Part shown: piece after piece, positions 1 through 64,000 of the stretch
Numbering within the stretch: position 1 is the stretch's first letter
Layout: each line of letters starts with the position of its first letter
DNA from: Curtobacterium aurantiacum
GTDB taxonomy: Bacteria > Actinomycetota > Actinomycetes > Actinomycetales > Microbacteriaceae
Length of the DNA stretch: 64,000 bases
Assembly: GCF_018598555.1 (NCBI RefSeq)
Contig: NZ_JAHEWN010000009.1
Span: 62,001 to 126,000, forward strand
Direction of reading: 5' to 3'
Notes under the pieces: generated by a model
What the model saw: only the letters and a program-made list of their open reading frames with translations
Told to the model about the DNA's origin: nothing
The model's database searches: none
Position numbers and translations under genes: made by a program

Positions 1-1494
1 GGCGCGAACCCCGCGATCGGCGGTGTCGCCCTCGATGCCGTGGTTGAAGGATCGGTTGTCGTTCGAGCCGTCGCGGTTGTCCTCGCCGTTCGCCTCGTTG
101 TGCTTGCCGTCGTACGACACCAGGTCGAGCAGGGTGAAGCCGTCGTGCGCGGTGACGAAGTTCACGCTGGCCAGCGGGCCACGGTCGGCACCGAAGACGC
201 TCCTCGACCCCGTCAAGGCCTCAGCCAACCGGCCGATGCCGGTCTGCGGCAGGCCGGTTCGGCGCTCCTCGGCGATGTCGGTGAGCCAGAACTGCCGGAC
301 GGTGTTCCGGAAGCCGTCGTTCCACTCGCTCGTGCGGTCCCCGGCCGCGCCGAAGGACCCGGTCTTCCAGCCGTCGGGGCCGACGTCCCACGGCTCGGCG
401 ATCACCAGGGTGTCCTGCAGGTCGGGGTGGCTCCGGATCCGCTCGAGCAGCGGGTGCGTCGGGTCGAACCGGTGCTCGCCGTCGCGGGCCAGGGCGGCCA
501 TCAGGTCGAAGCGGAACCCGTCGACCCGCACCTCGCGCGCCCAGTACACCAGGCTGTCGACGATGAGGTCGGCGGTCGCCTCGACCGAGGTGTCGAGGGT
601 GTTCCCGCACCCGGTGGTGTCGTAGTAGGAGTCCCGGTACGGCGACGCGGAGCGCGCCCAGCGGTACCGGTTCGCGCCGTCGATGCCGCGCAGGCTCGTC
701 GTCGGACCGCCCAGCCCTTCTTCCGCGGTGTGGTTGTAGACGACGTCGAGGACGACCTGGATGCCGGCCTCGTGCAGCAGCCGGACCATGCCCTTGAACT
801 CGCGCAGGACGGCGTCGGCGCCCTCCTGCTGGGCCGGGGCCGAGGCGTGGGCGGCGTGCGGGGCGAAGAACCCGAGCGTGTTGTAGCCCCAGGCGTTCTC
901 GCGGCCGGCGTCGCGGAGCCACCGCTCGGTGTCGAACGCCTGCACGGGCAGCAGCTCGAGCGTCGTGACCCCGATGCGGTGCAGGTGCGCGATCGTGCTC
1001 TCGTGCGCGACCCCCGCGTAGGTGCCGCGGAGGTGCTCCGGCAGGTGCGGGTTCGCGGCCGTCAGGGTGCGGACGTTCGCCTCGTAGACCACGGCGCGGT
1101 CGAGCGGCACCTGCGGCTTGACGACGCCGCCCCAGTCGAACGCGTCGTCGACGACCACGCTGGTCCAGCGAGGTCCTGCCGCTTCGTCGTTGCCCGTCGG
1201 CAGGATGCCGCGCGCGTACGGGTCGAGCAGCGGCCGGGTCGGGTCGAACCCGTGGCGCGGCCCCACCGGACCGTCGACGAGCAGGTGGTACCGGTCGCCC
1301 GGTCGGACCCCGGGAACCTCGGCGGTCCAGACGTCCGTGTCCGGCACGCGCTCGAGCGGGTGGGTGGTCGCCTGGTCCGCCCCGCTCGCCACGACGAGGA
1401 CGACACTCGTCGCCGTCGCGGACCGCAGGGTGAACCGGGGGACGGTCCCGCCGAGGGAGAACCCCGGCATCAGGTCGATCGCTGTCTCGTGCAC
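1..1494 (-). CDS. glgX: glycogen debranching enzyme GlgX (3' part outside window)
   Basis: Hydrolyses alpha-1,6 branches of glycogen limit dextrins in the cytoplasm. An N-terminal CBM48/isoamylase domain (about residues 1-105) is followed by a GH13 barrel. Visible motifs are DVVYNHT, VDGFRFD with nucleophile Asp330, and IAEPWD with acid/base Glu367. Later comes VNFVTAHDGF. The window holds 498 codons of a family usually near 700 residues, so the C-terminus lies beyond base 1. The start chosen is GTG 1494; an in-frame ATG eight codons in would remove part of the first strand of the domain. It is divergent from the cysteine desulfurase, only about 60 bp away. Family assignment is secure; physiological substrate is inferred from the family. 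Confidence 0.93.
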   Translation of the reverse strand, partial: MHETAIDLMPGFSLGGTVPRFTLRSATATSVVLVVASGADQATTHPLERVPDTDVWTAEVPGVRPGDRYHLLVDGPVGPRHGFDPTRPLLDPYARGILPTGNDEAAGPRWTSVVVDDAFDWGGVVKPQVPLDRAVVYEANVRTLTAANPHLPEHLRGTYAGVAHESTIAHLHRIGVTTLELLPVQAFDTERWLRDAGRENAWGYNTLGFFAPHAAHASAPAQQEGADAVLREFKGMVRLLHEAGIQVVLDVVYNHTAEEGLGGPTTSLRGIDGANRYRWARSASPYRDSYYDTTGCGNTLDTSVEATADLIVDSLVYWAREVRVDGFRFDLMAALARDGEHRFDPTHPLLERIRSHPDLQDTLVIAEPWDVGPDGWKTGSFGAAGDRTSEWNDGFRNTVRQFWLTDIAEERRTGLPQTGIGRLAEALTGSRSVFGADRGPLASVNFVTAHDGFTLLDLVSYDGKHNEANGEDNRDGSNDNRSFNHGIEGDTADRGVRA

Positions 1495-1553
1495 GCGACA
1501 AGGGTACGAGGACCGGCGCGTATCCTGGACACTGCTCGATCCAGGGGGTGCAT

Positions 1554-2735
1554 TTGTCGGTCTACCTCGACCACGCCGCGACGACGCCGATCCTGCCGGA
1601 GGCGCTCGCCGCCTTCACCGATGCCCTCGGCACCGTCGGCAACCCGTCGTCCATCCACAGCGCCGGGCAGCGCGCCAAGATGCTGCTCGAGGACGGCCGC
1701 GCCGCGGTCGCCCGCTCGCTCGACGCCGACACCGTCGAGGTGGTGTTCACCTCCGGAGGCACCGAGAGCATCAACCTCGCCGTGAAGGGGCTGTTCTGGG
1801 CTCGCCAGCGCGACCGCCAGCGACCCCGCATCGTCGTCCCCGGCGGCGAGCACCACGCCACCGTCGACACCCTGACCTGGCTGGAGACGCACGAGGGTGC
1901 CGTCATCGACGTGGTCCCGCTGGATGCGCAGGGTCGCGTCGACCTCGCCGGACTGGAGGCGCGCCTCGCCGACGCCTCGGACGTCGCCCTGGTCACGTTC
2001 CTGTGGGCGAACAACGAGGTGGGCACCATCCAGCCCGTGTCGTGGATCGTCGAGCTCGCGCACGCCGCCGGCGTGCCCGTGCACAGCGACGCGGTCGCCG
2101 CCTACGGGCAGGTGCCGGTGTCGTTCGCCGGGTCCGGCCTCGACGCGCTCAGCGTCTCCGCGCACAAGGTCGGCGGCCCCGTCGGTATCGGTGCGCTCGT
2201 GCTCGGACGGAAGGCCACCGTCGAACCCCTCATCCACGGTGGTGGGCAGCAGCGGCAGGTGCGCAGCGGCACGCAGGACGCCCCGGCGGCCGCGGCCTTC
2301 GGCGTGGCGGCCAGCGCGGTCGTCGCCGAGCCGATGCCGCACCCGTCACTCGTCGCCCTGCGGGACCGTCTGGTCGCCGGGGTCCGTGCGGCCGTGCCGT
2401 CGGCGGTGCTGATGGGGGACCCCGTCGACCGGCTGCCGGGCAACGCACACTTCACGTTCCCGGGGTGCGAGGGCGACTCGCTCCTGTTCCTGCTCGACGC
2501 CGCCGGGGTCGCGGTCTCGACCGGGTCGGCGTGCCAGGCCGGTGTGCCCGAGGCGTCGCACGTGCTGCTCGCGATGGGGCTGTCGGAGCAGGACGCCCGT
2601 GGTGCGCTCCGGATCACGCTCGGCCACACCACGACCGATGCCGACGTCGACGCGTTCCTGACGGCGCTGCCGGATGCGGTCGCACGGGCCGGTGCAGCGG
2701 GGATGGCGTCGCGGGAGCCGTTGCTCGGGCGGTAG
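1554..2735 (+). CDS. cysteine desulfurase (IscS/NifS family)
   Basis: PLP enzyme that removes sulfur from cysteine for Fe-S clusters and thiolated tRNA. The N-terminal VYLDHAATTP motif, the PLP lysine in SAHKVGG (Lys205) and the catalytic loop STGSACQAG (Cys327) are all present. Length of 393 residues is normal. I prefer TTG 1554, since AGGGGG (1543-1548) sits 5 nt before it and the protein then begins MSVYLDHAATTP as in relatives. GTG 1548 is the alternative and overlaps that Shine-Dalgarno. A -10-like TATCCT lies at 1521-1526. The gene is not followed by mnmA or a scaffold gene here, so its partner is unknown. Confidence 0.93.
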   Translation: MSVYLDHAATTPILPEALAAFTDALGTVGNPSSIHSAGQRAKMLLEDGRAAVARSLDADTVEVVFTSGGTESINLAVKGLFWARQRDRQRPRIVVPGGEHHATVDTLTWLETHEGAVIDVVPLDAQGRVDLAGLEARLADASDVALVTFLWANNEVGTIQPVSWIVELAHAAGVPVHSDAVAAYGQVPVSFAGSGLDALSVSAHKVGGPVGIGALVLGRKATVEPLIHGGGQQRQVRSGTQDAPAAAAFGVAASAVVAEPMPHPSLVALRDRLVAGVRAAVPSAVLMGDPVDRLPGNAHFTFPGCEGDSLLFLLDAAGVAVSTGSACQAGVPEASHVLLAMGLSEQDARGALRITLGHTTTDADVDAFLTALPDAVARAGAAGMASREPLLGR

Positions 2736-2858
2736 GTCATTGCCCCGCTCGTACCAGGGCTCCGCAACCGATGGATCGAAGCGCGGGCCTGTGCCGTGTC
2801 GTAGTGTCCTCAGGGTGCGCATCGCGCTCGGTCCGACCGGGATCGAGGCGGAGGAACG

Positions 2859-2954
2859 ATGCCGTCAGGGGGAGTCATGACAGGACTGGTTTGGGTCGGC
2901 GCGGTCATCGCGGGGCTCGTGGTTCTTGCGCTCTTGGCTCGCGGCCGACGGTAG
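2859..2954 (+). CDS. 31-residue single-pass membrane microprotein
   Basis: A very short ORF beginning MPSGGVMTGLVWVG, with one hydrophobic segment (about residues 8-26) and a basic RGRR end, giving an N-out/C-in prediction by the positive-inside rule. GGAGG (2850-2854) stands 4 nt before ATG 2859. A second in-frame ATG at 2877 has GGGGGAG almost touching it, so it is a weaker start. The ORF ends 31 bp before the convergent membrane protein. No family is recognised. It is supported only by its ribosome-binding site and composition. Confidence 0.4.
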   Translation: MPSGGVMTGLVWVGAVIAGLVVLALLARGRR

Positions 2955-2985
2955 GGCGACCAGCGGTCCTCGGCCGTGCTCGCCC

Positions 2986-3312
2986 CTACGGAAACGGCTG
3001 CCGTCGGATCCAGACGCCGACCCAGACGTGCGAGAGGCCGGTCACAGCGAGACAGACCATCGCCCACCCGACGACTCTGTGCCCGGTCGCGACCCAGAAC
3101 ACCCCGAGGGTGAGGATGAGCGCGGCCACGAGAGCACTGAAGGCGAGCAGGAGGAAGCTGATCACGGGACTGGCGTTCTGGGTGAGCTGCGCGTCACGGA
3201 CCCAGGTCGGGTTCCGAACACGCCACACGACGATCGCGACGGTGCCCAGCAAGACCGCGATGCTCGCTCCGAGCAGAACTGTTCCGGCCACGGCGCGATG
3301 GTAGCTCGACAC
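2986..3312 (-). CDS. small three-helix membrane protein, unknown function
   Basis: About 108 residues with three hydrophobic stretches: near residues 8-32, 43-72 and 76-100. The C-terminus WIRRQPFP is basic. The open frame continues upstream through the divergent acetyltransferase, but that part has shadow-like composition. I therefore start at GTG 3312, preceded by GAGGGG with very short spacing. The GTG eight codons further in is an alternative. No domain is recognised. It is divergent from the GNAT gene and convergent with the microprotein. Confidence 0.5.
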   Translation of the reverse strand: MSSYHRAVAGTVLLGASIAVLLGTVAIVVWRVRNPTWVRDAQLTQNASPVISFLLLAFSALVAALILTLGVFWVATGHRVVGWAMVCLAVTGLSHVWVGVWIRRQPFP

Positions 3313-3397
3313 GACCCCTCGCGAGGCAGCCCAGAACCGCCTGGCGCGATGTCCATGAAGGGATCGCCACCGACGCGCATCGTTGTGATACTTGGTC

Positions 3398-3904
3398 ATG
3401 CTCGAGTTGGTGAGACCGCAGACGGCGTTGTACGAGGCGTGGGCTGAAGCACATGCCGAGTGGGGGCCGGGCGTGCACGAGGACGGGTTCGGCATCACCG
3501 CCCACGACGACGTCGGCGACGAGGACGGGTTCCGCACCTGGGTCGGCCGACTGCACGCCAGACCCGGGGCGCTCTGGTGGATCGTCGAGGACGGCCGTGT
3601 CCTGGGCGGGATCGCGCTCCGGGCTCCGGGGGACGCGGCCGGCGTGCAGCGGTTCGGCCATGTCGGGTACGGGATCCGCCCGTCCGCGAGGGGTCGAGGC
3701 GTGGCGACGTGGGCGCTGGGCCAGGTGCTCGCGCACGCGTCGCGGGTCGGGATCGACCCGGTGATCGCCGTCTGCCGTGATGACAACGACGGCTCCATCG
3801 GGGTGTTGGAGCACTACGACGCCGTCCTGCTGTCGACCGAGCGCCGCGGTGGCGTGCGGCTGCGACGGTACGCGATCGCCAGGTCGCACCGGAGGCCCGG
3901 ATGA
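3398..3904 (+). CDS. GNAT-family N-acetyltransferase
   Basis: Predicted acetyl-CoA-dependent N-acetyltransferase of 168 residues. The GNAT core shows VGYGIRPSARGRGVATWALGQ, which contains the acetyl-CoA pyrophosphate-binding R/QxxGxG/A-type loop, and a following helix. The C-terminal LEHYDAVLLSTERR resembles the Nx(4)GF/Y-type strand of the family. Start ATG 3398 is preferred to TTG 3392. No Shine-Dalgarno is present, and GATACT (3387-3392) lies 5 nt before the ATG, so a leaderless transcript is likely. The substrate is unknown. Confidence 0.85.
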   Translation: MLELVRPQTALYEAWAEAHAEWGPGVHEDGFGITAHDDVGDEDGFRTWVGRLHARPGALWWIVEDGRVLGGIALRAPGDAAGVQRFGHVGYGIRPSARGRGVATWALGQVLAHASRVGIDPVIAVCRDDNDGSIGVLEHYDAVLLSTERRGGVRLRRYAIARSHRRPG

Positions 3905-4018
3905 CCGGGCCGGGGCGGGGGTGCGAGGCGTGCGGAGGAAGACCGCGACCAGCGGGACGGACCCGCGCCGGGCCTCCCGGTCGGCCGAGCCGGACTCGCG
4001 CCGGTAGGATCGATGACC

Positions 4019-5128
4019 ATGGTCGAACTGGACTTCACCGAGCAGCTCTCCGCCCTTCGCGAGACCTTCGGCAACATCCGCTCGGTGGTCGACGTCGACC
4101 GCCTGCAGCGTGAGATCGCCGACCTCAGCGAGCAGGCCGGGGCCCAGGACCTCTGGGACGACGTCGACCATGCGCAGCAGGTGACGAGCGCGCTCTCGCA
4201 CCGGCAGTCGGAGCTGAAGAAGATCACCGACACCGAGCAGCGCATCGACGACCTCGAGGTGCTGGTCGAGATGGCGAACGAGGGCGACGACCAGGAGTCC
4301 GCCGACGAAGCGCTCGCCGAGCTCAAGGCGATCCAGAAGATGATCGGCGACTTCGAGGTGCAGACGCTCCTCGACGGCGAGTACGACGACCGTCCTGCGG
4401 TCATCACGATCCGCGCGGGTGCCGGCGGTGTCGACGCCGCGGACTTCGCCGAGATGCTCCTCCGCATGTACCTCCGGTACGCCGAGCAGCACAACTTCAA
4501 GACCACCGTGATGGACACGTCCTACGCGGAAGAAGCGGGCATCAAGTCCGCGACGTTCGAGATCGACGCGCCGCACGCGTTCGGCACGCTGTCGGTCGAG
4601 GCCGGCACCCACCGGCTCGTCCGGATGTCGCCGTTCGGTGCCGCCGGCAAGCGCCAGACGTCCTTCGCCGCGGTCGAGGTCATCCCGCTCATGCCGGAGA
4701 CCGCCGTCATCGACATCCCCGAGAACGACATCCGCGTCGACGTGTTCCGCTCGTCGGGCCCCGGCGGGCAGTCCGTCAACACGACCGACTCCGCGGTGCG
4801 CCTGACGCACATCCCGACCGGCACCGTCGTCTCGATGCAGAACGAGAAGTCGCAGATCCAGAACCGTGCGGCCGCCATGCGCGTGCTGCAGTCGCGCCTG
4901 CTCCTCCTGAAGAAGGAAGAGGAGAACGCGAAGAAGAAGGAGCTCGCCGGCAACATCACGGCGAGCTGGGGCGACCAGATCCGGTCCTACGTCCTGGCGC
5001 CGTACCAGATGGTCAAGGACCTCCGGACGGAGCACGAGGTGAACAACCCCTCAGCCGTGTTCGACGGCGATCTGGACGGGTTCATCAACGCGGGCATCCG
5101 CTGGCGCAAGCAATCCGCCGCTGAGTAG
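4019..5128 (+). CDS. prfB: peptide chain release factor 2
   Basis: Recognises UGA and UAA stop codons and triggers peptidyl-tRNA hydrolysis on the ribosome. The RF2-specific SPF tripeptide is at codons 4628-4636 and the catalytic GGQ at 4763-4771. The N-terminal helical domain contains coiled-coil-like charge patterns. No programmed +1 frameshift is needed: the frame is open throughout. An ATG lies at 4013 and another at 4019. The -10 element TAGGAT (4005-4010) ends 2 nt before the first and 8 nt before the second, so a leaderless mRNA would begin at 4019. The gene is followed by ftsE after a short hairpin. Confidence 0.97.
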
Positions 5129-5189
5129 GGGTTCGTGAGCCGCGCGCCTCGCTTGTTTTCCAAGCGGGGCGACCTACCCTGATCCGGTC

Positions 5190-5945
5190 ATGATCAAATT
5201 CGACCAGGTCACCAAGGTCTACTCGGGCAACCCGAGTCCGGCGCTCGACAACCTCACCCTCGAGATCCTCAAGGGTGAGTTCGTGTTCCTCGTGGGCGCG
5301 TCCGGTTCCGGCAAGTCCAGCTTCCTGCGCCTCGTGCTCAAGGAGGAGAAGCCCACCAGCGGGCAGATCCACGTGCTCGGGCAGCGCCTCGGGTCCCTGG
5401 CATCGCGGAAGGTCCCGTACTTCCGTCGCAACCTCGGCGTGGTCTTCCAGGACTTCCGCCTGCTGCCGAACAAGAACGTGTTCGACAACGTGGCGTTCTC
5501 GCTGCAGGTGATCGGCAAGAGCAAGGGCTTCATCAGCGAGGCCGTGACCGACGTGCTGAAGCTCGTCGGGCTCGCCGGCAAGGCCACCCGCATGCCGCAC
5601 GAGCTCTCCGGCGGTGAGCAGCAGCGCGTGGCCATCGCCCGAGCCGTCGTGAACAAGCCGGCGATCCTGCTGGCCGACGAGCCGACCGGGAACCTGGACC
5701 CCACGACGTCCGCCGGCATCATGGCGCTCCTCGAACGCATCAACCAGGGAGGCACCACCGTGCTGATGGCGACGCACGACGCCAGCATCGTGAACCAGAT
5801 GCAGCGCCGGGTCATCGAGCTCTCGAACGGCGCCGTCCTGCGCGACGAGCAGTCCGGCGGCTACCAGACCCAGGCCGTCCCGATCCAGCGAGGCACCGTG
5901 TCCAACACCACCGGCATCCAGACGATCCCGGGGCTCATCCGATGA
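5190..5945 (+). CDS. ftsE: cell-division ATP-binding protein FtsE
   Basis: ABC ATPase of the FtsEX complex, which couples divisome assembly to activation of septal peptidoglycan hydrolases. Walker [10 protein letters not shown] is at residues 36-44, the signature LSGGEQQR and Walker [12 protein letters not shown] follow, and the H-loop is in MATHD. A C-terminal tail of about 30 residues beyond the ABC fold is rich in Gln/Thr. A promoter TTGTTT (5153-5158), 16 bp, TACCCT (5175-5180) places the transcription start within a few bases of ATG 5190. It overlaps ftsX by 4 bp. Confidence 0.97.
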
Positions 5946-6856
5946 GGCTCGGGCTCGTCATGTCCGAGGTCGGCTCGGGCCTGCGGCGCAACGCGTCGAT
6001 GGTCGTCTCCGTCGTCCTCGTGACCTTCATCTCCCTCACCTTCGTCGGTACCGCGATCCTGCTCCAGATGCAGATCAACCAGATGAAGGGGTACTGGTAC
6101 GACCGGGCGCAGGTCGCCGTCTACCTGTGCACCGAGACCGACACGACCGGCAACTGCACCGGTGCCAAGGCCACCGAGGACCAGCGCGAGCAGGTCCAGG
6201 CGCAGCTGGAGTCCTCGACGCTCAAGCCGTACATCGAGAAGACGTACTACGAGAACCAGGACCAGGCCTTCGCCCGGTTCAAGGAGCAGTTCAAGGAGTC
6301 GGCCGCGACGGAGTTCGTCAAGCCCGAGTACCTGAACGAGACCTTCTGGGTGAACCTGAAGAACCCGTCCCAGGCCGACGTCCTGGTCGAGAGCCTGTCG
6401 AAGGTGGCCGGCGTGCAGAGCGTGAGCGACCAGCGCAGCTACCTGCAACCGATCTTCAACCTGCTCAACGCCTCGTCGTACACGGCGATCGGCATCGCGG
6501 CGCTCATGCTCGTGGCGGCCGTGCTGCTCATCGCGACGACGATCCGGTTGTCGGCGTTCAGTCGACGGCGAGAGCTCGGCATCATGCGGCTCGTGGGGGC
6601 GTCGAACCGGTTCATCCAGACACCGTTCGTGCTCGAGGGGGTGATCGCCGCCGCCATCGGAGCAGTCTTGGCCGGCGGTGCGATCACCGCAGTCGTGTGG
6701 TTCTTCGTCCGGAACTTCCTGGCCGAACGCTTCCGGGGCACGGCGTTCATCGGCATGGGTGACGCTGCCATCGTGGTCCCGGCGGTGATCGTGATCGGGG
6801 TGCTCCTCGCCGCGGCGTCAGCGTCGATCGCGATCCGGCGGTACCTGAAGGTCTGA
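5942..6856 (+). CDS. ftsX: cell-division permease-like protein FtsX
   Basis: Membrane partner of FtsE. It has a cytoplasmic N-terminus, a first transmembrane helix (about residues 18-43), a large extracellular domain (about 45-170) with two cysteines near residues 60-70, and three C-terminal helices typical of the FtsX family. The extracellular domain is the usual docking site for peptidoglycan hydrolases or their activators. Start ATG overlaps the ftsE stop (ATGA). A strong hairpin at 6874-6910 follows and should end the ftsEX transcript. Confidence 0.96.
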
Positions 6857-6873
6857 CGCAGCATCACATCCGC

Positions 6874-6910
6874 GAACGGGCGGCGCGCCGGGAAGGTGCG
6901 CCGCCCGTTC
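6874..6910 (+). terminator. hairpin after ftsX
   Basis: Perfect 13-bp stem (6874-6886 with 6898-6910) and an 11-nt loop, starting 17 nt after the ftsX stop. The following CGTGTTG has some T residues but no true U-tract. The same bases contain a SigR-like promoter match discussed under findings. Confidence 0.6.
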
Positions 6911-6988
6911 CGTGTTGAGTAGGCTGTAGGGCTGCGCAGCGCCATCCGGTGCGGCGCAGTGCACCGGTCATCATCGAGAGGAGTCGTC

Positions 6989-7465
6989 ATGGCGAAGGAA
7001 CGCGGTGAGAAGGTCGTCGCGACGAATCGTCGTGCCCGACACGACTACCTCATCGAGGACACGTACGAAGCGGGCATGGTCCTGTCCGGCACCGAGGTGA
7101 AGTCCCTGCGCATGGGGCGGGCCTCGCTGGTCGACGGGTACGCGTACATCGACGGTGGCGAAGCGTGGATCGACGCGGTGCACATCCCGGAGTACACCGA
7201 GGGCACGTGGAACAACCACGCGCCCCGGCGCAAGCGCAAGCTGCTCCTGCACAAGCAGCAGATCGTCAAGATCTCGCACAAGACGGCCCAGGGTGGCTAC
7301 ACCCTCGTGCCGCTGCAGATCTACTTCCACGACGGCCGAGCCAAGATCGAGATCGCGGTCGCCAAGGGCAAGCGCGAGTTCGACAAGCGCCAGGCGCTCC
7401 GTGAGAAGACCGACAAGCGTGAGGCCGAGCGGGCCATGCGCACCCGGAACCGCGTCGGGGAGTAG
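6989..7465 (+). CDS. smpB: SsrA-binding protein SmpB
   Basis: Binds tmRNA and delivers it to stalled ribosomes for trans-translation. The N-terminal [25 protein letters not shown] region and the OB-fold segments GTEVKSLR and SLVDGYAYI are typical. The basic C-terminal tail [16 protein letters not shown] inserts into the mRNA channel. Length is 158 residues, as expected. GAGAGGAG (6977-6984) stands 4 nt before ATG 6989, so the earlier in-frame start is rejected. A -10-like TAGGCT lies at 6920-6925. It is followed directly by ssrA, its RNA partner. Confidence 0.97.
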
Positions 7466-7485
7466 CGCCGACGGATCACCTCGGC

Positions 7486-7491
7486 TAGACT
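7486..7491 (+). promoter_or_regulatory. ssrA -10 element
   Basis: TAGACT, a good match to TAnnnT, lies 20 nt after the smpB stop and about 70 nt before the mature tmRNA 5' end. No clear -35 is seen. A short hairpin (TGCCCC/GGGGCA, 7499-7514) begins almost at the predicted transcription start and would lie in the pre-tmRNA leader that RNase P removes. Confidence 0.5.
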
Positions 7492-7560
7492 GAGGGACTG
7501 CCCCGCTCGGGGCATTGGCAACTCAACAGCGTGACAGCGGCTCGCACGTCCGGCCCGCAT

Positions 7561-7937
7561 GGGGATGATCGGTTTCGACATTGCCTGTGTGCCGACGGGA
7601 AGCGGGCCGAGGACCCACGGTTATCTCGTTAACGATCCGTGGAAAACAACAAGTGCCAATTCCAAGCGCACTGACTTCGCTCTCGCTGCGTAAGCAGCCC
7701 AGCACATGAAGTCCGTCGGCCAGGTGACCGTCCCCTAACCTGATCCCGACGTCATCCAGAGGACTTGCTGCACGGTTGCGCCTCAGGGCCGTGCGGGACT
7801 TGCACTGAGACTGGGCCCGTCGTCCTAGAAGCCGGTAGCAAAGGACGGGGCCGAGCAGAACGAACTATCCGGATACGCCCGTAGAAGACGTCGAATTGCA
7901 GCGATGGACGGGGGTTCGATTCCCCCCATCTCCACCA
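7561..7937 (+). ncRNA. ssrA: transfer-messenger RNA
   Basis: tmRNA rescues stalled ribosomes and tags nascent chains for proteolysis. The 5' GGGGAUG pairs with 3' CAUCUCC, followed by an encoded ACCA at 7934-7937. The T arm GGGGGTTCGATTCCCCC is intact. The resume codon is GCC 7655 and the tag ORF runs to TAA 7691-7693, encoding the 12 residues ANSKRTDFALAA. This ends in ALAA, as other actinobacterial tags do. Length is 377 nt. Confidence 0.97.
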
Positions 7938-7975
7938 TTCGCCGAACGACGAACCGCTGTCACGCTGCGCCACCT

Positions 7976-8016
7976 GAACGCCCCGGCACCGTCCCCTGGA
8001 CAGTGCCGGGGCGTTC
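7976..8016 (+). terminator. ssrA terminator hairpin
   Basis: A perfect 14-bp stem (7976-7989 with 8003-8016) with a 13-nt loop begins 38 nt after the tmRNA CCA end and is followed by GCTGTTGT. The position and stem strength fit an intrinsic terminator, though the U-tract is poor. Confidence 0.7.
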
Positions 8017-8099
8017 GCTGTTGTGCCACGTCCGAGGACTACGCTCCGGAGCAGGCGCGCAGAACACGCTCGCGTCGAACCCGAACGAGAGGTCAGCAC

Positions 8100-8972
8100 G
8101 TGGTGCAAGAGATCGCGATCCGTGTCCGTCTGCGGGAGCAGGAACGAGTGGTGCTCAGCGAGTACGAGCGGATCGTCGGGTCCGTCGCCACGGTCGCCGC
8201 CCTCGCCGCGTGGCTGCCGAACCCCGACACCCGACTGGTCGTGCGAGGCCGCGGTGCCGAGCCGGTGCGGCTGGAGACCGTCACGTACGGGTCGGTCGTC
8301 GAGATGCTCGTCGTGCTCGACCAGCGTTCCGCCGGGGTCGAGCGTGCCGCAGCCGCCATCGCTGCGCTCATCGAGTCGGTCCGCCACGAGCACGTCGCCG
8401 ACGATGTCTCCGGGGTCGCCGGGGAACTCGACCGGCTCGACCGCGCCGCCCCGCGTGGTCGGTCGGTCGTCGAGCGTGCCCTGCGGACGTTCCTCGAGGG
8501 TGCACGGGCTGACGTGCTCGCCCGCAAGGCGACCACCCGGGTGCGCACCGCGCAGGCGCTGCTCCGGCTGGCGGAGGCGGACGCCGTACTCACGGTCGAG
8601 CGGGTCGCCGACGCCCTGGCGCCGGTGCTCGAGGAGCACGCGGTGGACGTGGAGCTGGACACCGGCTCGGCTGTGGTCGTCGAGCCGATCGACGGGGTGG
8701 AGTCACCGGAGCCCGAGGCCGCGCCCGCGCCCGCGCCCGCTGACGCTGACTCCGCCGCCCAGGCGGAGCCGGAGGCCGTGTCGGCCGTCCTGCCGCTGCC
8801 GACGGGTGCGAGCAAGGCGAAGTCGAAGAAGGACGACGGCAAGAAGAAGTCCAAGAAGGACGACGACAAGAAGAAGAAGTCGAAGAAGGACGACGGCAAG
8901 AAGAAGTCGAAGAAGGACGACGGCAAGAAGAAGTCGAAGAAGGACGACGGCAAGAAGAAGTCGAAGAAGTAG
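8100..8972 (+). CDS. protein of unknown function with Lys/Asp repeat tail
   Basis: About 290 residues. The first 200 are a predicted mainly helical, Ala/Val/Arg/Glu-rich domain that I do not recognise. It is followed by an acidic Pro/Ala linker (about residues 200-238). The last 50 residues are tandem copies of a 9-residue unit KSKKDDGKK. There is no signal peptide or membrane segment. GAGAGG (8087-8092) lies 7 nt before GTG 8100; GTG 8103 is also possible. TACGCT at 8040-8045 may be the -10. The polybasic tail suggests binding to nucleic acid or ribosomes, by analogy with actinobacterial HU and Rho extensions, but this is inference. Confidence 0.7.
   Translation: MVQEIAIRVRLREQERVVLSEYERIVGSVATVAALAAWLPNPDTRLVVRGRGAEPVRLETVTYGSVVEMLVVLDQRSAGVERAAAAIAALIESVRHEHVADDVSGVAGELDRLDRAAPRGRSVVERALRTFLEGARADVLARKATTRVRTAQALLRLAEADAVLTVERVADALAPVLEEHAVDVELDTGSAVVVEPIDGVESPEPEAAPAPAPADADSAAQAEPEAVSAVLPLPTGASKAKSKKDDGKKKSKKDDDKKKKSKKDDGKKKSKKDDGKKKSKKDDGKKKSKK
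8818..8970 (+). repeat. 27-bp tandem repeat encoding KSKKDDGKK
   Basis: About five and a half in-frame copies of a 27-bp AAG/GAC-rich unit. One copy is KSKKDDDKKK, with an extra lysine codon. It is markedly poorer in GC than its surroundings because Lys is encoded by AAG throughout. Such arrays expand and contract by slippage, so copy number may differ between strains. Confidence 0.85.
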
Positions 8973-9018
8973 TAGCGGCCACAGCAGATCTCCGACCGGG
9001 GGTCCGTACCCTGGTGCG

Positions 9019-10200
9019 GTGCCCCCGGTCCCGCCCTCGTCGCGTCGGCGGGGGTCCTGGAGGCTCCTGAGCAGTCGATCGGCTCCGCTGGCCGCGACGG
9101 CCACGGCGGTCGTCACCGCGGTCGGCACGTTCCGATACCACGAGTTCCATGCCGGCGAGCCGGGTCACGTGCTCGCTGTCACGCTCGGAGCCGTCCTGGT
9201 CGCAGCGTCGCTCGTGACCGCCGCGGCGCTCCTCCGCCGGCCGGTCCCCGCCGTGGTGCCGCTCGGACTCGCGCTCCTCGCCGTCGTGCTCGTCGTGGTC
9301 GCCCCGAGTGCGGCGTGGAGCATCGTCCCGCTCGTCGTCGTGCTGCAGACGACCGCCCGCGTCGTGCCGGCCACGGTCGCCAGCGCGTCGGCGGTCGTGG
9401 TCGCCGCGGTGTCCGTCCCCCGACTGACCGGCAGCGCGGACCCCGGGCTGTTCGTCGGGTGTCTCCTCGCCGGGCTGGTGTTCGTCGCCGCGGTCGTGGT
9501 GTCCCGGGTGGCCCTGCAGGAGCGGTCGCGCACCGTGCGGCAGCTCATCGCCACCCGCGCGCGACTCGTCGCCTCGGAGCGTCGGGCGAGTGCCCTCGAA
9601 GCGCGCCAGCACGTCGCCGCGGAACTCCACGACACGGTGGTGCAGTCGGTGGCGGGAGCGCTGTACCTGACCGAGGCGGCCGAACGCTCCGGGGACGACC
9701 GTCTCGCGCAGGATGCCCGTCGGGCACTGCGGACCGCCGTGGTGGACACCCGCGCGCTCGTCGACGGACTCGGAGCGGATGCGCGGGCCGCCGAGGACCC
9801 GGCGGATGGACTCGCCGACGGACTCGCGGACGGCCTTGCCGAGGCCGCCGAACGCGTCGGCGCCCACTGGTCGGTGGTCGGGGAGCGGCGTCCCGTGGCA
9901 CCGATGCCGGCACTGGCGCTGTTGCGAACCGCTCAGGGGGCGCTCGGCAACGCCGAACGGCACGCGGACGCCTCGTCGATCGTGCTGGAACTCCGGTACG
10001 AGGGGGACACCGTCGCGGTCGTGGTCCGGGACGACGGCGTCGGGTTCGACCCGGATTCCGTCATCGTGCCCGGACCGACCGGAGGCCACGGCCTGGCGAT
10101 CATGCGGCGCCGGCTCGATGCCGTCGGGGGAGCACTCGACCTGCGCTCCGGCCCGGACGGTACGGTGCTGCGGGCGACCGTACCGTTGGAGGAACCATGA
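9019..10200 (+). CDS. sensor histidine kinase, HisKA_3 (NarL-partner) type
   Basis: Membrane sensor that autophosphorylates and signals to the response regulator encoded next. Five or six transmembrane helices (about residues 20-170) precede the dimerisation box AAELHDTVVQSVAGAL, whose His is the phosphorylation site. The ATPase domain follows, with N-box GNAERHADA and G-boxes DDGVGFD and GGHGLAIM. An Ala/Asp/Gly-repeat loop (DGLADGLADGLAE) sits between them. GTG 9019 is 6 nt after TACCCT (9007-9012), which predicts a leaderless mRNA. Its stop overlaps the regulator start (ATGA). The input signal is unknown. Confidence 0.88.
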   Translation: MPPVPPSSRRRGSWRLLSSRSAPLAATATAVVTAVGTFRYHEFHAGEPGHVLAVTLGAVLVAASLVTAAALLRRPVPAVVPLGLALLAVVLVVVAPSAAWSIVPLVVVLQTTARVVPATVASASAVVVAAVSVPRLTGSADPGLFVGCLLAGLVFVAAVVVSRVALQERSRTVRQLIATRARLVASERRASALEARQHVAAELHDTVVQSVAGALYLTEAAERSGDDRLAQDARRALRTAVVDTRALVDGLGADARAAEDPADGLADGLADGLAEAAERVGAHWSVVGERRPVAPMPALALLRTAQGALGNAERHADASSIVLELRYEGDTVAVVVRDDGVGFDPDSVIVPGPTGGHGLAIMRRRLDAVGGALDLRSGPDGTVLRATVPLEEP

Positions 10201-10853
10201 CCCGCGTGCTGCTCGTCGACGACCACCCCGTGCTCCGGACCGGGGTCGCCGCGATCCTCGCGACCTTCCCGGACATCGACGTCGTCGGGTCGACCGGGGA
10301 CCCGGAGGCGGTGACCGCCCTCGTCGCCGAGACGATTCCGGACGTCGTCGTGCTCGACCTCGGCCTCGGGACGCGCAACGGCGTCGACCTGATCCCCGAC
10401 CTGATCCGGTCGACCCGCGTGCTGGTGTTCACGGCGACCGGGACCGACGTGGCGATCATGCGGGCGCTCGATGCCGGGGCGACGGGGTACCTGCTCAAGG
10501 ACGCGTCGGCCGACGAACTGGCCGCCGCCGTCCGTGCCGCCGCCACCGGGACCGCCGTGTACGCGCGGGCCGTGGCGGAACGCATGCTCGACCGTGGTCG
10601 CCGACCGGACGAGACCCTGACGCCGCGGGAGCTCGACGTGCTCGAACTGCTCGCCGACGGCTCGACGAACCGGGTGATCGCGGGCCAGCTCTTCATGAGC
10701 GAGTCGACGGTGAAGACGCACCTGGTGCGGGTGTTCGCGAAGCTGGGTGTCGACGGCCGGGCCGGGGCGGTGGCCGAGGCCACCCGACGGGGCATCATCG
10801 CCTTCGACGGCCAGGCGCGACCCGCACGCTCGCCCGACGACGTGACGACGTGA
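10197..10853 (+). CDS. NarL/FixJ-family response regulator
   Basis: Cytoplasmic DNA-binding response regulator. The receiver domain has VDDHP and phospho-acceptor Asp in VVVLDLGLG, with T/S and K switch residues (FTAT, LLKD). The C-terminal LuxR-type helix-turn-helix is at about residues 140-200 (LTPRELDVLELLADG, then STVKTHLVRVFAKLGV). GGAGGAACC directly precedes ATG 10197. It is translationally coupled to the kinase upstream and should be its partner. Targets are unknown. Confidence 0.93.
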   Translation: MTRVLLVDDHPVLRTGVAAILATFPDIDVVGSTGDPEAVTALVAETIPDVVVLDLGLGTRNGVDLIPDLIRSTRVLVFTATGTDVAIMRALDAGATGYLLKDASADELAAAVRAAATGTAVYARAVAERMLDRGRRPDETLTPRELDVLELLADGSTNRVIAGQLFMSESTVKTHLVRVFAKLGVDGRAGAVAEATRRGIIAFDGQARPARSPDDVTT

Positions 10854-10890
10854 CGACGGCGGGGCGACCGATGGTCGCCCCGCCGTCGTC
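10852..10890. terminator. 18-bp perfect hairpin between convergent genes
   Basis: Arms 10852-10869 and 10873-10890 pair perfectly around a 3-nt GAT loop; the 5' arm includes two bases of the response-regulator stop codon. It lies between convergent genes and could terminate both. There is no U-tract. Confidence 0.75.
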
Positions 10891-10934
10891 ACGATCGACT
10901 CAGCGCTGTCGGGTCACTGCACGACCCTGCCGGG

Positions 10935-11483
10935 TCACTTCGTGATCGCGTCCAGCCCAGCCTGTGCGTACTCCTGGTCGGTGGCGCCCGACGGGGTGCC
11001 GCCGACGCCGATGCCGCCGATGGAGGCCTCGCCCGCCTTGACCGGCACGGCTCCGGCGAGGAACAGGGTCCCGGGCAGGTCCTTCAGTCCGGCGTTGTCG
11101 CCCGTGGCCCGCTTCGCGAGCTCCGAGGTGGGCGCGCCGAACGCCGCCGCCGTGTAGGCCTTCTGCCGCGAGGCGCTGATCGTGTGCGAGGCGGCGTTCT
11201 CGCCACGGACGAAGGCCTGCAGCTGGCCGTTGCGGTCGACGACCGAGACGCTGACGAACCCCGCGCCGTCGGCCTCGGCGGCGGTGAGGGCAGCCGAGGC
11301 CGCCCGCATCGCGTCGGCGGAACTGAGCCGCTTGGACTCGACGACGGCGTCGCCGGTGACGGCCGCGACGGGGCGGACGTCGGCGGCGGCGGCGTTCGAC
11401 GAGGTGGTGGCGACGCCGGCCGTGATGCCGGTGACGGCGAGGGCTGCGGCGGCGGTGGCGACGAGGGTGCGGGGGAGACGCAT
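10935..11483 (-). CDS. secreted GlcG/HbpS-family protein
   Basis: 182 residues with a Sec signal peptide (basic start MRLPRTLVA, hydrophobic core, cleavage near AAAAD at about residues 31-35). The rest is a GlcG/HbpS (DUF336) domain: AMRAASAALTAAEADGAGFVSVSVVDRNG, then ISASRQKAYTAAAFGAPTSE and GGIGVGGTPSGATDQEYA. HbpS of Streptomyces binds haem and works with a two-component system, but most members have no proven role. It faces the kinase/regulator pair but is on the other strand, so functional linkage is only a possibility. Confidence 0.88.
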   Translation of the reverse strand: MRLPRTLVATAAAALAVTGITAGVATTSSNAAAADVRPVAAVTGDAVVESKRLSSADAMRAASAALTAAEADGAGFVSVSVVDRNGQLQAFVRGENAASHTISASRQKAYTAAAFGAPTSELAKRATGDNAGLKDLPGTLFLAGAVPVKAGEASIGGIGVGGTPSGATDQEYAQAGLDAITK

Positions 11484-11595
11484 GAGGGGGACCTTCCGTT
11501 CGGTGTGGTGGGTCCAGCCTCACGCCGACGGGTGCTCCGGCACATCGACCGTCCGGACCGCGGATCCGGACCGAACAGTCGACGGCGCGTCCCCG

Positions 11596-12936
11596 CTAGA
11601 AGTCGAACAGGTTGTCCCGGATCCCTCCGGCGCCGTACTCCCGACGCAGCAGGCCGCGGCGTCGGAGCACCGGCACCAGGTCGCCGAGCATCCGGTGGAC
11701 CTGTGCCGGGTGCAGGTCGCCCGAGAAGATGATCCCGTCGTTGTCGGCGTCGCTGCCGAGCTCCTCGATGAAGTCCGCGAACTCGTCCGCGGTCCCGACG
11801 AACCCCGACCGCGGCCCCGACCGCGACCCGGACCGCGAGCCCGAGCCCGGCGCGATCCGCCCCTGCCGCGCCTTGCGGGTGAGCAGTTCCCGCAGCGGTG
11901 CGTCCGGGGTGTCGCCGAGCAGCCCGCGGATCGTGCCCGCGGAGACGTGGTCTCCGAAGGTCCCGGCGGGCACGGGCGCGTCCAGGTCGAGCGCGAGCAG
12001 GTCGGTCTCGGAGTCGCTCGACCACGCGGTCGCCGCGGCACGCAGGGCGTCGTCGCCGGGGTGCTCGGAGGCGGCGACGATGCGGTCGGCCTCCTCCGCC
12101 GAGGACACGATCACGGGCTTGAGCACGAACAGGATCCGCAGGTCCGCGGCCGAGCGCCCGGCGGCCTCGGCGGCGGCGATCACCCGCCCCCGGTAGTCCG
12201 ACACCGCCGGGGCGGACAGCGGCGCGAGCGCGAGCTGCACGTCCGAGTGGGTCCCGGCGAAGGCGAGTCCACGACCCGACCCGCCCGGGGAGACGACCAG
12301 GGGGTCCGACGCCAGCGGCAGCGCGTTGAGCGGACCGTCGGCGGTGAAGTACGTGCCATCGTGGTGGAACGCGTCGAGCGCGTCGCCGTCCGCGAAGTGC
12401 CAGGAGTCCGGTGCGCCGACGTACCCGTCGCCCCACGAGTGCCAGAGCCGGCGGAGCAGGGTGATCCACTCCTCGGCCCGGTCGTACGCCTGGTCGTGGG
12501 GCAGCGGCGGCAGCCCGGCGTGCCGTGCGCTGCCGACGTCGGTGACGACGTTGATGCCGAGCCGGTCGGAGGACAGGTGCGCGAGGGTCGCGAACTGTCG
12601 TGCCGCCAGGTACGGCGGGGTGATCCCCGCGTTCACGGTCGGCGCGATGCCGATGTGCGAGGTCGCGGCGAACAGGTACGGGGCGAGCAGCAGCGGGTCG
12701 TGCTTCGGGCCGCCGTACGCCTGTCGGATGCGCAGGTCGAGGGTCGCGGGGTTCCCGAGCGAGACGGCGTCCTCGGCGATGACCAGGTCCATGCCGGCCT
12801 GCTCCAGCGTCCGGACGGACTGCTGGTACAGGTCCGGCTTCGTCCAGTCGTGGCCCCAGTCCCAGTCGGACCGCCCCCACGCCTGCGGGCCGAAGCCGCG
12901 TGAGAAGAAGTACCCGAAGTGCTGCGGCTCGGCCAT
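11596..12936 (-). CDS. NtaA/SnaA/DszA-type flavin-dependent monooxygenase
   Basis: Bacterial-luciferase-like (LLM) FMNH2-dependent monooxygenase of about 446 residues. Family hallmarks are the N-terminal FGYFFSRGFGPQAWG region, NAGITPPYLAARQFATLAHLSSDRLGINVVTDV and PLVVSPGGSGRGLAFAG. Relatives oxidise organosulfur or amino-polycarboxylate compounds. A low-complexity SGSRSGSRSGPRSG insertion (about residues 350-362, bases near 11806-11850) is unusual. The start immediately follows the stop of the O-acetylhomoserine sulfhydrylase gene, so the two are co-transcribed. A role in releasing sulfur for homocysteine synthesis is inferred from that pairing. Confidence 0.88.
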   Translation of the reverse strand: MAEPQHFGYFFSRGFGPQAWGRSDWDWGHDWTKPDLYQQSVRTLEQAGMDLVIAEDAVSLGNPATLDLRIRQAYGGPKHDPLLLAPYLFAATSHIGIAPTVNAGITPPYLAARQFATLAHLSSDRLGINVVTDVGSARHAGLPPLPHDQAYDRAEEWITLLRRLWHSWGDGYVGAPDSWHFADGDALDAFHHDGTYFTADGPLNALPLASDPLVVSPGGSGRGLAFAGTHSDVQLALAPLSAPAVSDYRGRVIAAAEAAGRSAADLRILFVLKPVIVSSAEEADRIVAASEHPGDDALRAAATAWSSDSETDLLALDLDAPVPAGTFGDHVSAGTIRGLLGDTPDAPLRELLTRKARQGRIAPGSGSRSGSRSGPRSGFVGTADEFADFIEELGSDADNDGIIFSGDLHPAQVHRMLGDLVPVLRRRGLLRREYGAGGIRDNLFDF

Positions 12937-14322
12937 TCAGCGCTCCTGCCGGTCGAGGGCCGGCCCACCGACTGCGGTGCGCTGCGCGTCCGACGCTCCA
13001 CGCGCCTCCAGACCGCCGACGGCGCCTGCGGAACGCACGGCGGCGAACCCGCGTTCCAGGTCGCGGAGCAGGTCCGCGACGTCCTCGATGCCGACCGACA
13101 GGCGGATCAGGCCGTCGTCGATGCCCTGCTCGGCACGTTCCTGTGGGGTGCGCCCGGCGTGCGTCGTGGTCGCCGGGTGCAGGATCAGCGAGCGGACGTC
13201 GCCCAGGTGCGTCATCCGGCTGAACAGCTGCACGGCGTCGATGAACGCCCGCGCGGCGGCTTCGCCACCGGCGAGCGTGAAGGCGAAGACGGATCCGGCC
13301 CCACGGGGCAGGTAGCGCTGGGCGAGGTCGTGGAACGGACTGGAGGCCAGGCCCGCGTGGTCGACGCTCGTCACCTCCGGCTGCTGGTCCAGCCAGGACG
13401 CGACGGCCAGCGCGTTCGCGCAGTGGCGTTCGACCCGCAGCGACAGCGTCTCGATGCCCTGGCGGAGCAGGAAGGCGTTGAACGGTGACGGGGCCGGACC
13501 GATGCGTGCGGCGACGACGTCGCGGGCGTACACGGCGAACGCGCGGTCGCCGTACCGCTCGGCGTAGCTGTCACCGCCGAGGGACCGCTCCGGGCTGGTC
13601 AGGTGCGTCCAGCGCTCGGGCGCTGCGGACCAGTCGAACGTGCCGCCGTCGACGACCACGCCGCCGAGTCCGGCGCCGTGGCCGGACAGGAACTTCGACG
13701 CCGAGTGCACGACGATGTCCGCACCGTGCTCGACCGGGCGCACCAGGTACGGCGTGGCGAGGGTGTTGTCGACGATCAGCGGGACGCCGGCGCGGTGTGC
13801 GGTCTCGGCGACGCCGGTGATGTCGAGGACGTCGTTCTTCGGGTTCGGGATCGTCTCGGCGAAGAACGCCTTCGTGTTCGGTCGGACCGCGGCGGCCCAG
13901 GCGTCGAGGTCGCGCGCGTCGGGGACGAAGTCGACCTCGATGCCGAGCCGGCCGAGGTTCTGCCGCAGCAGCCCGCGGGTGCCCTCGTAGATGCTCCGGG
14001 CACTGACGACGTGGTCGCCGGCCTGCAGGAGCCCGAGGAACGCCACGGTCGCCGCCGCCTGTCCGCTGCCGACCAGGATCGCCTGGACGCCGCGTTCGAG
14101 CAGCGCGACGCGACGCTCGACGTCGGCGTTCGTCGGGTTGCCGAGGCGCGTGTAGGTGTAGCCGTCCTCGGTGTCGGCGAAGCGGTCGCGCGCCTGGTCG
14201 AAGTCGTCGAACAGGAACCCGGAGGACATGTGGATCGCGGGGACACGGGCACCGTGCCCCGTGTCGGGCACGAAGCCGCCGTGCACCTGCTCGGTCGCGA
14301 AGCCGTGGACGTCGGTCGCCAT
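12937..14322 (-). CDS. O-acetylhomoserine aminocarboxypropyltransferase-like enzyme (copy 1)
   Basis: PLP-dependent Cys/Met-metabolism enzyme predicted to use sulfide or another sulfur nucleophile on O-acetylhomoserine. The PLP lysine lies in HSASKFLSGHG, with FAETIPNPKND and LIVDNTLATPY also conserved. Its 461 residues include a C-terminal extension (about 30 residues after LLRDLERGF) not seen in copy 2 at 51570-52901. GGAGG stands 6 nt before the ATG. Pairing with an LLM monooxygenase instead of metX suggests use under sulfate limitation. The cognate housekeeping copy is next to metX. Confidence 0.9.
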   Translation of the reverse strand: MATDVHGFATEQVHGGFVPDTGHGARVPAIHMSSGFLFDDFDQARDRFADTEDGYTYTRLGNPTNADVERRVALLERGVQAILVGSGQAAATVAFLGLLQAGDHVVSARSIYEGTRGLLRQNLGRLGIEVDFVPDARDLDAWAAAVRPNTKAFFAETIPNPKNDVLDITGVAETAHRAGVPLIVDNTLATPYLVRPVEHGADIVVHSASKFLSGHGAGLGGVVVDGGTFDWSAAPERWTHLTSPERSLGGDSYAERYGDRAFAVYARDVVAARIGPAPSPFNAFLLRQGIETLSLRVERHCANALAVASWLDQQPEVTSVDHAGLASSPFHDLAQRYLPRGAGSVFAFTLAGGEAAARAFIDAVQLFSRMTHLGDVRSLILHPATTTHAGRTPQERAEQGIDDGLIRLSVGIEDVADLLRDLERGFAAVRSAGAVGGLEARGASDAQRTAVGGPALDRQER

Positions 14323-14410
14323 GGGACACCTCCGGGGGTCGTCTGGCGGTAGCCTCGCAGCCCCTCGGCGTGGACAGACGATTGCGGCCCCCGGTTACGC
14401 GAGCGCAGCC

Positions 14411-15124
14411 TCAGACGAGCGCGCGGACGCCGGCGACGACGGTGTCCCAGACCTCGAGCAGCGGCCCGCGCGCCAGCCACACCGCGACGCCGTTCACGAC
14501 GACGAACAGTACGAACCACAGCGACGCCGGCACGCGCATCTCCGCCGCGGCGATGTGGAAGTCCGTCTGCACCCGGGCACCGGTGAGCAGCCAGCGGCCG
14601 ACCTGCGCCACCGAGCGCAGCCCGTCGACGACGAAGAACGCCCCGACTGCGGCGACCACCAGCACCGTGGCCTCGGACGGCCGGACGGCGACCCACAGGG
14701 CGAGGGCGTCGAAGCCGAGCACGACCAGCAGACCGAACCAGTTCCGCACGAAGGCCAGTGCCACGAGCCCGATCACCGCGAGCACGACCACGGGCAACCA
14801 GCGTGACCCGTGCAGCACCCCGGTCACCAGCAGCACCCCGGCCCAGAGCGGTGCGCTGTAGCCCGCGTACAGGTTGAGGATCCGGACGAGCCACCGGATG
14901 CCGCCGGGGACCCGACCGAGCTGGACCCAGGCCTCGCCGGACCCGTCCGGGTGCAGCTCGATCCGCTGGATGCGGCCGCCGAACGGCACGACGACGATCG
15001 CGTGCCCGACCTCGTGCGCGATGGTCGCGGCGATGCGGGCGACTCGCCCGACGAACGGGACGAACGGCAGGACGGCGCCGATGAGGAGCGCGACGAAGAC
15101 GAGGGGCGGGGCTGCGGTGGTCAA
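14411..15124 (-). CDS. M50-like membrane metalloprotease
   Basis: A polytopic protein of 237 residues with the zinc motif HEVGH near residues 38-42 at the end of a hydrophobic segment. This matches the M50B-like (site-2-protease-related) pattern. Further helices follow at about 85-105, 110-130, 135-155 and 195-215. The initiation codon appears to be TTG 15124. Known M50 proteases cleave membrane proteins within the bilayer, but this divergent class is mostly uncharacterised. The second zinc-site motif is not obvious to me. It is downstream of the small gene after glmS, with a 52-bp gap. Confidence 0.75.
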   Translation of the reverse strand: MTTAAPPLVFVALLIGAVLPFVPFVGRVARIAATIAHEVGHAIVVVPFGGRIQRIELHPDGSGEAWVQLGRVPGGIRWLVRILNLYAGYSAPLWAGVLLVTGVLHGSRWLPVVVLAVIGLVALAFVRNWFGLLVVLGFDALALWVAVRPSEATVLVVAAVGAFFVVDGLRSVAQVGRWLLTGARVQTDFHIAAAEMRVPASLWFVLFVVVNGVAVWLARGPLLEVWDTVVAGVRALV

Positions 15125-15176
15125 GGGACCAGCATCGCAGCCCCGCCCAGGAAGACCCTGCGGATCCGGGTCCCGG

Positions 15177-15278
15177 TCAGGGGAGCACGGACGTCGTCAG
15201 CACCACCGCGATCAGGACCACGGTGCCGGCGATGGCCAGGGCGGTGAGGACGGCGAGGAACACCGTCAGGCGGTTCAC
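15177..15278 (-). CDS. 33-residue single-pass membrane protein downstream of glmS
   Basis: GTG 15278 starts 14 nt after the glmS stop. The product begins with MNRLTVF if GTG is read as Met, has one hydrophobic helix over most of its length, and ends TTSVLP. It is too short for similarity-based naming. Tight spacing to glmS suggests co-expression. No strong Shine-Dalgarno is seen, so translational coupling may be needed. Confidence 0.4.
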   Translation of the reverse strand: MNRLTVFLAVLTALAIAGTVVLIAVVLTTSVLP

Positions 15279-15292
15279 GCGGCGTCGCCCGG

Positions 15293-17107
15293 CTATTCGA
15301 CCGTCACCGACTTCGCGAGGTTCCGGGGTTTGTCGACGTCGCACCCGAGCTGCAGGGCGAGTTCGCGGGCCAGCATCTGCAGCGGGACGACGGCCTCGAG
15401 CGGGCCCCACGGCGCGGTCATCGCGCCCCAGGCCAGGTCGCCGGTGCCACGCCGGCCGAGTGCGGGGATGTCCGCGGTCTCGCCGCCGATCGTGATGACG
15501 AAGCCGCCGCGGGCCCGGACCTCGGCGATCGCCGACTGGATCTTCGGCTCGCCGTGGTCGATGACGACCACCGGGGTGCCGTCGTCGACCAGGGCGAGCG
15601 GGCCGTGCTTGAGCTCGCCGGCGGGGTAGGCCTCGGCCCAGCGGTAGCTCAGCTCCTTGAGCTTCAGGGCACCCTCGGCTGCGTACGGCAGGCCGGCCCC
15701 GCGGCCGAGGAACAGGAACCCGGACGCCTCCTTGACGCTCGACACCAGCAGCGGCATCCGCTCGGCGGACACCCGCGCGGCGTGCTCGATCCGGGCCGGC
15801 AGGTCGCGCAGCTCGTCGACGAGCACCTGGGCGCGCGACGGCTCGATCCGGCCGGACGCCACCATCGCCGAGATCATCGCCGCGACGCCCACCACGACCT
15901 GCGCCGTGAACGTCTTCGTGGCCGCGACCCCGATCTCCGGACCGGCGTGGCAGTCCAGCACGGCGTCGGCCCGTCGGGCGAGCGAGGAGTGCATGTTGTT
16001 CGTCAGCGCGAGCACCGGGTGCCGGTCCTCGAAGCGGTCGAGGGCGCGGAGCACGTCGGCGGTCTCCCCGGACTGGCTGATCGCGACGACCAGGGTGCCC
16101 GGGCCGAGCACGGCCTGGTCGGCCTCGCTCGCGACGACGATGTCCGTGGGCACACCACCGATGCCGCGCAGCGCCGTCGCGATCACCTGGCCGGCGTTCA
16201 GCGACGTGCCGCAGGCGACGATCGCCAGCCGGTGGAAACCGGCCAGGCCGAGCCCCACCCACATGCTGCCGTCGGCCGTGCGCCGGGTCACCCGGTCCAG
16301 GATCCCGGCGACGACGTCGGCCTGCTCGTCGATCTCCTTCGCCATGTGGTCCGTGTGGTCGCCGAGGTCGAGGGCGGCGGCGGCGAACGGAGACGGCGTG
16401 GGGAACGGCACCGGCACCGTGATGCCGTCGGACGACCAGGTCCAGGCCTCGCCGAGCTCGACGACGTCGCCGTCGCGGAGCGCCACGAAGGTCTCGCACC
16501 ACTCGGCGATCGCGCCGATGTCGCTCGCCACGAAGTCACCGCGGCCGGAGCGGGCGACGACGAGCGGAGAGCGGTCCGCCGCCACGACCATCCGGCCGTC
16601 GCGGGCGTCCAGGACGACGATCGCCCACGACCCCTCGAGCTGCGCCGTCGCGATCTGCACCGCGAGCATCAGGTCCGGGTCGACCGCCAGGGCCCGCTCG
16701 ACCAGGTGCGCGATGACCTCGGAGTCGACGTCGGATCGGAACCGGTGTCCCTGCGCCTCGAGCGTCTGCCGCAGCTGTTCGGCGTTCTCGATGATGCCGT
16801 TGTGCACGATGGCGATCCGGCCGGTGCAGTCGGCGTGCGGGTGCGCGTTCGCCTCGCGGACGGCACCGTGCGTCGCCCAGCGGGTGTGGCCGATGCCGAC
16901 GCCGGTGAGCGCGGCACCGGAGCGGGCCGCGACGAGCGTGCGCAGGTCACCGACACGGGACACCGAGCGGATCGTCTCGGTGCGGCCGACGGCCGTCCGG
17001 ACGGCGATGCCTGCGGAGTCGTACCCGCGGTACTCGAGCCGCTCGAGTCCGTCGAGCAGGTAGGGGGTCGCGTCGTCAGACACGCGGGCCGCGATGATGC
17101 CGCACAT
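15293..17107 (-). CDS. glmS: glutamine-fructose-6-phosphate aminotransferase (isomerizing)
   Basis: Makes glucosamine-6-phosphate from fructose-6-phosphate and glutamine, the first step to UDP-GlcNAc and peptidoglycan. The N-terminal glutaminase domain starts MCGIIAAR with Cys2 as nucleophile after Met removal, with GHTRWATHG and HNGIIEN. Two SIS domains follow (ACGTSLNAG, AISQSGETADV, then EASGFLFLGRG). The C-terminus is the conserved DVDKPRNLAKSVTVE. The start is fixed by the catalytic Cys; longer upstream frames are rejected. The roughly 550-bp upstream gap contains a long hairpin at 17210-17247 but no glmS ribozyme that I can recognise. Confidence 0.97.
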   Translation of the reverse strand: MCGIIAARVSDDATPYLLDGLERLEYRGYDSAGIAVRTAVGRTETIRSVSRVGDLRTLVAARSGAALTGVGIGHTRWATHGAVREANAHPHADCTGRIAIVHNGIIENAEQLRQTLEAQGHRFRSDVDSEVIAHLVERALAVDPDLMLAVQIATAQLEGSWAIVVLDARDGRMVVAADRSPLVVARSGRGDFVASDIGAIAEWCETFVALRDGDVVELGEAWTWSSDGITVPVPFPTPSPFAAAALDLGDHTDHMAKEIDEQADVVAGILDRVTRRTADGSMWVGLGLAGFHRLAIVACGTSLNAGQVIATALRGIGGVPTDIVVASEADQAVLGPGTLVVAISQSGETADVLRALDRFEDRHPVLALTNNMHSSLARRADAVLDCHAGPEIGVAATKTFTAQVVVGVAAMISAMVASGRIEPSRAQVLVDELRDLPARIEHAARVSAERMPLLVSSVKEASGFLFLGRGAGLPYAAEGALKLKELSYRWAEAYPAGELKHGPLALVDDGTPVVVIDHGEPKIQSAIAEVRARGGFVITIGGETADIPALGRRGTGDLAWGAMTAPWGPLEAVVPLQMLARELALQLGCDVDKPRNLAKSVTVE

Positions 17108-17209
17108 CGGCTGTCCCTTCGGGGGAACGAGGGTGGGTGGAACGGGGTGGTGGGGCGGCACCGACCGCCGTCGGGTCTGCCGCGCGTCCGGGGTCCCCCG
17201 GCCCGGGAA

Positions 17210-17247
17210 CCGACGCCCGTCCTCGGATCAGGCGAGGACGGACGTCG
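17210..17247 (-). promoter_or_regulatory. glmS upstream hairpin
   Basis: Two stacked stems: CCGACG with CGTCGG outside, and a 9-bp CCGTCCTCG/CGAGGACGG stem inside, around a short loop. It lies 103-140 nt before the glmS start, where a 5' leader would be. No U-tract follows on the minus strand, so an attenuator role is not shown. Confidence 0.45.
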
Positions 17248-17454
17248 GTGTCGGTGGGCCGGGAGGTTCGGGTACCGGACTCGGGTACCGCGGGCTGGCC
17301 CCCGGGGGAGGGGCACGGCGGTCGGTGCAGGAGAAGCCTCACCCGCCGCCGACCGCACGGCAACACCCGTCGGACGCTCTTGCGGTTCCCCGCGTGCGGG
17401 GCACACCGCGCTGCGGGCGTGTGCGGACTCCCGCAACCGCGCGCGCTTCGCGTG

Positions 17455-17512
17455 GAGCGACGCGCCAGCGGCGCGCGGCGCCAGCGCCGACCGAGCCTGC
17501 GAGGTCGGTTGC
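17455..17512 (+). repeat. REP-like unit, copy 1
   Basis: Begins GAGCGACGCGCCAGCGG and ends in a 6-bp stem CCGACC/GGTCGG around the loop GAGCCTGCGA. The second copy at 17592-17647 has the same loop with a different but still perfectly paired stem. Confidence 0.7.
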
Positions 17513-17532
17513 GTGAAGACGTGGAGCGCAGA

Positions 17533-17576
17533 CGGACGGGAGGCCCGGTACCAGCTGGTACCGGGCCTCCCGTCCG
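17533..17576. terminator. 44-nt perfect palindrome, GGACGGGAGGC family
   Basis: Arms of 22 nt meeting at the central AGCT. The outer part is CGGACGGGAGGC and its complement. Near-identical palindromes occur at 36650-36691 and 46679-46722, and degenerate ones at about 42133-42180 and 57960-58006. All lie in intergenic gaps after gene 3' ends. Confidence 0.75.
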
Positions 17577-17591
17577 CGCGGTCTTCGCTCT

Positions 17592-17647
17592 GAGCGACGC
17601 GCCAGCGGCGCGCGGACCCAGCGCCGGGCGAGCCTGCGAGCCCGGTC
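17592..17647 (+). repeat. REP-like unit, copy 2
   Basis: Shares GAGCGACGCGCCAGCGG and the loop GAGCCTGCGA with copy 1, but its closing stem is CCGGGC/GCCCGG. It ends 14 bp before the stop of the LAL regulator gene. Confidence 0.7.
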
Positions 17648-17660
17648 GGATGTGCCTCTC

Positions 17661-20360
17661 CTACGTGAGGAGCGCGACCAGGTGCGATCGCGACCGCGCG
17701 CCGACCTTGCGGTAGATCTGCGTGAGTCGCAGTTCCACCGTGCGCTGCGACATGAACAGCGACGAGGCGATCTCGCGGTTGCGGTAGCCCTCGGTGACCT
17801 TCTGCACCACCGCACGCTCCTCGGCGGTCAGCGAGGTGAGCACCGCCGACGCGTCCGGGGCACTGCGCGGCGTCCCGGGGAACGCCGGCGAGGGGACCGG
17901 TGCGGAACGGAGCGACGACGAACGCGTGCCGAACTGCGGCATCGCCGCTGCCGGCGCCGGCGTCACGAGGGGACGACGCAGGCCGGCCGCCTCGTAGGCC
18001 GCTGCGGCCGCCGCTCCGAGGCGCGGACGCTCGGCCGGGCTGCCGACGGCGGCCAGGGCTGCGAAGGAGCGTGCCCGCTCGTACTGCGAGTCGTGCGGCT
18101 GGAACAGCTCCAGCGCGCGGCGACGAGCCGTCTCGCGAGTGGTGTCGTCGGCGACGAGCGCGAGGCTCCGCGCCAGGACGAGGGCACCCCAGCGCCCGGG
18201 ACGGGCGTGGTGGTCGGCCGCGAGGCGCGCCGTGATGGTCCGGGCGTCGTCGACCCGTCCGAGGCGCACGTACGCCTCGACCAGGTCGCCGAGGTGCCGG
18301 AGCACCGCCGGGTTCCGGAGGGACCGGCCGATCGCGTCGGCGGCCTCGAGCGCGGTGGCCGCCTCGTCGAGACGACCGTCGAGCAGCAGGACCTTGCCGC
18401 GGAGCGCGTGCAGCTTCGCCGTCGCCGCCCACAGCCGACCGGTCGACCGGTGCCCGAGGCACCGGTCGACGACGTCGAGTGCCTCGGCGGACCGGCCCTC
18501 GGCGAAGTGCCGCCACGCCACGGCGATCGCCCGGGACGGCTCGCGCAGCCGCTCGGCGACCGACGAACCGGCCTCCCACACGTCGATCGCGCGGAGCGCC
18601 TGCCGGAAGTTGCCGGAACGCACCTCGTTCTCGGACGTCAGGTACCGGGCCGCCTCGGTCCAGACCGCCGCGGTCTCCTGCCCCCGGGCGAGGACGAGTG
18701 CGAACACCCGTCGCGCGCTCCGGTAGCGCTCGCCGATGCTCAAGGCATGCGCGAGGAGCAGCAGGGCCGGGTCCGACATCGCCACGAGCGCCGACGTCGC
18801 GAGCCCGTCGTGCAGCTCGGTGTCCGGCGGCAGCACGCCGTCCACGGCGGCGATGAGCTCCCGCGCGGTCGTCGCGATCTCGAGGGTGTGCGCGGACGCC
18901 GACCCCTCGAGCGGTTCGATGCGGTGCAGCAGGTCCTTCGCCTGGTCGAGCTCCCACGCCTCCGCCCGGAAGCACGCCACCATGGCCATCAGCCCGGCGA
19001 TGGCGTCCACGTCCGTGGGGTCGGTCGTGTCGACGGGGACGAGGAGCTCGTCCGCGTGCACGGCGTCCCCGCTGAGGTACTCGGCCGAGTACTGCAGGCG
19101 CAGTCGACGGACCTCGTTCGGCGTCGTCCGGAACGGACGGAGCGCCGCCAGGTACCGCGCGGCGAAGCCGAGCAGGCGCTTGCCGAGCATCGCCTCCGCG
19201 ACACCGAGCAACGCCACGTGCTCGTCCTCCGTCCCGCCGCCGACGTGCAGGGCACGCTCGGTCAGCGCGATCGCGGCGTGCACGTTGCCGTCCACGACGT
19301 ACGACCGTGCGGCCTGGAGCAGCGCGACCACGTCGGGGACGTCGTCGACGAAGCTCCGGTGCCACGCGGCGGCCCGCGGGTCGGACTCGGCGCTCGCCGC
19401 GGCCAACGCCGCGTGCGCTGCACGGCGGTCCCGTGCGGGCATCCGCCAGTACAGCGCGGAGCGCACCAGGGGGTCCCGCACGGTGACGCTCTGCCCGCGG
19501 ACGGTCGCGAGACCGGCCCCGACCAGGTCGTCCAGCTCGTCCCGGTCCCACGCCGTGGTCTTCGCGACCGGCACCAGGGCGAGCTTCGCGAGGACGTCCA
19601 GATCGCGTCCCGCGGCGGGCCCGAGTGTGAGTGCCGCGATGGCCTCGGTCGTCGGAGTGGGGCGGAGCGGCAGCACGATCGGCTCCGCACCGGTGAGCTG
19701 CTCCCGGGTGAGCACCGCGAGCTGTTCGCGGAGCGCGCCGGGGTTGCCTCCGGTCTCCTCGGCGAGGACGGCGAGGACGCCGTCGTTCGCCTCGGCCGGT
19801 GCCATGGCACGGGCGAGCACGAGTGCCTCGTCCGACGGCAACGGTTCGATCCGGAGCGCCGGCAGGGCCGCGAGCGGACCGTCCGACGGTACCGACCGGA
19901 CCGTGGCCACGACGCGCAGTGCGGTCCCGGCGAGCCGGCCGGCGAGGAACGCGATGAGCTCCTGGCTCTCCGCGTCCATCCGGTCGAGGTCGTCGATCAG
20001 CACGAGTGTCGGCGGCAGGGTGAGGGCGTGCACGGCGTCGAGGAAGTCGTGCGCCGCCGCCAACCCGGCCGTCACGGCGGCCGCCGTCTCGCCGGCCTGC
20101 AGGAGGTGGGCGATGTGCGCGGTCGCTCGGGGGTCGTCGAGCGCGGTGAACAGTGAGGTCACCCCGGCCAGCGGCCAACGGGATTCACTCCCGTTGACAC
20201 CGACCCGGACGACGGGGAGGGAAACGCGGTTCGAGACCGCGTCGAGGACGCTGCTGCGTCCGGAACCAGGGTCGCCGACCACGACCATCGCGGACTCCCG
20301 GGGGAGCACTGCGAGGGTCGCGATCCGGTCGACCTCGAGACGTCGACCGGTGAGTGCCAT
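17661..20360 (-). CDS. large LAL-type LuxR-family transcriptional regulator
   Basis: An 899-residue regulator with an N-terminal AAA/STAND ATPase module, a helical repeat middle region, and a C-terminal LuxR helix-turn-helix (LTAEERAVVQKVTEGYRNREIASSL, then SQRTVELRLTQIYRKVG). The P-loop is GDPGSGRSS (residues 29-37), with Arg35 where the invariant lysine should be. The Walker B-like LVLIDDLDRM is intact. The start codon lies in the centre of a 24-nt palindrome (20347-20370), and GGAGG is 10 nt upstream. It is divergent from an MFS pump, which may be a target. The effector is unknown. Confidence 0.88.
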   Translation of the reverse strand: MALTGRRLEVDRIATLAVLPRESAMVVVGDPGSGRSSVLDAVSNRVSLPVVRVGVNGSESRWPLAGVTSLFTALDDPRATAHIAHLLQAGETAAAVTAGLAAAHDFLDAVHALTLPPTLVLIDDLDRMDAESQELIAFLAGRLAGTALRVVATVRSVPSDGPLAALPALRIEPLPSDEALVLARAMAPAEANDGVLAVLAEETGGNPGALREQLAVLTREQLTGAEPIVLPLRPTPTTEAIAALTLGPAAGRDLDVLAKLALVPVAKTTAWDRDELDDLVGAGLATVRGQSVTVRDPLVRSALYWRMPARDRRAAHAALAAASAESDPRAAAWHRSFVDDVPDVVALLQAARSYVVDGNVHAAIALTERALHVGGGTEDEHVALLGVAEAMLGKRLLGFAARYLAALRPFRTTPNEVRRLRLQYSAEYLSGDAVHADELLVPVDTTDPTDVDAIAGLMAMVACFRAEAWELDQAKDLLHRIEPLEGSASAHTLEIATTARELIAAVDGVLPPDTELHDGLATSALVAMSDPALLLLAHALSIGERYRSARRVFALVLARGQETAAVWTEAARYLTSENEVRSGNFRQALRAIDVWEAGSSVAERLREPSRAIAVAWRHFAEGRSAEALDVVDRCLGHRSTGRLWAATAKLHALRGKVLLLDGRLDEAATALEAADAIGRSLRNPAVLRHLGDLVEAYVRLGRVDDARTITARLAADHHARPGRWGALVLARSLALVADDTTRETARRRALELFQPHDSQYERARSFAALAAVGSPAERPRLGAAAAAAYEAAGLRRPLVTPAPAAAMPQFGTRSSSLRSAPVPSPAFPGTPRSAPDASAVLTSLTAEERAVVQKVTEGYRNREIASSLFMSQRTVELRLTQIYRKVGARSRSHLVALLT

Positions 20361-20370
20361 GACTCACCGG
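20347..20370. promoter_or_regulatory. palindrome containing the LAL regulator start codon
   Basis: 9-bp perfect arms CCGGTGAGT (20347-20355) and ACTCACCGG (20362-20370) flank a 6-bp centre holding the ATG. As DNA it could be an autoregulatory operator. As RNA it would be a hairpin that hides the start codon. Confidence 0.5.
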
Positions 20371-20896
20371 CCTCCGGGTCCGGAGGCGGATGCTGCGAGG
20401 AGGTCGTCGGCGAACGTGTGGTTCGCGCGATCAGGGCGCGCTGAGGCGGACCGGACTGCTGCACGGCGGGTGACCGTGGCGGAGTGCGGACGAGCGGCGG
20501 CGACTGCGCGCGCGCCGGAACTGTCGTGGATTGGATGCGGTCGACGAGTGAGGGTGCACTCGGTTCCGCTCGGGAACGATGATGTCATCGTCTGTATCAC
20601 CCCTCGGGTTAGGGTCTTCGGACGAACACGACCGGTCGGTTCCGCCGTCCGGATCTAGGGAATCCGAGGGCGTCACGTGACCTGCCGTCTGGAGCACGAT
20701 AACTCAGGTACCGGCCCACCGAGCGGACTCCTGCGAGCGGATGTCCAGAACCGTGCCCCCAGTACGGGGGGCCACGAGGGGGGTGCGCCGGCCGCTCGTC
20801 TGGGACTCGGTGGTACCCCGATCGGGACCGTCCGAGCCGACCGGGGTACAGCGCTGTCCGGACCGTGTTCGCCACCGCAGGTGTAGCACGGACGGG
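20371..20896. other. divergent promoter region, LAL regulator / MFS pump
   Basis: 526 bp without a convincing gene. It contains a 16-bp palindrome ACGATGA-TG-TCATCGT at 20576-20591. It also has an inverted repeat GTACCCCG (20813-20820) and CGGGGTAC (20842-20849), about 50 bp before the MFS start. Either could be an operator. A weak -10-like TAGCAC is at 20884-20889. Confidence 0.5.
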
Positions 20897-22435
20897 ATGT
20901 CCAGCGCTGAGAAGACCGACGACCGCCTCGACGACCGCACGAGGTGGCGGGCCTTCGCCGTCTGCGTGGCGGTCGCGGCCCTGACGATCCTCGACCTGTC
21001 CAAGGTGAACGTCGGGCTGCCCTCGATCGAGCGGTCCCTCGACGCCACCAGTTCGTCGCTCCAGCTCATCGTGGCGGGGTACGCCCTGGCGTTCGGTCTC
21101 GCCCTCGTGCCCGCCGGCCGGCTCGGCGACCTGAAGAGTCGGCGTGTCCTGTTCATCGTGGGCCTCAGCGCGTTCACCGGATCGAGCCTGCTGTGCGCCG
21201 TGGCCCCGAACATCGAGGTGCTGATGGTCACCCGGATCCTGCAGGGCTTCGCCGCCGGCATCCAGATGCCCCAGGTCATCGGGTTGGTGCAGCAGCTGTT
21301 CCGCGGGCCGGAGCGAGGCCGCGCGTTCGGGCTGTTCGGAGCGATGATCGGCATCTCGACCGCCCTCGGTCCGACCATCGGCGGTGGCCTCATCGCGATC
21401 GGCGGCGAGGAGTCCGGGTGGCGGCTGCTGTTCTGGATGAACGTGCCCCTCGGGATCGCCGCGCTGCTCTTCGCCGTCCGTCTGCTGCCGAAGGGGGCTC
21501 AGGGGAAGGCGAAGGACCGCGAACTGGACGTCGTCGGGATCCTGCTGCTCGGCGCCGCCATCGTCACGCTGATGCTGCCGTTCGTGCTGACCAGCGGTGG
21601 TGGCGGTTCGTCGACCCGGTGGTTCTGGCTGGTCGGCTTCGTGGTGTTCCTCGTGCTGTTCGTGTTCTGGGAACGACGGTTCAAGCGGCAGGGCAAGTCG
21701 CCCGTGGTGCACTTCGAGCTGTTCCGACTGTCGTCGTACCGCAACGGGCTGTCGATCGTGGCCGTGTACTTCGCGGCGTTGCCGGCGTCCTTCCTGATGG
21801 TCACGCTGTACCTGCAGGAGGGCATCGGACTCTCGCCGCTGTACGCCGGCATGGTGAGCATCCCCTTCGCCGCGACGAGCGCGGTCGGTTCGTACATCGG
21901 CGGGCGGATCGTCGACCGGGTCGGGCGGGCGCTGGTCGTGGCCGGCCTCGGGATGGTCGTCATCGGGTTCCTGCTGCTCATGGTCGCGGCCGTGGCCACC
22001 CCGCCGGAGGTGACCCCGTGGGCGATGGCCGGGGCCTTCCTCGTCGGTGGGCTCGGCGGCGGGTTCGTGGTGTCGCCCAACCAGACGCTCACCCTGGCCG
22101 AGATCCCCGTCGAGCAGTCCGGCGTGGCGGGGTCGATGCAGCAGCTCGGGCAGCGCGTCGGTACGGCCATCGGCACCGCGGTGGCGACGAGCATCTTCTA
22201 CGGCATCGTGCGGAGCGAAGCCGCGGGGTCGGGGTCCGGCGGGCCCGGCTCGGCCAGCCGGCTCGACGCGTACCACGACGCCTTCCGCAGCGGCACGACC
22301 TTCACGGTGTCACTGATGGCGCTCGCCCTGGTGCTGGCCGGTGCGGACCTGCTGTCGCGGCGTCGTGCGGCGCGACGCTCGGACGGGGAGTCCGAAGACT
22401 CCGACGCGGCCGCGGAGTCAGCCGACCGGGCCTAG
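20897..22435 (+). CDS. MFS transporter, DHA2 (14-TMS) type
   Basis: Predicted proton-driven drug or metabolite efflux pump of the inner membrane with about 14 helices. Motif A-like GRLGDLKSRRVLF follows helix 2, and motif C-like GPTIGGGLIAIGGEESGWRLLFWMN is typical of the DHA2 group. It is 512 residues and ends in an acidic Ser/Asp-rich tail. ATG 20897 is chosen because upstream in-frame codons look like shadow sequence. It lies divergent from the LAL regulator, and its stop overlaps the hisN-like stop on the other strand. The substrate is unknown. Confidence 0.9.
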   Translation: MSSAEKTDDRLDDRTRWRAFAVCVAVAALTILDLSKVNVGLPSIERSLDATSSSLQLIVAGYALAFGLALVPAGRLGDLKSRRVLFIVGLSAFTGSSLLCAVAPNIEVLMVTRILQGFAAGIQMPQVIGLVQQLFRGPERGRAFGLFGAMIGISTALGPTIGGGLIAIGGEESGWRLLFWMNVPLGIAALLFAVRLLPKGAQGKAKDRELDVVGILLLGAAIVTLMLPFVLTSGGGGSSTRWFWLVGFVVFLVLFVFWERRFKRQGKSPVVHFELFRLSSYRNGLSIVAVYFAALPASFLMVTLYLQEGIGLSPLYAGMVSIPFAATSAVGSYIGGRIVDRVGRALVVAGLGMVVIGFLLLMVAAVATPPEVTPWAMAGAFLVGGLGGGFVVSPNQTLTLAEIPVEQSGVAGSMQQLGQRVGTAIGTAVATSIFYGIVRSEAAGSGSGGPGSASRLDAYHDAFRSGTTFTVSLMALALVLAGADLLSRRRAARRSDGESEDSDAAAESADRA

Positions 22436-23220
22436 TCAGCTCGCCGGATGACCTCGACGACGGCGTCGTGCACCAGGCCGTTCGTGGCGAGCGCGCTGCC
22501 GTGCCAGGGGCCGGGGTCGCCGTCGAGCGAGGTGAAGCGCCCGCCGGCCTCCTCCACGATGGGCACGAGGGCCGCGATGTCCCACGGCTTCAGGTCCGGT
22601 TCGCCGGCGACGTCGAGGACACCCTCGGCCACCATCATGTACGACCACATGTCGCCGTAGGCCCGGGTGCGCCAGACCCGGCGCGACAGGTCGACGAGCG
22701 TCTCGAGCCGGTCGTCGTCGTCCCACTGCTGGATGCTGTTGTAGCTCAGGCTCGCATCGGCCAGGTCGGCCACCCCGGAGACACGGAGCGGGCCGTCCAG
22801 CGAGTACGCACCGGCGCCCTCGGCAGCCCACCAGCGCTTGCCGAGGGCCGGGGCGCTGACGACGCCGAGGACCGGGCGACCGTCGACCGCGAGCGCGATG
22901 AGGGTCGCCCAGACCGGCACGCCGCGCAGGTAGTTGGCGGTGCCGTCGATCGGGTCGACCACCCACTGCCGGTGCCCCTCGCTGACGGCCTCGGCACCGG
23001 TGTCCGCCGTGGTCTCCTCGCCGAGGAACGCATCGTCCGGTCGCTCGGCGGCGAGTCGCTCGCGCAGGGCACGCTCGACGGCCTGGTCGGCATCGGTGAC
23101 GTGGGTGCTGTCGGCCTTCTTCGTCACGTGCAGGTCGGCGGCACGGAAGCGCTCGAGGCTGATCGCGTCGGCGGTGTCGGCGAGGGAGCGGGCGAAGTCC
23201 AGGTCGGCGCTGAGGTCCAC
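22432..23220 (-). CDS. hisN: inositol-monophosphatase-family phosphatase, probably histidinol-phosphatase
   Basis: Mg2+-dependent phosphatase of 262 residues. The metal-binding motifs are FLGEET, VVDPIDGTANYLRG and EPDLKPWDIAALVPIVEEAGG. In Actinobacteria the closest subgroup is HisN, which dephosphorylates histidinol phosphate; inositol-phosphatase activity cannot be excluded from sequence. GTG 23220 lies 7 nt after the -10-like TAGGTT (complement of 23228-23233), so the mRNA is probably leaderless. Its stop overlaps the convergent MFS stop. Confidence 0.85.
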   Translation of the reverse strand: MDLSADLDFARSLADTADAISLERFRAADLHVTKKADSTHVTDADQAVERALRERLAAERPDDAFLGEETTADTGAEAVSEGHRQWVVDPIDGTANYLRGVPVWATLIALAVDGRPVLGVVSAPALGKRWWAAEGAGAYSLDGPLRVSGVADLADASLSYNSIQQWDDDDRLETLVDLSRRVWRTRAYGDMWSYMMVAEGVLDVAGEPDLKPWDIAALVPIVEEAGGRFTSLDGDPGPWHGSALATNGLVHDAVVEVIRRAD

Positions 23221-23239
23221 GTCGCCCAACCTACCGTCG

Positions 23240-24412
23240 CTACGCCGCGACGACCTCTTCTTCCTCGAGCCGGGTGACCTCGCGCTCGCGGGCGATGCGG
23301 GTGCGACGGGCGACGAGCCCGTGCACGACCACGCAGAGCAGGACCGCGGCGGCCAACCAGAGCGCGAGCACGAGCGACGACCGCCCGAGCGAGGCGTCCG
23401 GGAAGTACTGCAGGTCCTGTGCCGCCTGCAGCCACGCGGCACCGCTCCAGAAGGCGTGCAGCGCGGCGAAGAACCCGGGCTGGAACGCCGGCTGGAAGAT
23501 CCCGCCCGACGACGTGAAGTTCAGCATCACGAACAGCATCGTCAGGATCGGGGTGGTCCACCGGCCGAGCACGGGGTGCAGCCCCACGCCGAGCGCGATG
23601 ATGATCGCGTCGTAGAGCCAGGCGAACAGGAACACCTGCCAGTGGTGGGTGGTGATGACGCCGTAGACCGGTCCGGCGACGATCACGCCGATGCCGGCGA
23701 CGACCCCAGCGGTGGCGAGCCCGATGACCGCGGTCCACACGGCGCGGAGCTTCGTCGCGACCGAGGCCACGGCGATCGCGGACGCGTACCCGCCGACGCT
23801 CAGGGCGACGAGCAGGAAGAACAGTCCCTGGCCGGTGGTGTCCTGGTCGCCGGTCGGGACGACGTCGACCACGCGGAACGGCACGTGCTGCTCGTAGGCG
23901 ATCGGCAGGAAGACCTTCTGTGCGGCGCTCGCGGTGGTCTCCGACGCGGCGGTCGAGACGTAGAGCGTGGCGCCCGTCGACGTCGGCGCGTACACGGCGG
24001 CGAGGTCGCGGTCGCGCACCCGCTGCTCGGCCGCCTTCGTCGAGGCGACGACGTGGGCCACGAGGGCGCCGTCGGACCGGTCGGTCACGGTCTGGGCGAA
24101 CACCTGGGTGGCCGCGCCCTGGCCGACGATGCCGACGGGCAGCTCCTGCGGGGCCGGGGCGTGGAAGGCGCCGAGGTACGCCAGGCCCATCCCGGCGGCC
24201 AGGAACAGCGGCACGAGGATGTGCGAGGCGAAGGTCAGCAGCACCCGACCGAGCCCAGCGGGGCGCAGGACGCTGGCGGACCGCTGCTGCTTCGGGCCTC
24301 GTGGGGACTTGTGGGTGGGGGAGTGGTGCGCGTGCGACGTCGTCGTCGTGCTCGGGGACGGGGCGTCGACAGCGGGGGCCGGCGCAAAGTTGTACTTTGC
24401 AACTTCAGACAC
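23240..24412 (-). CDS. DUF3533/YhgE-like membrane protein
   Basis: A 390-residue membrane protein with a Ser/Thr/His/Pro-rich cytoplasmic N-terminus (1-55) and one helix (about 57-83). A large extracellular domain (about 85-200) and five or six C-terminal helices follow, as in YhgE/Pip-like and DUF3533 proteins related to ABC-2 permeases. A short acidic tail EEEEVVAA ends the protein. GTG 24412 is preceded at 7 nt by TACTGT (complement of 24420-24425), so a leaderless transcript is predicted. Two inverted half sites flank the start. Function is unknown; relatives are often controlled by TetR repressors. Confidence 0.78.
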   Translation of the reverse strand: MSEVAKYNFAPAPAVDAPSPSTTTTSHAHHSPTHKSPRGPKQQRSASVLRPAGLGRVLLTFASHILVPLFLAAGMGLAYLGAFHAPAPQELPVGIVGQGAATQVFAQTVTDRSDGALVAHVVASTKAAEQRVRDRDLAAVYAPTSTGATLYVSTAASETTASAAQKVFLPIAYEQHVPFRVVDVVPTGDQDTTGQGLFFLLVALSVGGYASAIAVASVATKLRAVWTAVIGLATAGVVAGIGVIVAGPVYGVITTHHWQVFLFAWLYDAIIIALGVGLHPVLGRWTTPILTMLFVMLNFTSSGGIFQPAFQPGFFAALHAFWSGAAWLQAAQDLQYFPDASLGRSSLVLALWLAAAVLLCVVVHGLVARRTRIAREREVTRLEEEEVVAA

Positions 24413-24429
24413 GATCGCAACAGTACAAC
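24384..24429. promoter_or_regulatory. palindromic operator over the DUF3533 gene promoter and start
   Basis: GCAAAGT-TGT-ACTTTGC is a 17-bp palindrome at 24384-24400 within the first codons. GTTGTACT (24389-24396) is repeated inverted as AGTACAAC (24422-24429), about three helical turns away and covering the -10. The site is strikingly AT-rich for this genome. TetR-like control is inferred; no TetR gene is in the window. Confidence 0.6.
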
Positions 24430-24771
24430 CCTGATGCGCGCCTGTCGACGCCGGCCCGGAGTCGAGGTCACGTCCGGTGCGCGGTCGTGCACTCCGTGCG
24501 AGGAGCGCGAGCCCTCACGGAGTGCACAACCTCGCACCGTTCGCGCGCCCCTCGCACGGTGCGAGGTCTGCACGGTGCGAGGGGCGCCCGCCGGAGTGGT
24601 CACGATTCACCGCGCGCCGGCGCTCGAGTGGTCACGAACTGTCGGGTGCCGCGTCGCCAGCCGACAGTTGGTGACCGCTCGACGAACGCGCCGCGGGGTG
24701 TCGTGACCAGTCGGCCGAACAGCGCCGACCAGCCGAGCCCGACTGGCTCACCCGGGACTGACGATCCCGCG
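24430..24771. other. hairpin-rich intergenic region upstream of the DUF3533 gene
   Basis: No gene is seen. It contains inverted repeats of 12 bp (24487-24498/24516-24527) and a short palindrome CTCGCAC-G-GTGCGAG (24551-24565). A 21-bp pair with two mismatches (24625-24645/24661-24681) follows. Parts resemble the 53113-53200 region. Confidence 0.7.
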
Positions 24772-25818
24772 CTACTCCGAGCCGGGGTCGGACGCACCCA
24801 TCCCGGTCAGCAGTGCCCGGAACGAGTCGAGCCGCTCGACGCCGGTCGGCCCGAGCTCCCCGTCCTGCACCCGGTCGACGATCTCCCAGTCGTGCGCCTG
24901 CGCCAGCGGGATGCCGTCCCGCGCGGGCAGCACCGGCACGGCGTGCGACGCGAACGCCCGGAACACGTTCGCGGGGTCGACGTGCCCGAGGCCGAACGAC
25001 CGCACACCCGGCGTGTCGATGATCCACCCGCCGTCGCGGACCCGCAGCGCGATCGACGACGACGACGTGTGCCGCCCGCGACCGGTCACGGAGTTCACGA
25101 CCCCGATCGCACGCGTCGACCCGGTCAGGGCGTTCACCAAGGTCGACTTGCCGACGCCGGAGTGCCCGACGGTCACGGTCACCTTGTCGTCCAGGAGCTC
25201 GTGCAGCGCCTCGAACGGGACGTCGTCCGATCGGCTCGTCACGATCCGCAAGGAGAGGCAGGCGAAGTGCGCCAGGAACGCAGCCGGGTCGGCGAGGTCG
25301 GTCTTCGTGATGCAGAGGATCGGGTCGAGGCCGGCGTCGAACGCGGCCACCAGGTACCGGTCGATCAGCCGGGTGCGGGGCTCCGGGTCGGCGGCGGCCA
25401 CCACGATGAGCATCTGGTCGGCGTTCGCCACGATGACGCGCTCGACCTCGTCCGAGTCGTCGGCGCTCCGCCGCAGCAGGGTGGAGCGTTCGGCGACCTT
25501 CACGATGCGCGCGAGCGACCCGGGGTCGCCGGAGACGTCCCCGACGAGCGACACGTGGTCACCCGTGACGACGGACTTCTTGCCGAGCTCGCGGGCCTTC
25601 GTCGCGGTGATGACGTGGTCGTCGATCAGCACGCCGAAGCGCCCGCGGTCGACGTTCGTCACCCACCCGACGGGGGCGTCGTCGTACGTCGGCCGCGTCT
25701 TCGTGCGGGGCCGGTTGCCCTTCGGGTTCGGTCGCACCCGCACGCTCGACTCGTCGTACTGTCCGTACGGCTCGTCCGCGTCGGAGTCGTCACCGTCGGC
25801 GTCGTCCCACCAGCTCAT
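24772..25818 (-). CDS. rsgA: ribosome small-subunit maturation GTPase RsgA
   Basis: Circularly permuted GTPase that checks late 30S assembly. An N-terminal acidic segment (1-55) precedes an OB fold (about 65-130). The G motifs are in permuted order: TKTD (G4), GHSGVGKST (G1), then DTPGVRSFG (G3). The C-terminal region normally has a zinc site with three Cys and one His. Here the corresponding stretch ([25 protein letters not shown]) has no Cys. The start ATG 25818 overlaps the aroA stop (ATGA), so aroA-rsgA form an operon. The loss of zinc ligands may be a lineage feature. Confidence 0.92.
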
Positions 25819-27209
25819 GCGCTCAGACCTGTCGGAACCGACTCGGCCGAGCCGGAGGAAGTGACCAGCGCCGCCCACAGCTCCGGGAACTGCGGCAGCG
25901 TCTTCGCGGTCGACCCGATGTCGTCGACGGCGACGCCGTCGACGACGAGGCCCACGATCGCCCCAGCGGTCGCCATCCGGTGGTCGTCGTACGCGCCCCA
26001 GGCGCTGCCGTGGAGCGGCGCCGGCTCGATCCGCAGGCCGTCGTCGAGTTCGTGCACCGCGCCTCCAGACCGGTTGAGGTCCGCTGCCAGCGCGGCCAGG
26101 CGGTCCGTCTCGTGCCCCCGCAGGTGGCCGATGCCGGTGATCTCGCTCGGTCCGTCGGCCAGCGCGGCCAGCGCGACGAGCGCCGGGGCGAGTTCGCCGC
26201 CGCGGCTCAGGTCGAGTTGGAGACCCGGCAGGGAGGCCCCGCCCCGGATCCCGACGCCGCCGTCGACGACCAGGTCGTCACCGTCACGGGCCACGCTCGC
26301 CCCCCACAGGGGCAAGAGCGTCTCGAGGTCGGCACCGACCTGCGTCGTCTCGGTGGGCCAGGTGCGGATGCGGACCGTGCCGCCGGCGACGAGCGCGGCG
26401 ACCGCGAACGGCGCGGCGTTCGACAGGTCGGGCTCGATCGTGACGTCACGCGCGCCGATCGGGCCGGGGTGCACGACCCACTCGCCGACCGACGGCTCGT
26501 CGACCCGGACGCCGCGGGCACGGAGCGCCGCGACGGTCATCTCGATGTGCGGCATGCTCGGCAGGCGTTCGCCGACGTGGGTGAGGTGCAGGCCCTCGTC
26601 GAAGCGGGGCGCCGACAGCAGCAGGCCGGAGACGAACTGCGAGGACGCCGACGCGTCGATCGTCAGGGCACCACCGCGGACCGAGCCGGTGCCGGTGAAC
26701 GAGAACGGCATCGAGCCGCCGCCGTCGTCCGCGACGTCGACACCGAGGTCCACGAGTCCCTGCACGATGGCGTGCATCGGTCGCTTGCGGGCGTAGGGGT
26801 CGCCGTCGACCGTGACGGGCCCGACGGCCAGGGCGGCGAGTGGCGGCAGGAAGCGCATCACGGTGCCGGCCAGCCCGCAGTCCAGGCGGACGTCGCCGTG
26901 CATCGGGGCGGGCGTGATCCGGAGGTCCGGGCCGTAGGGGTTCGGGGCGGTGCCGGCCGCCGGCTCGAGCTCCTCGATGCCGACGCCGAGCGCACGGAGC
27001 CCCGCGATCATCAGCGCCGAGTCACGGGAGTGCAGCGGGAGCCGGATCGTCGAGGGGCCGTCGGCCAGCGCGGCGAGCACGAGCTCGCGGTTCGTCAGCG
27101 ACTTCGACCCGGGCAGCGCGACGTCACCGCGCAGCGGACCCCCTGCGACCGGGGCGATCCAGGGGCCGGCGGGCTGGGCCCCGCTGTGGGAATGCGTCGT
27201 GTCTGCCAT
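25815..27209 (-). CDS. aroA: 3-phosphoshikimate 1-carboxyvinyltransferase (EPSP synthase)
   Basis: Sixth step of the shikimate pathway: joins phosphoenolpyruvate to shikimate-3-phosphate. The substrate motifs [26 protein letters not shown], and [10 protein letters not shown] are present, and length (464 residues) is normal. The ATG at 27209 lies inside the 18-bp spacer of the divergent SigR-type promoter. Its own -10 TACCCT (complement of 27219-27224) is 9 nt upstream. Transcription of aroA and the stress-induced sigR promoter therefore compete for the same DNA. Confidence 0.96.
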
Positions 27210-27214
27210 CGGTT
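27188..27214 (+). promoter_or_regulatory. predicted SigR-dependent autoregulatory promoter
   Basis: GGGAAT (27188-27193), exactly 18 bp, then GTT (27212-27214), matching the Streptomyces SigR consensus. It would start transcription near 27221, 25 nt before a GTG with a Shine-Dalgarno that is in frame with sigR. Confidence 0.75.
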
Positions 27215-27245
27215 CACCAGGGTACTGAACGCACCGGGAGGATCA

Positions 27246-27344
27246 GTGGCGACAGCAACACTCGCACGAGAGCGGACCGGCACGGCGACCGTGCTGACCG
27301 TGGTGCCGACGACGCTCGGCACGCTCGGCCTAGACTTGGCGGCG
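27246..27344 (+). other. in-frame N-terminal extension of SigR (long isoform)
   Basis: GTG 27246 has GGGAGG (27236-27241) 4 nt upstream. It opens a 33-codon frame without stops into ATG 27345. The peptide is Thr/Ala/Leu-rich with one basic cluster (ARER). It can be translated only from the distal promoter, because the proximal -10 TAGACT (27331-27336) lies inside it. Confidence 0.6.
27331..27336 (+). promoter_or_regulatory. proximal -10 element of sigR
   Basis: TAGACT ends 8 nt before ATG 27345, so transcription should begin at or next to the start codon. No clear -35 is present, as is common for actinobacterial housekeeping promoters. Confidence 0.6.
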
Positions 27345-28142
27345 ATGACGACCGACGAACCGCAGGCAGCTCCGCACCACCTGGTCGAGGAGACCGAGGT
27401 GCAGCTCGACGCCGTGGAAGAGGAGCAGACCGCCCTCGACGACGACGCAGACGAGCCGGTGGACGCGAAGACCGTCTCCGAGGGAGAGCTGCGGTCTCTG
27501 TTCGAGGACCAGGCCCTGCCCTTCATGGACCAGCTGTACGGCGCGGCGATGCGGATGACCCGCAACCCGGCCGACGCCTCGGACCTGGTGCAGGAGACAT
27601 TCGTCAAGGCCTTCGCCGCGTTCCGCCAGTTCAAGCAGGGCACGAACCTGAAGGCCTGGCTGTACCGGATCCTCACGAACACGTTCATCAACACGTACCG
27701 CAAGAACCAGCGGAACCCGTACCAGGGCACCATCGACGAGCTCGAGGACTGGCAGCTCGGCGGCGCGGAGAGCGTCACCCAGTCGATCTCCGCCCGTTCC
27801 GCCGAGGCCGACGCGATCGACCACCTGCCGTCCTCCGCCGTGAAGGACGCCCTGCAGGCCATCCCCGAGGACTTCCGGATGGCCGTCTACTTCGCCGATG
27901 TCGAAGGGTTCTCGTACCAGGAGATCGCCGACATCATGAAGACCCCCGTGGGGACGGTCATGAGCCGCCTCCACCGTGGCCGCCGGCTCCTCCGTGGGCT
28001 CCTGGCGGACCACGCCCGTGAGACCGGCATCGTCCCGGACGCAGCGTCGACGGCGACGATGCGTGGACGGGGACGCGGCGCGGCTCAGACGACGAAGGCA
28101 ACCGCGGCCACGGGTCGCACCGGACGGAAGGACGCACGATGA
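27345..28142 (+). CDS. sigR: ECF sigma factor, SigR/SigH (thiol-oxidative stress) family
   Basis: Directs RNA polymerase to disulfide- and heat-stress genes. Region 2 (about residues 55-120) includes [14 protein letters not shown] and [15 protein letters not shown]. Region 4 includes [29 protein letters not shown]. An acidic N-terminus (1-50) and a basic Gly/Arg/Thr C-terminal tail of about 45 residues flank the core. It overlaps the anti-sigma gene by 4 bp. Two promoters and two starts are visible: ATG 27345 for a 265-residue form, and GTG 27246 for a form with 33 more residues. Confidence 0.94.
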
Positions 28143-28381
28143 GCGGCTGCGACTGCTCGAAGGCGAAGGCCGAGCTCGAGGAGCTCCTGCACGACGAGCT
28201 CCGCCACGAGGACGCCGCGGACATCCGCGAGCACATGGAAGGGTGCGAGGACTGCCAGACCGAGCACCGGGTCGGCGTCGTGCTCATGGAGACCGTCCGT
28301 CGTGCCTGCAAGGAGACCGCTCCCGACCAGCTGCGCAGTGAGATCCTCGCGCGCATCCGGGTGGAGCAGGCGACGCACTGA
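28139..28381 (+). CDS. rsrA: zinc-binding redox-sensing anti-sigma factor RsrA
   Basis: An 80-residue ZAS-type anti-sigma factor that holds SigR until thiol oxidation releases zinc. Cys6, His32, Cys36 and Cys39 have exactly the spacing of the Streptomyces RsrA zinc ligands (C, 26, H, 4, C, 3, C). Further cysteines are Cys4 and Cys57. Translation is coupled to sigR through ATGA. Loss of zinc and disulfide formation on oxidation are known for the family and inferred here. Confidence 0.93.
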
Positions 28382-28467
28382 CACCGAAGTCGGTCGCGGA
28401 CCCGACGGGCCCGCAACCGTCCTATCGGGTGGAGGTCGGCCGTGCTCACCTGGCGGCCGGCGTTCGG

Positions 28468-29895
28468 TCAGCGTCCGGCGGCGGCGTGCTCCGCGATGGT
28501 CGCCGCGTCGAGGACCCGGTCGTACACCCGCACCGTGTCGACGTCCCCGCGGAAGGCGTAGCCGGCTGCTCCCGGCCAGCCGGCCAGCGTCTGCCGACCG
28601 GCACGCCAGTGTCCCGAGTACTGGCGGAGGGTGACGGCGTCCGAGCGGCTTCCCTGCTGGACGCCGTCGAGCCAGAGGACCATCGAGCGTGACCGGAACG
28701 ATGCGACGGCGTGGTGCCACTCGCCGTCGTTGACCGCGGCCGTCGACCCGAGGGTGAACTTGAACTGTGACCCGGACTCCTCGACGCCGAACCGCAGCCG
28801 GCCGCCGCTGTCGACGTAGAGGTGACGATCGCGGTGGGCCGAGGCCGCGGAACGGTCGGAGCCGAAGCCGAACACGCGTCCGCCCCTGGTGTCGTCCGTC
28901 CGGAACCAGACCTCGATCGTGAAGGTGTTCGGCGCGTCGACTGCGGTGTCCGTGTCCGCCCAGCCCTCGGCACTGCCCTCGGTCCAGAACGACGCGTAGG
29001 GATTCGCCGCGCAGTCGCCGTCGACGCGTGCCGCCGCCGAGGTGAAGGATCCGTCCGCGCCGGTTCCGCTCGAATCGGTCACGCGCTGACCGTTCTTCTC
29101 CGCGAAGTCCCACGCCAGGACGGATCCGCCCGCCGCGCGGTGGAAGCACGGGAACTCGCCGGTCCCGAGCGCCGAGGCGGTGCCCGTCGTCCCGCTGAAC
29201 CCGGCACCGGCGACCACCGTCAGCGTGATCGCCGCCACCGTGACCGCTGCGACCGTCGTCGCCGCGGAAGTCGGGGCGAGGTCGATCCCGGGCGCGGACC
29301 CGGGCTCGGCGACCGCCGGCGAGTGGAGGTCGCGACGCGGGGCACCGCACCGGCGGCAGGGGAGCCCTGCGACGATGTCTCGGTCGGCGCGTCCGGCGAC
29401 GACGAGCAACGCAGCGACCAGGGCGGTCATCGCCAGGGGCACCCACGACCGCTCGCGCACCCAGACGCCCGGCAATCCGACACCGGGGAACCGCAGGACG
29501 CCGACGCCGAGCACCGCGTCGGGTGCGACCGGGGTCCGATCCGCGGACGGGTTCGCGTCGCCCCGGAGCCGGAGGTTGCCGTCCTGCTCGATCCGCTCGA
29601 GGCGGTGCAGACGCAGGCGGTCGTCGTGATCAGGGTCGTCGACGAGCAGGACCCGGCCGGGTTCCACCGCATCGCCGTCCGTCGGCATCGCCGCGACGAC
29701 GTCCCCGGTCCGGATGCCAGGTGCCATCGAGTCGGACACGACCGTGGTCACGTGCCAGCCGAGGGCCGCGGGGAGCGACGCGCACACCGCGAGCAGCAGC
29801 ACCGACCAGAGGGCCGTGCGTGCCGTGACCGCGAGGAGCAGCCGGGGGACGTCGCCGACGCACCGGGGGGTTCGGTGGGTCACGGTGGTCGGCAT
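28468..29895 (-). CDS. SipW-like signal peptidase I fused to a LamG domain
   Basis: A 475-residue membrane protein. Residues 28-47 form a helix, followed by the S26 peptidase core: SDSM with catalytic Ser56, LHRLERI with His97 (the Ser/His arrangement of SipW and archaeal enzymes), and RGDANPSAD. Helices follow at about 151-168 and 212-231, with a cytosolic CxxC (Cys180, Cys183) between. Residues 320-465 form a LamG/concanavalin-like domain (TFTIEVWFRTDD, GEWHHAVASF, VLWLDGV). GAGGAG is 6 nt before ATG. The gene follows the TasA-like gene and should process it. The fused extracellular LamG domain is unusual. Confidence 0.85.
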   Translation of the reverse strand: MPTTVTHRTPRCVGDVPRLLLAVTARTALWSVLLLAVCASLPAALGWHVTTVVSDSMAPGIRTGDVVAAMPTDGDAVEPGRVLLVDDPDHDDRLRLHRLERIEQDGNLRLRGDANPSADRTPVAPDAVLGVGVLRFPGVGLPGVWVRERSWVPLAMTALVAALLVVAGRADRDIVAGLPCRRCGAPRRDLHSPAVAEPGSAPGIDLAPTSAATTVAAVTVAAITLTVVAGAGFSGTTGTASALGTGEFPCFHRAAGGSVLAWDFAEKNGQRVTDSSGTGADGSFTSAAARVDGDCAANPYASFWTEGSAEGWADTDTAVDAPNTFTIEVWFRTDDTRGGRVFGFGSDRSAASAHRDRHLYVDSGGRLRFGVEESGSQFKFTLGSTAAVNDGEWHHAVASFRSRSMVLWLDGVQQGSRSDAVTLRQYSGHWRAGRQTLAGWPGAAGYAFRGDVDTVRVYDRVLDAATIAEHAAAGR

Positions 29896-29917
29896 CTGCT
29901 GCTCCTCGCGGTCGGTC

Positions 29918-29950
29918 GTGGTCGTGGTCGTGGTCTTCGTCGTGCTCGGC
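29918..29950 (+). repeat. short GTGGTC tandem repeat between tasA-like and sipW-like genes
   Basis: Several copies of GTCGTG in the 71-bp gap. It is noncoding in the direction of the flanking genes. A slippage-prone spacer is the simplest view. Confidence 0.6.
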
Positions 29951-29966
29951 TCGGTCCTGGGCGGGG

Positions 29967-30548
29967 TCAGTCGGTCTGGGCTTCCCAGACGAACGTCGTG
30001 GCCGCCTCGGACGACTGCACGGTGTTCGGCGCGGCCTGCGAGAGGTCGTAGCTGAAGCGGTAGGTCGTGCTGTCCGTGCCCGTGGCGGGCGCCCAGGCGT
30101 CGAGCCCGGTGCCGAAGGAGTCGGCGGACATCAGGTCGGCCAGTGTTCCCTCGTGGATGGTCGTCCCGGCGGTGAACGTGCTGCAGTCCCCGGCGGTGCC
30201 CAGGGTGCCGCGCTCGACCTTCATGCCGACGTACTGCGCCAGTTCGTCGGCGTCGGCCTGCTGGTCGGTGTAGACCTTCACGGTCGACGGGTTGGTGGTC
30301 TCGGCCGTGACGGTGATGCAGTTCGAGCCGGAGGACCCGGGGATCAGGTCGTCCTCGTCGAACATCGCGACGCCCTTGTCGTCGTCGGTGAGCGCGACGG
30401 CGCCGGTGCGCCAGTTGTTCACGCCGTTGTCGGTGCTGCTCGAGAAAGCGGCGTACGAGGCCGTGGCGATCAGGGCGCCGCTCGCGACGACGGCGAGCGG
30501 GAAGGCGATCCAGGCGGCGGTGCGGCCGTGGCGGGAGGTGATGTGCAT
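29967..30548 (-). CDS. TasA/CalY-like SipW-dependent secreted protein
   Basis: A 193-residue exported protein. The signal segment (about residues 11-34) ends ATASYAAFSSSTDNGVNNWRTG, closely resembling the SipW-cognate signal type in which cleavage precedes AxFS. The mature part has the camelysin/TasA pattern, with GTL and a C-terminal VQSSEAATTFVWEAQTD. Cys77 and Cys122 could form a disulfide. Characterised relatives form biofilm fibres (Bacillus TasA). The next gene is a SipW-like peptidase, supporting the assignment. Polymerisation is not shown by sequence. Confidence 0.82.
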   Translation of the reverse strand: MHITSRHGRTAAWIAFPLAVVASGALIATASYAAFSSSTDNGVNNWRTGAVALTDDDKGVAMFDEDDLIPGSSGSNCITVTAETTNPSTVKVYTDQQADADELAQYVGMKVERGTLGTAGDCSTFTAGTTIHEGTLADLMSADSFGTGLDAWAPATGTDSTTYRFSYDLSQAAPNTVQSSEAATTFVWEAQTD

Positions 30549-30577
30549 GGCTGTCCTGTCGGTCGGTTCACCCGGCG

Positions 30578-30610
30578 GGTGATATGCATACAGCGTATAT
30601 GAATATCACC
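30578..30610. promoter_or_regulatory. AT-rich nested palindrome upstream of the TasA-like gene
   Basis: Outer arms GGTGATAT (30578-30585) and ATATCACC (30603-30610), with an inner ATAC-AGC-GTAT (30588-30598). It lies 30-62 bp before the tasA-like start and just upstream of the divergent acetyltransferase promoter. Base composition is far from the genome average. It probably binds a repressor. Confidence 0.6.
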
Positions 30611-30662
30611 TGCGATGGAACCCCGTCGCAACACGACCGGGCGCCCGGGTAGGTTGGCCGAC

Positions 30663-31103
30663 ATGACCCTCCCCGTCGAGTCGATCACCTCCTGGTCCGA
30701 CACGGACGTCGCCGACGTCGCCACCCTCGTCCGTCTGCTCGGTCACGACGTCGACGCCGCGTCGATGCGCGCCCGGCTCGAACGGCTCACCCCCGAGGCC
30801 GGGCACCGCACCTGGGTGGTCCGCGGTGACGACGGTCGCGTCGTCGCCGTCGGTGGCGCGCAGGTCACGTGGGCGTACGCGAGCGACGAACCGACGGCGC
30901 AGCTGCTGCTGCTGGTCGTCGACGACACGGCCAGGAGGCTCGGCACCGGTTCCGCGCTCATCGGCACGTTCGAAGCATGGGCGGTCGAGCAGGGCGCGCG
31001 TCGTCTCAGTGCCGTCAGTGCGGCCGCGACGGACAGCGCGCACCGGTTCTACCAGAAGCGCGGCTACCACGACGCCGGGGTGCGCTACACGAAGATCGCG
31101 TAG
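30663..31103 (+). CDS. GNAT-family N-acetyltransferase
   Basis: 146 residues with a full GNAT core. LLLLVVDDTARRLGTGSALIGTFEAWA holds the acetyl-CoA loop RRLGTG, and DSAHRFYQKRGYHDAG is the C-terminal strand-helix. TAGGTT (30650-30655) ends 7 nt before ATG 30663 and there is no Shine-Dalgarno, so the mRNA is predicted to be leaderless. It is convergent with odhA across a 12-bp-stem terminator. The substrate is unknown. Confidence 0.87.
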   Translation: MTLPVESITSWSDTDVADVATLVRLLGHDVDAASMRARLERLTPEAGHRTWVVRGDDGRVVAVGGAQVTWAYASDEPTAQLLLLVVDDTARRLGTGSALIGTFEAWAVEQGARRLSAVSAAATDSAHRFYQKRGYHDAGVRYTKIA

Positions 31104-31126
31104 CGCTCACACGCATCGCGAACGAC

Positions 31127-31173
31127 GAAGCGCCCCGTGCGGGAGTCCCTCGGGCTCCTGGACGGGGCGCTTC
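31127..31173. terminator. bidirectional terminator between GNAT gene and odhA
   Basis: Perfect 12-bp stem GAAGCGCCCCGT/ACGGGGCGCTTC with a partly self-complementary internal region. It occupies most of the 77-bp convergent gap. Confidence 0.7.
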
Positions 31174-31180
31174 CTCGTGT

Positions 31181-34100
31181 CTAGGCGGACGTGCTCAATG
31201 CGGTGTTGATGACCTCGGTGGCCTCTTGCGAGGAGCGCTTGGAGGAACCCGTGGCCGGTGCGGCACTCGCCGGTCGGGCGGCGACGGACAACGGCCGTCC
31301 GCCGAGGTGCGGCGACAGGTTCATGCAGACGAACGGCCAGGCGCCCTGGTTCTCCGGCTCCTCCTGCGCCCACACGACGTCGGCGTCCGGGTAGCCGGCC
31401 AGCACCTCGAGGATGCGGTCGAGGGGGAGTGGCGCGAGCTGCTCGAGGCGGACGAGCGCGACGTCGGTGACGCCCCGCTTGTCGACCTCGGCACGGAGGT
31501 CGTGGTGCACCTTGCCGGAGTGCAGCACCACGCGACGCACGGCGCTCTTGTCGCTCACCCGGGCGTCGTCGAGGACCTCCTCGAAGGTGCCGTTCGTGAA
31601 GTCGCCGACCGCACTCGTCGCCTGACGGAGCCGGAGCATCGCCTTGGGCGAGAACACGACGAGCGGCTTCTGCGGCTTCGCCCAGGCCTGGCGGCGGAGC
31701 AGGTGGAAGTACGACGCCGGCGTGGACGGCCGCGCGACGATCATGTTGTCCTCGGCGCACAGCTGCAGGTACCGCTCGATGCGTGCCGACGAGTGGTCCG
31801 GCCCCTGGCCCTCGTAGCCGTGCGGCAGCAGGAGGACGAGCCCGGAGCGCTGGCCCCACTTCTGCTCGGCGGAGGAGATGAACTCGTCGATGACGATCTG
31901 GGCGCCGTTCGCGAAGTCGCCGAACTGGGCCTCCCAGAGCACGAGGGCCTCGGGGCGCTCGACCGAGTAGCCGTACTCGAACGCCATCGCCGCGTACTCG
32001 CTCAGCAGCGAGTCGTACACGTAGAACCGGGCCTGGTCCTCGGTGAGGTTCGACAGCGGCAGCCACTCCTGACCGTTCACCCGGTCGTGGAACACCGACT
32101 GGCGCTGCACGAAGGTGCCACGGCGGGCGTCCTGTCCGGCGAGGCGGACGGGCTTGCCCTCGACCAGGATCGACCCGATGGCCATGAGCTCCGCCATCGC
32201 CCAGTCGATGCCGCCGTTGCGCGTCATCTCGGTGCGCTTGGTCAGCAGCTGCTGCAGCTTCGGGTGGATCGAGAAGCCGGCCGGCGGGTTGCTGTGTGCG
32301 TCGCCGATCGCCCGGACGAGCTCCTCGGACACCGCGGTCTCGTGCACCTCGACCTCGGAGTCGTCGCGCTGCGCGGCCGGGCGTTCGAGGCCCTGCACGG
32401 CACCGTCGTCATCGACCTCGATCACCGGGATGGTGCCGGTCTGCGCCTCGTGGGTCTCCGCGAAGGCGCGCTCCAGGCGGTCCTGGAAGTCGCGGTGCGC
32501 CTCGTCGTACTCCTCTTGCGTGATGTCACCGCGGCCGACGAGGGCCTCGGTGTACAGCGTGCGCACGGAGCGCTTCGCCTCGATGAGGTTGTACATCAGG
32601 GGCTGCGTCATCGAGGGGTCGTCGCCCTCGTTGTGGCCGCGGCGGCGGTAGCAGATCAGGTCGATCACGACGTCGCGGTGGAACTCCTCGCGGTACGCGA
32701 AGGCGAGTTCCGCGACGCGGGCGACGGCCTCGGGGTCGTCACCGTTCACGTGGAAGATCGGTGCCTGGATGGTCTTCGCGACGTCGGTGGAGTACACCGA
32801 GCTGCGCGCAGACTCGGGCGGGGTGGTGAACCCGACCTGGTTGTTGATCACCAGGTGGACGGTGCCGCCGGTGCGGTAGCCGCGGAGCTGCGACATCTGC
32901 AGCGTCTCGACGACCACGCCCTGGCCCGCCATCGCCGCGTCGCCGTGCACGAGCACCGGGAGCACGCCGAAGCTGCCGGGCGCCTCACGGTCCTGCTTGG
33001 CACGGACGATGCCCTCGAGCACGCCGTCGACGGCTTCGAGGTGGGACGGGTTCGCGGCGATCGTCACCGGGATGCTCGAGCCGTCGGACGTGCGGAACAC
33101 ACCCTCGGTGCCGACGTGGTACTTCACGTCGCCGGAGCCCTGCCCGGACACCGTGCCCGGCAGCGACGACCCCTCGAACTCGCGGAAGATCTGGCCGTAG
33201 GTCTTGCCGGCGATGTTCGTCAGCACGTTCAGGCGACCACGGTGGGCCATGCCGATCGCGACCTCGGCGAGACCGGCACCGGCGGCGTGCTGGATCAGGG
33301 TGTCGAGGAAGGCGATGGTGGACTCGCCGCCCTCGAGCGAGAAGCGCTTCTGGCCGACGTACTTGGTCTGCAGGAAGGTCTCGAACGCCTCGGCCTCGTT
33401 GAGCTTGCCGAGGACGCGCAGCTGCTCTTCCTTCGACGGCTTCGAGTAGGGGACCTCGATGCGCTCCTGGACCCAGCGGCGCTGGTCCGGGTCCTGGATG
33501 TGCATGTACTCGATGCCGACGGTGCGGCAGTAGGCGTCGCGCAGGATCCCGAGGACGTCGCGGAGCGGTGCGGAGGTGGTGCCGGCGAGCCCGCCTGTGA
33601 CGAACTCGCGGTCGAGGTCCCAGAAGGTCAGCCCGTGGCTCTCGATCTCGAGGTCGGGGTGCGTGCGCTGGCGGTACTCGAGCGGGTCGATGTCGGCCAT
33701 CAGGTGCCCACGCACGCGGAAGCTGTTGATGAGCTCCTGCACGCGGGCGGTCTTGTTCACCCGGTGCGCGAGGTCGACGTTGATGTCGTTCGCCCACTGG
33801 ATCGGCTTGTACGGGATCCGGAGCGCGGCGAAGATGTCGTCGTAGAAGCGGTGCTCGCCGATGAGCCGCTCGTGCACGTGCTTGAGGTACTCGCCGGAGC
33901 CCGCGCCCTGGATGACCCGGTGGTCGTAGGTGCTCGTCAGGGTGATGGTCTTGCCGATGCCCAGCTCGACCAGGGTCTTCGACGCCGATCCCTGGAACTG
34001 CGCCGGGTACTCGAGGGCACCGGCGCCGATGATCGAGCCCTGCCCCTTCGTCAGACGGGGGACCGAGTGCACGGTGCCGATGCCGCCCGGGTTGGTGAGG

Positions 34101-34927
34101 GAGATCGTCGTGCCCTGGAAGTCGGCCGGGGTGAGCTTGTTGTCGCGGGCGCGCTTGACGAGGTCCTCGTAGGCGGAGAGGAACTGGCCGAACGTCAGGG
34201 TCTCCGCGCGCTTGATGCTCGGCACCAGGAGCGAACGGGTGCCGTCCTTCTTGGGGACGTCGATCGCGATGCCGAGGTTGACGTGTGCCGGGGCGACGAC
34301 GAACGGCTTGCCGTCGCGCTCCTCGTAGAAGACGTTCTGGCTGGGGAAGTCCTTGATCGCCTGGACCATGGCCCACCCGATCAGGTGCGTGAAGGAGATC
34401 TTGCCGCCGCGGGCCCGGCGCAGGTGGTTGTTGATGACGATCCGGTTGTCGATCATCAGCTTCGCCGGGATGGTCCGCACGCTCGTGGCGGTCGGGACCG
34501 TCAGCGAGGCGTCCATGTTCGAGGCCAGCGTCTTCGCCATGCCGCGGAGCGGGGTCGCCACGTCTTCGTGGGTCTCCTCGTGGTCGTCGGCGGCGTCGTT
34601 CGCCTCGGCCGGGATCGGCTGCGGTGCCGGCTGGCGCGAGGTGGTCTTCGCCTGGATCGGGCCGGACTTGGCCTCGCCGGGGGTGTCGCCGGTGGCGGGC
34701 TGCTGCGTGGACGACTGCTGCTGCGTCGGCGCCTGCTCCGCGGGGGTGCCCGTCGGTGCCGGAGCGTCACCGACCTGCGTGCGGTGGTAGCTCTCGAGGA
34801 CCGGCCACCAGGACTTGTCGACCGACTCCTTGTCCGCGACGAACTGCTCGTAGAGCTCGTCGACGAGCCACTCGTTCGCCCCGAATTCGCCCGCGGTCTC
34901 GTCCGTTCCGGTCAGATGGCTCGACAC
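31181..34927 (-). CDS. odhA: multifunctional 2-oxoglutarate dehydrogenase E1/E2 (OdhA/Kgd)
   Basis: Actinobacterial fusion of succinyltransferase (E2) and thiamine-dependent decarboxylase (E1) domains of the TCA cycle, 1248 residues. The start motif ANEWLVDELYEQF binds partner subunits; a Pro/Gln/Thr linker runs about 60-125. The E2 catalytic domain (about 135-350) contains the DHRVIQGA active-site histidine and lacks a lipoyl domain, and the E1 domain has IGMAHRGRLNVL and GHNEGDDPSMTQP. GTG 34927 aligns with known starts (VSSH...). Lipoyl groups would come from a separate AceF. Control by OdhI-type FHA proteins is known for the family. Confidence 0.95.
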   Translation of the reverse strand: MSSHLTGTDETAGEFGANEWLVDELYEQFVADKESVDKSWWPVLESYHRTQVGDAPAPTGTPAEQAPTQQQSSTQQPATGDTPGEAKSGPIQAKTTSRQPAPQPIPAEANDAADDHEETHEDVATPLRGMAKTLASNMDASLTVPTATSVRTIPAKLMIDNRIVINNHLRRARGGKISFTHLIGWAMVQAIKDFPSQNVFYEERDGKPFVVAPAHVNLGIAIDVPKKDGTRSLLVPSIKRAETLTFGQFLSAYEDLVKRARDNKLTPADFQGTTISLTNPGGIGTVHSVPRLTKGQGSIIGAGALEYPAQFQGSASKTLVELGIGKTITLTSTYDHRVIQGAGSGEYLKHVHERLIGEHRFYDDIFAALRIPYKPIQWANDINVDLAHRVNKTARVQELINSFRVRGHLMADIDPLEYRQRTHPDLEIESHGLTFWDLDREFVTGGLAGTTSAPLRDVLGILRDAYCRTVGIEYMHIQDPDQRRWVQERIEVPYSKPSKEEQLRVLGKLNEAEAFETFLQTKYVGQKRFSLEGGESTIAFLDTLIQHAAGAGLAEVAIGMAHRGRLNVLTNIAGKTYGQIFREFEGSSLPGTVSGQGSGDVKYHVGTEGVFRTSDGSSIPVTIAANPSHLEAVDGVLEGIVRAKQDREAPGSFGVLPVLVHGDAAMAGQGVVVETLQMSQLRGYRTGGTVHLVINNQVGFTTPPESARSSVYSTDVAKTIQAPIFHVNGDDPEAVARVAELAFAYREEFHRDVVIDLICYRRRGHNEGDDPSMTQPLMYNLIEAKRSVRTLYTEALVGRGDITQEEYDEAHRDFQDRLERAFAETHEAQTGTIPVIEVDDDGAVQGLERPAAQRDDSEVEVHETAVSEELVRAIGDAHSNPPAGFSIHPKLQQLLTKRTEMTRNGGIDWAMAELMAIGSILVEGKPVRLAGQDARRGTFVQRQSVFHDRVNGQEWLPLSNLTEDQARFYVYDSLLSEYAAMAFEYGYSVERPEALVLWEAQFGDFANGAQIVIDEFISSAEQKWGQRSGLVLLLPHGYEGQGPDHSSARIERYLQLCAEDNMIVARPSTPASYFHLLRRQAWAKPQKPLVVFSPKAMLRLRQATSAVGDFTNGTFEEVLDDARVSDKSAVRRVVLHSGKVHHDLRAEVDKRGVTDVALVRLEQLAPLPLDRILEVLAGYPDADVVWAQEEPENQGAWPFVCMNLSPHLGGRPLSVAARPASAAPATGSSKRSSQEATEVINTALSTSA

Positions 34928-35103
34928 AGCCGATCGCCCACTCTCCGTCGATAGATGCTCGTGTGTGTCGTGCGGAGCAACCCTGCGCCGCACAGGGACA
35001 AGCCTAGCCGCTCCGACATGTCCGTTCCGTGTCAGCCGCGACGCGAGTCGGCCGCCGTGGTGCCCCCGACCCGGGCCCCTGACGGAGCCGTACAGTGGAG
35101 CGC

Positions 35104-36543
35104 ATGAGGTTCTACGAGACCCGGCCGACGCACGACCTGACCTACTCCGACGTCTTCCTCGTCCCGAGCCGCTCCGGGGTGACGAGCCGCTTCGACGTGG
35201 ACCTCGCCGCGAACGACGGCAGCGGCGCGACGATCCCCATCGTCAGCGCCAACATGAACTCGGTCACCGGGCCCCGGCTCGCGGCCACCCTGGCCCGCCG
35301 CGGTGGTCTCGGCGTCCTGCCCCAGGACATGCACCTGCAGGACCTCGACGCCGCGATCCGCTGGGTCAAGGAGCAGCCGGTCGACTACGACACCGCCTAC
35401 GACATGGGGGCGGACACCACGGTGGCCGAGGCCCTCGAGCAGCTCCTGCCCGTCGCCGGCCGCGGCGTGGTCGTCCGCGACGCCGACGGCGAGTACCTCG
35501 GCTGCGTGCCCGCGAACCGCCTCGGCACCGCGGGCCCCGACGCGATCCTCGGCGACCTGCTGCACGGCGCCTCGACCGCCATCGACGCCGAGGACGCCGG
35601 CACGCCCCGGCACGTGTACGACGTGCTCTCGGCCGCCGAGGTCGACTTCGCGCCGGTGATGCGCCACGGCCGCGTCGTCGGCACCACCAGCCGGACGAGC
35701 GCGATCCGCTCCGACATCTACACGCCCGCTGTCGACGCCTCCGGCCGCCTCCGGGTCGCCGCAGCGGTCGGCATCAACGGCGACGTCGCAGCGAAGGCGA
35801 AGGCCCTCGCGGCCGCCGGCGTGGACGTCCTGGTCCTCGACACCGCGCACGGCCACCAGGAGGGCATGCTCCGCGCGCTCCGGACCGTCGCGTCCCTGCG
35901 GCTCGGCATCCCGCTCGTCGCCGGCAACGTCGTCACCGCCGACGCCGTCGCGCACCTCGTCGGTGCCGGAGCGGACATCATCAAGGTCGGTGTCGGCCCC
36001 GGCGCCATGTGCACCACGCGCATGATGACCGCCGTCGGTCGCCCGCAGTTCTCCGCCGTGCTCGAGACGGCCGCAGCGGCCCGCTCGCTCGGCGCCCACG
36101 TCTGGGCGGACGGCGGGGTGCGTTACCCGCGCGACGTCGCCCTCGCGCTGGCAGCAGGAGCGTCGGCCGTCATGATCGGCTCGTGGTTCGCCGGCACGTT
36201 GGAGGCCCCCGGGGTCCTGCGCCGCGACGCCGCGGGCAAGGCGTACAAGGAGAGCTGGGGCATGGCCTCGGCCAAGGCCGTGCGTGAACGGTTCGAGCGG
36301 CTCGACCCGTACGAGCGGGCCCGCAAGGCGCTCTTCGCCGAGGGCATCTCGTCGTCGACGATCTACCTCGACCCGGGGCGGCCGAGCGTCGAGGACCTGC
36401 TCGACATGATCACGACCGGCCTCCGCAGCTCCGCCACCTACGCGGGCGCCTCGTCGCTCGCCGAGTTCTCCGAGCGCGCGCTGGTCGGCATCCAGTCCGC
36501 GGCCGGGTACGAAGAGGGCAAGCCCCTGCCCGTCAGCTGGTAG
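35104..36543 (+). CDS. guaB1: GuaB1-family IMP dehydrogenase-related protein (probable GMP reductase)
   Basis: An IMPDH/GMPR-fold enzyme of 479 residues with a CBS pair (about residues 95-210) inserted in the barrel. The catalytic loop VGPGAMCTTRMM carries the Cys, and the phosphate-binding motif is WADGGVRYPRD. In mycobacteria this subgroup acts as a CBS-containing GMP reductase, making IMP from GMP; transfer of that function here is by family. TACAGT (35091-35096) ends 7 nt before ATG 35104, predicting a leaderless mRNA. It is divergent from odhA. Confidence 0.88.
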   Translation: MRFYETRPTHDLTYSDVFLVPSRSGVTSRFDVDLAANDGSGATIPIVSANMNSVTGPRLAATLARRGGLGVLPQDMHLQDLDAAIRWVKEQPVDYDTAYDMGADTTVAEALEQLLPVAGRGVVVRDADGEYLGCVPANRLGTAGPDAILGDLLHGASTAIDAEDAGTPRHVYDVLSAAEVDFAPVMRHGRVVGTTSRTSAIRSDIYTPAVDASGRLRVAAAVGINGDVAAKAKALAAAGVDVLVLDTAHGHQEGMLRALRTVASLRLGIPLVAGNVVTADAVAHLVGAGADIIKVGVGPGAMCTTRMMTAVGRPQFSAVLETAAAARSLGAHVWADGGVRYPRDVALALAAGASAVMIGSWFAGTLEAPGVLRRDAAGKAYKESWGMASAKAVRERFERLDPYERARKALFAEGISSSTIYLDPGRPSVEDLLDMITTGLRSSATYAGASSLAEFSERALVGIQSAAGYEEGKPLPVSW

Positions 36544-36557
36544 CTGCTGCGCCGGAC

Positions 36558-36617
36558 TTTCGCGCTGAGCGACAGCTCACGGGCAACGCAGTGCGTGACG
36601 TGTCGCTGAGCGCGAAA
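36558..36617. repeat. long hairpin after guaB1
   Basis: Arms 36558-36574 and 36601-36617 (17 nt) pair with one mismatch: TTTCGCGCTGAGCGACA against its near complement. It starts 15 nt after the guaB1 stop and precedes the GGACGGGAGGC palindrome. Confidence 0.7.
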
Positions 36618-36649
36618 CGCACGCCGACGCCGTGGTCGCGACCACAGAC

Positions 36650-36691
36650 GGACGGGAGGCACGGTGCCAGCTGGCACCGTGCCTCCCGTCC
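36650..36691. terminator. 42-nt perfect palindrome, GGACGGGAGGC family
   Basis: Arms 36650-36670 and 36671-36691 are exact complements meeting at AGCT. Compared with the 17533 copy the stem bases differ in pairs, so pairing is kept. It lies between convergent guaB1 and the CNNM gene. Confidence 0.8.
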
Positions 36692-36706
36692 CTCATCCCG
36701 TTGCGT

Positions 36707-37740
36707 CTACCGGCGTCGGGTCGCGTCCTCGACCTCGCCGACGAGTTCTTCGAGGATGTCCTCGAGGAACAGCACGCCGATCGTGCGGCCGTCCGAGTCG
36801 AACGCCCGCGCCACGTGGCGACCGGCGGCCCGCATGGTCGCCAGCGCGTCCTCGAGGTCCATCTCGGTGTAGAGCGAGATGAGCTGGCGGATGCGCTTCG
36901 GCGGCACCGGGTCGTCGAACTCGTCCGGACGCAGGTCGATGACGTCCTTGACGTGCACGTAGCCCGTGGGGGAGCCGTCCTCGCCGACGAGCACGTAGCG
37001 GGAGAACCCGCGCTGGGCGACGGCGTGCTCGACGTCGCCGGGGGTGGCGTCGTCGGGCAGGGTGACGAGCTCGGCCATCGGGACGGCCACGTCGCGGACC
37101 TTCTTCTCGGTGAACTCGAACGCCAGGGCGAGCTTGCCGTCGTCGGTCAGGGTGCCCTCGCGGCGGGACTGCTCCACGATCGTCTGCACCTCTTCCACCG
37201 TGAAGGCGCTCACCGCTTCGTCCTTGGGCTCGACCCGGAACAGGCGCAGCACGGCGTTCGCGACCTCGTTCAGGCCGACGATCACCCAGTGCAGGCCGTG
37301 ACCGATGTACCAGAGCGTCGGGACGAGCAGCAGTGCGGCGCGATCCGGCATCGAGAACGAGATGTTCTTCGGGACCATCTCACCGAACACCACGTGCAGG
37401 AACGACACGAGCAGCAGCGTGAACACGAAGGCCACGGTGCCGATCACCTCGGCGCTCCACCCGGTCAGGTGCAGCGGGACCTCGAGCAGGTGGTGGATCG
37501 CCGGCTCGGAGACGTTGAGGATCAGCAGCGAGCAGACCGTGATGCCGAGCTGCGTGGTCGCGAGCATGCGGGTCGCGTGCTCCATCGCCCACAGCGTCAT
37601 CTGTGCCGCCTTGGAGCCCTCTTCGGCGCGGGGCTCGATCTGTGAGCGGCGTGCCGAGATGACGGCGAACTCCGCCGCGACGAAGAAGGCGTTGCCCATC
37701 AGGAGGACGACGAGCCAGAAGATGCCCCACCAGTCCGAGC

Positions 37741-37744
<4 letters not shown>
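36707..37744 (-). CDS. CNNM/CBS-domain membrane protein (hemolysin-C-like), second copy
   Basis: 345 residues: a CNNM transmembrane domain (about 1-185, three or four helices, with [10 protein letters not shown]) followed by a CBS pair (about 200-335). It lacks the C-terminal CorC/HlyC domain of its neighbour. Relatives take part in Mg2+/Co2+ transport or homeostasis. Start ATG overlaps the stop of the paralogue upstream by 4 bp. The two are probably a heteromeric pair. Confidence 0.88.
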
Positions 37745-39126
<1,382 letters not shown>

Positions 39127-39341
39127 GATTCACCCCCGTTCGCGCACAGGGATGACGTGCAGCTCACCGAGTGAGCGGCGGATGAGTGAGGCGAAGAACT
39201 ATTCGGGGGATCGTCCACAGTGCTGCCAATCGTACTGCCTGGCGCGGTGCCAAGCCGGGAATCCGTGCAGAACGCGCCTCGCGCCTCCAGGGTGGTCGCC
39301 GTGACCATCCCGGAGGCGCGACCCGCGCCGATCGGGCCGAC
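39127..39341. other. intergenic gap with terminator hairpin (39281-39319)
   Basis: GCGCCTCC (39281-39288) pairs with GGAGGCGC (39312-39319), continuing inward through a mismatch into GGGTGGTC/GACCATCC. It would end the oxidoreductase transcript. The remainder holds the promoter of the CNNM operon, with GAGTGAG repeated near 39170-39190. Confidence 0.6.
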
Positions 39342-40424
39342 CTACGCCGTGATCCGCGCGCGGTGGTACTGCTGCGGCTCGTAGTCGACCGGCACGCGGA
39401 GTTCCACTGCGGCACGGAGCGCGAACGACGGGTCGCGGAGCATCTCGCGGCCGATCATCACGACGTCGGCGAGCCCCGTGGCGACGATCTGCTCGGCCTG
39501 GAACGCCTCGGAGATCATGCCCACGGCGATGGTCGGGATGCCGGCGTCGCGCTTGATCGCCGCGGCGTGCGGCACCTGGTAGCCGGGGCCGACCGGGATG
39601 GGCGCGCTCGCGACGTTGCCGCCGGTCGACACGTCGGCCAGGTCGGCACCGTGCTCGGCGGCCCAGCGGGCGACGACGGTGGTCTCGTCGAGCGTGAGCC
39701 CGCCCTCGACCCAGTCGGTGGCCGAGAACCGGACGACGATCGGGTAGCCCTCGCCGACCTCGGCACGGACGGCGTCGACGACCTCGAGCAGCGCGCGGGC
39801 ACGGTTCCCGAGCGAGCCGCCGTACTGGTCGGTGCGCTGGTTGCTCAGCGGCGAGAGGAACTGGTGCAGCAGGTACCCGTGCGCCGCGTGGATCTCGACC
39901 AGGTCGAACCCGGCCTCCACGGCGCGGCGGGCGGACTGGGCGAAGGCGAGGGCGACGACGCGGATGTCCTCGACCGCGAGCTCGCGCGGGACGTCGTAGC
40001 CGTCGAAGGCCACGGCCGACGGCGCGACGGTCGTCCAGCCGCCCTGGTCGGCGGGGACGGTGCCGTGGGTGGTGTCCCAGGGGCGGTAGGTCGATGCCTT
40101 GCGCCCGGCATGCGCGAGCTGGATGCCCGCCGCGGCGCCCTGCTCGTGCAGGAAGTCGACGATCGGCTTGTAGGCGTCGCGCTGCTGGTCGTTCCACAGC
40201 CCGAGGTCCTGCGGGGTGATCCGCCCCTCGGGCACGACGCCCGTCGCCTCGACCACGACCGCGCCGGCGCCGCCCTTGGCGAACCCGCCCAGGTGCACGA
40301 GGTGCCACGGGGTCGGTACGCCGTCCTGCTGGTCCACCGAGTACTGGCACATCGGGGAGACCCAGATGCGGTTGCGGACGGTCAGGTCACGGACGGTGAT
40401 CGGGTCGAACAGGGCGTGCGTCAC
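39342..40424 (-). CDS. NADH:flavin oxidoreductase, Old Yellow Enzyme (YqjM class)
   Basis: FMN-dependent ene-reductase of 360 residues. The N-terminal FDPITVRDLTVRNRIWVSPMCQYS includes the YqjM-type Cys near the flavin. IQLAHAGRKAS, the catalytic pair HAAHGYLLHQFLSPLSNQRTDQYGGSLGNRARALLEV and VGMISEAFQAEQIV are conserved. GTG 40424 starts 9 nt after the stop of the HAD gene, so the two genes form an operon. The natural substrate is unknown. Confidence 0.92.
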   Translation of the reverse strand: MTHALFDPITVRDLTVRNRIWVSPMCQYSVDQQDGVPTPWHLVHLGGFAKGGAGAVVVEATGVVPEGRITPQDLGLWNDQQRDAYKPIVDFLHEQGAAAGIQLAHAGRKASTYRPWDTTHGTVPADQGGWTTVAPSAVAFDGYDVPRELAVEDIRVVALAFAQSARRAVEAGFDLVEIHAAHGYLLHQFLSPLSNQRTDQYGGSLGNRARALLEVVDAVRAEVGEGYPIVVRFSATDWVEGGLTLDETTVVARWAAEHGADLADVSTGGNVASAPIPVGPGYQVPHAAAIKRDAGIPTIAVGMISEAFQAEQIVATGLADVVMIGREMLRDPSFALRAAVELRVPVDYEPQQYHRARITA

Positions 40425-40433
40425 GCGGGCTCC

Positions 40434-41072
40434 TCAGGGGACGGGCGCCGGCGCGGGCTGTCGGCTGAGTTCCTCCAGGAACGTCCGCAGGCCGTCCGGC
40501 GACGTGTAGTGGTGGCCGACCGCCCCGATCGCTTCCGCACCGGTGGCGTTCTCGGCCCTGTTGTCCACGAACACCATCTGACCCGGCTCGATTCCCAAGC
40601 GCGCACAGGTGTCGCGGTAGATGGATGCCGCGGGCTTCAGGACGTGCTCCTCGGCGCTCACCACGACCGTCTCGAACAGCGAGCCCATCGGGGAGCGGCG
40701 GTACGGGTCGCCGAAGTCGAAGCCCGCGTTCGAGAGCAGGGCGACACGGGTGCCGGCGTCGTGCAGCTCCTCGACGATCTCGAGGGTCTCCGGCTCGACC
40801 TCGAACCACCCGGTGAAGTCGATCGCCCAGAACCGGTGGATCTCGGAGATGCTCCAGCTCCGGCCGGTCCGTTCCGCGATCGCACGCCAGTACGCCACGA
40901 CGGACAGGTCGCCGCGGTCCAGGTCGTGCCGGAGCTCCTGGTACACCGGGAACAGCTCGTCGGCCGGGACGCCGGTGGCGGCCACGAGGGCGTCCCGCGA
41001 GGCGTGCGGTGTCCGGCTGATCACCTCGCCGTAGTCGAAGACCACCACGCGACCAGGCAGGAACAGGCTCAT
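40434..41072 (-). CDS. HAD-superfamily hydrolase (HAD-IA, YihX-like)
   Basis: 212 residues. Motif I is VVFDYGEVIS with the nucleophile Asp; motif II SNAGF, motif III Lys in LKPAASIY, and motif IV FVDNRAEN are all visible. It is likely a small-molecule phosphatase. ATG 41072 is 7 nt after TACGGT (complement of 41080-41085), predicting a leaderless mRNA. Only 24 bp separate it from the divergent dehydratase, and the two -10 elements overlap. Confidence 0.88.
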   Translation of the reverse strand: MSLFLPGRVVVFDYGEVISRTPHASRDALVAATGVPADELFPVYQELRHDLDRGDLSVVAYWRAIAERTGRSWSISEIHRFWAIDFTGWFEVEPETLEIVEELHDAGTRVALLSNAGFDFGDPYRRSPMGSLFETVVVSAEEHVLKPAASIYRDTCARLGIEPGQMVFVDNRAENATGAEAIGAVGHHYTSPDGLRTFLEELSRQPAPAPVP

Positions 41073-41079
41073 GTGCTCC

Positions 41080-41089
41080 ACCGTAACGT
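41080..41089. promoter_or_regulatory. overlapping divergent -10 elements
   Basis: On the minus strand TACGGT (41085 to 41080) serves the HAD gene; on the plus strand TAACGT (41084-41089) serves the dehydratase. Each ends 7 nt before its start codon. Two polymerases cannot occupy the site at once. Confidence 0.6.
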
Positions 41090-41096
41090 GGGGCCG

Positions 41097-41957
41097 GTGA
41101 ACGACTTCGTGCCCGTCCGACCGTCCGATGCCGCCGCGTGGGTCACCGCGCCGACGGGGGAGTCCACCAAGTACCGCCGCGGGGTGCTCGGCGTCGCGAC
41201 CGGTTCCGACCAGTACCCGGGCGCAGCGGTGCTGGGGGTCGACGCGGCCGTGCACAGCGGCGTCGGCATGGTCCGGTACGTCGGACCGCCACGTGCCACC
41301 GACCACGTGCTCACCCGCCGCCCCGAGGTCGTCTCCGGTGTGGGCCGCGTGCAGGCCTGGCTCGTCGGGTCGGGCGTCGCGGCGCCGTCGCTCGGAGAAC
41401 TGGACGCGACGACGGCGTCGGGCTTCGCGCACGCCTCCGACGACGGCGTGCCGGTCGTCGTGGACGCCGGGGCGATCCCGCTCGTCGACCTCGGGCCGCT
41501 CGCCGTGCTCACCCCGCACGCCGGTGAACTCGCGTCGTTGCTCGGGGTCTCGCGCGACTCGATCGAACAGGACCCGGCCGCTGCAGCGCTCCGTGCGGCC
41601 GAGCAGACCGGCAGCGTCGTGCTGCTCAAGGGGGAGCGGACCCACGTGGTCACGCCGGACGGGTCGGTGCGGCTCGTGGCGTCCTCGGCGACGCCGTGGC
41701 TCGCGGCGGCCGGTGCCGGGGACGTGCTGGGCGGGGTGCTCGGGGCGCTCGTCGCCGCGCGGCAGGGTGCCGTCGAGGCGGCCGGTTCGTCGCTCACGCC
41801 GTCGGACCTCGCGCACCTGGCCGCGTCGGCCGCGGTGGTGCACGGGCTCGCGGCGCGGCGGGCGTCCGGCGGCGGGCCGTTCCCGATGACGACGCTCATC
41901 GCCGAGCTGCCGGGGGTCGTGCGGGACCTGGTCGTCGACGGGGATGCGCGCGGGTAG
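41097..41957 (+). CDS. nnrD: ADP-dependent NAD(P)H-hydrate dehydratase
   Basis: Repairs damaged NAD(P)H hydrates, a ribokinase-fold enzyme of 286 residues. The family motifs KYRRGVLGVATGSDQYPGAAVL, LTPHAGELASLLGV and the anion-hole loop AAAGAGDVLGGVLGAL are present. It lacks the N-terminal epimerase domain found in fused NnrED forms. GTG 41097 has no Shine-Dalgarno and is 7 nt after TAACGT. It is divergent from the HAD hydrolase. Confidence 0.92.
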   Translation: MNDFVPVRPSDAAAWVTAPTGESTKYRRGVLGVATGSDQYPGAAVLGVDAAVHSGVGMVRYVGPPRATDHVLTRRPEVVSGVGRVQAWLVGSGVAAPSLGELDATTASGFAHASDDGVPVVVDAGAIPLVDLGPLAVLTPHAGELASLLGVSRDSIEQDPAAAALRAAEQTGSVVLLKGERTHVVTPDGSVRLVASSATPWLAAAGAGDVLGGVLGALVAARQGAVEAAGSSLTPSDLAHLAASAAVVHGLAARRASGGGPFPMTTLIAELPGVVRDLVVDGDARG

Positions 41958-41960
41958 CCA

Positions 41961-42181
41961 CCGACGCGGAACGACGGTGTCGACGTCGTACGACATCGAC
42001 TTCGTCGTTCGTTGCGTAGGCGCACCGTTGCGCACGCGCGGCAGCGACAGGGTCGCCGTCGTACGACGACGACCGTGTCGCCGGTTGCGGACGCAACGGG
42101 CGTGGGCTGCGCGCGTGCGGCCCGGGACGCGACGACGGACGGCCGGGAGGCGCGGTGCCAGCTGGCACGGCGCCTCCAGAC
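41961..42181. repeat. three successive palindromes in a convergent gap
   Basis: First, a degenerate copy (41961-42018) of the 51491-51550 element, with centre TCGACGTCGTACGACATCGA. Second, a 19-bp hairpin with two mismatches (42044-42062/42063-42081). Third, a degenerate GGACGGGAGGC-family hairpin (about 42133-42180). They lie between nnrD and the convergent YceI gene. Confidence 0.65.
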
Positions 42182-42222
42182 CGTCGGCGGTCACGTCACG
42201 GGCGTGACGCGCGTCGCGGACG

Positions 42223-42933
42223 TCAGCTCGCGGGGGTCGCGTGCACCAGGAACTCGACGGAACCGGCGTCGTCGACCTTGACGAACCCGAGGTTCGGTGC
42301 CTGCACGGCGTAGTCCGAGAAGGTGACCGGGACCGAACCGGAGATGTCGACGCCGTCGCCGTTCAGGCCGACCTGCAGCTTCGCGGTGACGTCCTTCGTG
42401 ACGCCGTGCAGGGTGAGCTTCCCCGGAGCCGTCACGGTCGTCGTGTCGGAACCGCTCGGGACCGCGTCGGCGATCGGTCCGGTGAGTTCGAAGGTGGTCT
42501 CGGGGAAGGCCGCCGCGTCCATCGCGGAGTCGCGGAAGTAGGCGTCGCGCTGGTCGGAGTCGGTGGTGATGTCGGCGACCTGCACCGCGATCGTCGCGGC
42601 GGTGATGCTCGTGCCGTCGACGGTCGCGGTGCCGGAGACGCTGTCGGTGCGGCCGGTGACGGTGACGTCGGAGCCGTTCAGGACCTCGTGGACGCGGTAC
42701 CCGGCCTCGGAATCGCCGCCGACCGTCCACTCGCCGGACAGGTCGGTGGCGTCGAGGGTGGAGGCCTCGCGCGTCGCGGCGACCGAGGGCGCGGCGGAGG
42801 CCTTCGCGTTCTCGGTGCTCGTGTAGACGTTCGTGAAGACCACCGCGCCGACGACGCCGAGGACGACGACGGCGGCGATGACGGAGATCCAGATGACGGC
42901 CTTGCGGCGCGTGCGCGGGGTGTCGGTGGTCAC
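42223..42933 (-). CDS. YceI-family protein with N-terminal membrane anchor
   Basis: 236 residues: a basic start, one helix (about 12-35) and an extracellular YceI lipocalin-like beta barrel (about 60-232). Barrel motifs are SGEWTVGGDSEAGYRVHEVL and KLTLHGVTKDVTAKLQV. YceI proteins bind isoprenoid lipids such as quinones. The start codon is GTG 42933. Function in this organism is not defined. Confidence 0.88.
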   Translation of the reverse strand: MTTDTPRTRRKAVIWISVIAAVVVLGVVGAVVFTNVYTSTENAKASAAPSVAATREASTLDATDLSGEWTVGGDSEAGYRVHEVLNGSDVTVTGRTDSVSGTATVDGTSITAATIAVQVADITTDSDQRDAYFRDSAMDAAAFPETTFELTGPIADAVPSGSDTTTVTAPGKLTLHGVTKDVTAKLQVGLNGDGVDISGSVPVTFSDYAVQAPNLGFVKVDDAGSVEFLVHATPAS

Positions 42934-43018
42934 GAGCTGAACGGTGACACGTCATGCTCGGGAGAGCCTGAGATCGTGGCAGCGATCGCCCCCCCGGTCC
43001 GGCCGCTACGCTCGTCCG

Positions 43019-44314
43019 GTGCAGAGGACCTCGAACCGGTGGCTCGAACTCGCCGGCTTCGTCCTGGCGTTCGTCGCCGTGCACGGGTTCCTGTGGTGGC
43101 TGACCCTCGTGTCGGCGAACCTGCCGCTCGGTGACGTGACCATCACCTACAGCCGGTGGATCGAGACCGGGCGGACCGCCGACTTCTGGGTCGGCATCGA
43201 CGGCGCGTGGGTGTACCCGATCCTGGCGATCGTGCCGATGGCCGCGGCGGCGCTCGGGGGAGTCGAGTCCATCGGTACCGGCTGGCTGCTGCTGATGGTG
43301 CTGCTCGACGCCGCGGCGTGCGCGTTCCTGTGGCGGTTCCGGGCGCGGGTGGGGTCGTCCGGGGTGCGGGTCGTCTGGTGGTGGCTGCTGTTCCTGCTCG
43401 CGCTCGGACCGATCGCGCTCGGTCGGATCGACACCGTCGCGACGGTGTTCGCGCTGGTGGGCGTGACGTTCGTGGCCTCGAGGCCGGCCGTCGCCTCCGC
43501 GCTCTTCACGGCCGGCGCGTGGACGAAGGTGTGGCCCGCGGCGCTCGTCGCGGTGCTGCTGCTGGTGCGTCGGGGACACCGCCGGGGTGTGCTCGCCGGA
43601 GCGCTGGTGCTGAGCGCCCTCATCGTGCTCGTCGACGTGCTGTGGGGCGGTGCGCCGTACCTGCTGTCGTTCGTCGGTGAGCAGACCGGTCGTGCGCTGC
43701 AGATCGAGTCGCCGCTCGCGACGCCGTTCATGTGGGCCGCGGCGTTCGGTGCCGACGGAGCCGCGGTGTTCTACAACCAGGAGATCCTGACCTTCGAGGT
43801 GTCCGGTGCCGGCACGTCCGCCGCCGCCGCGGTGTCGACGCCACTGATGGCCGTCGTCGTGGTGGCCGGGGTCGTGCTCGCACTCTGGGCCGCACACCGG
43901 GGTGCCCGCCGGGCCGAGCTCGCACCGGTCCTCGCGCTCCTGTTCGTCGCGGCGCTCATCGCGACGAACAAGGTGGGCTCGCCGCAGTACATCGGCTGGT
44001 TCGCGGTGCCGATCGTGTGGGGGCTCGCGGCCGGCACCCCGAGTGCGCGCCGGTTCGTGCCGATCGCGGTGCTCGCGCTGCCGATGGCCCTGCTCACGCA
44101 GCTGGTCTACCCGGGGTACTACGACCAGGTGCTCGGCGTGCAGCCGTGGATCCTCGTGGTGCTCACGCTGCGGAACGTGCTCGAGGTGGCGATCCTGGTG
44201 TGGAGCGTGGCCGTGCTGGTGCGGATGGGACGGTCTGCGGGGTCCCGATGGGTGTCGGCGCGCTCGTCGCCTTCCGTGCGCGACCAGCACGAGCCGGGCA
44301 GGATGGACGCATGA
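43019..44314 (+). CDS. GT87-type (DUF2029) polyprenyl-phosphate-dependent mannosyltransferase-like protein
   Basis: A 431-residue polytopic membrane protein with about 11-12 helices. An extracellular loop after helix 1 contains SRWIETG, and GAWTKVWPAALVAVLLL is characteristic of the DUF2029/GT87 group that adds mannose or arabinose to lipoglycans. GTG 43019 is 6 nt after TACGCT (43007-43012), so a leaderless mRNA is predicted. It overlaps the thiamine-binding gene by 4 bp. The exact sugar is unknown. Confidence 0.8.
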   Translation: MQRTSNRWLELAGFVLAFVAVHGFLWWLTLVSANLPLGDVTITYSRWIETGRTADFWVGIDGAWVYPILAIVPMAAAALGGVESIGTGWLLLMVLLDAAACAFLWRFRARVGSSGVRVVWWWLLFLLALGPIALGRIDTVATVFALVGVTFVASRPAVASALFTAGAWTKVWPAALVAVLLLVRRGHRRGVLAGALVLSALIVLVDVLWGGAPYLLSFVGEQTGRALQIESPLATPFMWAAAFGADGAAVFYNQEILTFEVSGAGTSAAAAVSTPLMAVVVVAGVVLALWAAHRGARRAELAPVLALLFVAALIATNKVGSPQYIGWFAVPIVWGLAAGTPSARRFVPIAVLALPMALLTQLVYPGYYDQVLGVQPWILVVLTLRNVLEVAILVWSVAVLVRMGRSAGSRWVSARSSPSVRDQHEPGRMDA

Positions 44315-44619
44315 TCGTCGCCTTCTCCGTCGCTCCGTCCGGTGGTCCCGCTGCAACGTCCGACGGGTCCGTGCACGACGCCGTCGCGGCAGCCGTCCGC
44401 GTGGTGCGCGAGAGCGGACTGCCGAACCGCACCTCGTCGATGTTCACCGAGGTCGAGGGGGAGTGGGACGAGGTCATGGACGTCGTCAAGCGCGCCACCG
44501 AGGCCGTCGGCGAGTACGGCACGCGGGTGTCGCTCGTGCTCAAGGCCGACATCCGACCCGGGCACACCGGCGAGATCGACGGCAAGCTCGAACGGCTCGA
44601 GACCGCGCTCGGCGAGTAG
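44311..44619 (+). CDS. MTH1187/YkoF-like thiamine-binding protein
   Basis: 102-residue ferredoxin-like fold protein of the MTH1187 family: MIVAFSVAPSG at the start, then VRESGLPNRTSSMFTEVEGEWDEVMDVVKRATEAV and VLKADIRPG. Members bind thiamine or related ligands, or are of unknown role. It is translationally coupled to the GT87 gene, and CAGGAT 6 nt before ATG may also give a leaderless transcript. Its last nine codons, including the stop, are tandemly duplicated downstream. Confidence 0.87.
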   Translation: MIVAFSVAPSGGPAATSDGSVHDAVAAAVRVVRESGLPNRTSSMFTEVEGEWDEVMDVVKRATEAVGEYGTRVSLVLKADIRPGHTGEIDGKLERLETALGE

Positions 44620-44656
44620 CCCTCAGCGGCCGCGCTCGGCGAGTAGCCCTCAGCGG
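44603..44656 (+). repeat. perfect 27-bp tandem duplication at a gene end
   Basis: Units 44603-44629 and 44630-44656 are identical and include the final codons and TAG of the thiamine-binding protein gene. The unit length is a multiple of three. The second unit also contains the stop of the convergent small gene. Confidence 0.9.
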
Positions 44657-44853
44657 CGCCGACGGGGACGCCGGCGGCGACGGGGGTCGGTGCCGAGGAC
44701 CGCGGCGACCGTCAGCAGGACGAGGCCGGCGACCGCGAACACCACGACGATGACGATCTCGAGCGGGTCCGTGACGTCCTCGCAGTTCGCGGGCGCTCCG
44801 GCGGCGCAGGAGGCCAGGACGGTCGTCACGGTGGGCACGTCGACATCCTGCAC
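44650..44853 (-). CDS. 67-residue membrane protein with poly-Arg tail
   Basis: GTG 44853 has GGAAG 8 nt upstream. The product has a short N-terminal region with two cysteines (ASCAAGAPANC), one helix (about 33-55) and a C-terminal arginine cluster, so the tail should be cytoplasmic. No family is recognised. The stop lies inside the 27-bp duplication. It may be nonfunctional, but composition favours a real gene. Confidence 0.5.
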   Translation of the reverse strand: MQDVDVPTVTTVLASCAAGAPANCEDVTDPLEIVIVVVFAVAGLVLLTVAAVLGTDPRRRRRPRRRR

Positions 44854-44966
44854 CGAACCGTCTTCCGACACGCCGGGTCGGTCCCTCGGATGTCGGTGGT
44901 CGGGTGTCTCATGGTCTGCATCGAGCCACACCGGGTGGCCTCCGAGACGACGATGAGGAGCGCGTG

Positions 44967-45146
44967 ATGATGCACGACGGCTGGTGCCCCGACTGCGACC
45001 TGCGAACGGTCGTCATCGACACGGACGAGCAGGGCGGCAACGCCTGGGCGAGCTGCGCGGAGTGCGGCACCGGATGGGTGCACCGCGACGAGCTGCCCGA
45101 GCACTCCGCAGGGCGGACGCGCACTCCGGAGCGCCAGGCCGCCTGA
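44967..45146 (+). CDS. 59-residue zinc-ribbon protein
   Basis: Starts MMHDGWCPDCDLRT and later has SCAECGTGW: two CxxC pairs about 24 residues apart, typical of a zinc ribbon. GAGGAG (44955-44960) is 6 nt before ATG 44967. GTG 44964 and ATG 44970 are also in frame. No other domain is present. It may bind nucleic acid or act as an adaptor; this is open. Confidence 0.65.
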   Translation: MMHDGWCPDCDLRTVVIDTDEQGGNAWASCAECGTGWVHRDELPEHSAGRTRTPERQAA

Positions 45147-45147
45147 A

Positions 45148-45213
45148 CGCTGGCCGCCTGAGCGCCGAGCGCTGGCCGCCTGAGCGCCGGGCGCTGGCCG
45201 CCCGAGCATTGGG
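45148..45213 (+). repeat. 22-bp tandem repeat after the zinc-ribbon gene
   Basis: Three units beginning CGCTGGCCGCC, the first two differing by one base and the third more diverged. The array starts directly after the TGA stop. No coding role is evident. Confidence 0.8.
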
Positions 45214-45386
45214 CGCCTGCGTCCGCGTGGCGTAGGTCCGGTCCGCGTGCCGTGGACGACTCGGCCCTGTGCGATTCCGCCGGTCCGTTGGAGCGGTCTA
45301 CACTCGATGGACCAGGACATCACGGCCGCCCCGTCCGGTGGGGTGCTGCACCGTCGTCCCGCTCCGCCCGCACGAGAACAGGCCCC

Positions 45387-46652
45387 ATGTCACAGCTCAC
45401 GCCTGCGCGTCGCACCCTCGCGCTCATCTCGCTCGCCCTCGGCGGGTTCGCCATCGGCTCGACCGAGTTCGTCGCGATGGGGCTGCTGCCGAACATCGCG
45501 CAGGCCCTGCTCCCCGAGCAGTACGGCATCGACCCGGACGCCGGGATCGCCCACGCCGGCTGGCTCGTCAGTGCGTACGCCCTCGGGGTCGTCGTCGGCG
45601 CACCGACCATCGCGGCGATGTCCGCCCGGTTCCCGCGCAAGGGCCTGATCCTCGTCCTGCTCGTCGGGTTCGTCCTCGCGACGGTCGCGAGTGCCCTGCT
45701 GCCCTCGTTCGGCCTGGTGCTCGTCGCCCGGTTCGTGGCGGGCCTGCCGCACGGCGCGTACTTCGGCATCGCCTCGATCGTCGCCGGCGACATGATGGGC
45801 CCGGGCAAGCGGGGCAAGGGCATCGCGATGGTGCTGCTCGGCCTGTCGGTCGCGAACGTCGTCGGTGTCCCGGCGATCACGTGGGTCGGACAGATGGCCG
45901 GCTGGCGGGTCGCCTACGGCGTGGTCGCCGCCCTGTTCGCCCTGACCTTCGTGGCCGTCGCGGCCTTCGTGCCGAAGAGCGCCCGCGACGAGCACGCCAC
46001 GATCGGCCGTGAGCTCCGGGCGTTCCGCGTGCCGCAGGTGTGGATCGTGATGGGCCTCGGCGCCGTCGGGTTCGGCGGGTTCTTCGCGGTGTACTCGTAC
46101 ATCTCGCCGCTCGTGCAGCACGTCACCGGAATGCCCGAGTCGTTCGTGCCGATCGTGCTCGTCGTCGTCGGCATCGGCATGGTCGTCGGCGGGGTGCTCG
46201 GCGGACACCTGGCCGACCGCAGCGTCAAGCGCACGATCTACGTCGGGATGTTCGCGCTCATCGGCGCACTGCTCATCACCGTCCTGACGGCCCAGTGGCT
46301 CTGGGGGATGCTGCTCGGCGCGTTCCTGCTCGGCGCGACGTCGTCGGCGATCCCGCCCGCGGTGCAGTCGCGTCTGATGGACGTCGCCGGCGATGCCCGC
46401 ACGATCGCGGCGGCGCTCAACCACTCCGCGTTCAACATCGGCAACTCGCTCGGGGCGGCCCTCGGCGGTGCGGTCATCGCGGCCGGCTTCGGGTTCCTCG
46501 CACCGGGCTGGCTCGGCATCGGCCTCGCGCTGCTCGGCGTCCTGGTGACGATGGTCAGCTACGCGGTCGAGCGGCGGAGCACCCGTCGTGCCGCGGTCCG
46601 CTCCTCGTCGCCCTCCACCGGTCCGATCACCGCACCGGTCCCGACGGCCTGA
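45387..46652 (+). CDS. MFS transporter, DHA1 (AraJ/YdhP-like)
   Basis: Twelve-helix efflux protein of 421 residues. The start LALGGFAIGSTEFVAMGLLPNIA is characteristic of the arabinose-efflux/purine-exporter subgroup of DHA1. Motif A-like SARFPRKGLIL follows helix 2, and FVAGLPHGAYFGIASIVAGDM is conserved. A TACACT at 45299-45304 could be the -10, giving a leader of about 75 nt. The substrate is unknown. Confidence 0.9.
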   Translation: MSQLTPARRTLALISLALGGFAIGSTEFVAMGLLPNIAQALLPEQYGIDPDAGIAHAGWLVSAYALGVVVGAPTIAAMSARFPRKGLILVLLVGFVLATVASALLPSFGLVLVARFVAGLPHGAYFGIASIVAGDMMGPGKRGKGIAMVLLGLSVANVVGVPAITWVGQMAGWRVAYGVVAALFALTFVAVAAFVPKSARDEHATIGRELRAFRVPQVWIVMGLGAVGFGGFFAVYSYISPLVQHVTGMPESFVPIVLVVVGIGMVVGGVLGGHLADRSVKRTIYVGMFALIGALLITVLTAQWLWGMLLGAFLLGATSSAIPPAVQSRLMDVAGDARTIAAALNHSAFNIGNSLGAALGGAVIAAGFGFLAPGWLGIGLALLGVLVTMVSYAVERRSTRRAAVRSSSPSTGPITAPVPTA

Positions 46653-46678
46653 CGCGCGGGGTGCGCGCACGCGCCCAC

Positions 46679-46722
46679 CGGACGGGAGGCCCGTGGCGAC
46701 GCCGCCACGGGCCTCCCGTCCG
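46679..46722. terminator. 20-bp perfect hairpin, GGACGGGAGGC family
   Basis: Arms 46679-46698 and 46703-46722 pair perfectly around ACGC. It lies 27 nt after the MFS stop in a convergent gap. Confidence 0.8.
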
Positions 46723-46747
46723 TCGCGCGGCGCGGCCACCGCTCATG

Positions 46748-46798
46748 GTGAGCAGCAATGGTCGGGTCCTGTGACGGGACCCGACCATTGCTGCTCAC
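46748..46798. terminator. 22-bp perfect hairpin before the NarL-type regulator stop
   Basis: Arms 46748-46769 (GTGAGCAGCAATGG...) and 46777-46798 are exact complements around a 7-nt loop. It is less GC-rich than the neighbouring hairpin and unrelated in sequence. It ends 28 nt from the stop of the convergent response-regulator gene and may be its terminator. Confidence 0.7.
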
Positions 46799-46825
46799 GA
46801 AGCGCAACGCGCAGCGCGACGCGCG

Positions 46826-47497
46826 CTACAGCCCCAGGGGGCTGCCGTCCTGCACGATGATGCCGTCGGTGATCGCACGCTTCCGGAGCGCCACCTTCGT
46901 GCCGACGTCGAAGCCGGCGACGCGGTACTTCTCGCGGATGCGCTTGAGGTAGCTCTTCGCGGTCTCCTCGGAGATGCCGAGCTGGTAGGCGACGCTCTTG
47001 ACGGGCTCGCCACCGCCGTACAGGGCCATCACGCGACGCTCCTGGGCGCTGAGCTTCGGGACGCCGCCGACGTCGCCGCTGTTGATGGCGAGGTCGAGCT
47101 CGGCCGAGACGTACTGCTCGCCGCGCTGGGCGGAGCGGATCGCCTCGACGATCATGTCGGCGTCCTCGCTCTTGACGAGGTACCCGAGGGCCCCGGCGCC
47201 GAGGGCCTCGCGCACGACGTTCGGCTCCGAGTACGTGCTCATCACGACGGTCTTGACGCCCGCGGTCTTGAGCGTCGAGATCTTCAGCGACACCGGGATG
47301 GAGTCCTTGAGGTCCAGGTCCAGCAGCACCACGTCGACCGGGAACGCCGGGCTCGTCAGGAGCTCGGGCCAGGTCGTGACGGCGGCCACCAGGGTGATGT
47401 CGTCGGCCGCGTTCCGGATCCACTCCGTGAGCGCGCCGAGGAGCATCCTGTGGTCGTCGACCAGTGCGAGTCGGATCGGTTCCTCTGGAGTCGCCAT
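46826..47497 (-). CDS. NarL-family response regulator
   Basis: 223 residues. The receiver has LVDDH, phospho-acceptor Asp in VVLLDLDLKD, and LVKS near the switch lysine. The C-terminal HTH is LSAQERRVMALYGGG...ISEETAKSYLKRIREKY. A separate promoter is suggested by TAGGAT (complement of 47533-47538), with GAAAGGA before ATG. It follows the membrane and kinase genes on the same strand and is their probable output. Targets are unknown. Confidence 0.9.
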   Translation of the reverse strand: MATPEEPIRLALVDDHRMLLGALTEWIRNAADDITLVAAVTTWPELLTSPAFPVDVVLLDLDLKDSIPVSLKISTLKTAGVKTVVMSTYSEPNVVREALGAGALGYLVKSEDADMIVEAIRSAQRGEQYVSAELDLAINSGDVGGVPKLSAQERRVMALYGGGEPVKSVAYQLGISEETAKSYLKRIREKYRVAGFDVGTKVALRKRAITDGIIVQDGSPLGL

Positions 47498-47584
47498 GCT
47501 GGCGTCCTTTCTCGGTGCGGATTGCTCGGCCGATCCTAGGAGGATCCGGGCCGGAAGCGGGTCAGGCGTGCGGGTGTCCGGCAG

Positions 47585-48907
47585 CTACATCGACGGATGT
47601 CGGTTCACGACGCAGTGCGCCACGATGTGCAGCGTGCCGTCCCGGACCGTCTCGGTGTACGGGCCGATGCGCTGCAGGGCGCTCCAGGCCGTCGGGCCGA
47701 GGCTGCGCCGCGGCACCCCACGGGACTCGATGACGACGGGGACGTCCATGGTGTCGTCGCTGACCGGGTGGCCGTCGGAGCCGATCGGGCCGAGGGTGAC
47801 CGAGACGACGGGCATGCCGGGCTGCGCGGTGCGCCCGTCCCCGACCATCTGCCAGATCGCCTGCAGCAACCCGTCGCGCTGGGTGGGGGAGAGGTGTCCG
47901 GCGAGGGCGGTCGGGTCGGCGACGCTGACCGATCGGCCGAGGTGGTCGGACTCGGTGATGGCGTGGTAGAGCCAGGTCTCGCGGCGGCCCTCGATCAGGT
48001 GCAGGCGGAGCTCGGTGGCGAGGGACGCGGCGACGGAGCTCGAGGCGTCGGACAGCGGCAGCGGGTCGGTGCCGTTCGCGACGGCGTCGAGCAGCTTCTC
48101 GGCGGCCAGGTCGAGCCGGGCGAGCTCGTCCGAGGCGAGCATGCCGACGGCGAACTGCGGTGCCTGCACGTTGCTCTGCACGAGCACCCGGTCGAGTTCG
48201 CGCTGCACCAGCTGACGGAACCGCTGCACGACGTACAGGGCGAGCGCCGGCGGTACGACGACGAGCGACAGCAGGGACACGATGCCGGGCATGGTTTCGT
48301 GCGTGATGGGTGTCGACGCCACGGCCATCACGATGAAGGCGATGCCGAGCACGCCGATCGCGGCCGCGACCTCGCGGGCGGGCCGGAGCGTGGCGATCGG
48401 CAGCAACGCGAAGCCCGCGGCCATCGAGGCCGTGGCGGTGTGCGCGATGTCGTGCTCGGGCCAGATGCCGATGAAGTCGAGCGTGACCACGCAGGCGAGG
48501 ACGACGCAGATCAACGCGAAGGCCAGCCCCGTCAGCCGCTCGCCGTAGGTCAGGACACTGAGACCGACACCGACGGCGGCGACGACGTAGAGCAACCACG
48601 CGAGCGCGGGGAGCCACGGATCGGAGTACTCGTTCCAGCGCACCAGGAAGAAGGCGATGCCGGCGGCGGCCTCGATGGCGGTGAGGACCGCGGCGCCGAG
48701 CCCGAGGTAACCGGCACCGAGCGAGGCGCCGGGCTTGGCGGCTTGGCGCAGAGAGCGGGCACCGGTGGACGTCGAGGGGAGTCCTCGGGCCTGCCGGCGC
48801 TCGCTCGTCCGGTACCGCTCGCGTGCTTCGCGACGGGTACGGGGAGCTGGTGGCGAGGTCTCGCCGGGCAGACTGCGGCCGATGGTGTCCTCGGGGACCC
48901 GGGTCAT
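47585..48907 (-). CDS. membrane protein of a three-gene signalling operon
   Basis: 440 residues: a basic, Arg/Ser-rich cytoplasmic N-terminus (1-60) and six or seven helices (about 65-235). A soluble C-terminal region (about 240-440) lacks recognisable His, N or G boxes. That region reads like a degenerate kinase or a ligand domain (LARLDLAAEKLLDAV, RRETWLYHAITESDHLG). ATG 48907 overlaps the kinase stop by 4 bp, so stoichiometric expression with the kinase is expected. It may be a co-sensor or regulator of the kinase; that is inference. Confidence 0.72.
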   Translation of the reverse strand: MTRVPEDTIGRSLPGETSPPAPRTRREARERYRTSERRQARGLPSTSTGARSLRQAAKPGASLGAGYLGLGAAVLTAIEAAAGIAFFLVRWNEYSDPWLPALAWLLYVVAAVGVGLSVLTYGERLTGLAFALICVVLACVVTLDFIGIWPEHDIAHTATASMAAGFALLPIATLRPAREVAAAIGVLGIAFIVMAVASTPITHETMPGIVSLLSLVVVPPALALYVVQRFRQLVQRELDRVLVQSNVQAPQFAVGMLASDELARLDLAAEKLLDAVANGTDPLPLSDASSSVAASLATELRLHLIEGRRETWLYHAITESDHLGRSVSVADPTALAGHLSPTQRDGLLQAIWQMVGDGRTAQPGMPVVSVTLGPIGSDGHPVSDDTMDVPVVIESRGVPRRSLGPTAWSALQRIGPYTETVRDGTLHIVAHCVVNRHPSM

Positions 48908-50061
48908 CGCGGTGCCTCCAGGACGACGGTGGTGCCGGAGCCCGGCGCGGAGAAGAGCTTGGCGTCGCCACCGACCTCGCGGAGGCGGTTCACGACGCTC
49001 TCCTTGAAGCCGAGCCGTTCGGCGCTGACGGTGGTGAGGTCGAAGCCGACGCCGGAGTCGGTGACCATCGCACGGACGACCTCGTTGTCGTGGACGATCG
49101 TGACGTGGGCCTCGCCGACACCGGCGTGCCGACGGACGTTCTCCAGGCACTCGCCGAGCGCGAGCAGGAACGCGTCGAGCACGTTCGACGGCAGCAGGAC
49201 CTGTCCGGTGCCGTGCCAGCTGACCTCGAGCCCCATCCGGCCGAAGCGCTGCTTGACCGACTCGAGGGTCTGCCCGAGCGGCGATTCCTCTTCGCGGGTG
49301 AGCGAGTAGTCGCCGGACTGCGAGGGCTGCGGGGTCGCACCGAGGCGCAGGTGCCGGAGCAGCCGGGCGTCCTCGGCGGCTTGCTCCCGCATCGCCTGCT
49401 CGGAGACGCCGACGCCGGAGTGCGCCAGCAGCGTCAGGGTCGCGAGCACGGTGTCGTGCAGCAGACGGGCACCCTGGCGCCGCTGCGCCTCGGTCTCGCT
49501 GGCCTGCCGTTCGGCGCGGTGGGCGGTGCCGATGCTGTAGATGCGACGGGCGACGCGGGGGATGCTGCGGGAGATCCAGATCGCCACGACGGCCATCAGG
49601 ATCCACCCGAGCAGTGCGCCGCTGACGGGAGTCGACAGGAGCGAGCCCGACCCCCAGACCATGAGCACCACCACGGCACCGCCTCCGGCGATGGTGATGC
49701 CGAGACCGACCGGGTGTCCGCGCTGTGCCATCAGCGGTGCCGAGAGCCCGCCGGCGGCCAGGGGCATGACGGCGCTGGCGACGAGCGGCCTGGCCGAGTC
49801 CTCGACGCCGGTGAAGAGCAGCACCATCGCGGCGAGCCCCGAGACGACGATGGCGGCGGTCCACCACACTTCGCCGCCGCGGGCGAAGCACACGAGTGCG
49901 GTGATCATCGCGGCGATGCAGAGGAGTGCGCCGATGAGGGGCAGCGTGGTCACGGCGGCGGAGGAGAGGATGCCCACGACGCTGACGAGCGCGCAGACGA
50001 TGCCCACGACACGGGTCGCCGACCGCAGCAAGCGGTCGCGTTCCTGTGCGATGAAGTCCAT
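48904..50061 (-). CDS. sensor histidine kinase, HisKA_3-like
   Basis: 385 residues. About six helices (25-195) precede a coiled segment and the box RRQGARLLHDTVLATLTLLAHSG, with the phospho-accepting His. The ATPase domain has ECLENVRRHAGVGEAHV (N-box) and VTDSGVGFDL (G-box). ATG 50061 is chosen because the longer frame adds a Pro/Ser-rich segment without a ribosome-binding site. It is co-translated with the membrane protein gene and lies upstream of the NarL-type regulator. The signal is unknown. Confidence 0.87.
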   Translation of the reverse strand: MDFIAQERDRLLRSATRVVGIVCALVSVVGILSSAAVTTLPLIGALLCIAAMITALVCFARGGEVWWTAAIVVSGLAAMVLLFTGVEDSARPLVASAVMPLAAGGLSAPLMAQRGHPVGLGITIAGGGAVVVLMVWGSGSLLSTPVSGALLGWILMAVVAIWISRSIPRVARRIYSIGTAHRAERQASETEAQRRQGARLLHDTVLATLTLLAHSGVGVSEQAMREQAAEDARLLRHLRLGATPQPSQSGDYSLTREEESPLGQTLESVKQRFGRMGLEVSWHGTGQVLLPSNVLDAFLLALGECLENVRRHAGVGEAHVTIVHDNEVVRAMVTDSGVGFDLTTVSAERLGFKESVVNRLREVGGDAKLFSAPGSGTTVVLEAPR

Positions 50062-50196
50062 CGATGTCCTGGTTGGTGACGATCTGGGTGGTGCGGGAAA
50101 CCGAGCGTCGGTCAGTGCCGGGCTCCACGCCATCATTCCACGCGCGCCACCCGTTGGGGGGCCTTCGGCGCGCCGCGGTGGCTGGCGGGCTCCCGC

Positions 50197-51399
50197 TCAG
50201 GACTCGAGCAACCGCCGCAGGTGCGCCCCGACCTGCTCGTGCTCGATGAGGAACCCGTCGTGGCCGAACTCGCTCGCGATCACCGCGGCTGAGTCCCCGT
50301 CGAGGGTGTCCGGCACGCCCGCGGCGATCCGGTGCTGGTCCTCGACGGGGAACAGCCGGTCGCTCGAGACCCCCACCACCAGGGTCAGCGCGGTCACCAG
50401 CCCGAGTGCTGCCGACACCCCGCCGCGTCCGGCACCGACGTCGTGCGAGTCCATCGCGTACGTCAGGGTCACGTAACTCGAGGCGTCGAACCGCCGGGTG
50501 AACTTGTTGCCGTGGAAGTCGAGGTAGCTCTCCACCGAGAACCGCCCGTCGTCGCCGAGCGGGGAGACGTCGCTCTGCCAGGACCGCGCAAAGCGGCTGT
50601 TCAGCTCGTCCGACGCGCGGTACGTCATGAGCGCCATCCGCCGGGCCAGCGACAGGCCGCGGTGCGGTCCCTCGCCGGCATCGGCCTCGTAGTAGTCGCC
50701 GCCCGCGAAGGCGGGGTCCATCTGGATCGCCGCCCGCTGCAGCGAGTTCGCCGCGATCTGGTCGGCGGTGGTCTGCGCCGTGGAGGCCAGGACGGCCAGC
50801 CGCTGCACGCGCGACGGGTGCGCGACGGCGAACTCGAGGGCGTGCATGCCGCCCATCGATCCGCCGACCACCGCGGCGAAGGTCTCGATGCCGAGCCGGT
50901 CGGCGAGCTGCACCTGCACCTCGACCTGGTCGCGCACCGTGACGAAGGGGAACCGCGAGCCCCACTCCACGCCCGTCGGCGACACCGAGGACGGCCCGGT
51001 GGTGCCCTGACAGCCGCCGAGCATGTTCGGCGCGACGACGAACCACCGGTCGGTGTCGATCGCCTGGCCAGGTCCGACCACGTCACCCCACCAGCCGGCG
51101 GTGCGGTGGCCGGGGCCGGGAGCGCCCGTGACGTGCGAGTCGCCGGTCATCGCGTGCAGGACGAGCACCGCGTTGTCACGGGCGGCGTTGAGCGTGCCCC
51201 ACGTCTCGTACGCCACCCGTACGGCCGGCAGGCGGCCGCCGCGCACCCACTGCTCGCCGAGCGACGCGAAGTGGCGTGCTCCCGGGTGGTCGCCCGGACG
51301 CCATGCGCCGGTCACGGGGGGCTTGCCGAGGGTGCCGAGTTCGGTGCCGGGCACCAGGGTGGACGGCACGGAGTCCTCGGGGGTCGTCTGCCAGTCCAT
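50197..51399 (-). CDS. metX: homoserine O-acetyltransferase
   Basis: Acetylates homoserine for methionine synthesis; alpha/beta-hydrolase fold, 400 residues. The nucleophile elbow VVGGSMGGMHALE holds the catalytic Ser; Asp in SSDRLFP and His in SEFGHDGFL complete the triad. The substrate motif NMLGGCQGTTGP is present. ATG 51399 gives MDWQTTPED. It is the gene after metY copy 2 on the same strand, so O-acetylhomoserine is made and used locally. Confidence 0.95.
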   Translation of the reverse strand: MDWQTTPEDSVPSTLVPGTELGTLGKPPVTGAWRPGDHPGARHFASLGEQWVRGGRLPAVRVAYETWGTLNAARDNAVLVLHAMTGDSHVTGAPGPGHRTAGWWGDVVGPGQAIDTDRWFVVAPNMLGGCQGTTGPSSVSPTGVEWGSRFPFVTVRDQVEVQVQLADRLGIETFAAVVGGSMGGMHALEFAVAHPSRVQRLAVLASTAQTTADQIAANSLQRAAIQMDPAFAGGDYYEADAGEGPHRGLSLARRMALMTYRASDELNSRFARSWQSDVSPLGDDGRFSVESYLDFHGNKFTRRFDASSYVTLTYAMDSHDVGAGRGGVSAALGLVTALTLVVGVSSDRLFPVEDQHRIAAGVPDTLDGDSAAVIASEFGHDGFLIEHEQVGAHLRRLLES

Positions 51400-51490
51400 C
51401 GTGCGTCCAGTCTGCCGGGAGGCGCGGGTCACCGCCGCCGTGTTACGTCACGCCCGGCGCCTGCGGGTTGGGTCGGGCGGGCCGGTTGGG

Positions 51491-51550
51491 GCCGACGCAG
51501 AACGACAGGGCCGATGTCGCACGACGTCGACCCTGTCGTTCTGCGTCGGC
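51491..51550. terminator. 20-bp perfect hairpin between metY and metX
   Basis: Arms GCCGACGCAGAACGACAGGG (51491-51510) and its complement (51531-51550) flank a 20-nt loop. A degenerate relative with the loop in opposite orientation is at 41961-42018. It lies 19 nt beyond the metY stop and could reduce read-through into metX. Confidence 0.75.
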
Positions 51551-51569
51551 AGGCAGGCTCGCGCCGGCC

Positions 51570-52901
51570 CTACGCGCGCTGGCTCTCCTGCGCGACCGCT
51601 CGGGCCGCAGCGAGCCCGGCCTCGAGGTCCGCCTTCAGGTCCGCGATGTTCTCGATGCCGACCGACAGGCGCACCAGCCCGGGCGTGACCCCGGTGGTGA
51701 GCTGCTGCTCCGGGGTGAGCTGCGAGTGCGTGGTCGACGCCGGGTGGATGACGAGCGACCGGACGTCGCCGATGTTCGCCAGGTGCGAGAACAGCCGCAG
51801 GTTGTCGACGAACGCCTTGCCCGCGCTCACCCCGCCCTTGAGCTCGAACGACAGCACCGCGCCGACGCCCTTCGGCGCGTACCGGTTCGCGGCGGCGTAC
51901 CAGGGCGACGTCGGCAGTCCGGCGTAGGCGACGGTGGCGACGTCGGGGTGCTGGTCGAGCCACTCCGCGATCTCCTGGGCGTTGGACACGTGCCGCTCGA
52001 TGCGGAGCGACAGGGTCTCGATGCCCTGCAGCAACGCGAACGCGGTGTCCGCCGAGTTCGAGGCTCCGAGGTCACGGAGCAGCTGCACGCGGGCCTTGAC
52101 GATGTAGGCGAGCGCGTCGCCGACGGCCTCGGTGAAGACCGCACCGTGGTACGACGGGTCCGGGGTGCTGAACTCGGGGAACCGGTCGGCGTGCTCCGAC
52201 CAGGCGAACGTCCCGCCGTCGACGATGAGCCCGCCGATGACCGTGCCGTGCCCGCCGAGGAACTTCGTGGCCGAGTGCACGACGATGTCGGCGCCGTGCT
52301 CGAACGGACGGATGAGGTACGGCGTCGCGATCGTGTTGTCGACGATCAGCGGGACACCGGACTCGTGCGCGACGTCGCTGACGCCGGTGACGTCGAGGAC
52401 GTTGATCCTCGGGTTGCCGATGGTCTCGGCGAAGAACAGCTTCGTGTTCGGGCGGACCGCGCGGCGCCACTCCTCGAGGTCGTCCTGGTCCTCGACGAAC
52501 GTCGTCTCGATGCCGAGCTTCGCCAGCGTGTACTTGAACAGGTTGTACGTGCCGCCGTAGATCGACGACGACGACACGATGTGGTCGCCCGCGCCGGCGA
52601 TGTTCAGCACCGCGTACGTCTCCGCCGCCTGGCCGGACGCGACGAGCAGGGCCCCGGAGCCGCCCTCGAGCGCGGCGATCCGCTGCTCGACGACGTCGTT
52701 CGTCGGGTTCGTGATCCGCGAGTAGATGTTGCCCGGCTTGGCGAGCGCGAACACGTCGCGCGCTTCGTCCGAGTTCGCGAAGACGTACGAGGTCGTCTTG
52801 TAGATCGGCGTCGCTCGGGCGCCCGTGGTCGGGTCCGGCTGCGCGCCGGCGTGGACCTGGGTGGTCTCGAACTGCCACTGCGCGGCGTCGTGCTCGGTCA
52901 T
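51570..52901 (-). CDS. metY: O-acetylhomoserine sulfhydrylase (copy 2)
   Basis: 443-residue PLP enzyme that makes homocysteine from O-acetylhomoserine and sulfide. The PLP lysine is in HSATKFLGGHG; FAETIGNPRIN, VIHPASTTHSQL and the C-terminal GLVRLSVGIENIADL are conserved. AGGAG is 7 nt before ATG 52901. Compared with copy 1 (12937-14322) it lacks the C-terminal extension and has an insertion DPSYHGAVFTEAVGDALAYI. Position beside metX marks it as the methionine-pathway enzyme. Confidence 0.93.
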   Translation of the reverse strand: MTEHDAAQWQFETTQVHAGAQPDPTTGARATPIYKTTSYVFANSDEARDVFALAKPGNIYSRITNPTNDVVEQRIAALEGGSGALLVASGQAAETYAVLNIAGAGDHIVSSSSIYGGTYNLFKYTLAKLGIETTFVEDQDDLEEWRRAVRPNTKLFFAETIGNPRINVLDVTGVSDVAHESGVPLIVDNTIATPYLIRPFEHGADIVVHSATKFLGGHGTVIGGLIVDGGTFAWSEHADRFPEFSTPDPSYHGAVFTEAVGDALAYIVKARVQLLRDLGASNSADTAFALLQGIETLSLRIERHVSNAQEIAEWLDQHPDVATVAYAGLPTSPWYAAANRYAPKGVGAVLSFELKGGVSAGKAFVDNLRLFSHLANIGDVRSLVIHPASTTHSQLTPEQQLTTGVTPGLVRLSVGIENIADLKADLEAGLAAARAVAQESQRA

Positions 52902-53210
52902 CTTGGTGCTCCTGTCCGGTGCGGCTGGTCGTCGGGTCGCCTTGCGCTCGGCCTGGAGGCTCGGCGCTGCTGTGCGTCGGGTGTCACGGTACGCAGGTGG
53001 CCGGGCCCGCACCACCGCACCCGCCTCGGGACGTAACGCACCCGCCGGGCCCGCCCCGCGCCTCCAGGCCGAGCAGTGCGACGCAGGTCCGCACCGTGCT
53101 GTCGCCGTCAGGCGGTGCGAGGTTGGTTGTGCGGTGCGGCCCTGCCGCGCCGCACGGAGTGGGCAAGCTCGCACCGGCAGGAGAAACGCGCACGGTGCGA
53201 AGGGGCACCG
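52902..53210. other. intergenic region with nested inverted repeats, upstream of metY
   Basis: No gene is seen. A hairpin pairs 53113-53125 with 53164-53176 (12 of 13). Inside it a second stem pairs 53129-53140 with 53144-53155. Parts resemble the 24487-24581 repeats (CACGGAGTG, CTCGCACCG). TACCGT on the minus strand near 52988 may be a metY promoter. No convincing SAM riboswitch is recognised. Confidence 0.6.
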
Positions 53211-54302
53211 CTACGCACGCTCGCGGCGGAACAGCCAGTCGACCTTCGGCTCGAGCAGCCACCGCATCCCGCGCCGCACGAAGGGCTGCGCCAGGAACAG
53301 GCTGACGACGCACGCGATCGCGACCATGAGCAGCACGAACGGCCAGGCCGAGTGTTCGCCGGCCAGGACGCCGGACTCCCGGATCGGGTAGAGGACGAAC
53401 GTGTGGAGCAGGTACACGTACATCGTCGCGGCGCCGAACTGCGTGATCCAGATGTTCCGACGGGGGATGAGCACCAGGAACGACGCCGTCAGCAGGCTCG
53501 CGAGCAGCATCAGGCCGAAGCGCACCGCACCCGCCCACCAGGCGTCCTCGCCGAGCCCGGAGTAGGAGTCGTCGTAGAAGAACCAGTGGTGCAGGTCGAA
53601 CTCCTTGAACTGCGGGATCCACACCGCGCACGACACCGCCCACGCGGCGAACACGACGACGGCGGCGATCCGGACCCGGACGACCGTGCGGCGGGAGGCC
53701 TCGTACCAGCGGTCGAAGACGCCCCACTGCTTGACCTGCCAGCCGAGCAGGAAGAACGGCAGCAGGCTGATCGCCCTCGACAGCGAGAGCGTCGAGTCGA
53801 CGTTGTCGAAGTAGCCCACGCCGATGCTGAACACGACCGCCCAGAACAGCGGCCACCGCAGCTGCGCCAGGTACGGCAGGATCAGCTTGAAGATGCCCAG
53901 GGCCAGCAGGAACCACAGGGTCCAGGTCGGCTTCGTCGGGTTGAAGTCCTTACCGCCCTCGACGATGCCCTGCACCACGGTCCAGATCGTCTGCATGATG
54001 ATGTACGGCACGACGATGTCCGTGATCGTCCGGCGCATCCGCCTGGCCGTCGGGGTGTCCGCCGACGAGAAGTAGCCGCTGATCACGCCGAACGCCGGCA
54101 TGTGGAACGCGTAGATGAACGTGTAGAGCGCCAGCGCGTGCTCACTCGCCGGCGTCTGGCGCTGGATCGCGTGGCCGATGACCACGAGCGTGACCGCGAC
54201 GAACCGCGCGGTGTCCCACATCGGGATCCGGCGCGGGGCTCGACCGGGCTCGAGCTGCGTCGCCGGGGCCGAGGGGGCGGGAGGGGCGGCATCCGTCGTC
54301 AT
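53211..54302 (-). CDS. acyltransferase-3 family membrane protein
   Basis: 363 residues with about ten helices. The family marker is RIPMWDTARFVAVTLVVIGHAI, containing the catalytic-type His after helix 1. Relatives O-acetylate surface sugars; the fucose-4-O-acetylase-like subgroup is the nearest by style. The stop is at the edge of a repeat region. TAACGT (complement of 54311-54316) ends 8 nt before ATG 54302, so the mRNA is likely leaderless. The -10 is bracketed by CCGGT/ACCGG. Confidence 0.87.
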   Translation of the reverse strand: MTTDAAPPAPSAPATQLEPGRAPRRIPMWDTARFVAVTLVVIGHAIQRQTPASEHALALYTFIYAFHMPAFGVISGYFSSADTPTARRMRRTITDIVVPYIIMQTIWTVVQGIVEGGKDFNPTKPTWTLWFLLALGIFKLILPYLAQLRWPLFWAVVFSIGVGYFDNVDSTLSLSRAISLLPFFLLGWQVKQWGVFDRWYEASRRTVVRVRIAAVVVFAAWAVSCAVWIPQFKEFDLHHWFFYDDSYSGLGEDAWWAGAVRFGLMLLASLLTASFLVLIPRRNIWITQFGAATMYVYLLHTFVLYPIRESGVLAGEHSAWPFVLLMVAIACVVSLFLAQPFVRRGMRWLLEPKVDWLFRRERA

Positions 54303-54425
54303 CGCCGGTCACGTTACCGGATCGTGACCTGCACGGCCCGCTGCGGTGCCGCGACCGTGCCGCTCGCTACGGTGGACGCACCGGGCCACCAGTCGCCCCG
54401 GACACCGACGCAGGAGGCAGATCAC

Positions 54426-55199
54426 ATGGCAGCACGGCGCGCAGTCGTCACCGGAGCGAGCTCGGGCATCGGGGCGGCGACCGTCCGGCTGTTCCGGTCG
54501 CGGGGGTGGGACGTCCTCGCCGTGGCCCGTCGCGCGGCGAAGCTCGAGGCGCTCGCCGCGGAGACCGGGGCGGACACCCTGGTCGCCGACATCACGAGCG
54601 CCGACGACGTCGCGGCCCTCGCCGCCCGGGTCGCGGGCCTCGGCGGCGCGGACGTGCTGGTGAACAACGCCGGTGGGGCGTTCGGTTCGGCGAGCGTCGA
54701 GGAGTCCGACGTGGACGACTGGCGTGCCATGTTCGAGGTCAACGTGATCGGCACGAAGCGGGTCGTCTCGGCGCTCCTGCCGCACCTGCGCGACCGGGCT
54801 CGCGAGTCCGGGGGAGCGGACATCGTCACCGTGACGAGCACCGCCGGCTTCGTGGCGTACGAGAACGGCGGCGGGTACAACGCCGCGAAGTTCGCCGAGC
54901 ACGCCCTGGTCGGCGCGCTCCGGCTCGAGCTGAACGGTGAGCCGATCCGTGTCGTCGAGATCGCGCCGGGCATGGTGAAGACCGACGAGTTCGCGCTCAC
55001 CCGGTTCCGCGGGGACGAGCAGAAGGCGGCCGCGGTGTACGACGACGTGCCGGAGCCGCTGGTGGCCGACGACGTCGCCGAGGCGATCGTGCACGCGGTG
55101 GAGCTGCCGGCGCACGTGAACCTCGACCTCGTGACGATCCGGCCGGTGGCGCAGTCGGCGCAGCACAAGCTGGCGCGCGGCCCGCTGACGCCGCGCTGA
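54426..55199 (+). CDS. short-chain dehydrogenase/reductase
   Basis: NAD(P)-dependent oxidoreductase of 257 residues. The cofactor motif is TGASSGIG, the structural NNAG motif is in VLVNNAGG, and the catalytic set includes Ser in VTSTAG and Y-x3-K in GYNAAKFAEH. An Arg after the first strand (VARRAAKLE) favours NADP. AGGAGG is 8 nt before ATG 54426. The group resembles YdfG-type 3-hydroxy-acid dehydrogenases; substrate is unproven. Confidence 0.91.
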   Translation: MAARRAVVTGASSGIGAATVRLFRSRGWDVLAVARRAAKLEALAAETGADTLVADITSADDVAALAARVAGLGGADVLVNNAGGAFGSASVEESDVDDWRAMFEVNVIGTKRVVSALLPHLRDRARESGGADIVTVTSTAGFVAYENGGGYNAAKFAEHALVGALRLELNGEPIRVVEIAPGMVKTDEFALTRFRGDEQKAAAVYDDVPEPLVADDVAEAIVHAVELPAHVNLDLVTIRPVAQSAQHKLARGPLTPR

Positions 55200-55335
55200 G
55201 CCGACCCGCGCGCCGGTCGCGCAGCCCCCGCGTCGTGCAGGCCGGGCCCCCGCACCGCCGGGGGCCGGGCCCGCGCAGCGCCCGGGCGGTGGTCGCGGGT
55301 CGCGGGCGCGGGCTCCCTGCCGGTACCGTGGTCGG

Positions 55336-55863
55336 ATGCCGATCAGCAGCGAACCCGAGCCCGCGGCTCCGTCGACCGTGACCGTGACGAGCGGGCCCGA
55401 GGTGCTCGGCTGGCTGGAGTTCGGTGACGCCGCACGCCTGCTCGCCAAGGACGTCCTGTCCAGCGGCTTCGAGCCCGAGGTCGTCGTCGCCGTCGCCCGC
55501 GGCGGACTGATCATCGCCGGCGCCGTCGCGTACGCCCTCGGCACCAAGGAGTGCGGCTCGATCAACGTCGAGTTCTACACCGACGTCGAGCAGCGGCTGG
55601 AGGAGCCGGTCGTGCTCGCCCCCGCCCTCGACGCCCTGAGCCTCGCCGGCAAGCGTGTCCTCGTCGTCGACGACGTGTCCGACTCCGGCCGCACCCTGCG
55701 CCTGGTGGTCGACATCATCCGGAACGCCGGTGCCGACGTCCGGAGCGCCTGCCTGTACTCGAAGCCCGGAACCGTCCTCGAGCCCGACCACGTGTGGCGT
55801 CGGGTCGACGGCTGGATCACGTTCCCGTGGAGCGCCCTCGCTCCCGTGACGGCCGAGTCGTGA
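55336..55863 (+). CDS. phosphoribosyltransferase-family protein
   Basis: 175 residues with a type I PRTase fold. The PRPP-binding loop is [14 protein letters not shown], and the first conserved segment is [21 protein letters not shown]. It resembles the bacterial xanthine/hypoxanthine PRTases (YdhC/GptA-like), so purine salvage is plausible. TACCGT (55324-55329) ends 6 nt before ATG 55336: a predicted leaderless transcript. It overlaps the next gene by 4 bp (GTGA). Confidence 0.87.
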
Positions 55864-56579
55864 GCATCCACCTGGTCGGCGGCGGTCTGTTCGCCGCCTC
55901 GGACGCCGCAGCGCCGTTCCTCGCCGAGGCCACCGCCCGTTCCGCAGCGGTCGGCCGGAGCGTCCCGCGCATCGCCCTGCTCTCCGTGGCGGGCCCGGAC
56001 GGCGGCAGTCCGTCGTCGACCGCCGACATCGCCGAGGTCCTCGGCGGCCCGCGCACGGCCGAGGTGCTCGTCACCGAGGTCGCGGCCGGTCAGGTCTTCG
56101 ACACCACCGTCCTGAGCGACGTCGACGCCCTGGTGGTCGGTGGCGGCGTCACCCCCGACTACCTGGCGGCGATCGCCCCGCTCGTCGACCAGCTCCGCCT
56201 GCTCGTCTCCGATGGTCTGCCCTACCTCGGTTACTCGGCCGGTGCGATGATCGCCGCCGACCGTGCCCTCGTGGGCGGCTGGCGCATCGGCGGCGTCGAG
56301 ATCTGCCCCGAAGCGGCGTCCGAGGGGCTGGACGAGGTCGAGCTCCGCGAGGGCCTCGGCCTGGTCGACCTGACCATCGACGTGCACGCGGTGCAGGCCG
56401 GCACGCTCGCGCGGCTCATCGCCAGCGCCGAGGCCGAGTTCGTCACCGCCGGGCTCGCGATCGACGAGGACACCACGCTCGTCGTCGGCGAGGGCGCGCT
56501 CGAGGTCCGGGGGACCGGCAGCGTCTGGCGCGTGATGGCCGGCGAGGAGTCGGTGGCCGTCGCCACCATGGGCGCGTAG
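55860..56579 (+). CDS. peptidase S51-like protein
   Basis: 239 residues, start GTG overlapping the PRTase stop. The nucleophile loop is [12 protein letters not shown], matching the S51 (dipeptidase E / cyanophycinase) GxSAG motif, after [10 protein letters not shown]. Family members cleave Asp-X dipeptides or cyanophycin. The catalytic His is not obvious, so activity is uncertain. It is the middle gene of a compact four-gene run (PRTase, S51, ung, acetyltransferase). Confidence 0.8.
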
Positions 56580-56584
56580 CCGAC

Positions 56585-57268
56585 GTGGAACCACGGCCGC
56601 TCGCCGACCTGGTCGACCCCGGCTGGGCTGAGGCCCTCGCACCGGTCGAGCCCGACGTGCACCGGATCGGCGCGTGGCTGCGTGACGAGAGCGCTGCGGG
56701 CCGCCACTACCTGCCCGCCGGCGGCGACGTGCTGCGCGCGTTCACGAGCCCGTTCGACGCCGTCAAGGTGCTGGTCGTCGGGCAGGACCCGTACCCGACG
56801 CCCGGCCACCCGATCGGCCTGTCGTTCGCGGTTGACCCCGCCGTCCGCCCGGTGCCGCGGAGCCTGGCGAACATCTACCGCGAGCTCGCCGACGACCTCG
56901 GCGTGGCGCCCCCGCCGCACGGCGATCTGCGGGCCTGGTCCGACCAGGGCGTCCTGCTGCTCAACCGGGTGCTCACCGTGCAGGCGGGCGAGGCCGGCAG
57001 CCACCGCGGCAAGGGGTGGGAGGCGGTGACCGACCAGGCCGTCCGCGCGCTCGTCGCCCGCGGCACCCCGCTCGTCGCCGTGCTGTGGGGTGCCCAGGCC
57101 GGGTCGGTCCGACCGCTCCTCGGTGACACCCCCGTCGTCGCGTCGGCGCACCCGAGCCCGCTCAGCGCGTCGCGCGGGTTCTTCGGCAGCCGCCCGTTCT
57201 CGCAGGTGAACGCCCTGCTCGAGTCGCAGGGCGCACCGCCCGTCGACTGGACGCTGCCCGCTCAGTAG
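56585..57268 (+). CDS. ung: uracil-DNA glycosylase
   Basis: Removes uracil from DNA in base-excision repair, 227 residues. Motifs are [20 protein letters not shown] (catalytic Asp in GQDPYP), LLLNRVLTV and the minor-groove loop [11 protein letters not shown]. The start is GTG, five bases after the previous stop. Its stop codon TAG (57266-57268) is the first half of a -10 element for the next gene. Confidence 0.96.
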
Positions 57269-57271
57269 GCT
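57266..57271 (+). promoter_or_regulatory. -10 element overlapping the ung stop codon
   Basis: TAGGCT ends 6 nt before the GTG start of the PAT-like gene. The ung stop supplies its first three bases. Confidence 0.5.
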
Positions 57272-57277
57272 CGGCAC

Positions 57278-57883
57278 GTGCTCGAGGAGGAATACCAGCG
57301 ACGGCGGGTCCTGCCGCGACACCTGCGTGCCCCGGCGGCGACCGAGACGGCCTTCGAGTACCGGATCCGTGCGGCCGAGGTGGGGGACCTGCCCCACGTG
57401 CGCGAGATCCACACGCACTACGTCCGCAACTCGTCGGTGACCTTCGACCCGGCGGCGTTCACCTACGCCGCGTGGAAGAAGCGCTACGACGACATCCGGA
57501 AGCGCCGGCTGCCGTTCCTGGTGGCGGAGAACCCCGCCGGGCAGATCCTCGGGTACGCCCTGGTCGACGCGTGGAACCCCAGGGACCGTTCGAACCACGT
57601 GGTCGAGGACTCGATCTACCTCGGTGCGGCCTCGGGTGGCAAGGGACTCGGCCGTGCCCTGATGGAGGCGCTGCTCGACGAGTGCCGGTCGGCCGGCGTG
57701 CGCGAGGTCGTCGCGGTCATCGCGGACCGGCAGGCCGAGGCGTCGATCCGGCTGCACGAGCGGCTCGGCTTCGAGGAGGTCGGCCGGATGGGCAAGGTCG
57801 GCTACAAGTACGACCGCTGGCTCGGCACCGTCACGATGCGGCTCCGCCTGCGCGGGCCGCGGCTGTTCGCCCGCCGACGCTGA
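57278..57883 (+). CDS. PAT/MnaT-like GNAT acetyltransferase
   Basis: 201 residues. The core YRIRAAEVGDLPHVREIHTHYVRNSSVTF and SIYLGAASGGKGLGRALMEALLDECRSAGVREVVAVIADRQAEASIRLHERLGFEEVG is the phosphinothricin/methionine-sulfone acetyltransferase type. It has an N-terminal extension of about 25 charged residues. Members acetylate amino-acid analogues; the natural substrate is unknown. The predicted promoter overlaps ung, so it can be expressed alone. Confidence 0.9.
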   Translation: MLEEEYQRRRVLPRHLRAPAATETAFEYRIRAAEVGDLPHVREIHTHYVRNSSVTFDPAAFTYAAWKKRYDDIRKRRLPFLVAENPAGQILGYALVDAWNPRDRSNHVVEDSIYLGAASGGKGLGRALMEALLDECRSAGVREVVAVIADRQAEASIRLHERLGFEEVGRMGKVGYKYDRWLGTVTMRLRLRGPRLFARRR

Positions 57884-57884
57884 C

Positions 57885-57908
57885 GGCACCGGCACCGGCA
57901 CCGGCACC
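57885..57908 (+). repeat. GGCACC hexanucleotide repeat
   Basis: Four perfect units start directly after the TGA stop of the acetyltransferase gene. Confidence 0.85.
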
Positions 57909-57959
57909 GACGCGACACACCTGACGGGCGTCGGTCACGCTCGAGACGTGGCTGCAGGG

Positions 57960-58006
57960 CGGACGGGAGGCCCGTGGCGGGCCCCGGCACGAGCCTCCAG
58001 GCCGTC
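57960..58006. terminator. degenerate GGACGGGAGGC-family hairpin
   Basis: GGACGGGAGGCCCGTG pairs imperfectly with CACGAGCCTCCAGGCCGTC. It lies between the convergent acetyltransferase and gntR genes. Confidence 0.5.
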
Positions 58007-58017
58007 TGGCGGTCGCG

Positions 58018-58716
58018 TCAGCCTGCCGGGGCCTCGGTGATGAACTCGTCGCGCGTCACGCGGAGCAGCGCGGTGGCCGCCGCCGCCGCGGCGTCCGCGT
58101 CACCGTCGACCGCTGCGCGCCCGACGGCCTCGTGCCGGAGCGCTGCCTCGCGCGTCCAGCGTGTGATGGGGTCGCGCGACTCCGACGTCCTGGTGCGCAG
58201 GAGCGCCTCGACGGTGCCGGCGAAGTGCGTGAACACGGCGTTCCCCGACCCGGTGAGCAGTGCCCGGTGGAAGCGGACGTCGGCCTCCAGGTAGGCGCGG
58301 CTGTCCTCGCGTCCGCAGGCGTCGAGCATGTCCCGGGCGGCGGCGAGCACGGCGTCCGCACCGTCGGAACCGGCGGTCAGCGACGCCGCCACCGGTTCGA
58401 CCCCGAGCCGGAGTTCGACGAGCTCGCGCTGCTGCACGAAGTACGCCGGCGAGGTGCCGCGCCACCGGATGACGGTCGGGGCGAGCAGCTCCCACGCCGT
58501 GATGTCGCGGACGAGCGTGCCGACCCGCTGCCGGGGTTCGACCAGGCCGAGTGACTGGAGGACCCGGAGTGCCTCGCGCACCACCGACCGGGAAACGCCG
58601 AACTCGTCGGCCACCAGCTCGGGCCGGACGACGGCGCCTGTGGGGAGGGCGCCGTCGACGATCCGCTGGCCCAGGGTGTCGAGCACGTGGGCGTGCAGTC
58701 CGCGCGCGATGGGCAT
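58018..58716 (-). CDS. GntR-family regulator (FadR subgroup), gluconate regulon
   Basis: 232 residues. The N-terminal winged HTH contains VADEFGVSRSVVREALRVLQSLGLVEPRQRVGTLV. The C-terminal FCD domain (about 85-225) has the metal- and ligand-binding Asp/His pattern (ADVRFHRALLTGSGN, LRHEAV). It is divergent from gntP-gntK, and a 14-bp palindrome lies in the shared promoter, so it should repress gluconate uptake until inducer binds. GGAGG is 4 nt before ATG. Confidence 0.92.
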   Translation of the reverse strand: MPIARGLHAHVLDTLGQRIVDGALPTGAVVRPELVADEFGVSRSVVREALRVLQSLGLVEPRQRVGTLVRDITAWELLAPTVIRWRGTSPAYFVQQRELVELRLGVEPVAASLTAGSDGADAVLAAARDMLDACGREDSRAYLEADVRFHRALLTGSGNAVFTHFAGTVEALLRTRTSESRDPITRWTREAALRHEAVGRAAVDGDADAAAAAATALLRVTRDEFITEAPAG

Positions 58717-58815
58717 CGTTCCTCCATGCAGTACAGGTCACGCGACGGGCGTGACGCCGGTCCCATCGAAGCGGCAGACTCCGTGGACGGGCGGTTGGCG
58801 CGCGGGATGACGTCG

Positions 58816-58834
58816 TATAGTCTGATTAATCAGA
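58816..58834 (+). promoter_or_regulatory. gntP promoter -10 with overlapping GntR operator
   Basis: TATAGT (58816-58821) is the -10. The perfect palindrome TCTGATT-AATCAGA (58821-58834) covers its last base and the predicted transcription start. AT-rich sequence here is exceptional. A FadR-type repressor bound there would block initiation. Confidence 0.72.
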
Positions 58835-58922
58835 TTATTGAGGGTCGGCGTTCGTCGCGCCAGTCCACCCTCGACACGAAGGCGACGGAGCCGCGCAGCA
58901 GCGACTCCAGGAAGGGGCGCTG

Positions 58923-60506
58923 ATGCCTCACGCTCTCCCAGACCACGTGCTCGCCGACCCGGTCGGTGCGGTGCTCGCCGCCGGCGGTGGCACCACCGAG
59001 AGGGTCGACCCGTCCGGTTCGATCCCGCAGCTGATCATCGCGGCGCTCGTCGGCATCGTGCTGATCATCGCGCTCATCACATGGCTCAAGGTGCACCCCT
59101 TCATCGCGCTCACGATCGGCGCGCTCGGCGTCGGCATCGGCGCGGGCCTGGCGCCCGACGAGGCGGTCACGAGCTTCGGCGACGGCTTCGGCGCGACCAT
59201 GACGAGCGTCGGCATCCTGGTCGGGCTCGGGGCGATGTTCGGCAAGATGCTCGTCGACTCCGGCGCGGCGGACCGCGTGGTGGACACCCTGGTGCGGAGG
59301 TCGTCGAAGGCGGCCCTGCCGTGGACGATGGCCCTGATCGGGGCGCTCATCGGGCTGCCGATGTTCTTCGAGGTCGGGCTCGTCCTGCTCATCCCGATCA
59401 TCGTGCTGGTCGCCAAGCGGAGCGAGGTGCCGATCATGAAGATCGCCGTCCCCGCCCTGGTCGGCCTGTCGACGATGCACGCGTTCGTCCCGCCCCACCC
59501 CGGCCCGCTCGTCGCGATCTCCACCGTCGGTGCGAACCTCGGCACCACGCTCGCCTTCGGCATCGTGCTGGCGATCCCGGTGATCGTCCTGGCCGGGCCG
59601 CTCTTCGCCCGGTTCGCGGCCCGCTGGGTCGACATCCCCGTCCCCGACATGTTCGGGTCGCGTGGCGCGGTCGCCACCGCCGGCCCCGCCTCGGGGTCGG
59701 GTTCCGGGTCCGCCGCCTTCGCCGACGACCCGGCGCACCCCGGTCGGGAGGCCCGGCGCGGCCCCGCCACGCAGGACACCGCATCCCTGCCCAACGGCAA
59801 GAGCGACTTCACGCGCGTCATCAGCGAGCCGCGGAGCCCCTCGTTCACCATCGCCCTCGTCGGCATCCTGCTGCCGGTGGTGCTCATGCTCGCCCAGGCG
59901 ATCCGTGAGGCGACGGCGCCCGACGCGTCGGGCTCGTGGGTGAGCCTGCTCGACTTCCTCGGATCGCCGATGATCGCCATCGGCATCGCGGCGGTCTACG
60001 CGATGGTCTTCTTCGCGATCGGTGGCGGCATGGACCGCTCGGCCGTCGCCAAGTCCCTCGAGAGTGCGCTGCCCCCGATCGCCGGGGTCCTGCTCATCGT
60101 GGGCGCCGGCGGTGGGTTCAAGCAGGTCCTCATCGACACGGGCATCGGCGGCGTGATCGCCGACGCCGTCAAGGACTCCGGCATCTCGGTGCTGCTCGTC
60201 GCCTGGGTCGTCTCGGCCCTGGTGCGCGTGGCGACCGGATCGGCCACGGTCGCCACCGTGACCGCCGCCGGCATCATGGCGCCCATCGCCGCCGACCTGT
60301 CGTCGCCGATGACGTCGCTGCTCGTGCTCGCGATCGGTGCCGGCTCGGTGTTCCTGTCGCACGTCAACGACGCCGGGTTCTGGCTGGTGAAGGGGTACCT
60401 CGGCACCACGGTGGGGCAGACGTTCAAGACGTGGACGGTGCTCGAGTGCCTCATCTCGGTGTTCGGCCTGCTCGGGGTCCTGCTGGCCGGGGTGTTCATC
60501 CGATGA
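58923..60506 (+). CDS. gntP: gluconate:H+ symporter (GntP family)
   Basis: Membrane permease for gluconate or related sugar acids; 527 residues with about 13 helices. Typical segments are FVPPHPGPLVAISTVGANLG and SHVNDAGFWLVKGYLG. A Ser/Gly/Asp-rich cytoplasmic loop of about 55 residues (near 245-300) is longer than in Escherichia proteins. GGAAGGGG is 5 nt before ATG 58923. It overlaps gntK by 4 bp and is divergent from gntR. Confidence 0.94.
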   Translation: MPHALPDHVLADPVGAVLAAGGGTTERVDPSGSIPQLIIAALVGIVLIIALITWLKVHPFIALTIGALGVGIGAGLAPDEAVTSFGDGFGATMTSVGILVGLGAMFGKMLVDSGAADRVVDTLVRRSSKAALPWTMALIGALIGLPMFFEVGLVLLIPIIVLVAKRSEVPIMKIAVPALVGLSTMHAFVPPHPGPLVAISTVGANLGTTLAFGIVLAIPVIVLAGPLFARFAARWVDIPVPDMFGSRGAVATAGPASGSGSGSAAFADDPAHPGREARRGPATQDTASLPNGKSDFTRVISEPRSPSFTIALVGILLPVVLMLAQAIREATAPDASGSWVSLLDFLGSPMIAIGIAAVYAMVFFAIGGGMDRSAVAKSLESALPPIAGVLLIVGAGGGFKQVLIDTGIGGVIADAVKDSGISVLLVAWVVSALVRVATGSATVATVTAAGIMAPIAADLSSPMTSLLVLAIGAGSVFLSHVNDAGFWLVKGYLGTTVGQTFKTWTVLECLISVFGLLGVLLAGVFIR

Positions 60507-61105
60507 GTGGCGCAGTGGACGACGGTGCTGCCGCTGCTGCCGCTGCTGCCGCTGGTGCTGCTGGTGCCGGGGGTGCCGGTGCTGCCGGGCTGGATGCTCG
60601 TGTCCTGGTCGTGATGGGGGTGTCCGGGTCGGGCAAGTCGACCGTCGCCGCCATGGTCGCCGAGCAGGTCGGGTGGGAGTTCGCCGAGGGCGACGCGATG
60701 CACCCGCCGGCGAACGTCGACAAGATGCACGCCGGCACCCCGCTCACCGACGAGGACCGCTGGCCCTGGCTCGACGTCGTCGCCGCGTGGATCCGGGGGC
60801 ACCTGGACGCCGGGACGAACGGCGTGGTCACCTGCTCGGCGCTCAAGCGCTCGTACCGCGACGTGCTGCGCGCCCCGGGCGTGGTGTTCGTGCACGTGGC
60901 CGGCGACGGGGCGCTCATCGAGCAGCGGATGTCGCAGCGTTCCGGGCACTTCATGCCGACGTCGTTGCTCCAGTCGCAGCTCGCCACGCTCGAGCCGCCG
61001 CAGCCCGACGAGGCCCACGTGACGATCGCCGCCGACCGCACCCCCGAAGCCGAGAGCGCCGAGGTCGTCGAACGGCTCGGACTGGTCACGATCCCGAGAG
61101 CCTGA
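60503..61105 (+). CDS. gntK: gluconokinase with Ala/Gly-rich N-terminal extension
   Basis: Phosphorylates gluconate to 6-phosphogluconate for the pentose phosphate or Entner-Doudoroff route. P-loop GVSGSGKST, then FAEGDAMHPPANVDKMHAGTPLTDEDRWPWL and CSALKRSYRD are the family motifs. Residues 4-29 are a low-complexity Ala/Gly run from GCTGCC-type repeats, before the usual start near ARVLVVMG. Some starts in this run (for example GTG 60606) could make the standard length. ATG 60503 overlaps the gntP stop. Confidence 0.93.
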   Translation: MSGAVDDGAAAAAAAAAGAAGAGGAGAAGLDARVLVVMGVSGSGKSTVAAMVAEQVGWEFAEGDAMHPPANVDKMHAGTPLTDEDRWPWLDVVAAWIRGHLDAGTNGVVTCSALKRSYRDVLRAPGVVFVHVAGDGALIEQRMSQRSGHFMPTSLLQSQLATLEPPQPDEAHVTIAADRTPEAESAEVVERLGLVTIPRA

Positions 61106-61132
61106 TCGGGCAGCGCTCGGCAGCATGGCCGC

Positions 61133-62446
61133 ATGGCACTCGACGACTCCCTCTCGCTCCTGACCCGCGGCTACGGGTTCGGTGCCCACCTGTGGCGCCG
61201 GACCCGGCCGGGGGCGCGTGCCGTGGGCTTCCGACTGCTCGGACGTCCGGCGCTGCTCGTGCGCGGCGCCGAGGGCGTCGGGCTGTTCTACGACGGCGAC
61301 CGGACCGCGCGGCACGGGGCGATGCCGGCCATCGTGCAGCGGACCCTGTTCGGCGTCGGCTCCGTGCACAGTCTCGACGGCCCGGAGCACCACCACCGCA
61401 AGGCCACCTTCGTCGACGTCGCCTACGAGGACGAGCAGGTGCGGCGGCTCGCGCCACTGCTGACGGCGGAGTGGGCCGCCGAACGGGACTCCTGGATCGC
61501 TGGCGGCACCCGGTCGGCGTACGACGCGGCCGTCGGCGCGATCGGCCGTGCGGTCATGCGGTGGGCCGGCCTGCCGGGGACCCCGGCGGCGAAGACGCGC
61601 TGGGCGGCGAGGCTCGCCCAGATCGTCGACGGGTTCGGCGTGCCGTACTCGACGGAGTACCTGCAGGCCGTGCTGAACCGGCACTGGTCGGACCGGCACG
61701 CCCGGCGACTCGTCGAGGCCGTCCGCGGCGGCCGGCTGACACCCGAGCCGCACACCGCGCTGTACGAGTGGGCGTGGCACCGTGACCCCTCCGGTGCGCT
61801 GCTGCCCGCGCGCCTGGCGGGCATCGAACTGCAGAACAGCATCCGACCGGCGATCGCGGTGGCCCGGTTCGTGGCGTTCGCGGCGAAGGAGCTGCACGAC
61901 CGGCCGGAGTGGCGGGCACGGATCGCTGCCGAGAGCGCGGCGGCCGCCGACATCGATGACGGGCCGCGCGTCGACGGCCAGCACGTCGATGGTCCGCGCG
62001 TCGACGGCCCGCTCGCCGTCGCCTTCGCGCAGGAGATCCGCCGGACCGCGCCGTTCGTGCCGATGCTGCCCGCCTGGGCCACCACCGACGTCGAGCTCGA
62101 CGGCGAACGGTTGCCCGCCGGCGGACGGGTGGTGCTCGACATCACCGGCACCGACACCGACGAGCGTTCCTGGGACCGCGCTGGCGCGTTCGACCCGTCG
62201 CGGTTCCTCGGCGTGGACGACTTCGAGGCGATCACGACGTTCGTCCCGCACGGCGGCGCCGAGGTCGCGACGGGTCACCGGTGCCCCGGCGAGAAGGTCG
62301 CGATCGCGGCCCTCGCGGCCGCGGTGTCGGTGCTGAGCGACCCGCGCGTGACGATCCTCGACGACGGGCTGCAGGTCGACCGCCGACGGCTGCCCACCAA
62401 GCCGGCGTCTGGAGGGAAGGTCCGGGGCCGCTGCCCCTTCCACTGA
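61133..62446 (+). CDS. cytochrome P450, CYP152 (fatty-acid peroxygenase/decarboxylase) family
   Basis: 437 residues. The haem-binding loop is FVPHGGAEVATGHRCPGE (Cys384), and the I-helix has Arg238-Pro239 in NSIRPAIAVARF. Both are signatures of H2O2-using CYP152 enzymes that bind fatty-acid carboxylates. The residue at the position that is Gln in P450-BSbeta and His in OleT is His79 (SVHSLDG), so the OleT-like state is present. A 16-residue repeat insertion (DGPRVDG twice) lies at about 276-292. There is no redox partner nearby, which is expected for a peroxygenase. Product (hydroxy acid or terminal alkene) is not decided. Confidence 0.9.
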   Translation: MALDDSLSLLTRGYGFGAHLWRRTRPGARAVGFRLLGRPALLVRGAEGVGLFYDGDRTARHGAMPAIVQRTLFGVGSVHSLDGPEHHHRKATFVDVAYEDEQVRRLAPLLTAEWAAERDSWIAGGTRSAYDAAVGAIGRAVMRWAGLPGTPAAKTRWAARLAQIVDGFGVPYSTEYLQAVLNRHWSDRHARRLVEAVRGGRLTPEPHTALYEWAWHRDPSGALLPARLAGIELQNSIRPAIAVARFVAFAAKELHDRPEWRARIAAESAAAADIDDGPRVDGQHVDGPRVDGPLAVAFAQEIRRTAPFVPMLPAWATTDVELDGERLPAGGRVVLDITGTDTDERSWDRAGAFDPSRFLGVDDFEAITTFVPHGGAEVATGHRCPGEKVAIAALAAAVSVLSDPRVTILDDGLQVDRRRLPTKPASGGKVRGRCPFH

Positions 62447-62485
62447 CCCGGCAGGTTCCGGCCCCGGTGCCCGCCGACCGGTCGC

Positions 62486-63409
62486 TCAGGTGAACCGGAT
62501 CGGGGTGCCGACGGGCAGCGCCGCGAGCGTCTTCGTCATCTCCGCCGAGATCCGCACGCAGCCGTGCGAACTGCCCGTCGGGTCCGGGTAGTAGTGCAAC
62601 GCGGTCAGGGCCGCGTTGCCGCCGTACGACGGGATGCGGGACGAGTGCGCCCCGGTCAGGATGATCGGGTTGCCCTGCGTGTACGCCACGCGGGTGTCGA
62701 CGTACGCGGCTTCGACGTAGGTGGCGGTGTCGGTGGGCGTCGGGTCCTCGGGGGTGCCGAGCCGTGCGACCTCCGTCGCGGTCACCGCGCCCTTCCTCGT
62801 GACGACGGACACCGTGCTGGCGGCGACGTCGACCGTGATCATCCGGTCGGTGCGCACGATGGTGAAGTCGGCGGCCCGGGCCCACGCGAACGTCGCGCTC
62901 GGGGCGTCCGGGTCACCGCCGTCGCCGGGGGTGCGGTTGCGGGACGGCGTCGACACCAGGAGCATCCCGCCGTCCTTGCCGGGGGAACGGCCCCAGATCG
63001 CCGTCGCAGCGGGCCGGTTGATCGTCGACACCAGGTGGGACAGGGTCGCCACCGGCCGGGCGCGGCTCGACGGACTCGCGTACAGGGCGACGAGGGGCGT
63101 GCGCGGGGTCGCGATCTGCCAGGTGTCCTCGGGCTCCACGTCCCCGCCGTCGAGCAGCTGCGGCACGACGGCGTCGTGGAACGCCAACGGCAGTGCGGCC
63201 AGGGCGGCGTCGGACGGTGCGGCGGGGACGGCCGCGAGGGTCGGGGTCCGGGTCGGCTCCGGCGTGGGGCTCGGGGTGGGCGTCGTCGTCGCGCGCGCAG
63301 CACGGGTCGGCTCGGGCCCCGGCGACCCGACCGTCACCCCCACGACCACGGCGGCGACGGCGATCACCAGCACGCCCGCCGTCGTCGCGATCCAGGTGTT
63401 CCGTCGCAT
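62486..63409 (-). CDS. L,D-transpeptidase (YkuD) with membrane anchor
   Basis: 307 residues: a short basic start and one helix (about 8-28), then a Thr/Pro linker (about 40-60) and a central domain. The C-terminal YkuD domain has TGAHSSRIPSYGG and the catalytic SSHGCVRIS with the Cys. It forms 3-3 peptidoglycan cross-links or anchors proteins at the cell surface. GGGGGA is 9 nt before ATG 63409. A secreted or anchored location is inferred from the helix. Confidence 0.92.
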   Translation of the reverse strand: MRRNTWIATTAGVLVIAVAAVVVGVTVGSPGPEPTRAARATTTPTPSPTPEPTRTPTLAAVPAAPSDAALAALPLAFHDAVVPQLLDGGDVEPEDTWQIATPRTPLVALYASPSSRARPVATLSHLVSTINRPAATAIWGRSPGKDGGMLLVSTPSRNRTPGDGGDPDAPSATFAWARAADFTIVRTDRMITVDVAASTVSVVTRKGAVTATEVARLGTPEDPTPTDTATYVEAAYVDTRVAYTQGNPIILTGAHSSRIPSYGGNAALTALHYYPDPTGSSHGCVRISAEMTKTLAALPVGTPIRFT

Positions 63410-63438
63410 GGTGCGTTCCCCCTCGGTCGGTCGGTCCG

Positions 63439-64000
63439 TCAGCGTTCGGTGACGCGGCCGCCCTCGACCAGCCACTGCCGGTCGAGTCGGACGGTCTCCA
63501 GCATGCGCCGGTCGTGTGTGACGAGCAGCAGGGTTCCGTCGTAGGACTCCAGCGCCTGCTCGAGCTGTTCGATCGCCGTCAGGTCGAGGTGGTTCGTCGG
63601 TTCGTCGAGGACGAGCACGTTCACCCCGCGGGCCTGCAGCAGCGCGAGTCCGGCCCGGGTGCGCTCGCCGGGGGAGAGCGCCGAGGCCGGCCGGCCGACG
63701 TGGTCCGCCTTCAGCCCGAACTTCGCGAGCAGCGTCCGGACGTCGGCGGTCGTGTACTCGGGGACGATCGCCTCGAACGCGGCGGCGAGGGGCTGGTCGC
63801 CGGTGAACGCCGCACGGGCCTGGTCGACCTCGCCGACCGCGACGCTCGACCCCAGCGACGCGGTGCCCGTCGTCGGCGCCTGCTTGCCGAGCAGCGCCCG
63901 GAGCAGGGTGGACTTACCGGCGCCGTTCGGACCGGTGATCCCGATCCGGTCACCGCCGTCGACCTGCAGCGACACCGGGCCGAGGGTGAAGTCGCCCTGC
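63439..64000 (-). CDS. ABC-F family ATPase (5' part outside window)
   Basis: C-terminal ABC domain of an ABC-F protein. Walker A GPNGAGKST, signature LSPGERTRAGLALL and Walker B VLVLDEPTNHLD are visible, with H-loop VTHDRR. The frame continues past base 64000, so the first ABC domain is missing from view. ABC-F proteins act on ribosomes in translation control or antibiotic resistance. Which subgroup cannot be judged from this part. Confidence 0.9.
   Translation of the reverse strand, partial: QGDFTLGPVSLQVDGGDRIGITGPNGAGKSTLLRALLGKQAPTTGTASLGSSVAVGEVDQARAAFTGDQPLAAAFEAIVPEYTTADVRTLLAKFGLKADHVGRPASALSPGERTRAGLALLQARGVNVLVLDEPTNHLDLTAIEQLEQALESYDGTLLLVTHDRRMLETVRLDRQWLVEGGRVTER

Follow-up and report, generated by a model that had tools for sequence, protein, structure and literature searches.

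The sigR locus of Curtobacterium aurantiacum raises the question of how a single sigma factor gene may give rise to two proteins, a short SigR and an N-terminally extended SigR', and of what decides between them. An initial annotation of the window, that is, the whole stretch of 64,000 nucleotides that was analysed, had placed two promoters and two in-frame start codons at this gene. It proposed that the basal short form is made from a leaderless mRNA and the induced long form from a leadered one, isoform choice then depending on translation mode as well as on promoter. On inspection, GGGAAT-N18-GTT, GTG 27246, TAGACT and ATG 27345 all lie where they had been placed, the GGGAGG described without coordinates was found ahead of the GTG, and the 33 codons between the two starts are indeed free of stops (Table 1). 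The observation is confirmed, and the interpretation appears to be partly supported, having been refined by comparison between genomes.

The identity of the gene is clear. Scanned with its extension, the protein matches the TIGR02947 profile with 300.6 bits for a cut-off of 251.55, which makes the gene sigR, and the best named relatives of the window SigR are from Curtobacterium, such as C. flaccumfaciens LMG 3645 with 97% identity. The product of the gene located 3' of sigR reaches 56.9 bits with the zinc anti-sigma profile TIGR03988 (RsrA/RshA), slightly below the cut-off of 62.5, and its translation contains HxxxCxxC, which we take to be a mark of RsrA-type zinc anti-sigma factors. On the other side of the intergenic region, the divergent aroA keeps its own TANNNT-N9-ATG in 58/58 loci of the genus. 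The gene rsgA is also found nearby, on the other strand.

Table 1. Coordinates of the sigR locus and its regulatory elements in the window
Feature	Position	Strand	Remarks
sigRp2, SigR-type autoregulatory promoter GGGAAT-N18-GTT	27188..27214	+	GGGAAT 27188-27193, GTT 27212-27214
sigRp2 -35			Inside the start of aroA (first codons)
Predicted p2 transcription start	27221	+	7 nt after GTT; deduced from promoter geometry
Long-form Shine-Dalgarno (SD) GGGAGG	27236..27241	+	Followed by 4 nt, then GTG 27246
SigR' N-terminal extension, 33 codons, GTG start	27246..27344	+	
p1 -10 hexamer TAGACT	27331..27336	+	Overprints extension codons CTA-GAC-T; 8 nt 5' of ATG
Pyrimidine-G before short ATG, possible p1 initiator	27343..27344	+	Conserved
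sigR short form, 265 aa	27345..28142	+	ATG at most ~2 nt from predicted p1 mRNA 5' end
rsrA-like zinc anti-sigma factor gene	28139..28381	+	Start overlaps sigR stop (ATGA)
aroA, divergent neighbour	25815..27209	-	TIGR01356 344.3 bits, cut-off 287.25
Predicted aroA -10 TACCCT	27219..27224	-	9 nt 5' of aroA ATG; overlaps sigRp2 start region

Considered within the window alone, these elements carry little weight. With up to one mismatch, GGGAAT-N18-GTT was matched four times, twice exactly, for 3.07 matches expected, and the sigR frame is open upstream to position 25980, through the aroA antisense. The motif by itself was rejected as evidence because its frequency in the window is about that expected, and so was the open frame by itself, the same frame being open far into the aroA antisense. 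Since window motifs mean so little, it is the comparison between genomes that decides.

Three nested samples were compared, together with a set of named loci. In the genus, 60 genomes yielded 59 sigR loci, one genome giving only weak paralogue matches; one locus was unreadable, which leaves 58. In the family, Microbacteriaceae, 144 of 150 genomes matched, 141 of them outside the genus, and 87 loci were read, 60 of them hand-picked; two further loci, which repeat genus loci, were left aside, and the counts given out of 86 omit a single locus devoid of p2 (L121). Beyond the family, 62 loci picked for family spread were read in the order and class: the rest of the order supplied 25, out of 101 matched genomes, and other orders 37, out of 105; loci L149-L156 belong to the family and were excluded from these counts, and counts out of 41 concern the loci with both a p1 unit and p2. 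The named set comprises 80 loci, one of them with too little upstream DNA, and some probably duplicate genomes of the other sets. At the thresholds used, no sigR match was obtained in six family genomes out of 150, sized between 0.9 and 1.6 Mb, in nine of the 119 genomes of the order, all from the same family, and in two of the 118 genomes of the class. The sampled sequences are related, so that none of the counts below represents independent events.

The inner promoter, p1, is recognized by a unit of constant geometry. TANNNT stands exactly 8 nt before an in-frame ATG or GTG in 58/58 genus, 87/87 family and 42/62 order and class loci, the start codon of the family units being ATG in 86 cases and GTG in one. 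Gaps of 6, 7, 9 or 10 nt were never encountered in the genus and family and amount to two cases, both at gap 7, in the order and class. As a control, out-of-frame starts with a gap of 8 nt were counted in 0/58, 2/87 and 0/62 loci, respectively. The counts obtained at gap 5 (11, 24 and 10 in the same order) accompany GTG codons that directly precede the ATG and share the p1 hexamer, in 11 genus, 24 family and 9 order and class loci.

This unit is written over codons of the long form, which provides the means to ask whether the DNA or the protein is conserved. The hexamer is TAGACT in 56 of the 58 genus loci, the two others having TACGAT and TAGAAT. The leucine codon laid over its TA is CTA in 58/58 loci, a codon used for 0 of the 1158 leucines across the short sigR reading frames of these very loci. 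Likewise, the codon that contains the last T of the hexamer is TGG in 29 loci, TCG in 18 and TTG in 11: the T is constant and the residue variable. The bias in leucine codons and the retention of the T whatever the residue encoded argue that p1 is selected as DNA. Across the family, the codon at the TA place is CTA in 51 loci, GTA in 33 and ATA in two (n=86), again with a variable residue; its final A in 86/86 loci follows from the selection of TANNNT, and the interior of the hexamer, which was free of selection, reads TAGACT in 40/86 and TAGAAT in 19/86 loci. A conserved -35 element for p1 was sought at the upstream positions of the collected loci and none was found; the TANNNT promoters of Mycobacterium tuberculosis are likewise described without a conserved -35 in the available text of PMC3898074.

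Where exactly the p1 transcript begins is a finer matter. The centre of the hexamer lies 11 bp from the A of the short ATG, which fits the range of 7-12 bp between hexamer centre and transcription start given in the available text of PMC3898074, and the sequence has the features of a TA-led leaderless gene, with TANNNT just upstream of the start and no SD. The p1 mRNA may, however, start 1-2 nt upstream of the A and would then be nearly, not strictly, leaderless, as suggested by two features. A pyrimidine-G immediately precedes the short ATG in 58/58 genus, 74/86 family and 29/41 order and class loci, for a background of 0.20-0.33, and M. tuberculosis transcripts are reported to start usually at a purine with a flanking pyrimidine (PMC3898074, in the text available). 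In addition, the first T of the hexamer is 14 nt from the start codon, whereas the bacterial TA signals described in the accessible part of PMC3160421 are at about 12 bp, measured from the first T. Such an mRNA (e.g. starting with GAUG) would perhaps be translated by initiation on a tiny leader. Against it, of the nine leaderless genes of Streptomyces coelicolor tabulated in the accessible part of the same source, six contain TANNNT, 6-8 nt before the start, which puts the A of the ATG as +1 within range. We give this variant about an even chance. It is compatible with the explanation that we prefer, the two probabilities overlapping, and the short form would still be tied to p1.

The outer promoter, p2, and the long start were followed in the same samples. 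The exact GGGAAT-N18-GTT is present upstream of sigR in all 58 readable genus loci, GGAAT-N17-19-GTT in 86/87 family loci and GGAA[TC]-N17-19-GTT in 58/62 order and class loci, the four others being without p2. In the leader thus delimited, the single best combination of SD and start codon is in frame with sigR in 58/58 genus, 84/86 family and 38/41 order and class loci, and in 79/79 readable loci of the named set, for a chance expectation of one third. No stop-free leader was demanded in this frame control, since one of the frames reads the TAG of the hexamer as a stop codon. Pairing of the best in-frame long start with the anti-SD has a median of -10.3 kcal/mol in the genus, compared with -2.3 kcal/mol at the short ATG, and is the stronger of the two in 58/58 genus, 85/86 family and 30/41 order and class loci. 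Counted per frame, the loci with a pairing of -8 or below number 58/0/0 in the genus, 75/5/6 in the family and 24/1/7 in the order and class; with 75 of 86 loci at this level, an SD-led long form is typical of Microbacteriaceae. Some SD-like pairing (-6 or below) is also seen at the short ATG in 13/58, 5/86 and 8/41 loci, and internal starts at this codon may occur on the p2 mRNA.

The extension itself is short and variable. In the 58 genus loci, it begins with GTG (28), TTG (27) or ATG (3), TTG being otherwise rare in sigR of the genus (17 of 1158 leucine codons), and it is 25 to 50 codons long with the frame kept throughout. From its SD-led start down to the short ATG it is free of stops in all of these loci, and the only stops detected in the genus, at two loci, sit upstream of the SD-led start. 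The stops in close relatives that would have refuted the initial annotation are thereby absent from the extension, and the wider comparison supports its arrangement of two promoters and two in-frame starts, with an SD at the long one and a -10 at fixed distance from the short one. When equal-length pairs from the genus are pooled, the extension shows a pN/pS of 0.76 in its own frame; the other frames give 1.14 and 1.04, and a core stretch of sigR gives 0.05. The extension behaves as coding sequence that is only loosely constrained at the protein level.

The motif of p2 was also searched for in the organism's own genome. Over 3.6 Mb, 16 sites match GGGAAT-N17-18-GTT exactly and none matches the reversed control. 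One site is that of sigR, and the downstream proteins of 10 of the 15 others were scanned. Curated cut-offs were exceeded by the flavin enzymes CE1758 and CE1759 and by the Pfam families DSBA, Clp_N, SocA/Panacea and DUF4193, the assignment to a Clp ATPase being based on the N-terminal part of the protein (Clp_N). Best matches below the cut-off comprise superoxide dismutase, NamA/OYE, an F420-reductase and ClgR (100.8 bits, cut-off 170). These sites plausibly outline a SigR regulon, and the downstream set presumably fits a SigR-type response to thiol stress.

We regard it as likely that sigR is equipped with two promoters, each fused to its own start codon, and that the promoter in use decides the isoform. 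From the conserved motifs, the two starts, the common frame and the fixed spacing, we infer the RNA starts, the polymerase acting at p1, the choice of the ribosome and the fate of SigR' as follows. In the absence of stress, the housekeeping polymerase would transcribe from p1, whose -10 lies inside the long reading frame, and the 5' end of the mRNA would be ATG 27345 itself or one to two bases before it. Ribosomes would translate this leaderless or nearly leaderless mRNA, which offers no SD, into short SigR, to be held by RsrA. Upon thiol stress, SigR released from RsrA would use p2, and the resulting mRNA, with a leader of about 25 nt carrying an SD, would be translated from GTG 27246 into SigR' with 33 additional residues. 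On that mRNA, ATG 27345 is an internal codon with a poor SD in front of it and would therefore be little used. Carried over from the Streptomyces homologue, SigR' would probably be short-lived and degraded by Clp, giving a strong and transient response, and the Clp ATPase and ClgR-like genes placed under the same motif could close a negative loop.

The last of these steps has an alternative, in which both forms are made and the extension, instead of being a degradation signal, alters RsrA binding or promoter choice. It bears on the N-terminal peptide. In the first 20 residues of the extension, [LIVM][ED][RKHA]P occurs in 31/86 family loci (shuffled mean 1.2, maximum 5), for 0 and 1 in the other frames of the family leaders, and in 5/41 order and class loci (shuffled mean 0.4, maximum 2). 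It was found in 0/58 loci of the window's own genus, where the extensions begin with MATATLAR or MATALAP-like sequences instead. The looser L[ED][RA] gives 7/58 in the genus (shuffled maximum 6), 39/86 in the family (maximum 13) and 5/41 in the order and class (maximum 5). A motif shared by part of the family and missing from the genus would suit a role other than degradation, and with such a distribution the idea of a degradation signal draws its support from family members other than Curtobacterium. In Streptomyces, however, SigR' owes its degradation by Clp to the extension (PMC5472188, in the text available), and the exact SigR-type motif stands upstream of Clp ATPase and ClgR-like genes here. 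We consider a role other than degradation unlikely, and SigR' is, by analogy, probably a Clp substrate.

The two remaining alternatives retain one protein and are both very improbable. That the long protein alone is made, TAGACT being no promoter and ATG 27345 a mere internal methionine, agrees with a frame that is open and SD-led from 27246 but leaves the fixed spacing of 8 nt, the CTA bias and the T kept in a codon of variable residue unexplained at the protein level. That the short protein alone matters, the upstream frame being incidental to GC-rich DNA and to the aroA antisense, draws on the openness of this frame far into aroA, on a second leader frame that is often stop-free as well (50/58 genus and 55/86 family loci) and on the weak constraint of the extension, but does not account for best SD-starts found in frame in nearly all family loci and not in one third, nor for an extension of varying length across the genus with its frame kept.

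Outside Microbacteriaceae, the arrangement persists in part. The p1 unit of -10 and start is present in 25/25 loci elsewhere in the order and in 17/37 loci of other orders, and 20 of the 62 order and class loci are without TANNNT-N8-start. The two-promoter layout is kept across the sampled family and often beyond, and fails in parts of the class. The stress promoter itself takes another form there: outside the family, the GTT is followed at exactly 9 nt by an ATG or GTG that is in frame in 22 cases and out of frame in none, and 31/62 order and class loci have an in-frame ATG or GTG within 4 to 12 nt of the GTT. In other families, the stress mRNA thus often looks leaderless as well. The dependence of isoform choice on the promoter, as first proposed, is supported by these comparisons; its dependence on translation mode does not extend into a wide principle, since outside the family the stress mRNA looks leaderless too. 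What holds more widely, it seems, is that the 5' end of each promoter's transcript goes with its own start codon. More tentatively, and with somewhat less than even confidence, we suggest that in much of the class isoform choice is hard-wired by promoters fused to their own starts, with an overprinted -10 and, in many families, a leaderless stress promoter, that no switch at the ribosome or its binding site would be involved, and that the M-x-x-[AV]-L-[ED]-R-P-like peptide found in part of Microbacteriaceae would be the degradation signal of SigR'.

Such an organization would represent a simpler device, common to the family, in which choosing a promoter amounts to choosing an isoform because the inner promoter, located inside the reading frame, makes the mRNA begin at the inner start codon. 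It would offer a compact and testable route to two proteins from one gene and would link leaderless, or nearly leaderless, translation to a stress switch. The short, fast-evolving extension would also be the place to seek the degradation signal of SigR'.

Several known systems share aspects of this locus. The closest is SigR/SigR' of Streptomyces (sigRp1, sigRp2), with an orthologous sigma factor and its RsrA, a SigR-type promoter and an in-frame upstream start: there, according to the accessible part of PMC5472188, a SigR-dependent upstream promoter provides a stress transcript from which the extended SigR' is made. The same text describes the Streptomyces short form as having a strong ribosome binding site (AGGAGGTG) and as starting, under the control of IF3, at GTC. 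In Curtobacterium, by contrast, the p1 transcript has its predicted 5' end at the short ATG and the -10 of p1 is overprinted on the extension; a GTC start led by a Streptomyces-type ribosome binding site is absent, its place being taken by an ATG with TANNNT 8 nt upstream and a poor SD. Conversely, four of the class loci without TANNNT-N8-start look like Streptomyces, as judged from an EEVGPVTGT-type sequence.

In M. tuberculosis, sigE similarly encodes an ECF sigma factor with several promoters (P1, the leaderless P2, and P3) and N-terminal isoforms (PMC10027907, PMC3898074, PMC4921905, in the text available). It differs in that stress induces its leaderless transcript, whose 5' end coincides with the main start codon, and in that SigH drives an internal promoter leading to shorter forms; sigE is, moreover, not the orthologue of SigR/SigH. 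For the orthologue, sigH, S1 mapping revealed two promoters, of which the upstream is of SigH type, and the available text of PMC4921905 describes neither a leaderless short form nor a pair of isoforms. The orthologous sigH-rshA operon of Corynebacterium glutamicum has SigA-type promoters with a -10 TANANT and a weak -35, but the starts mapped 22-131 nt upstream of the ATG make its short form leadered, and the accessible part of PMC3489674 reports no SigH-dependent promoter of sigH.

The p1 unit finally resembles the TA-led leaderless genes of Actinobacteria, with TANNNT just before the start and no SD (PMC3160421, in the text available), from which it differs by its location inside a longer frame of the same protein and by a first T at 14 and not about 12 nt. 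In the open-licence literature searched, no report of a leaderless short form of SigR was recognised. While the production of SigR and SigR' from two promoters is known from Streptomyces, a leaderless or nearly leaderless short form whose -10 is overprinted on the extension would thus be the new part that Curtobacterium and its relatives bring to this system.

Exact copies of the SigR-type motif GGGAAT-N17-18-GTT are also found away from sigR (Table). The second one in the window, with an N18 spacer, has a gene for a NamA/OYE-like flavin oxidoreductase 145 nt downstream, and the one at own-genome site L301 is followed 10 nt on by the start codon of an antitoxin-like gene with a SocA/Panacea domain. 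Two further own-genome sites, L299 and L311, lie upstream of genes for a Clp ATPase and a ClgR-like regulator, and these predicted promoters would put proteolysis under SigR control.

Table. Positions of the aroA promoter and of SigR-type motifs
Feature	Position	Strand
aroA ATG and TANNNT of its predicted core promoter, overlap with sigRp2	window 27207-27224	-
Second SigR-type motif	window 40570-40596	-
L301 motif	C11:45798-45824	

The predicted core promoter of aroA, divergent from sigR, overlaps the SigR-type promoter sigRp2. As TANNNT stands 9 nt before the aroA ATG in all 58 genus loci, aroA mRNA may be leaderless or nearly so, like that predicted for short-form sigR. Expression of aroA may also be repressed when SigR is induced.

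At the thresholds used, no sigR match was obtained in six Microbacteriaceae genomes (G064, G074, G119, G125, G162, G188), all small (0.9 to 1.6 Mb) and one just 75% complete, nor in any of the nine sampled genomes of f4, another family of the order.

Elsewhere among actinobacterial families, an ATG or GTG placed exactly 9 nt past the GTT of the SigR-type promoter is in frame in 22 cases and out of frame in none (L160, L173, L181, L193, L203 and L217 among others), a spacing that makes even the stress mRNA appear to lack a leader. Four loci of the order and class sample that are Streptomyces-like by sequence are devoid of the unit joining TANNNT to the short-form start, and instead carry TATCCT about 56 nt upstream of GTC (L187, L214, L215) or GTT (L188); in these loci another arrangement seems to have taken the place of the leaderless short form.
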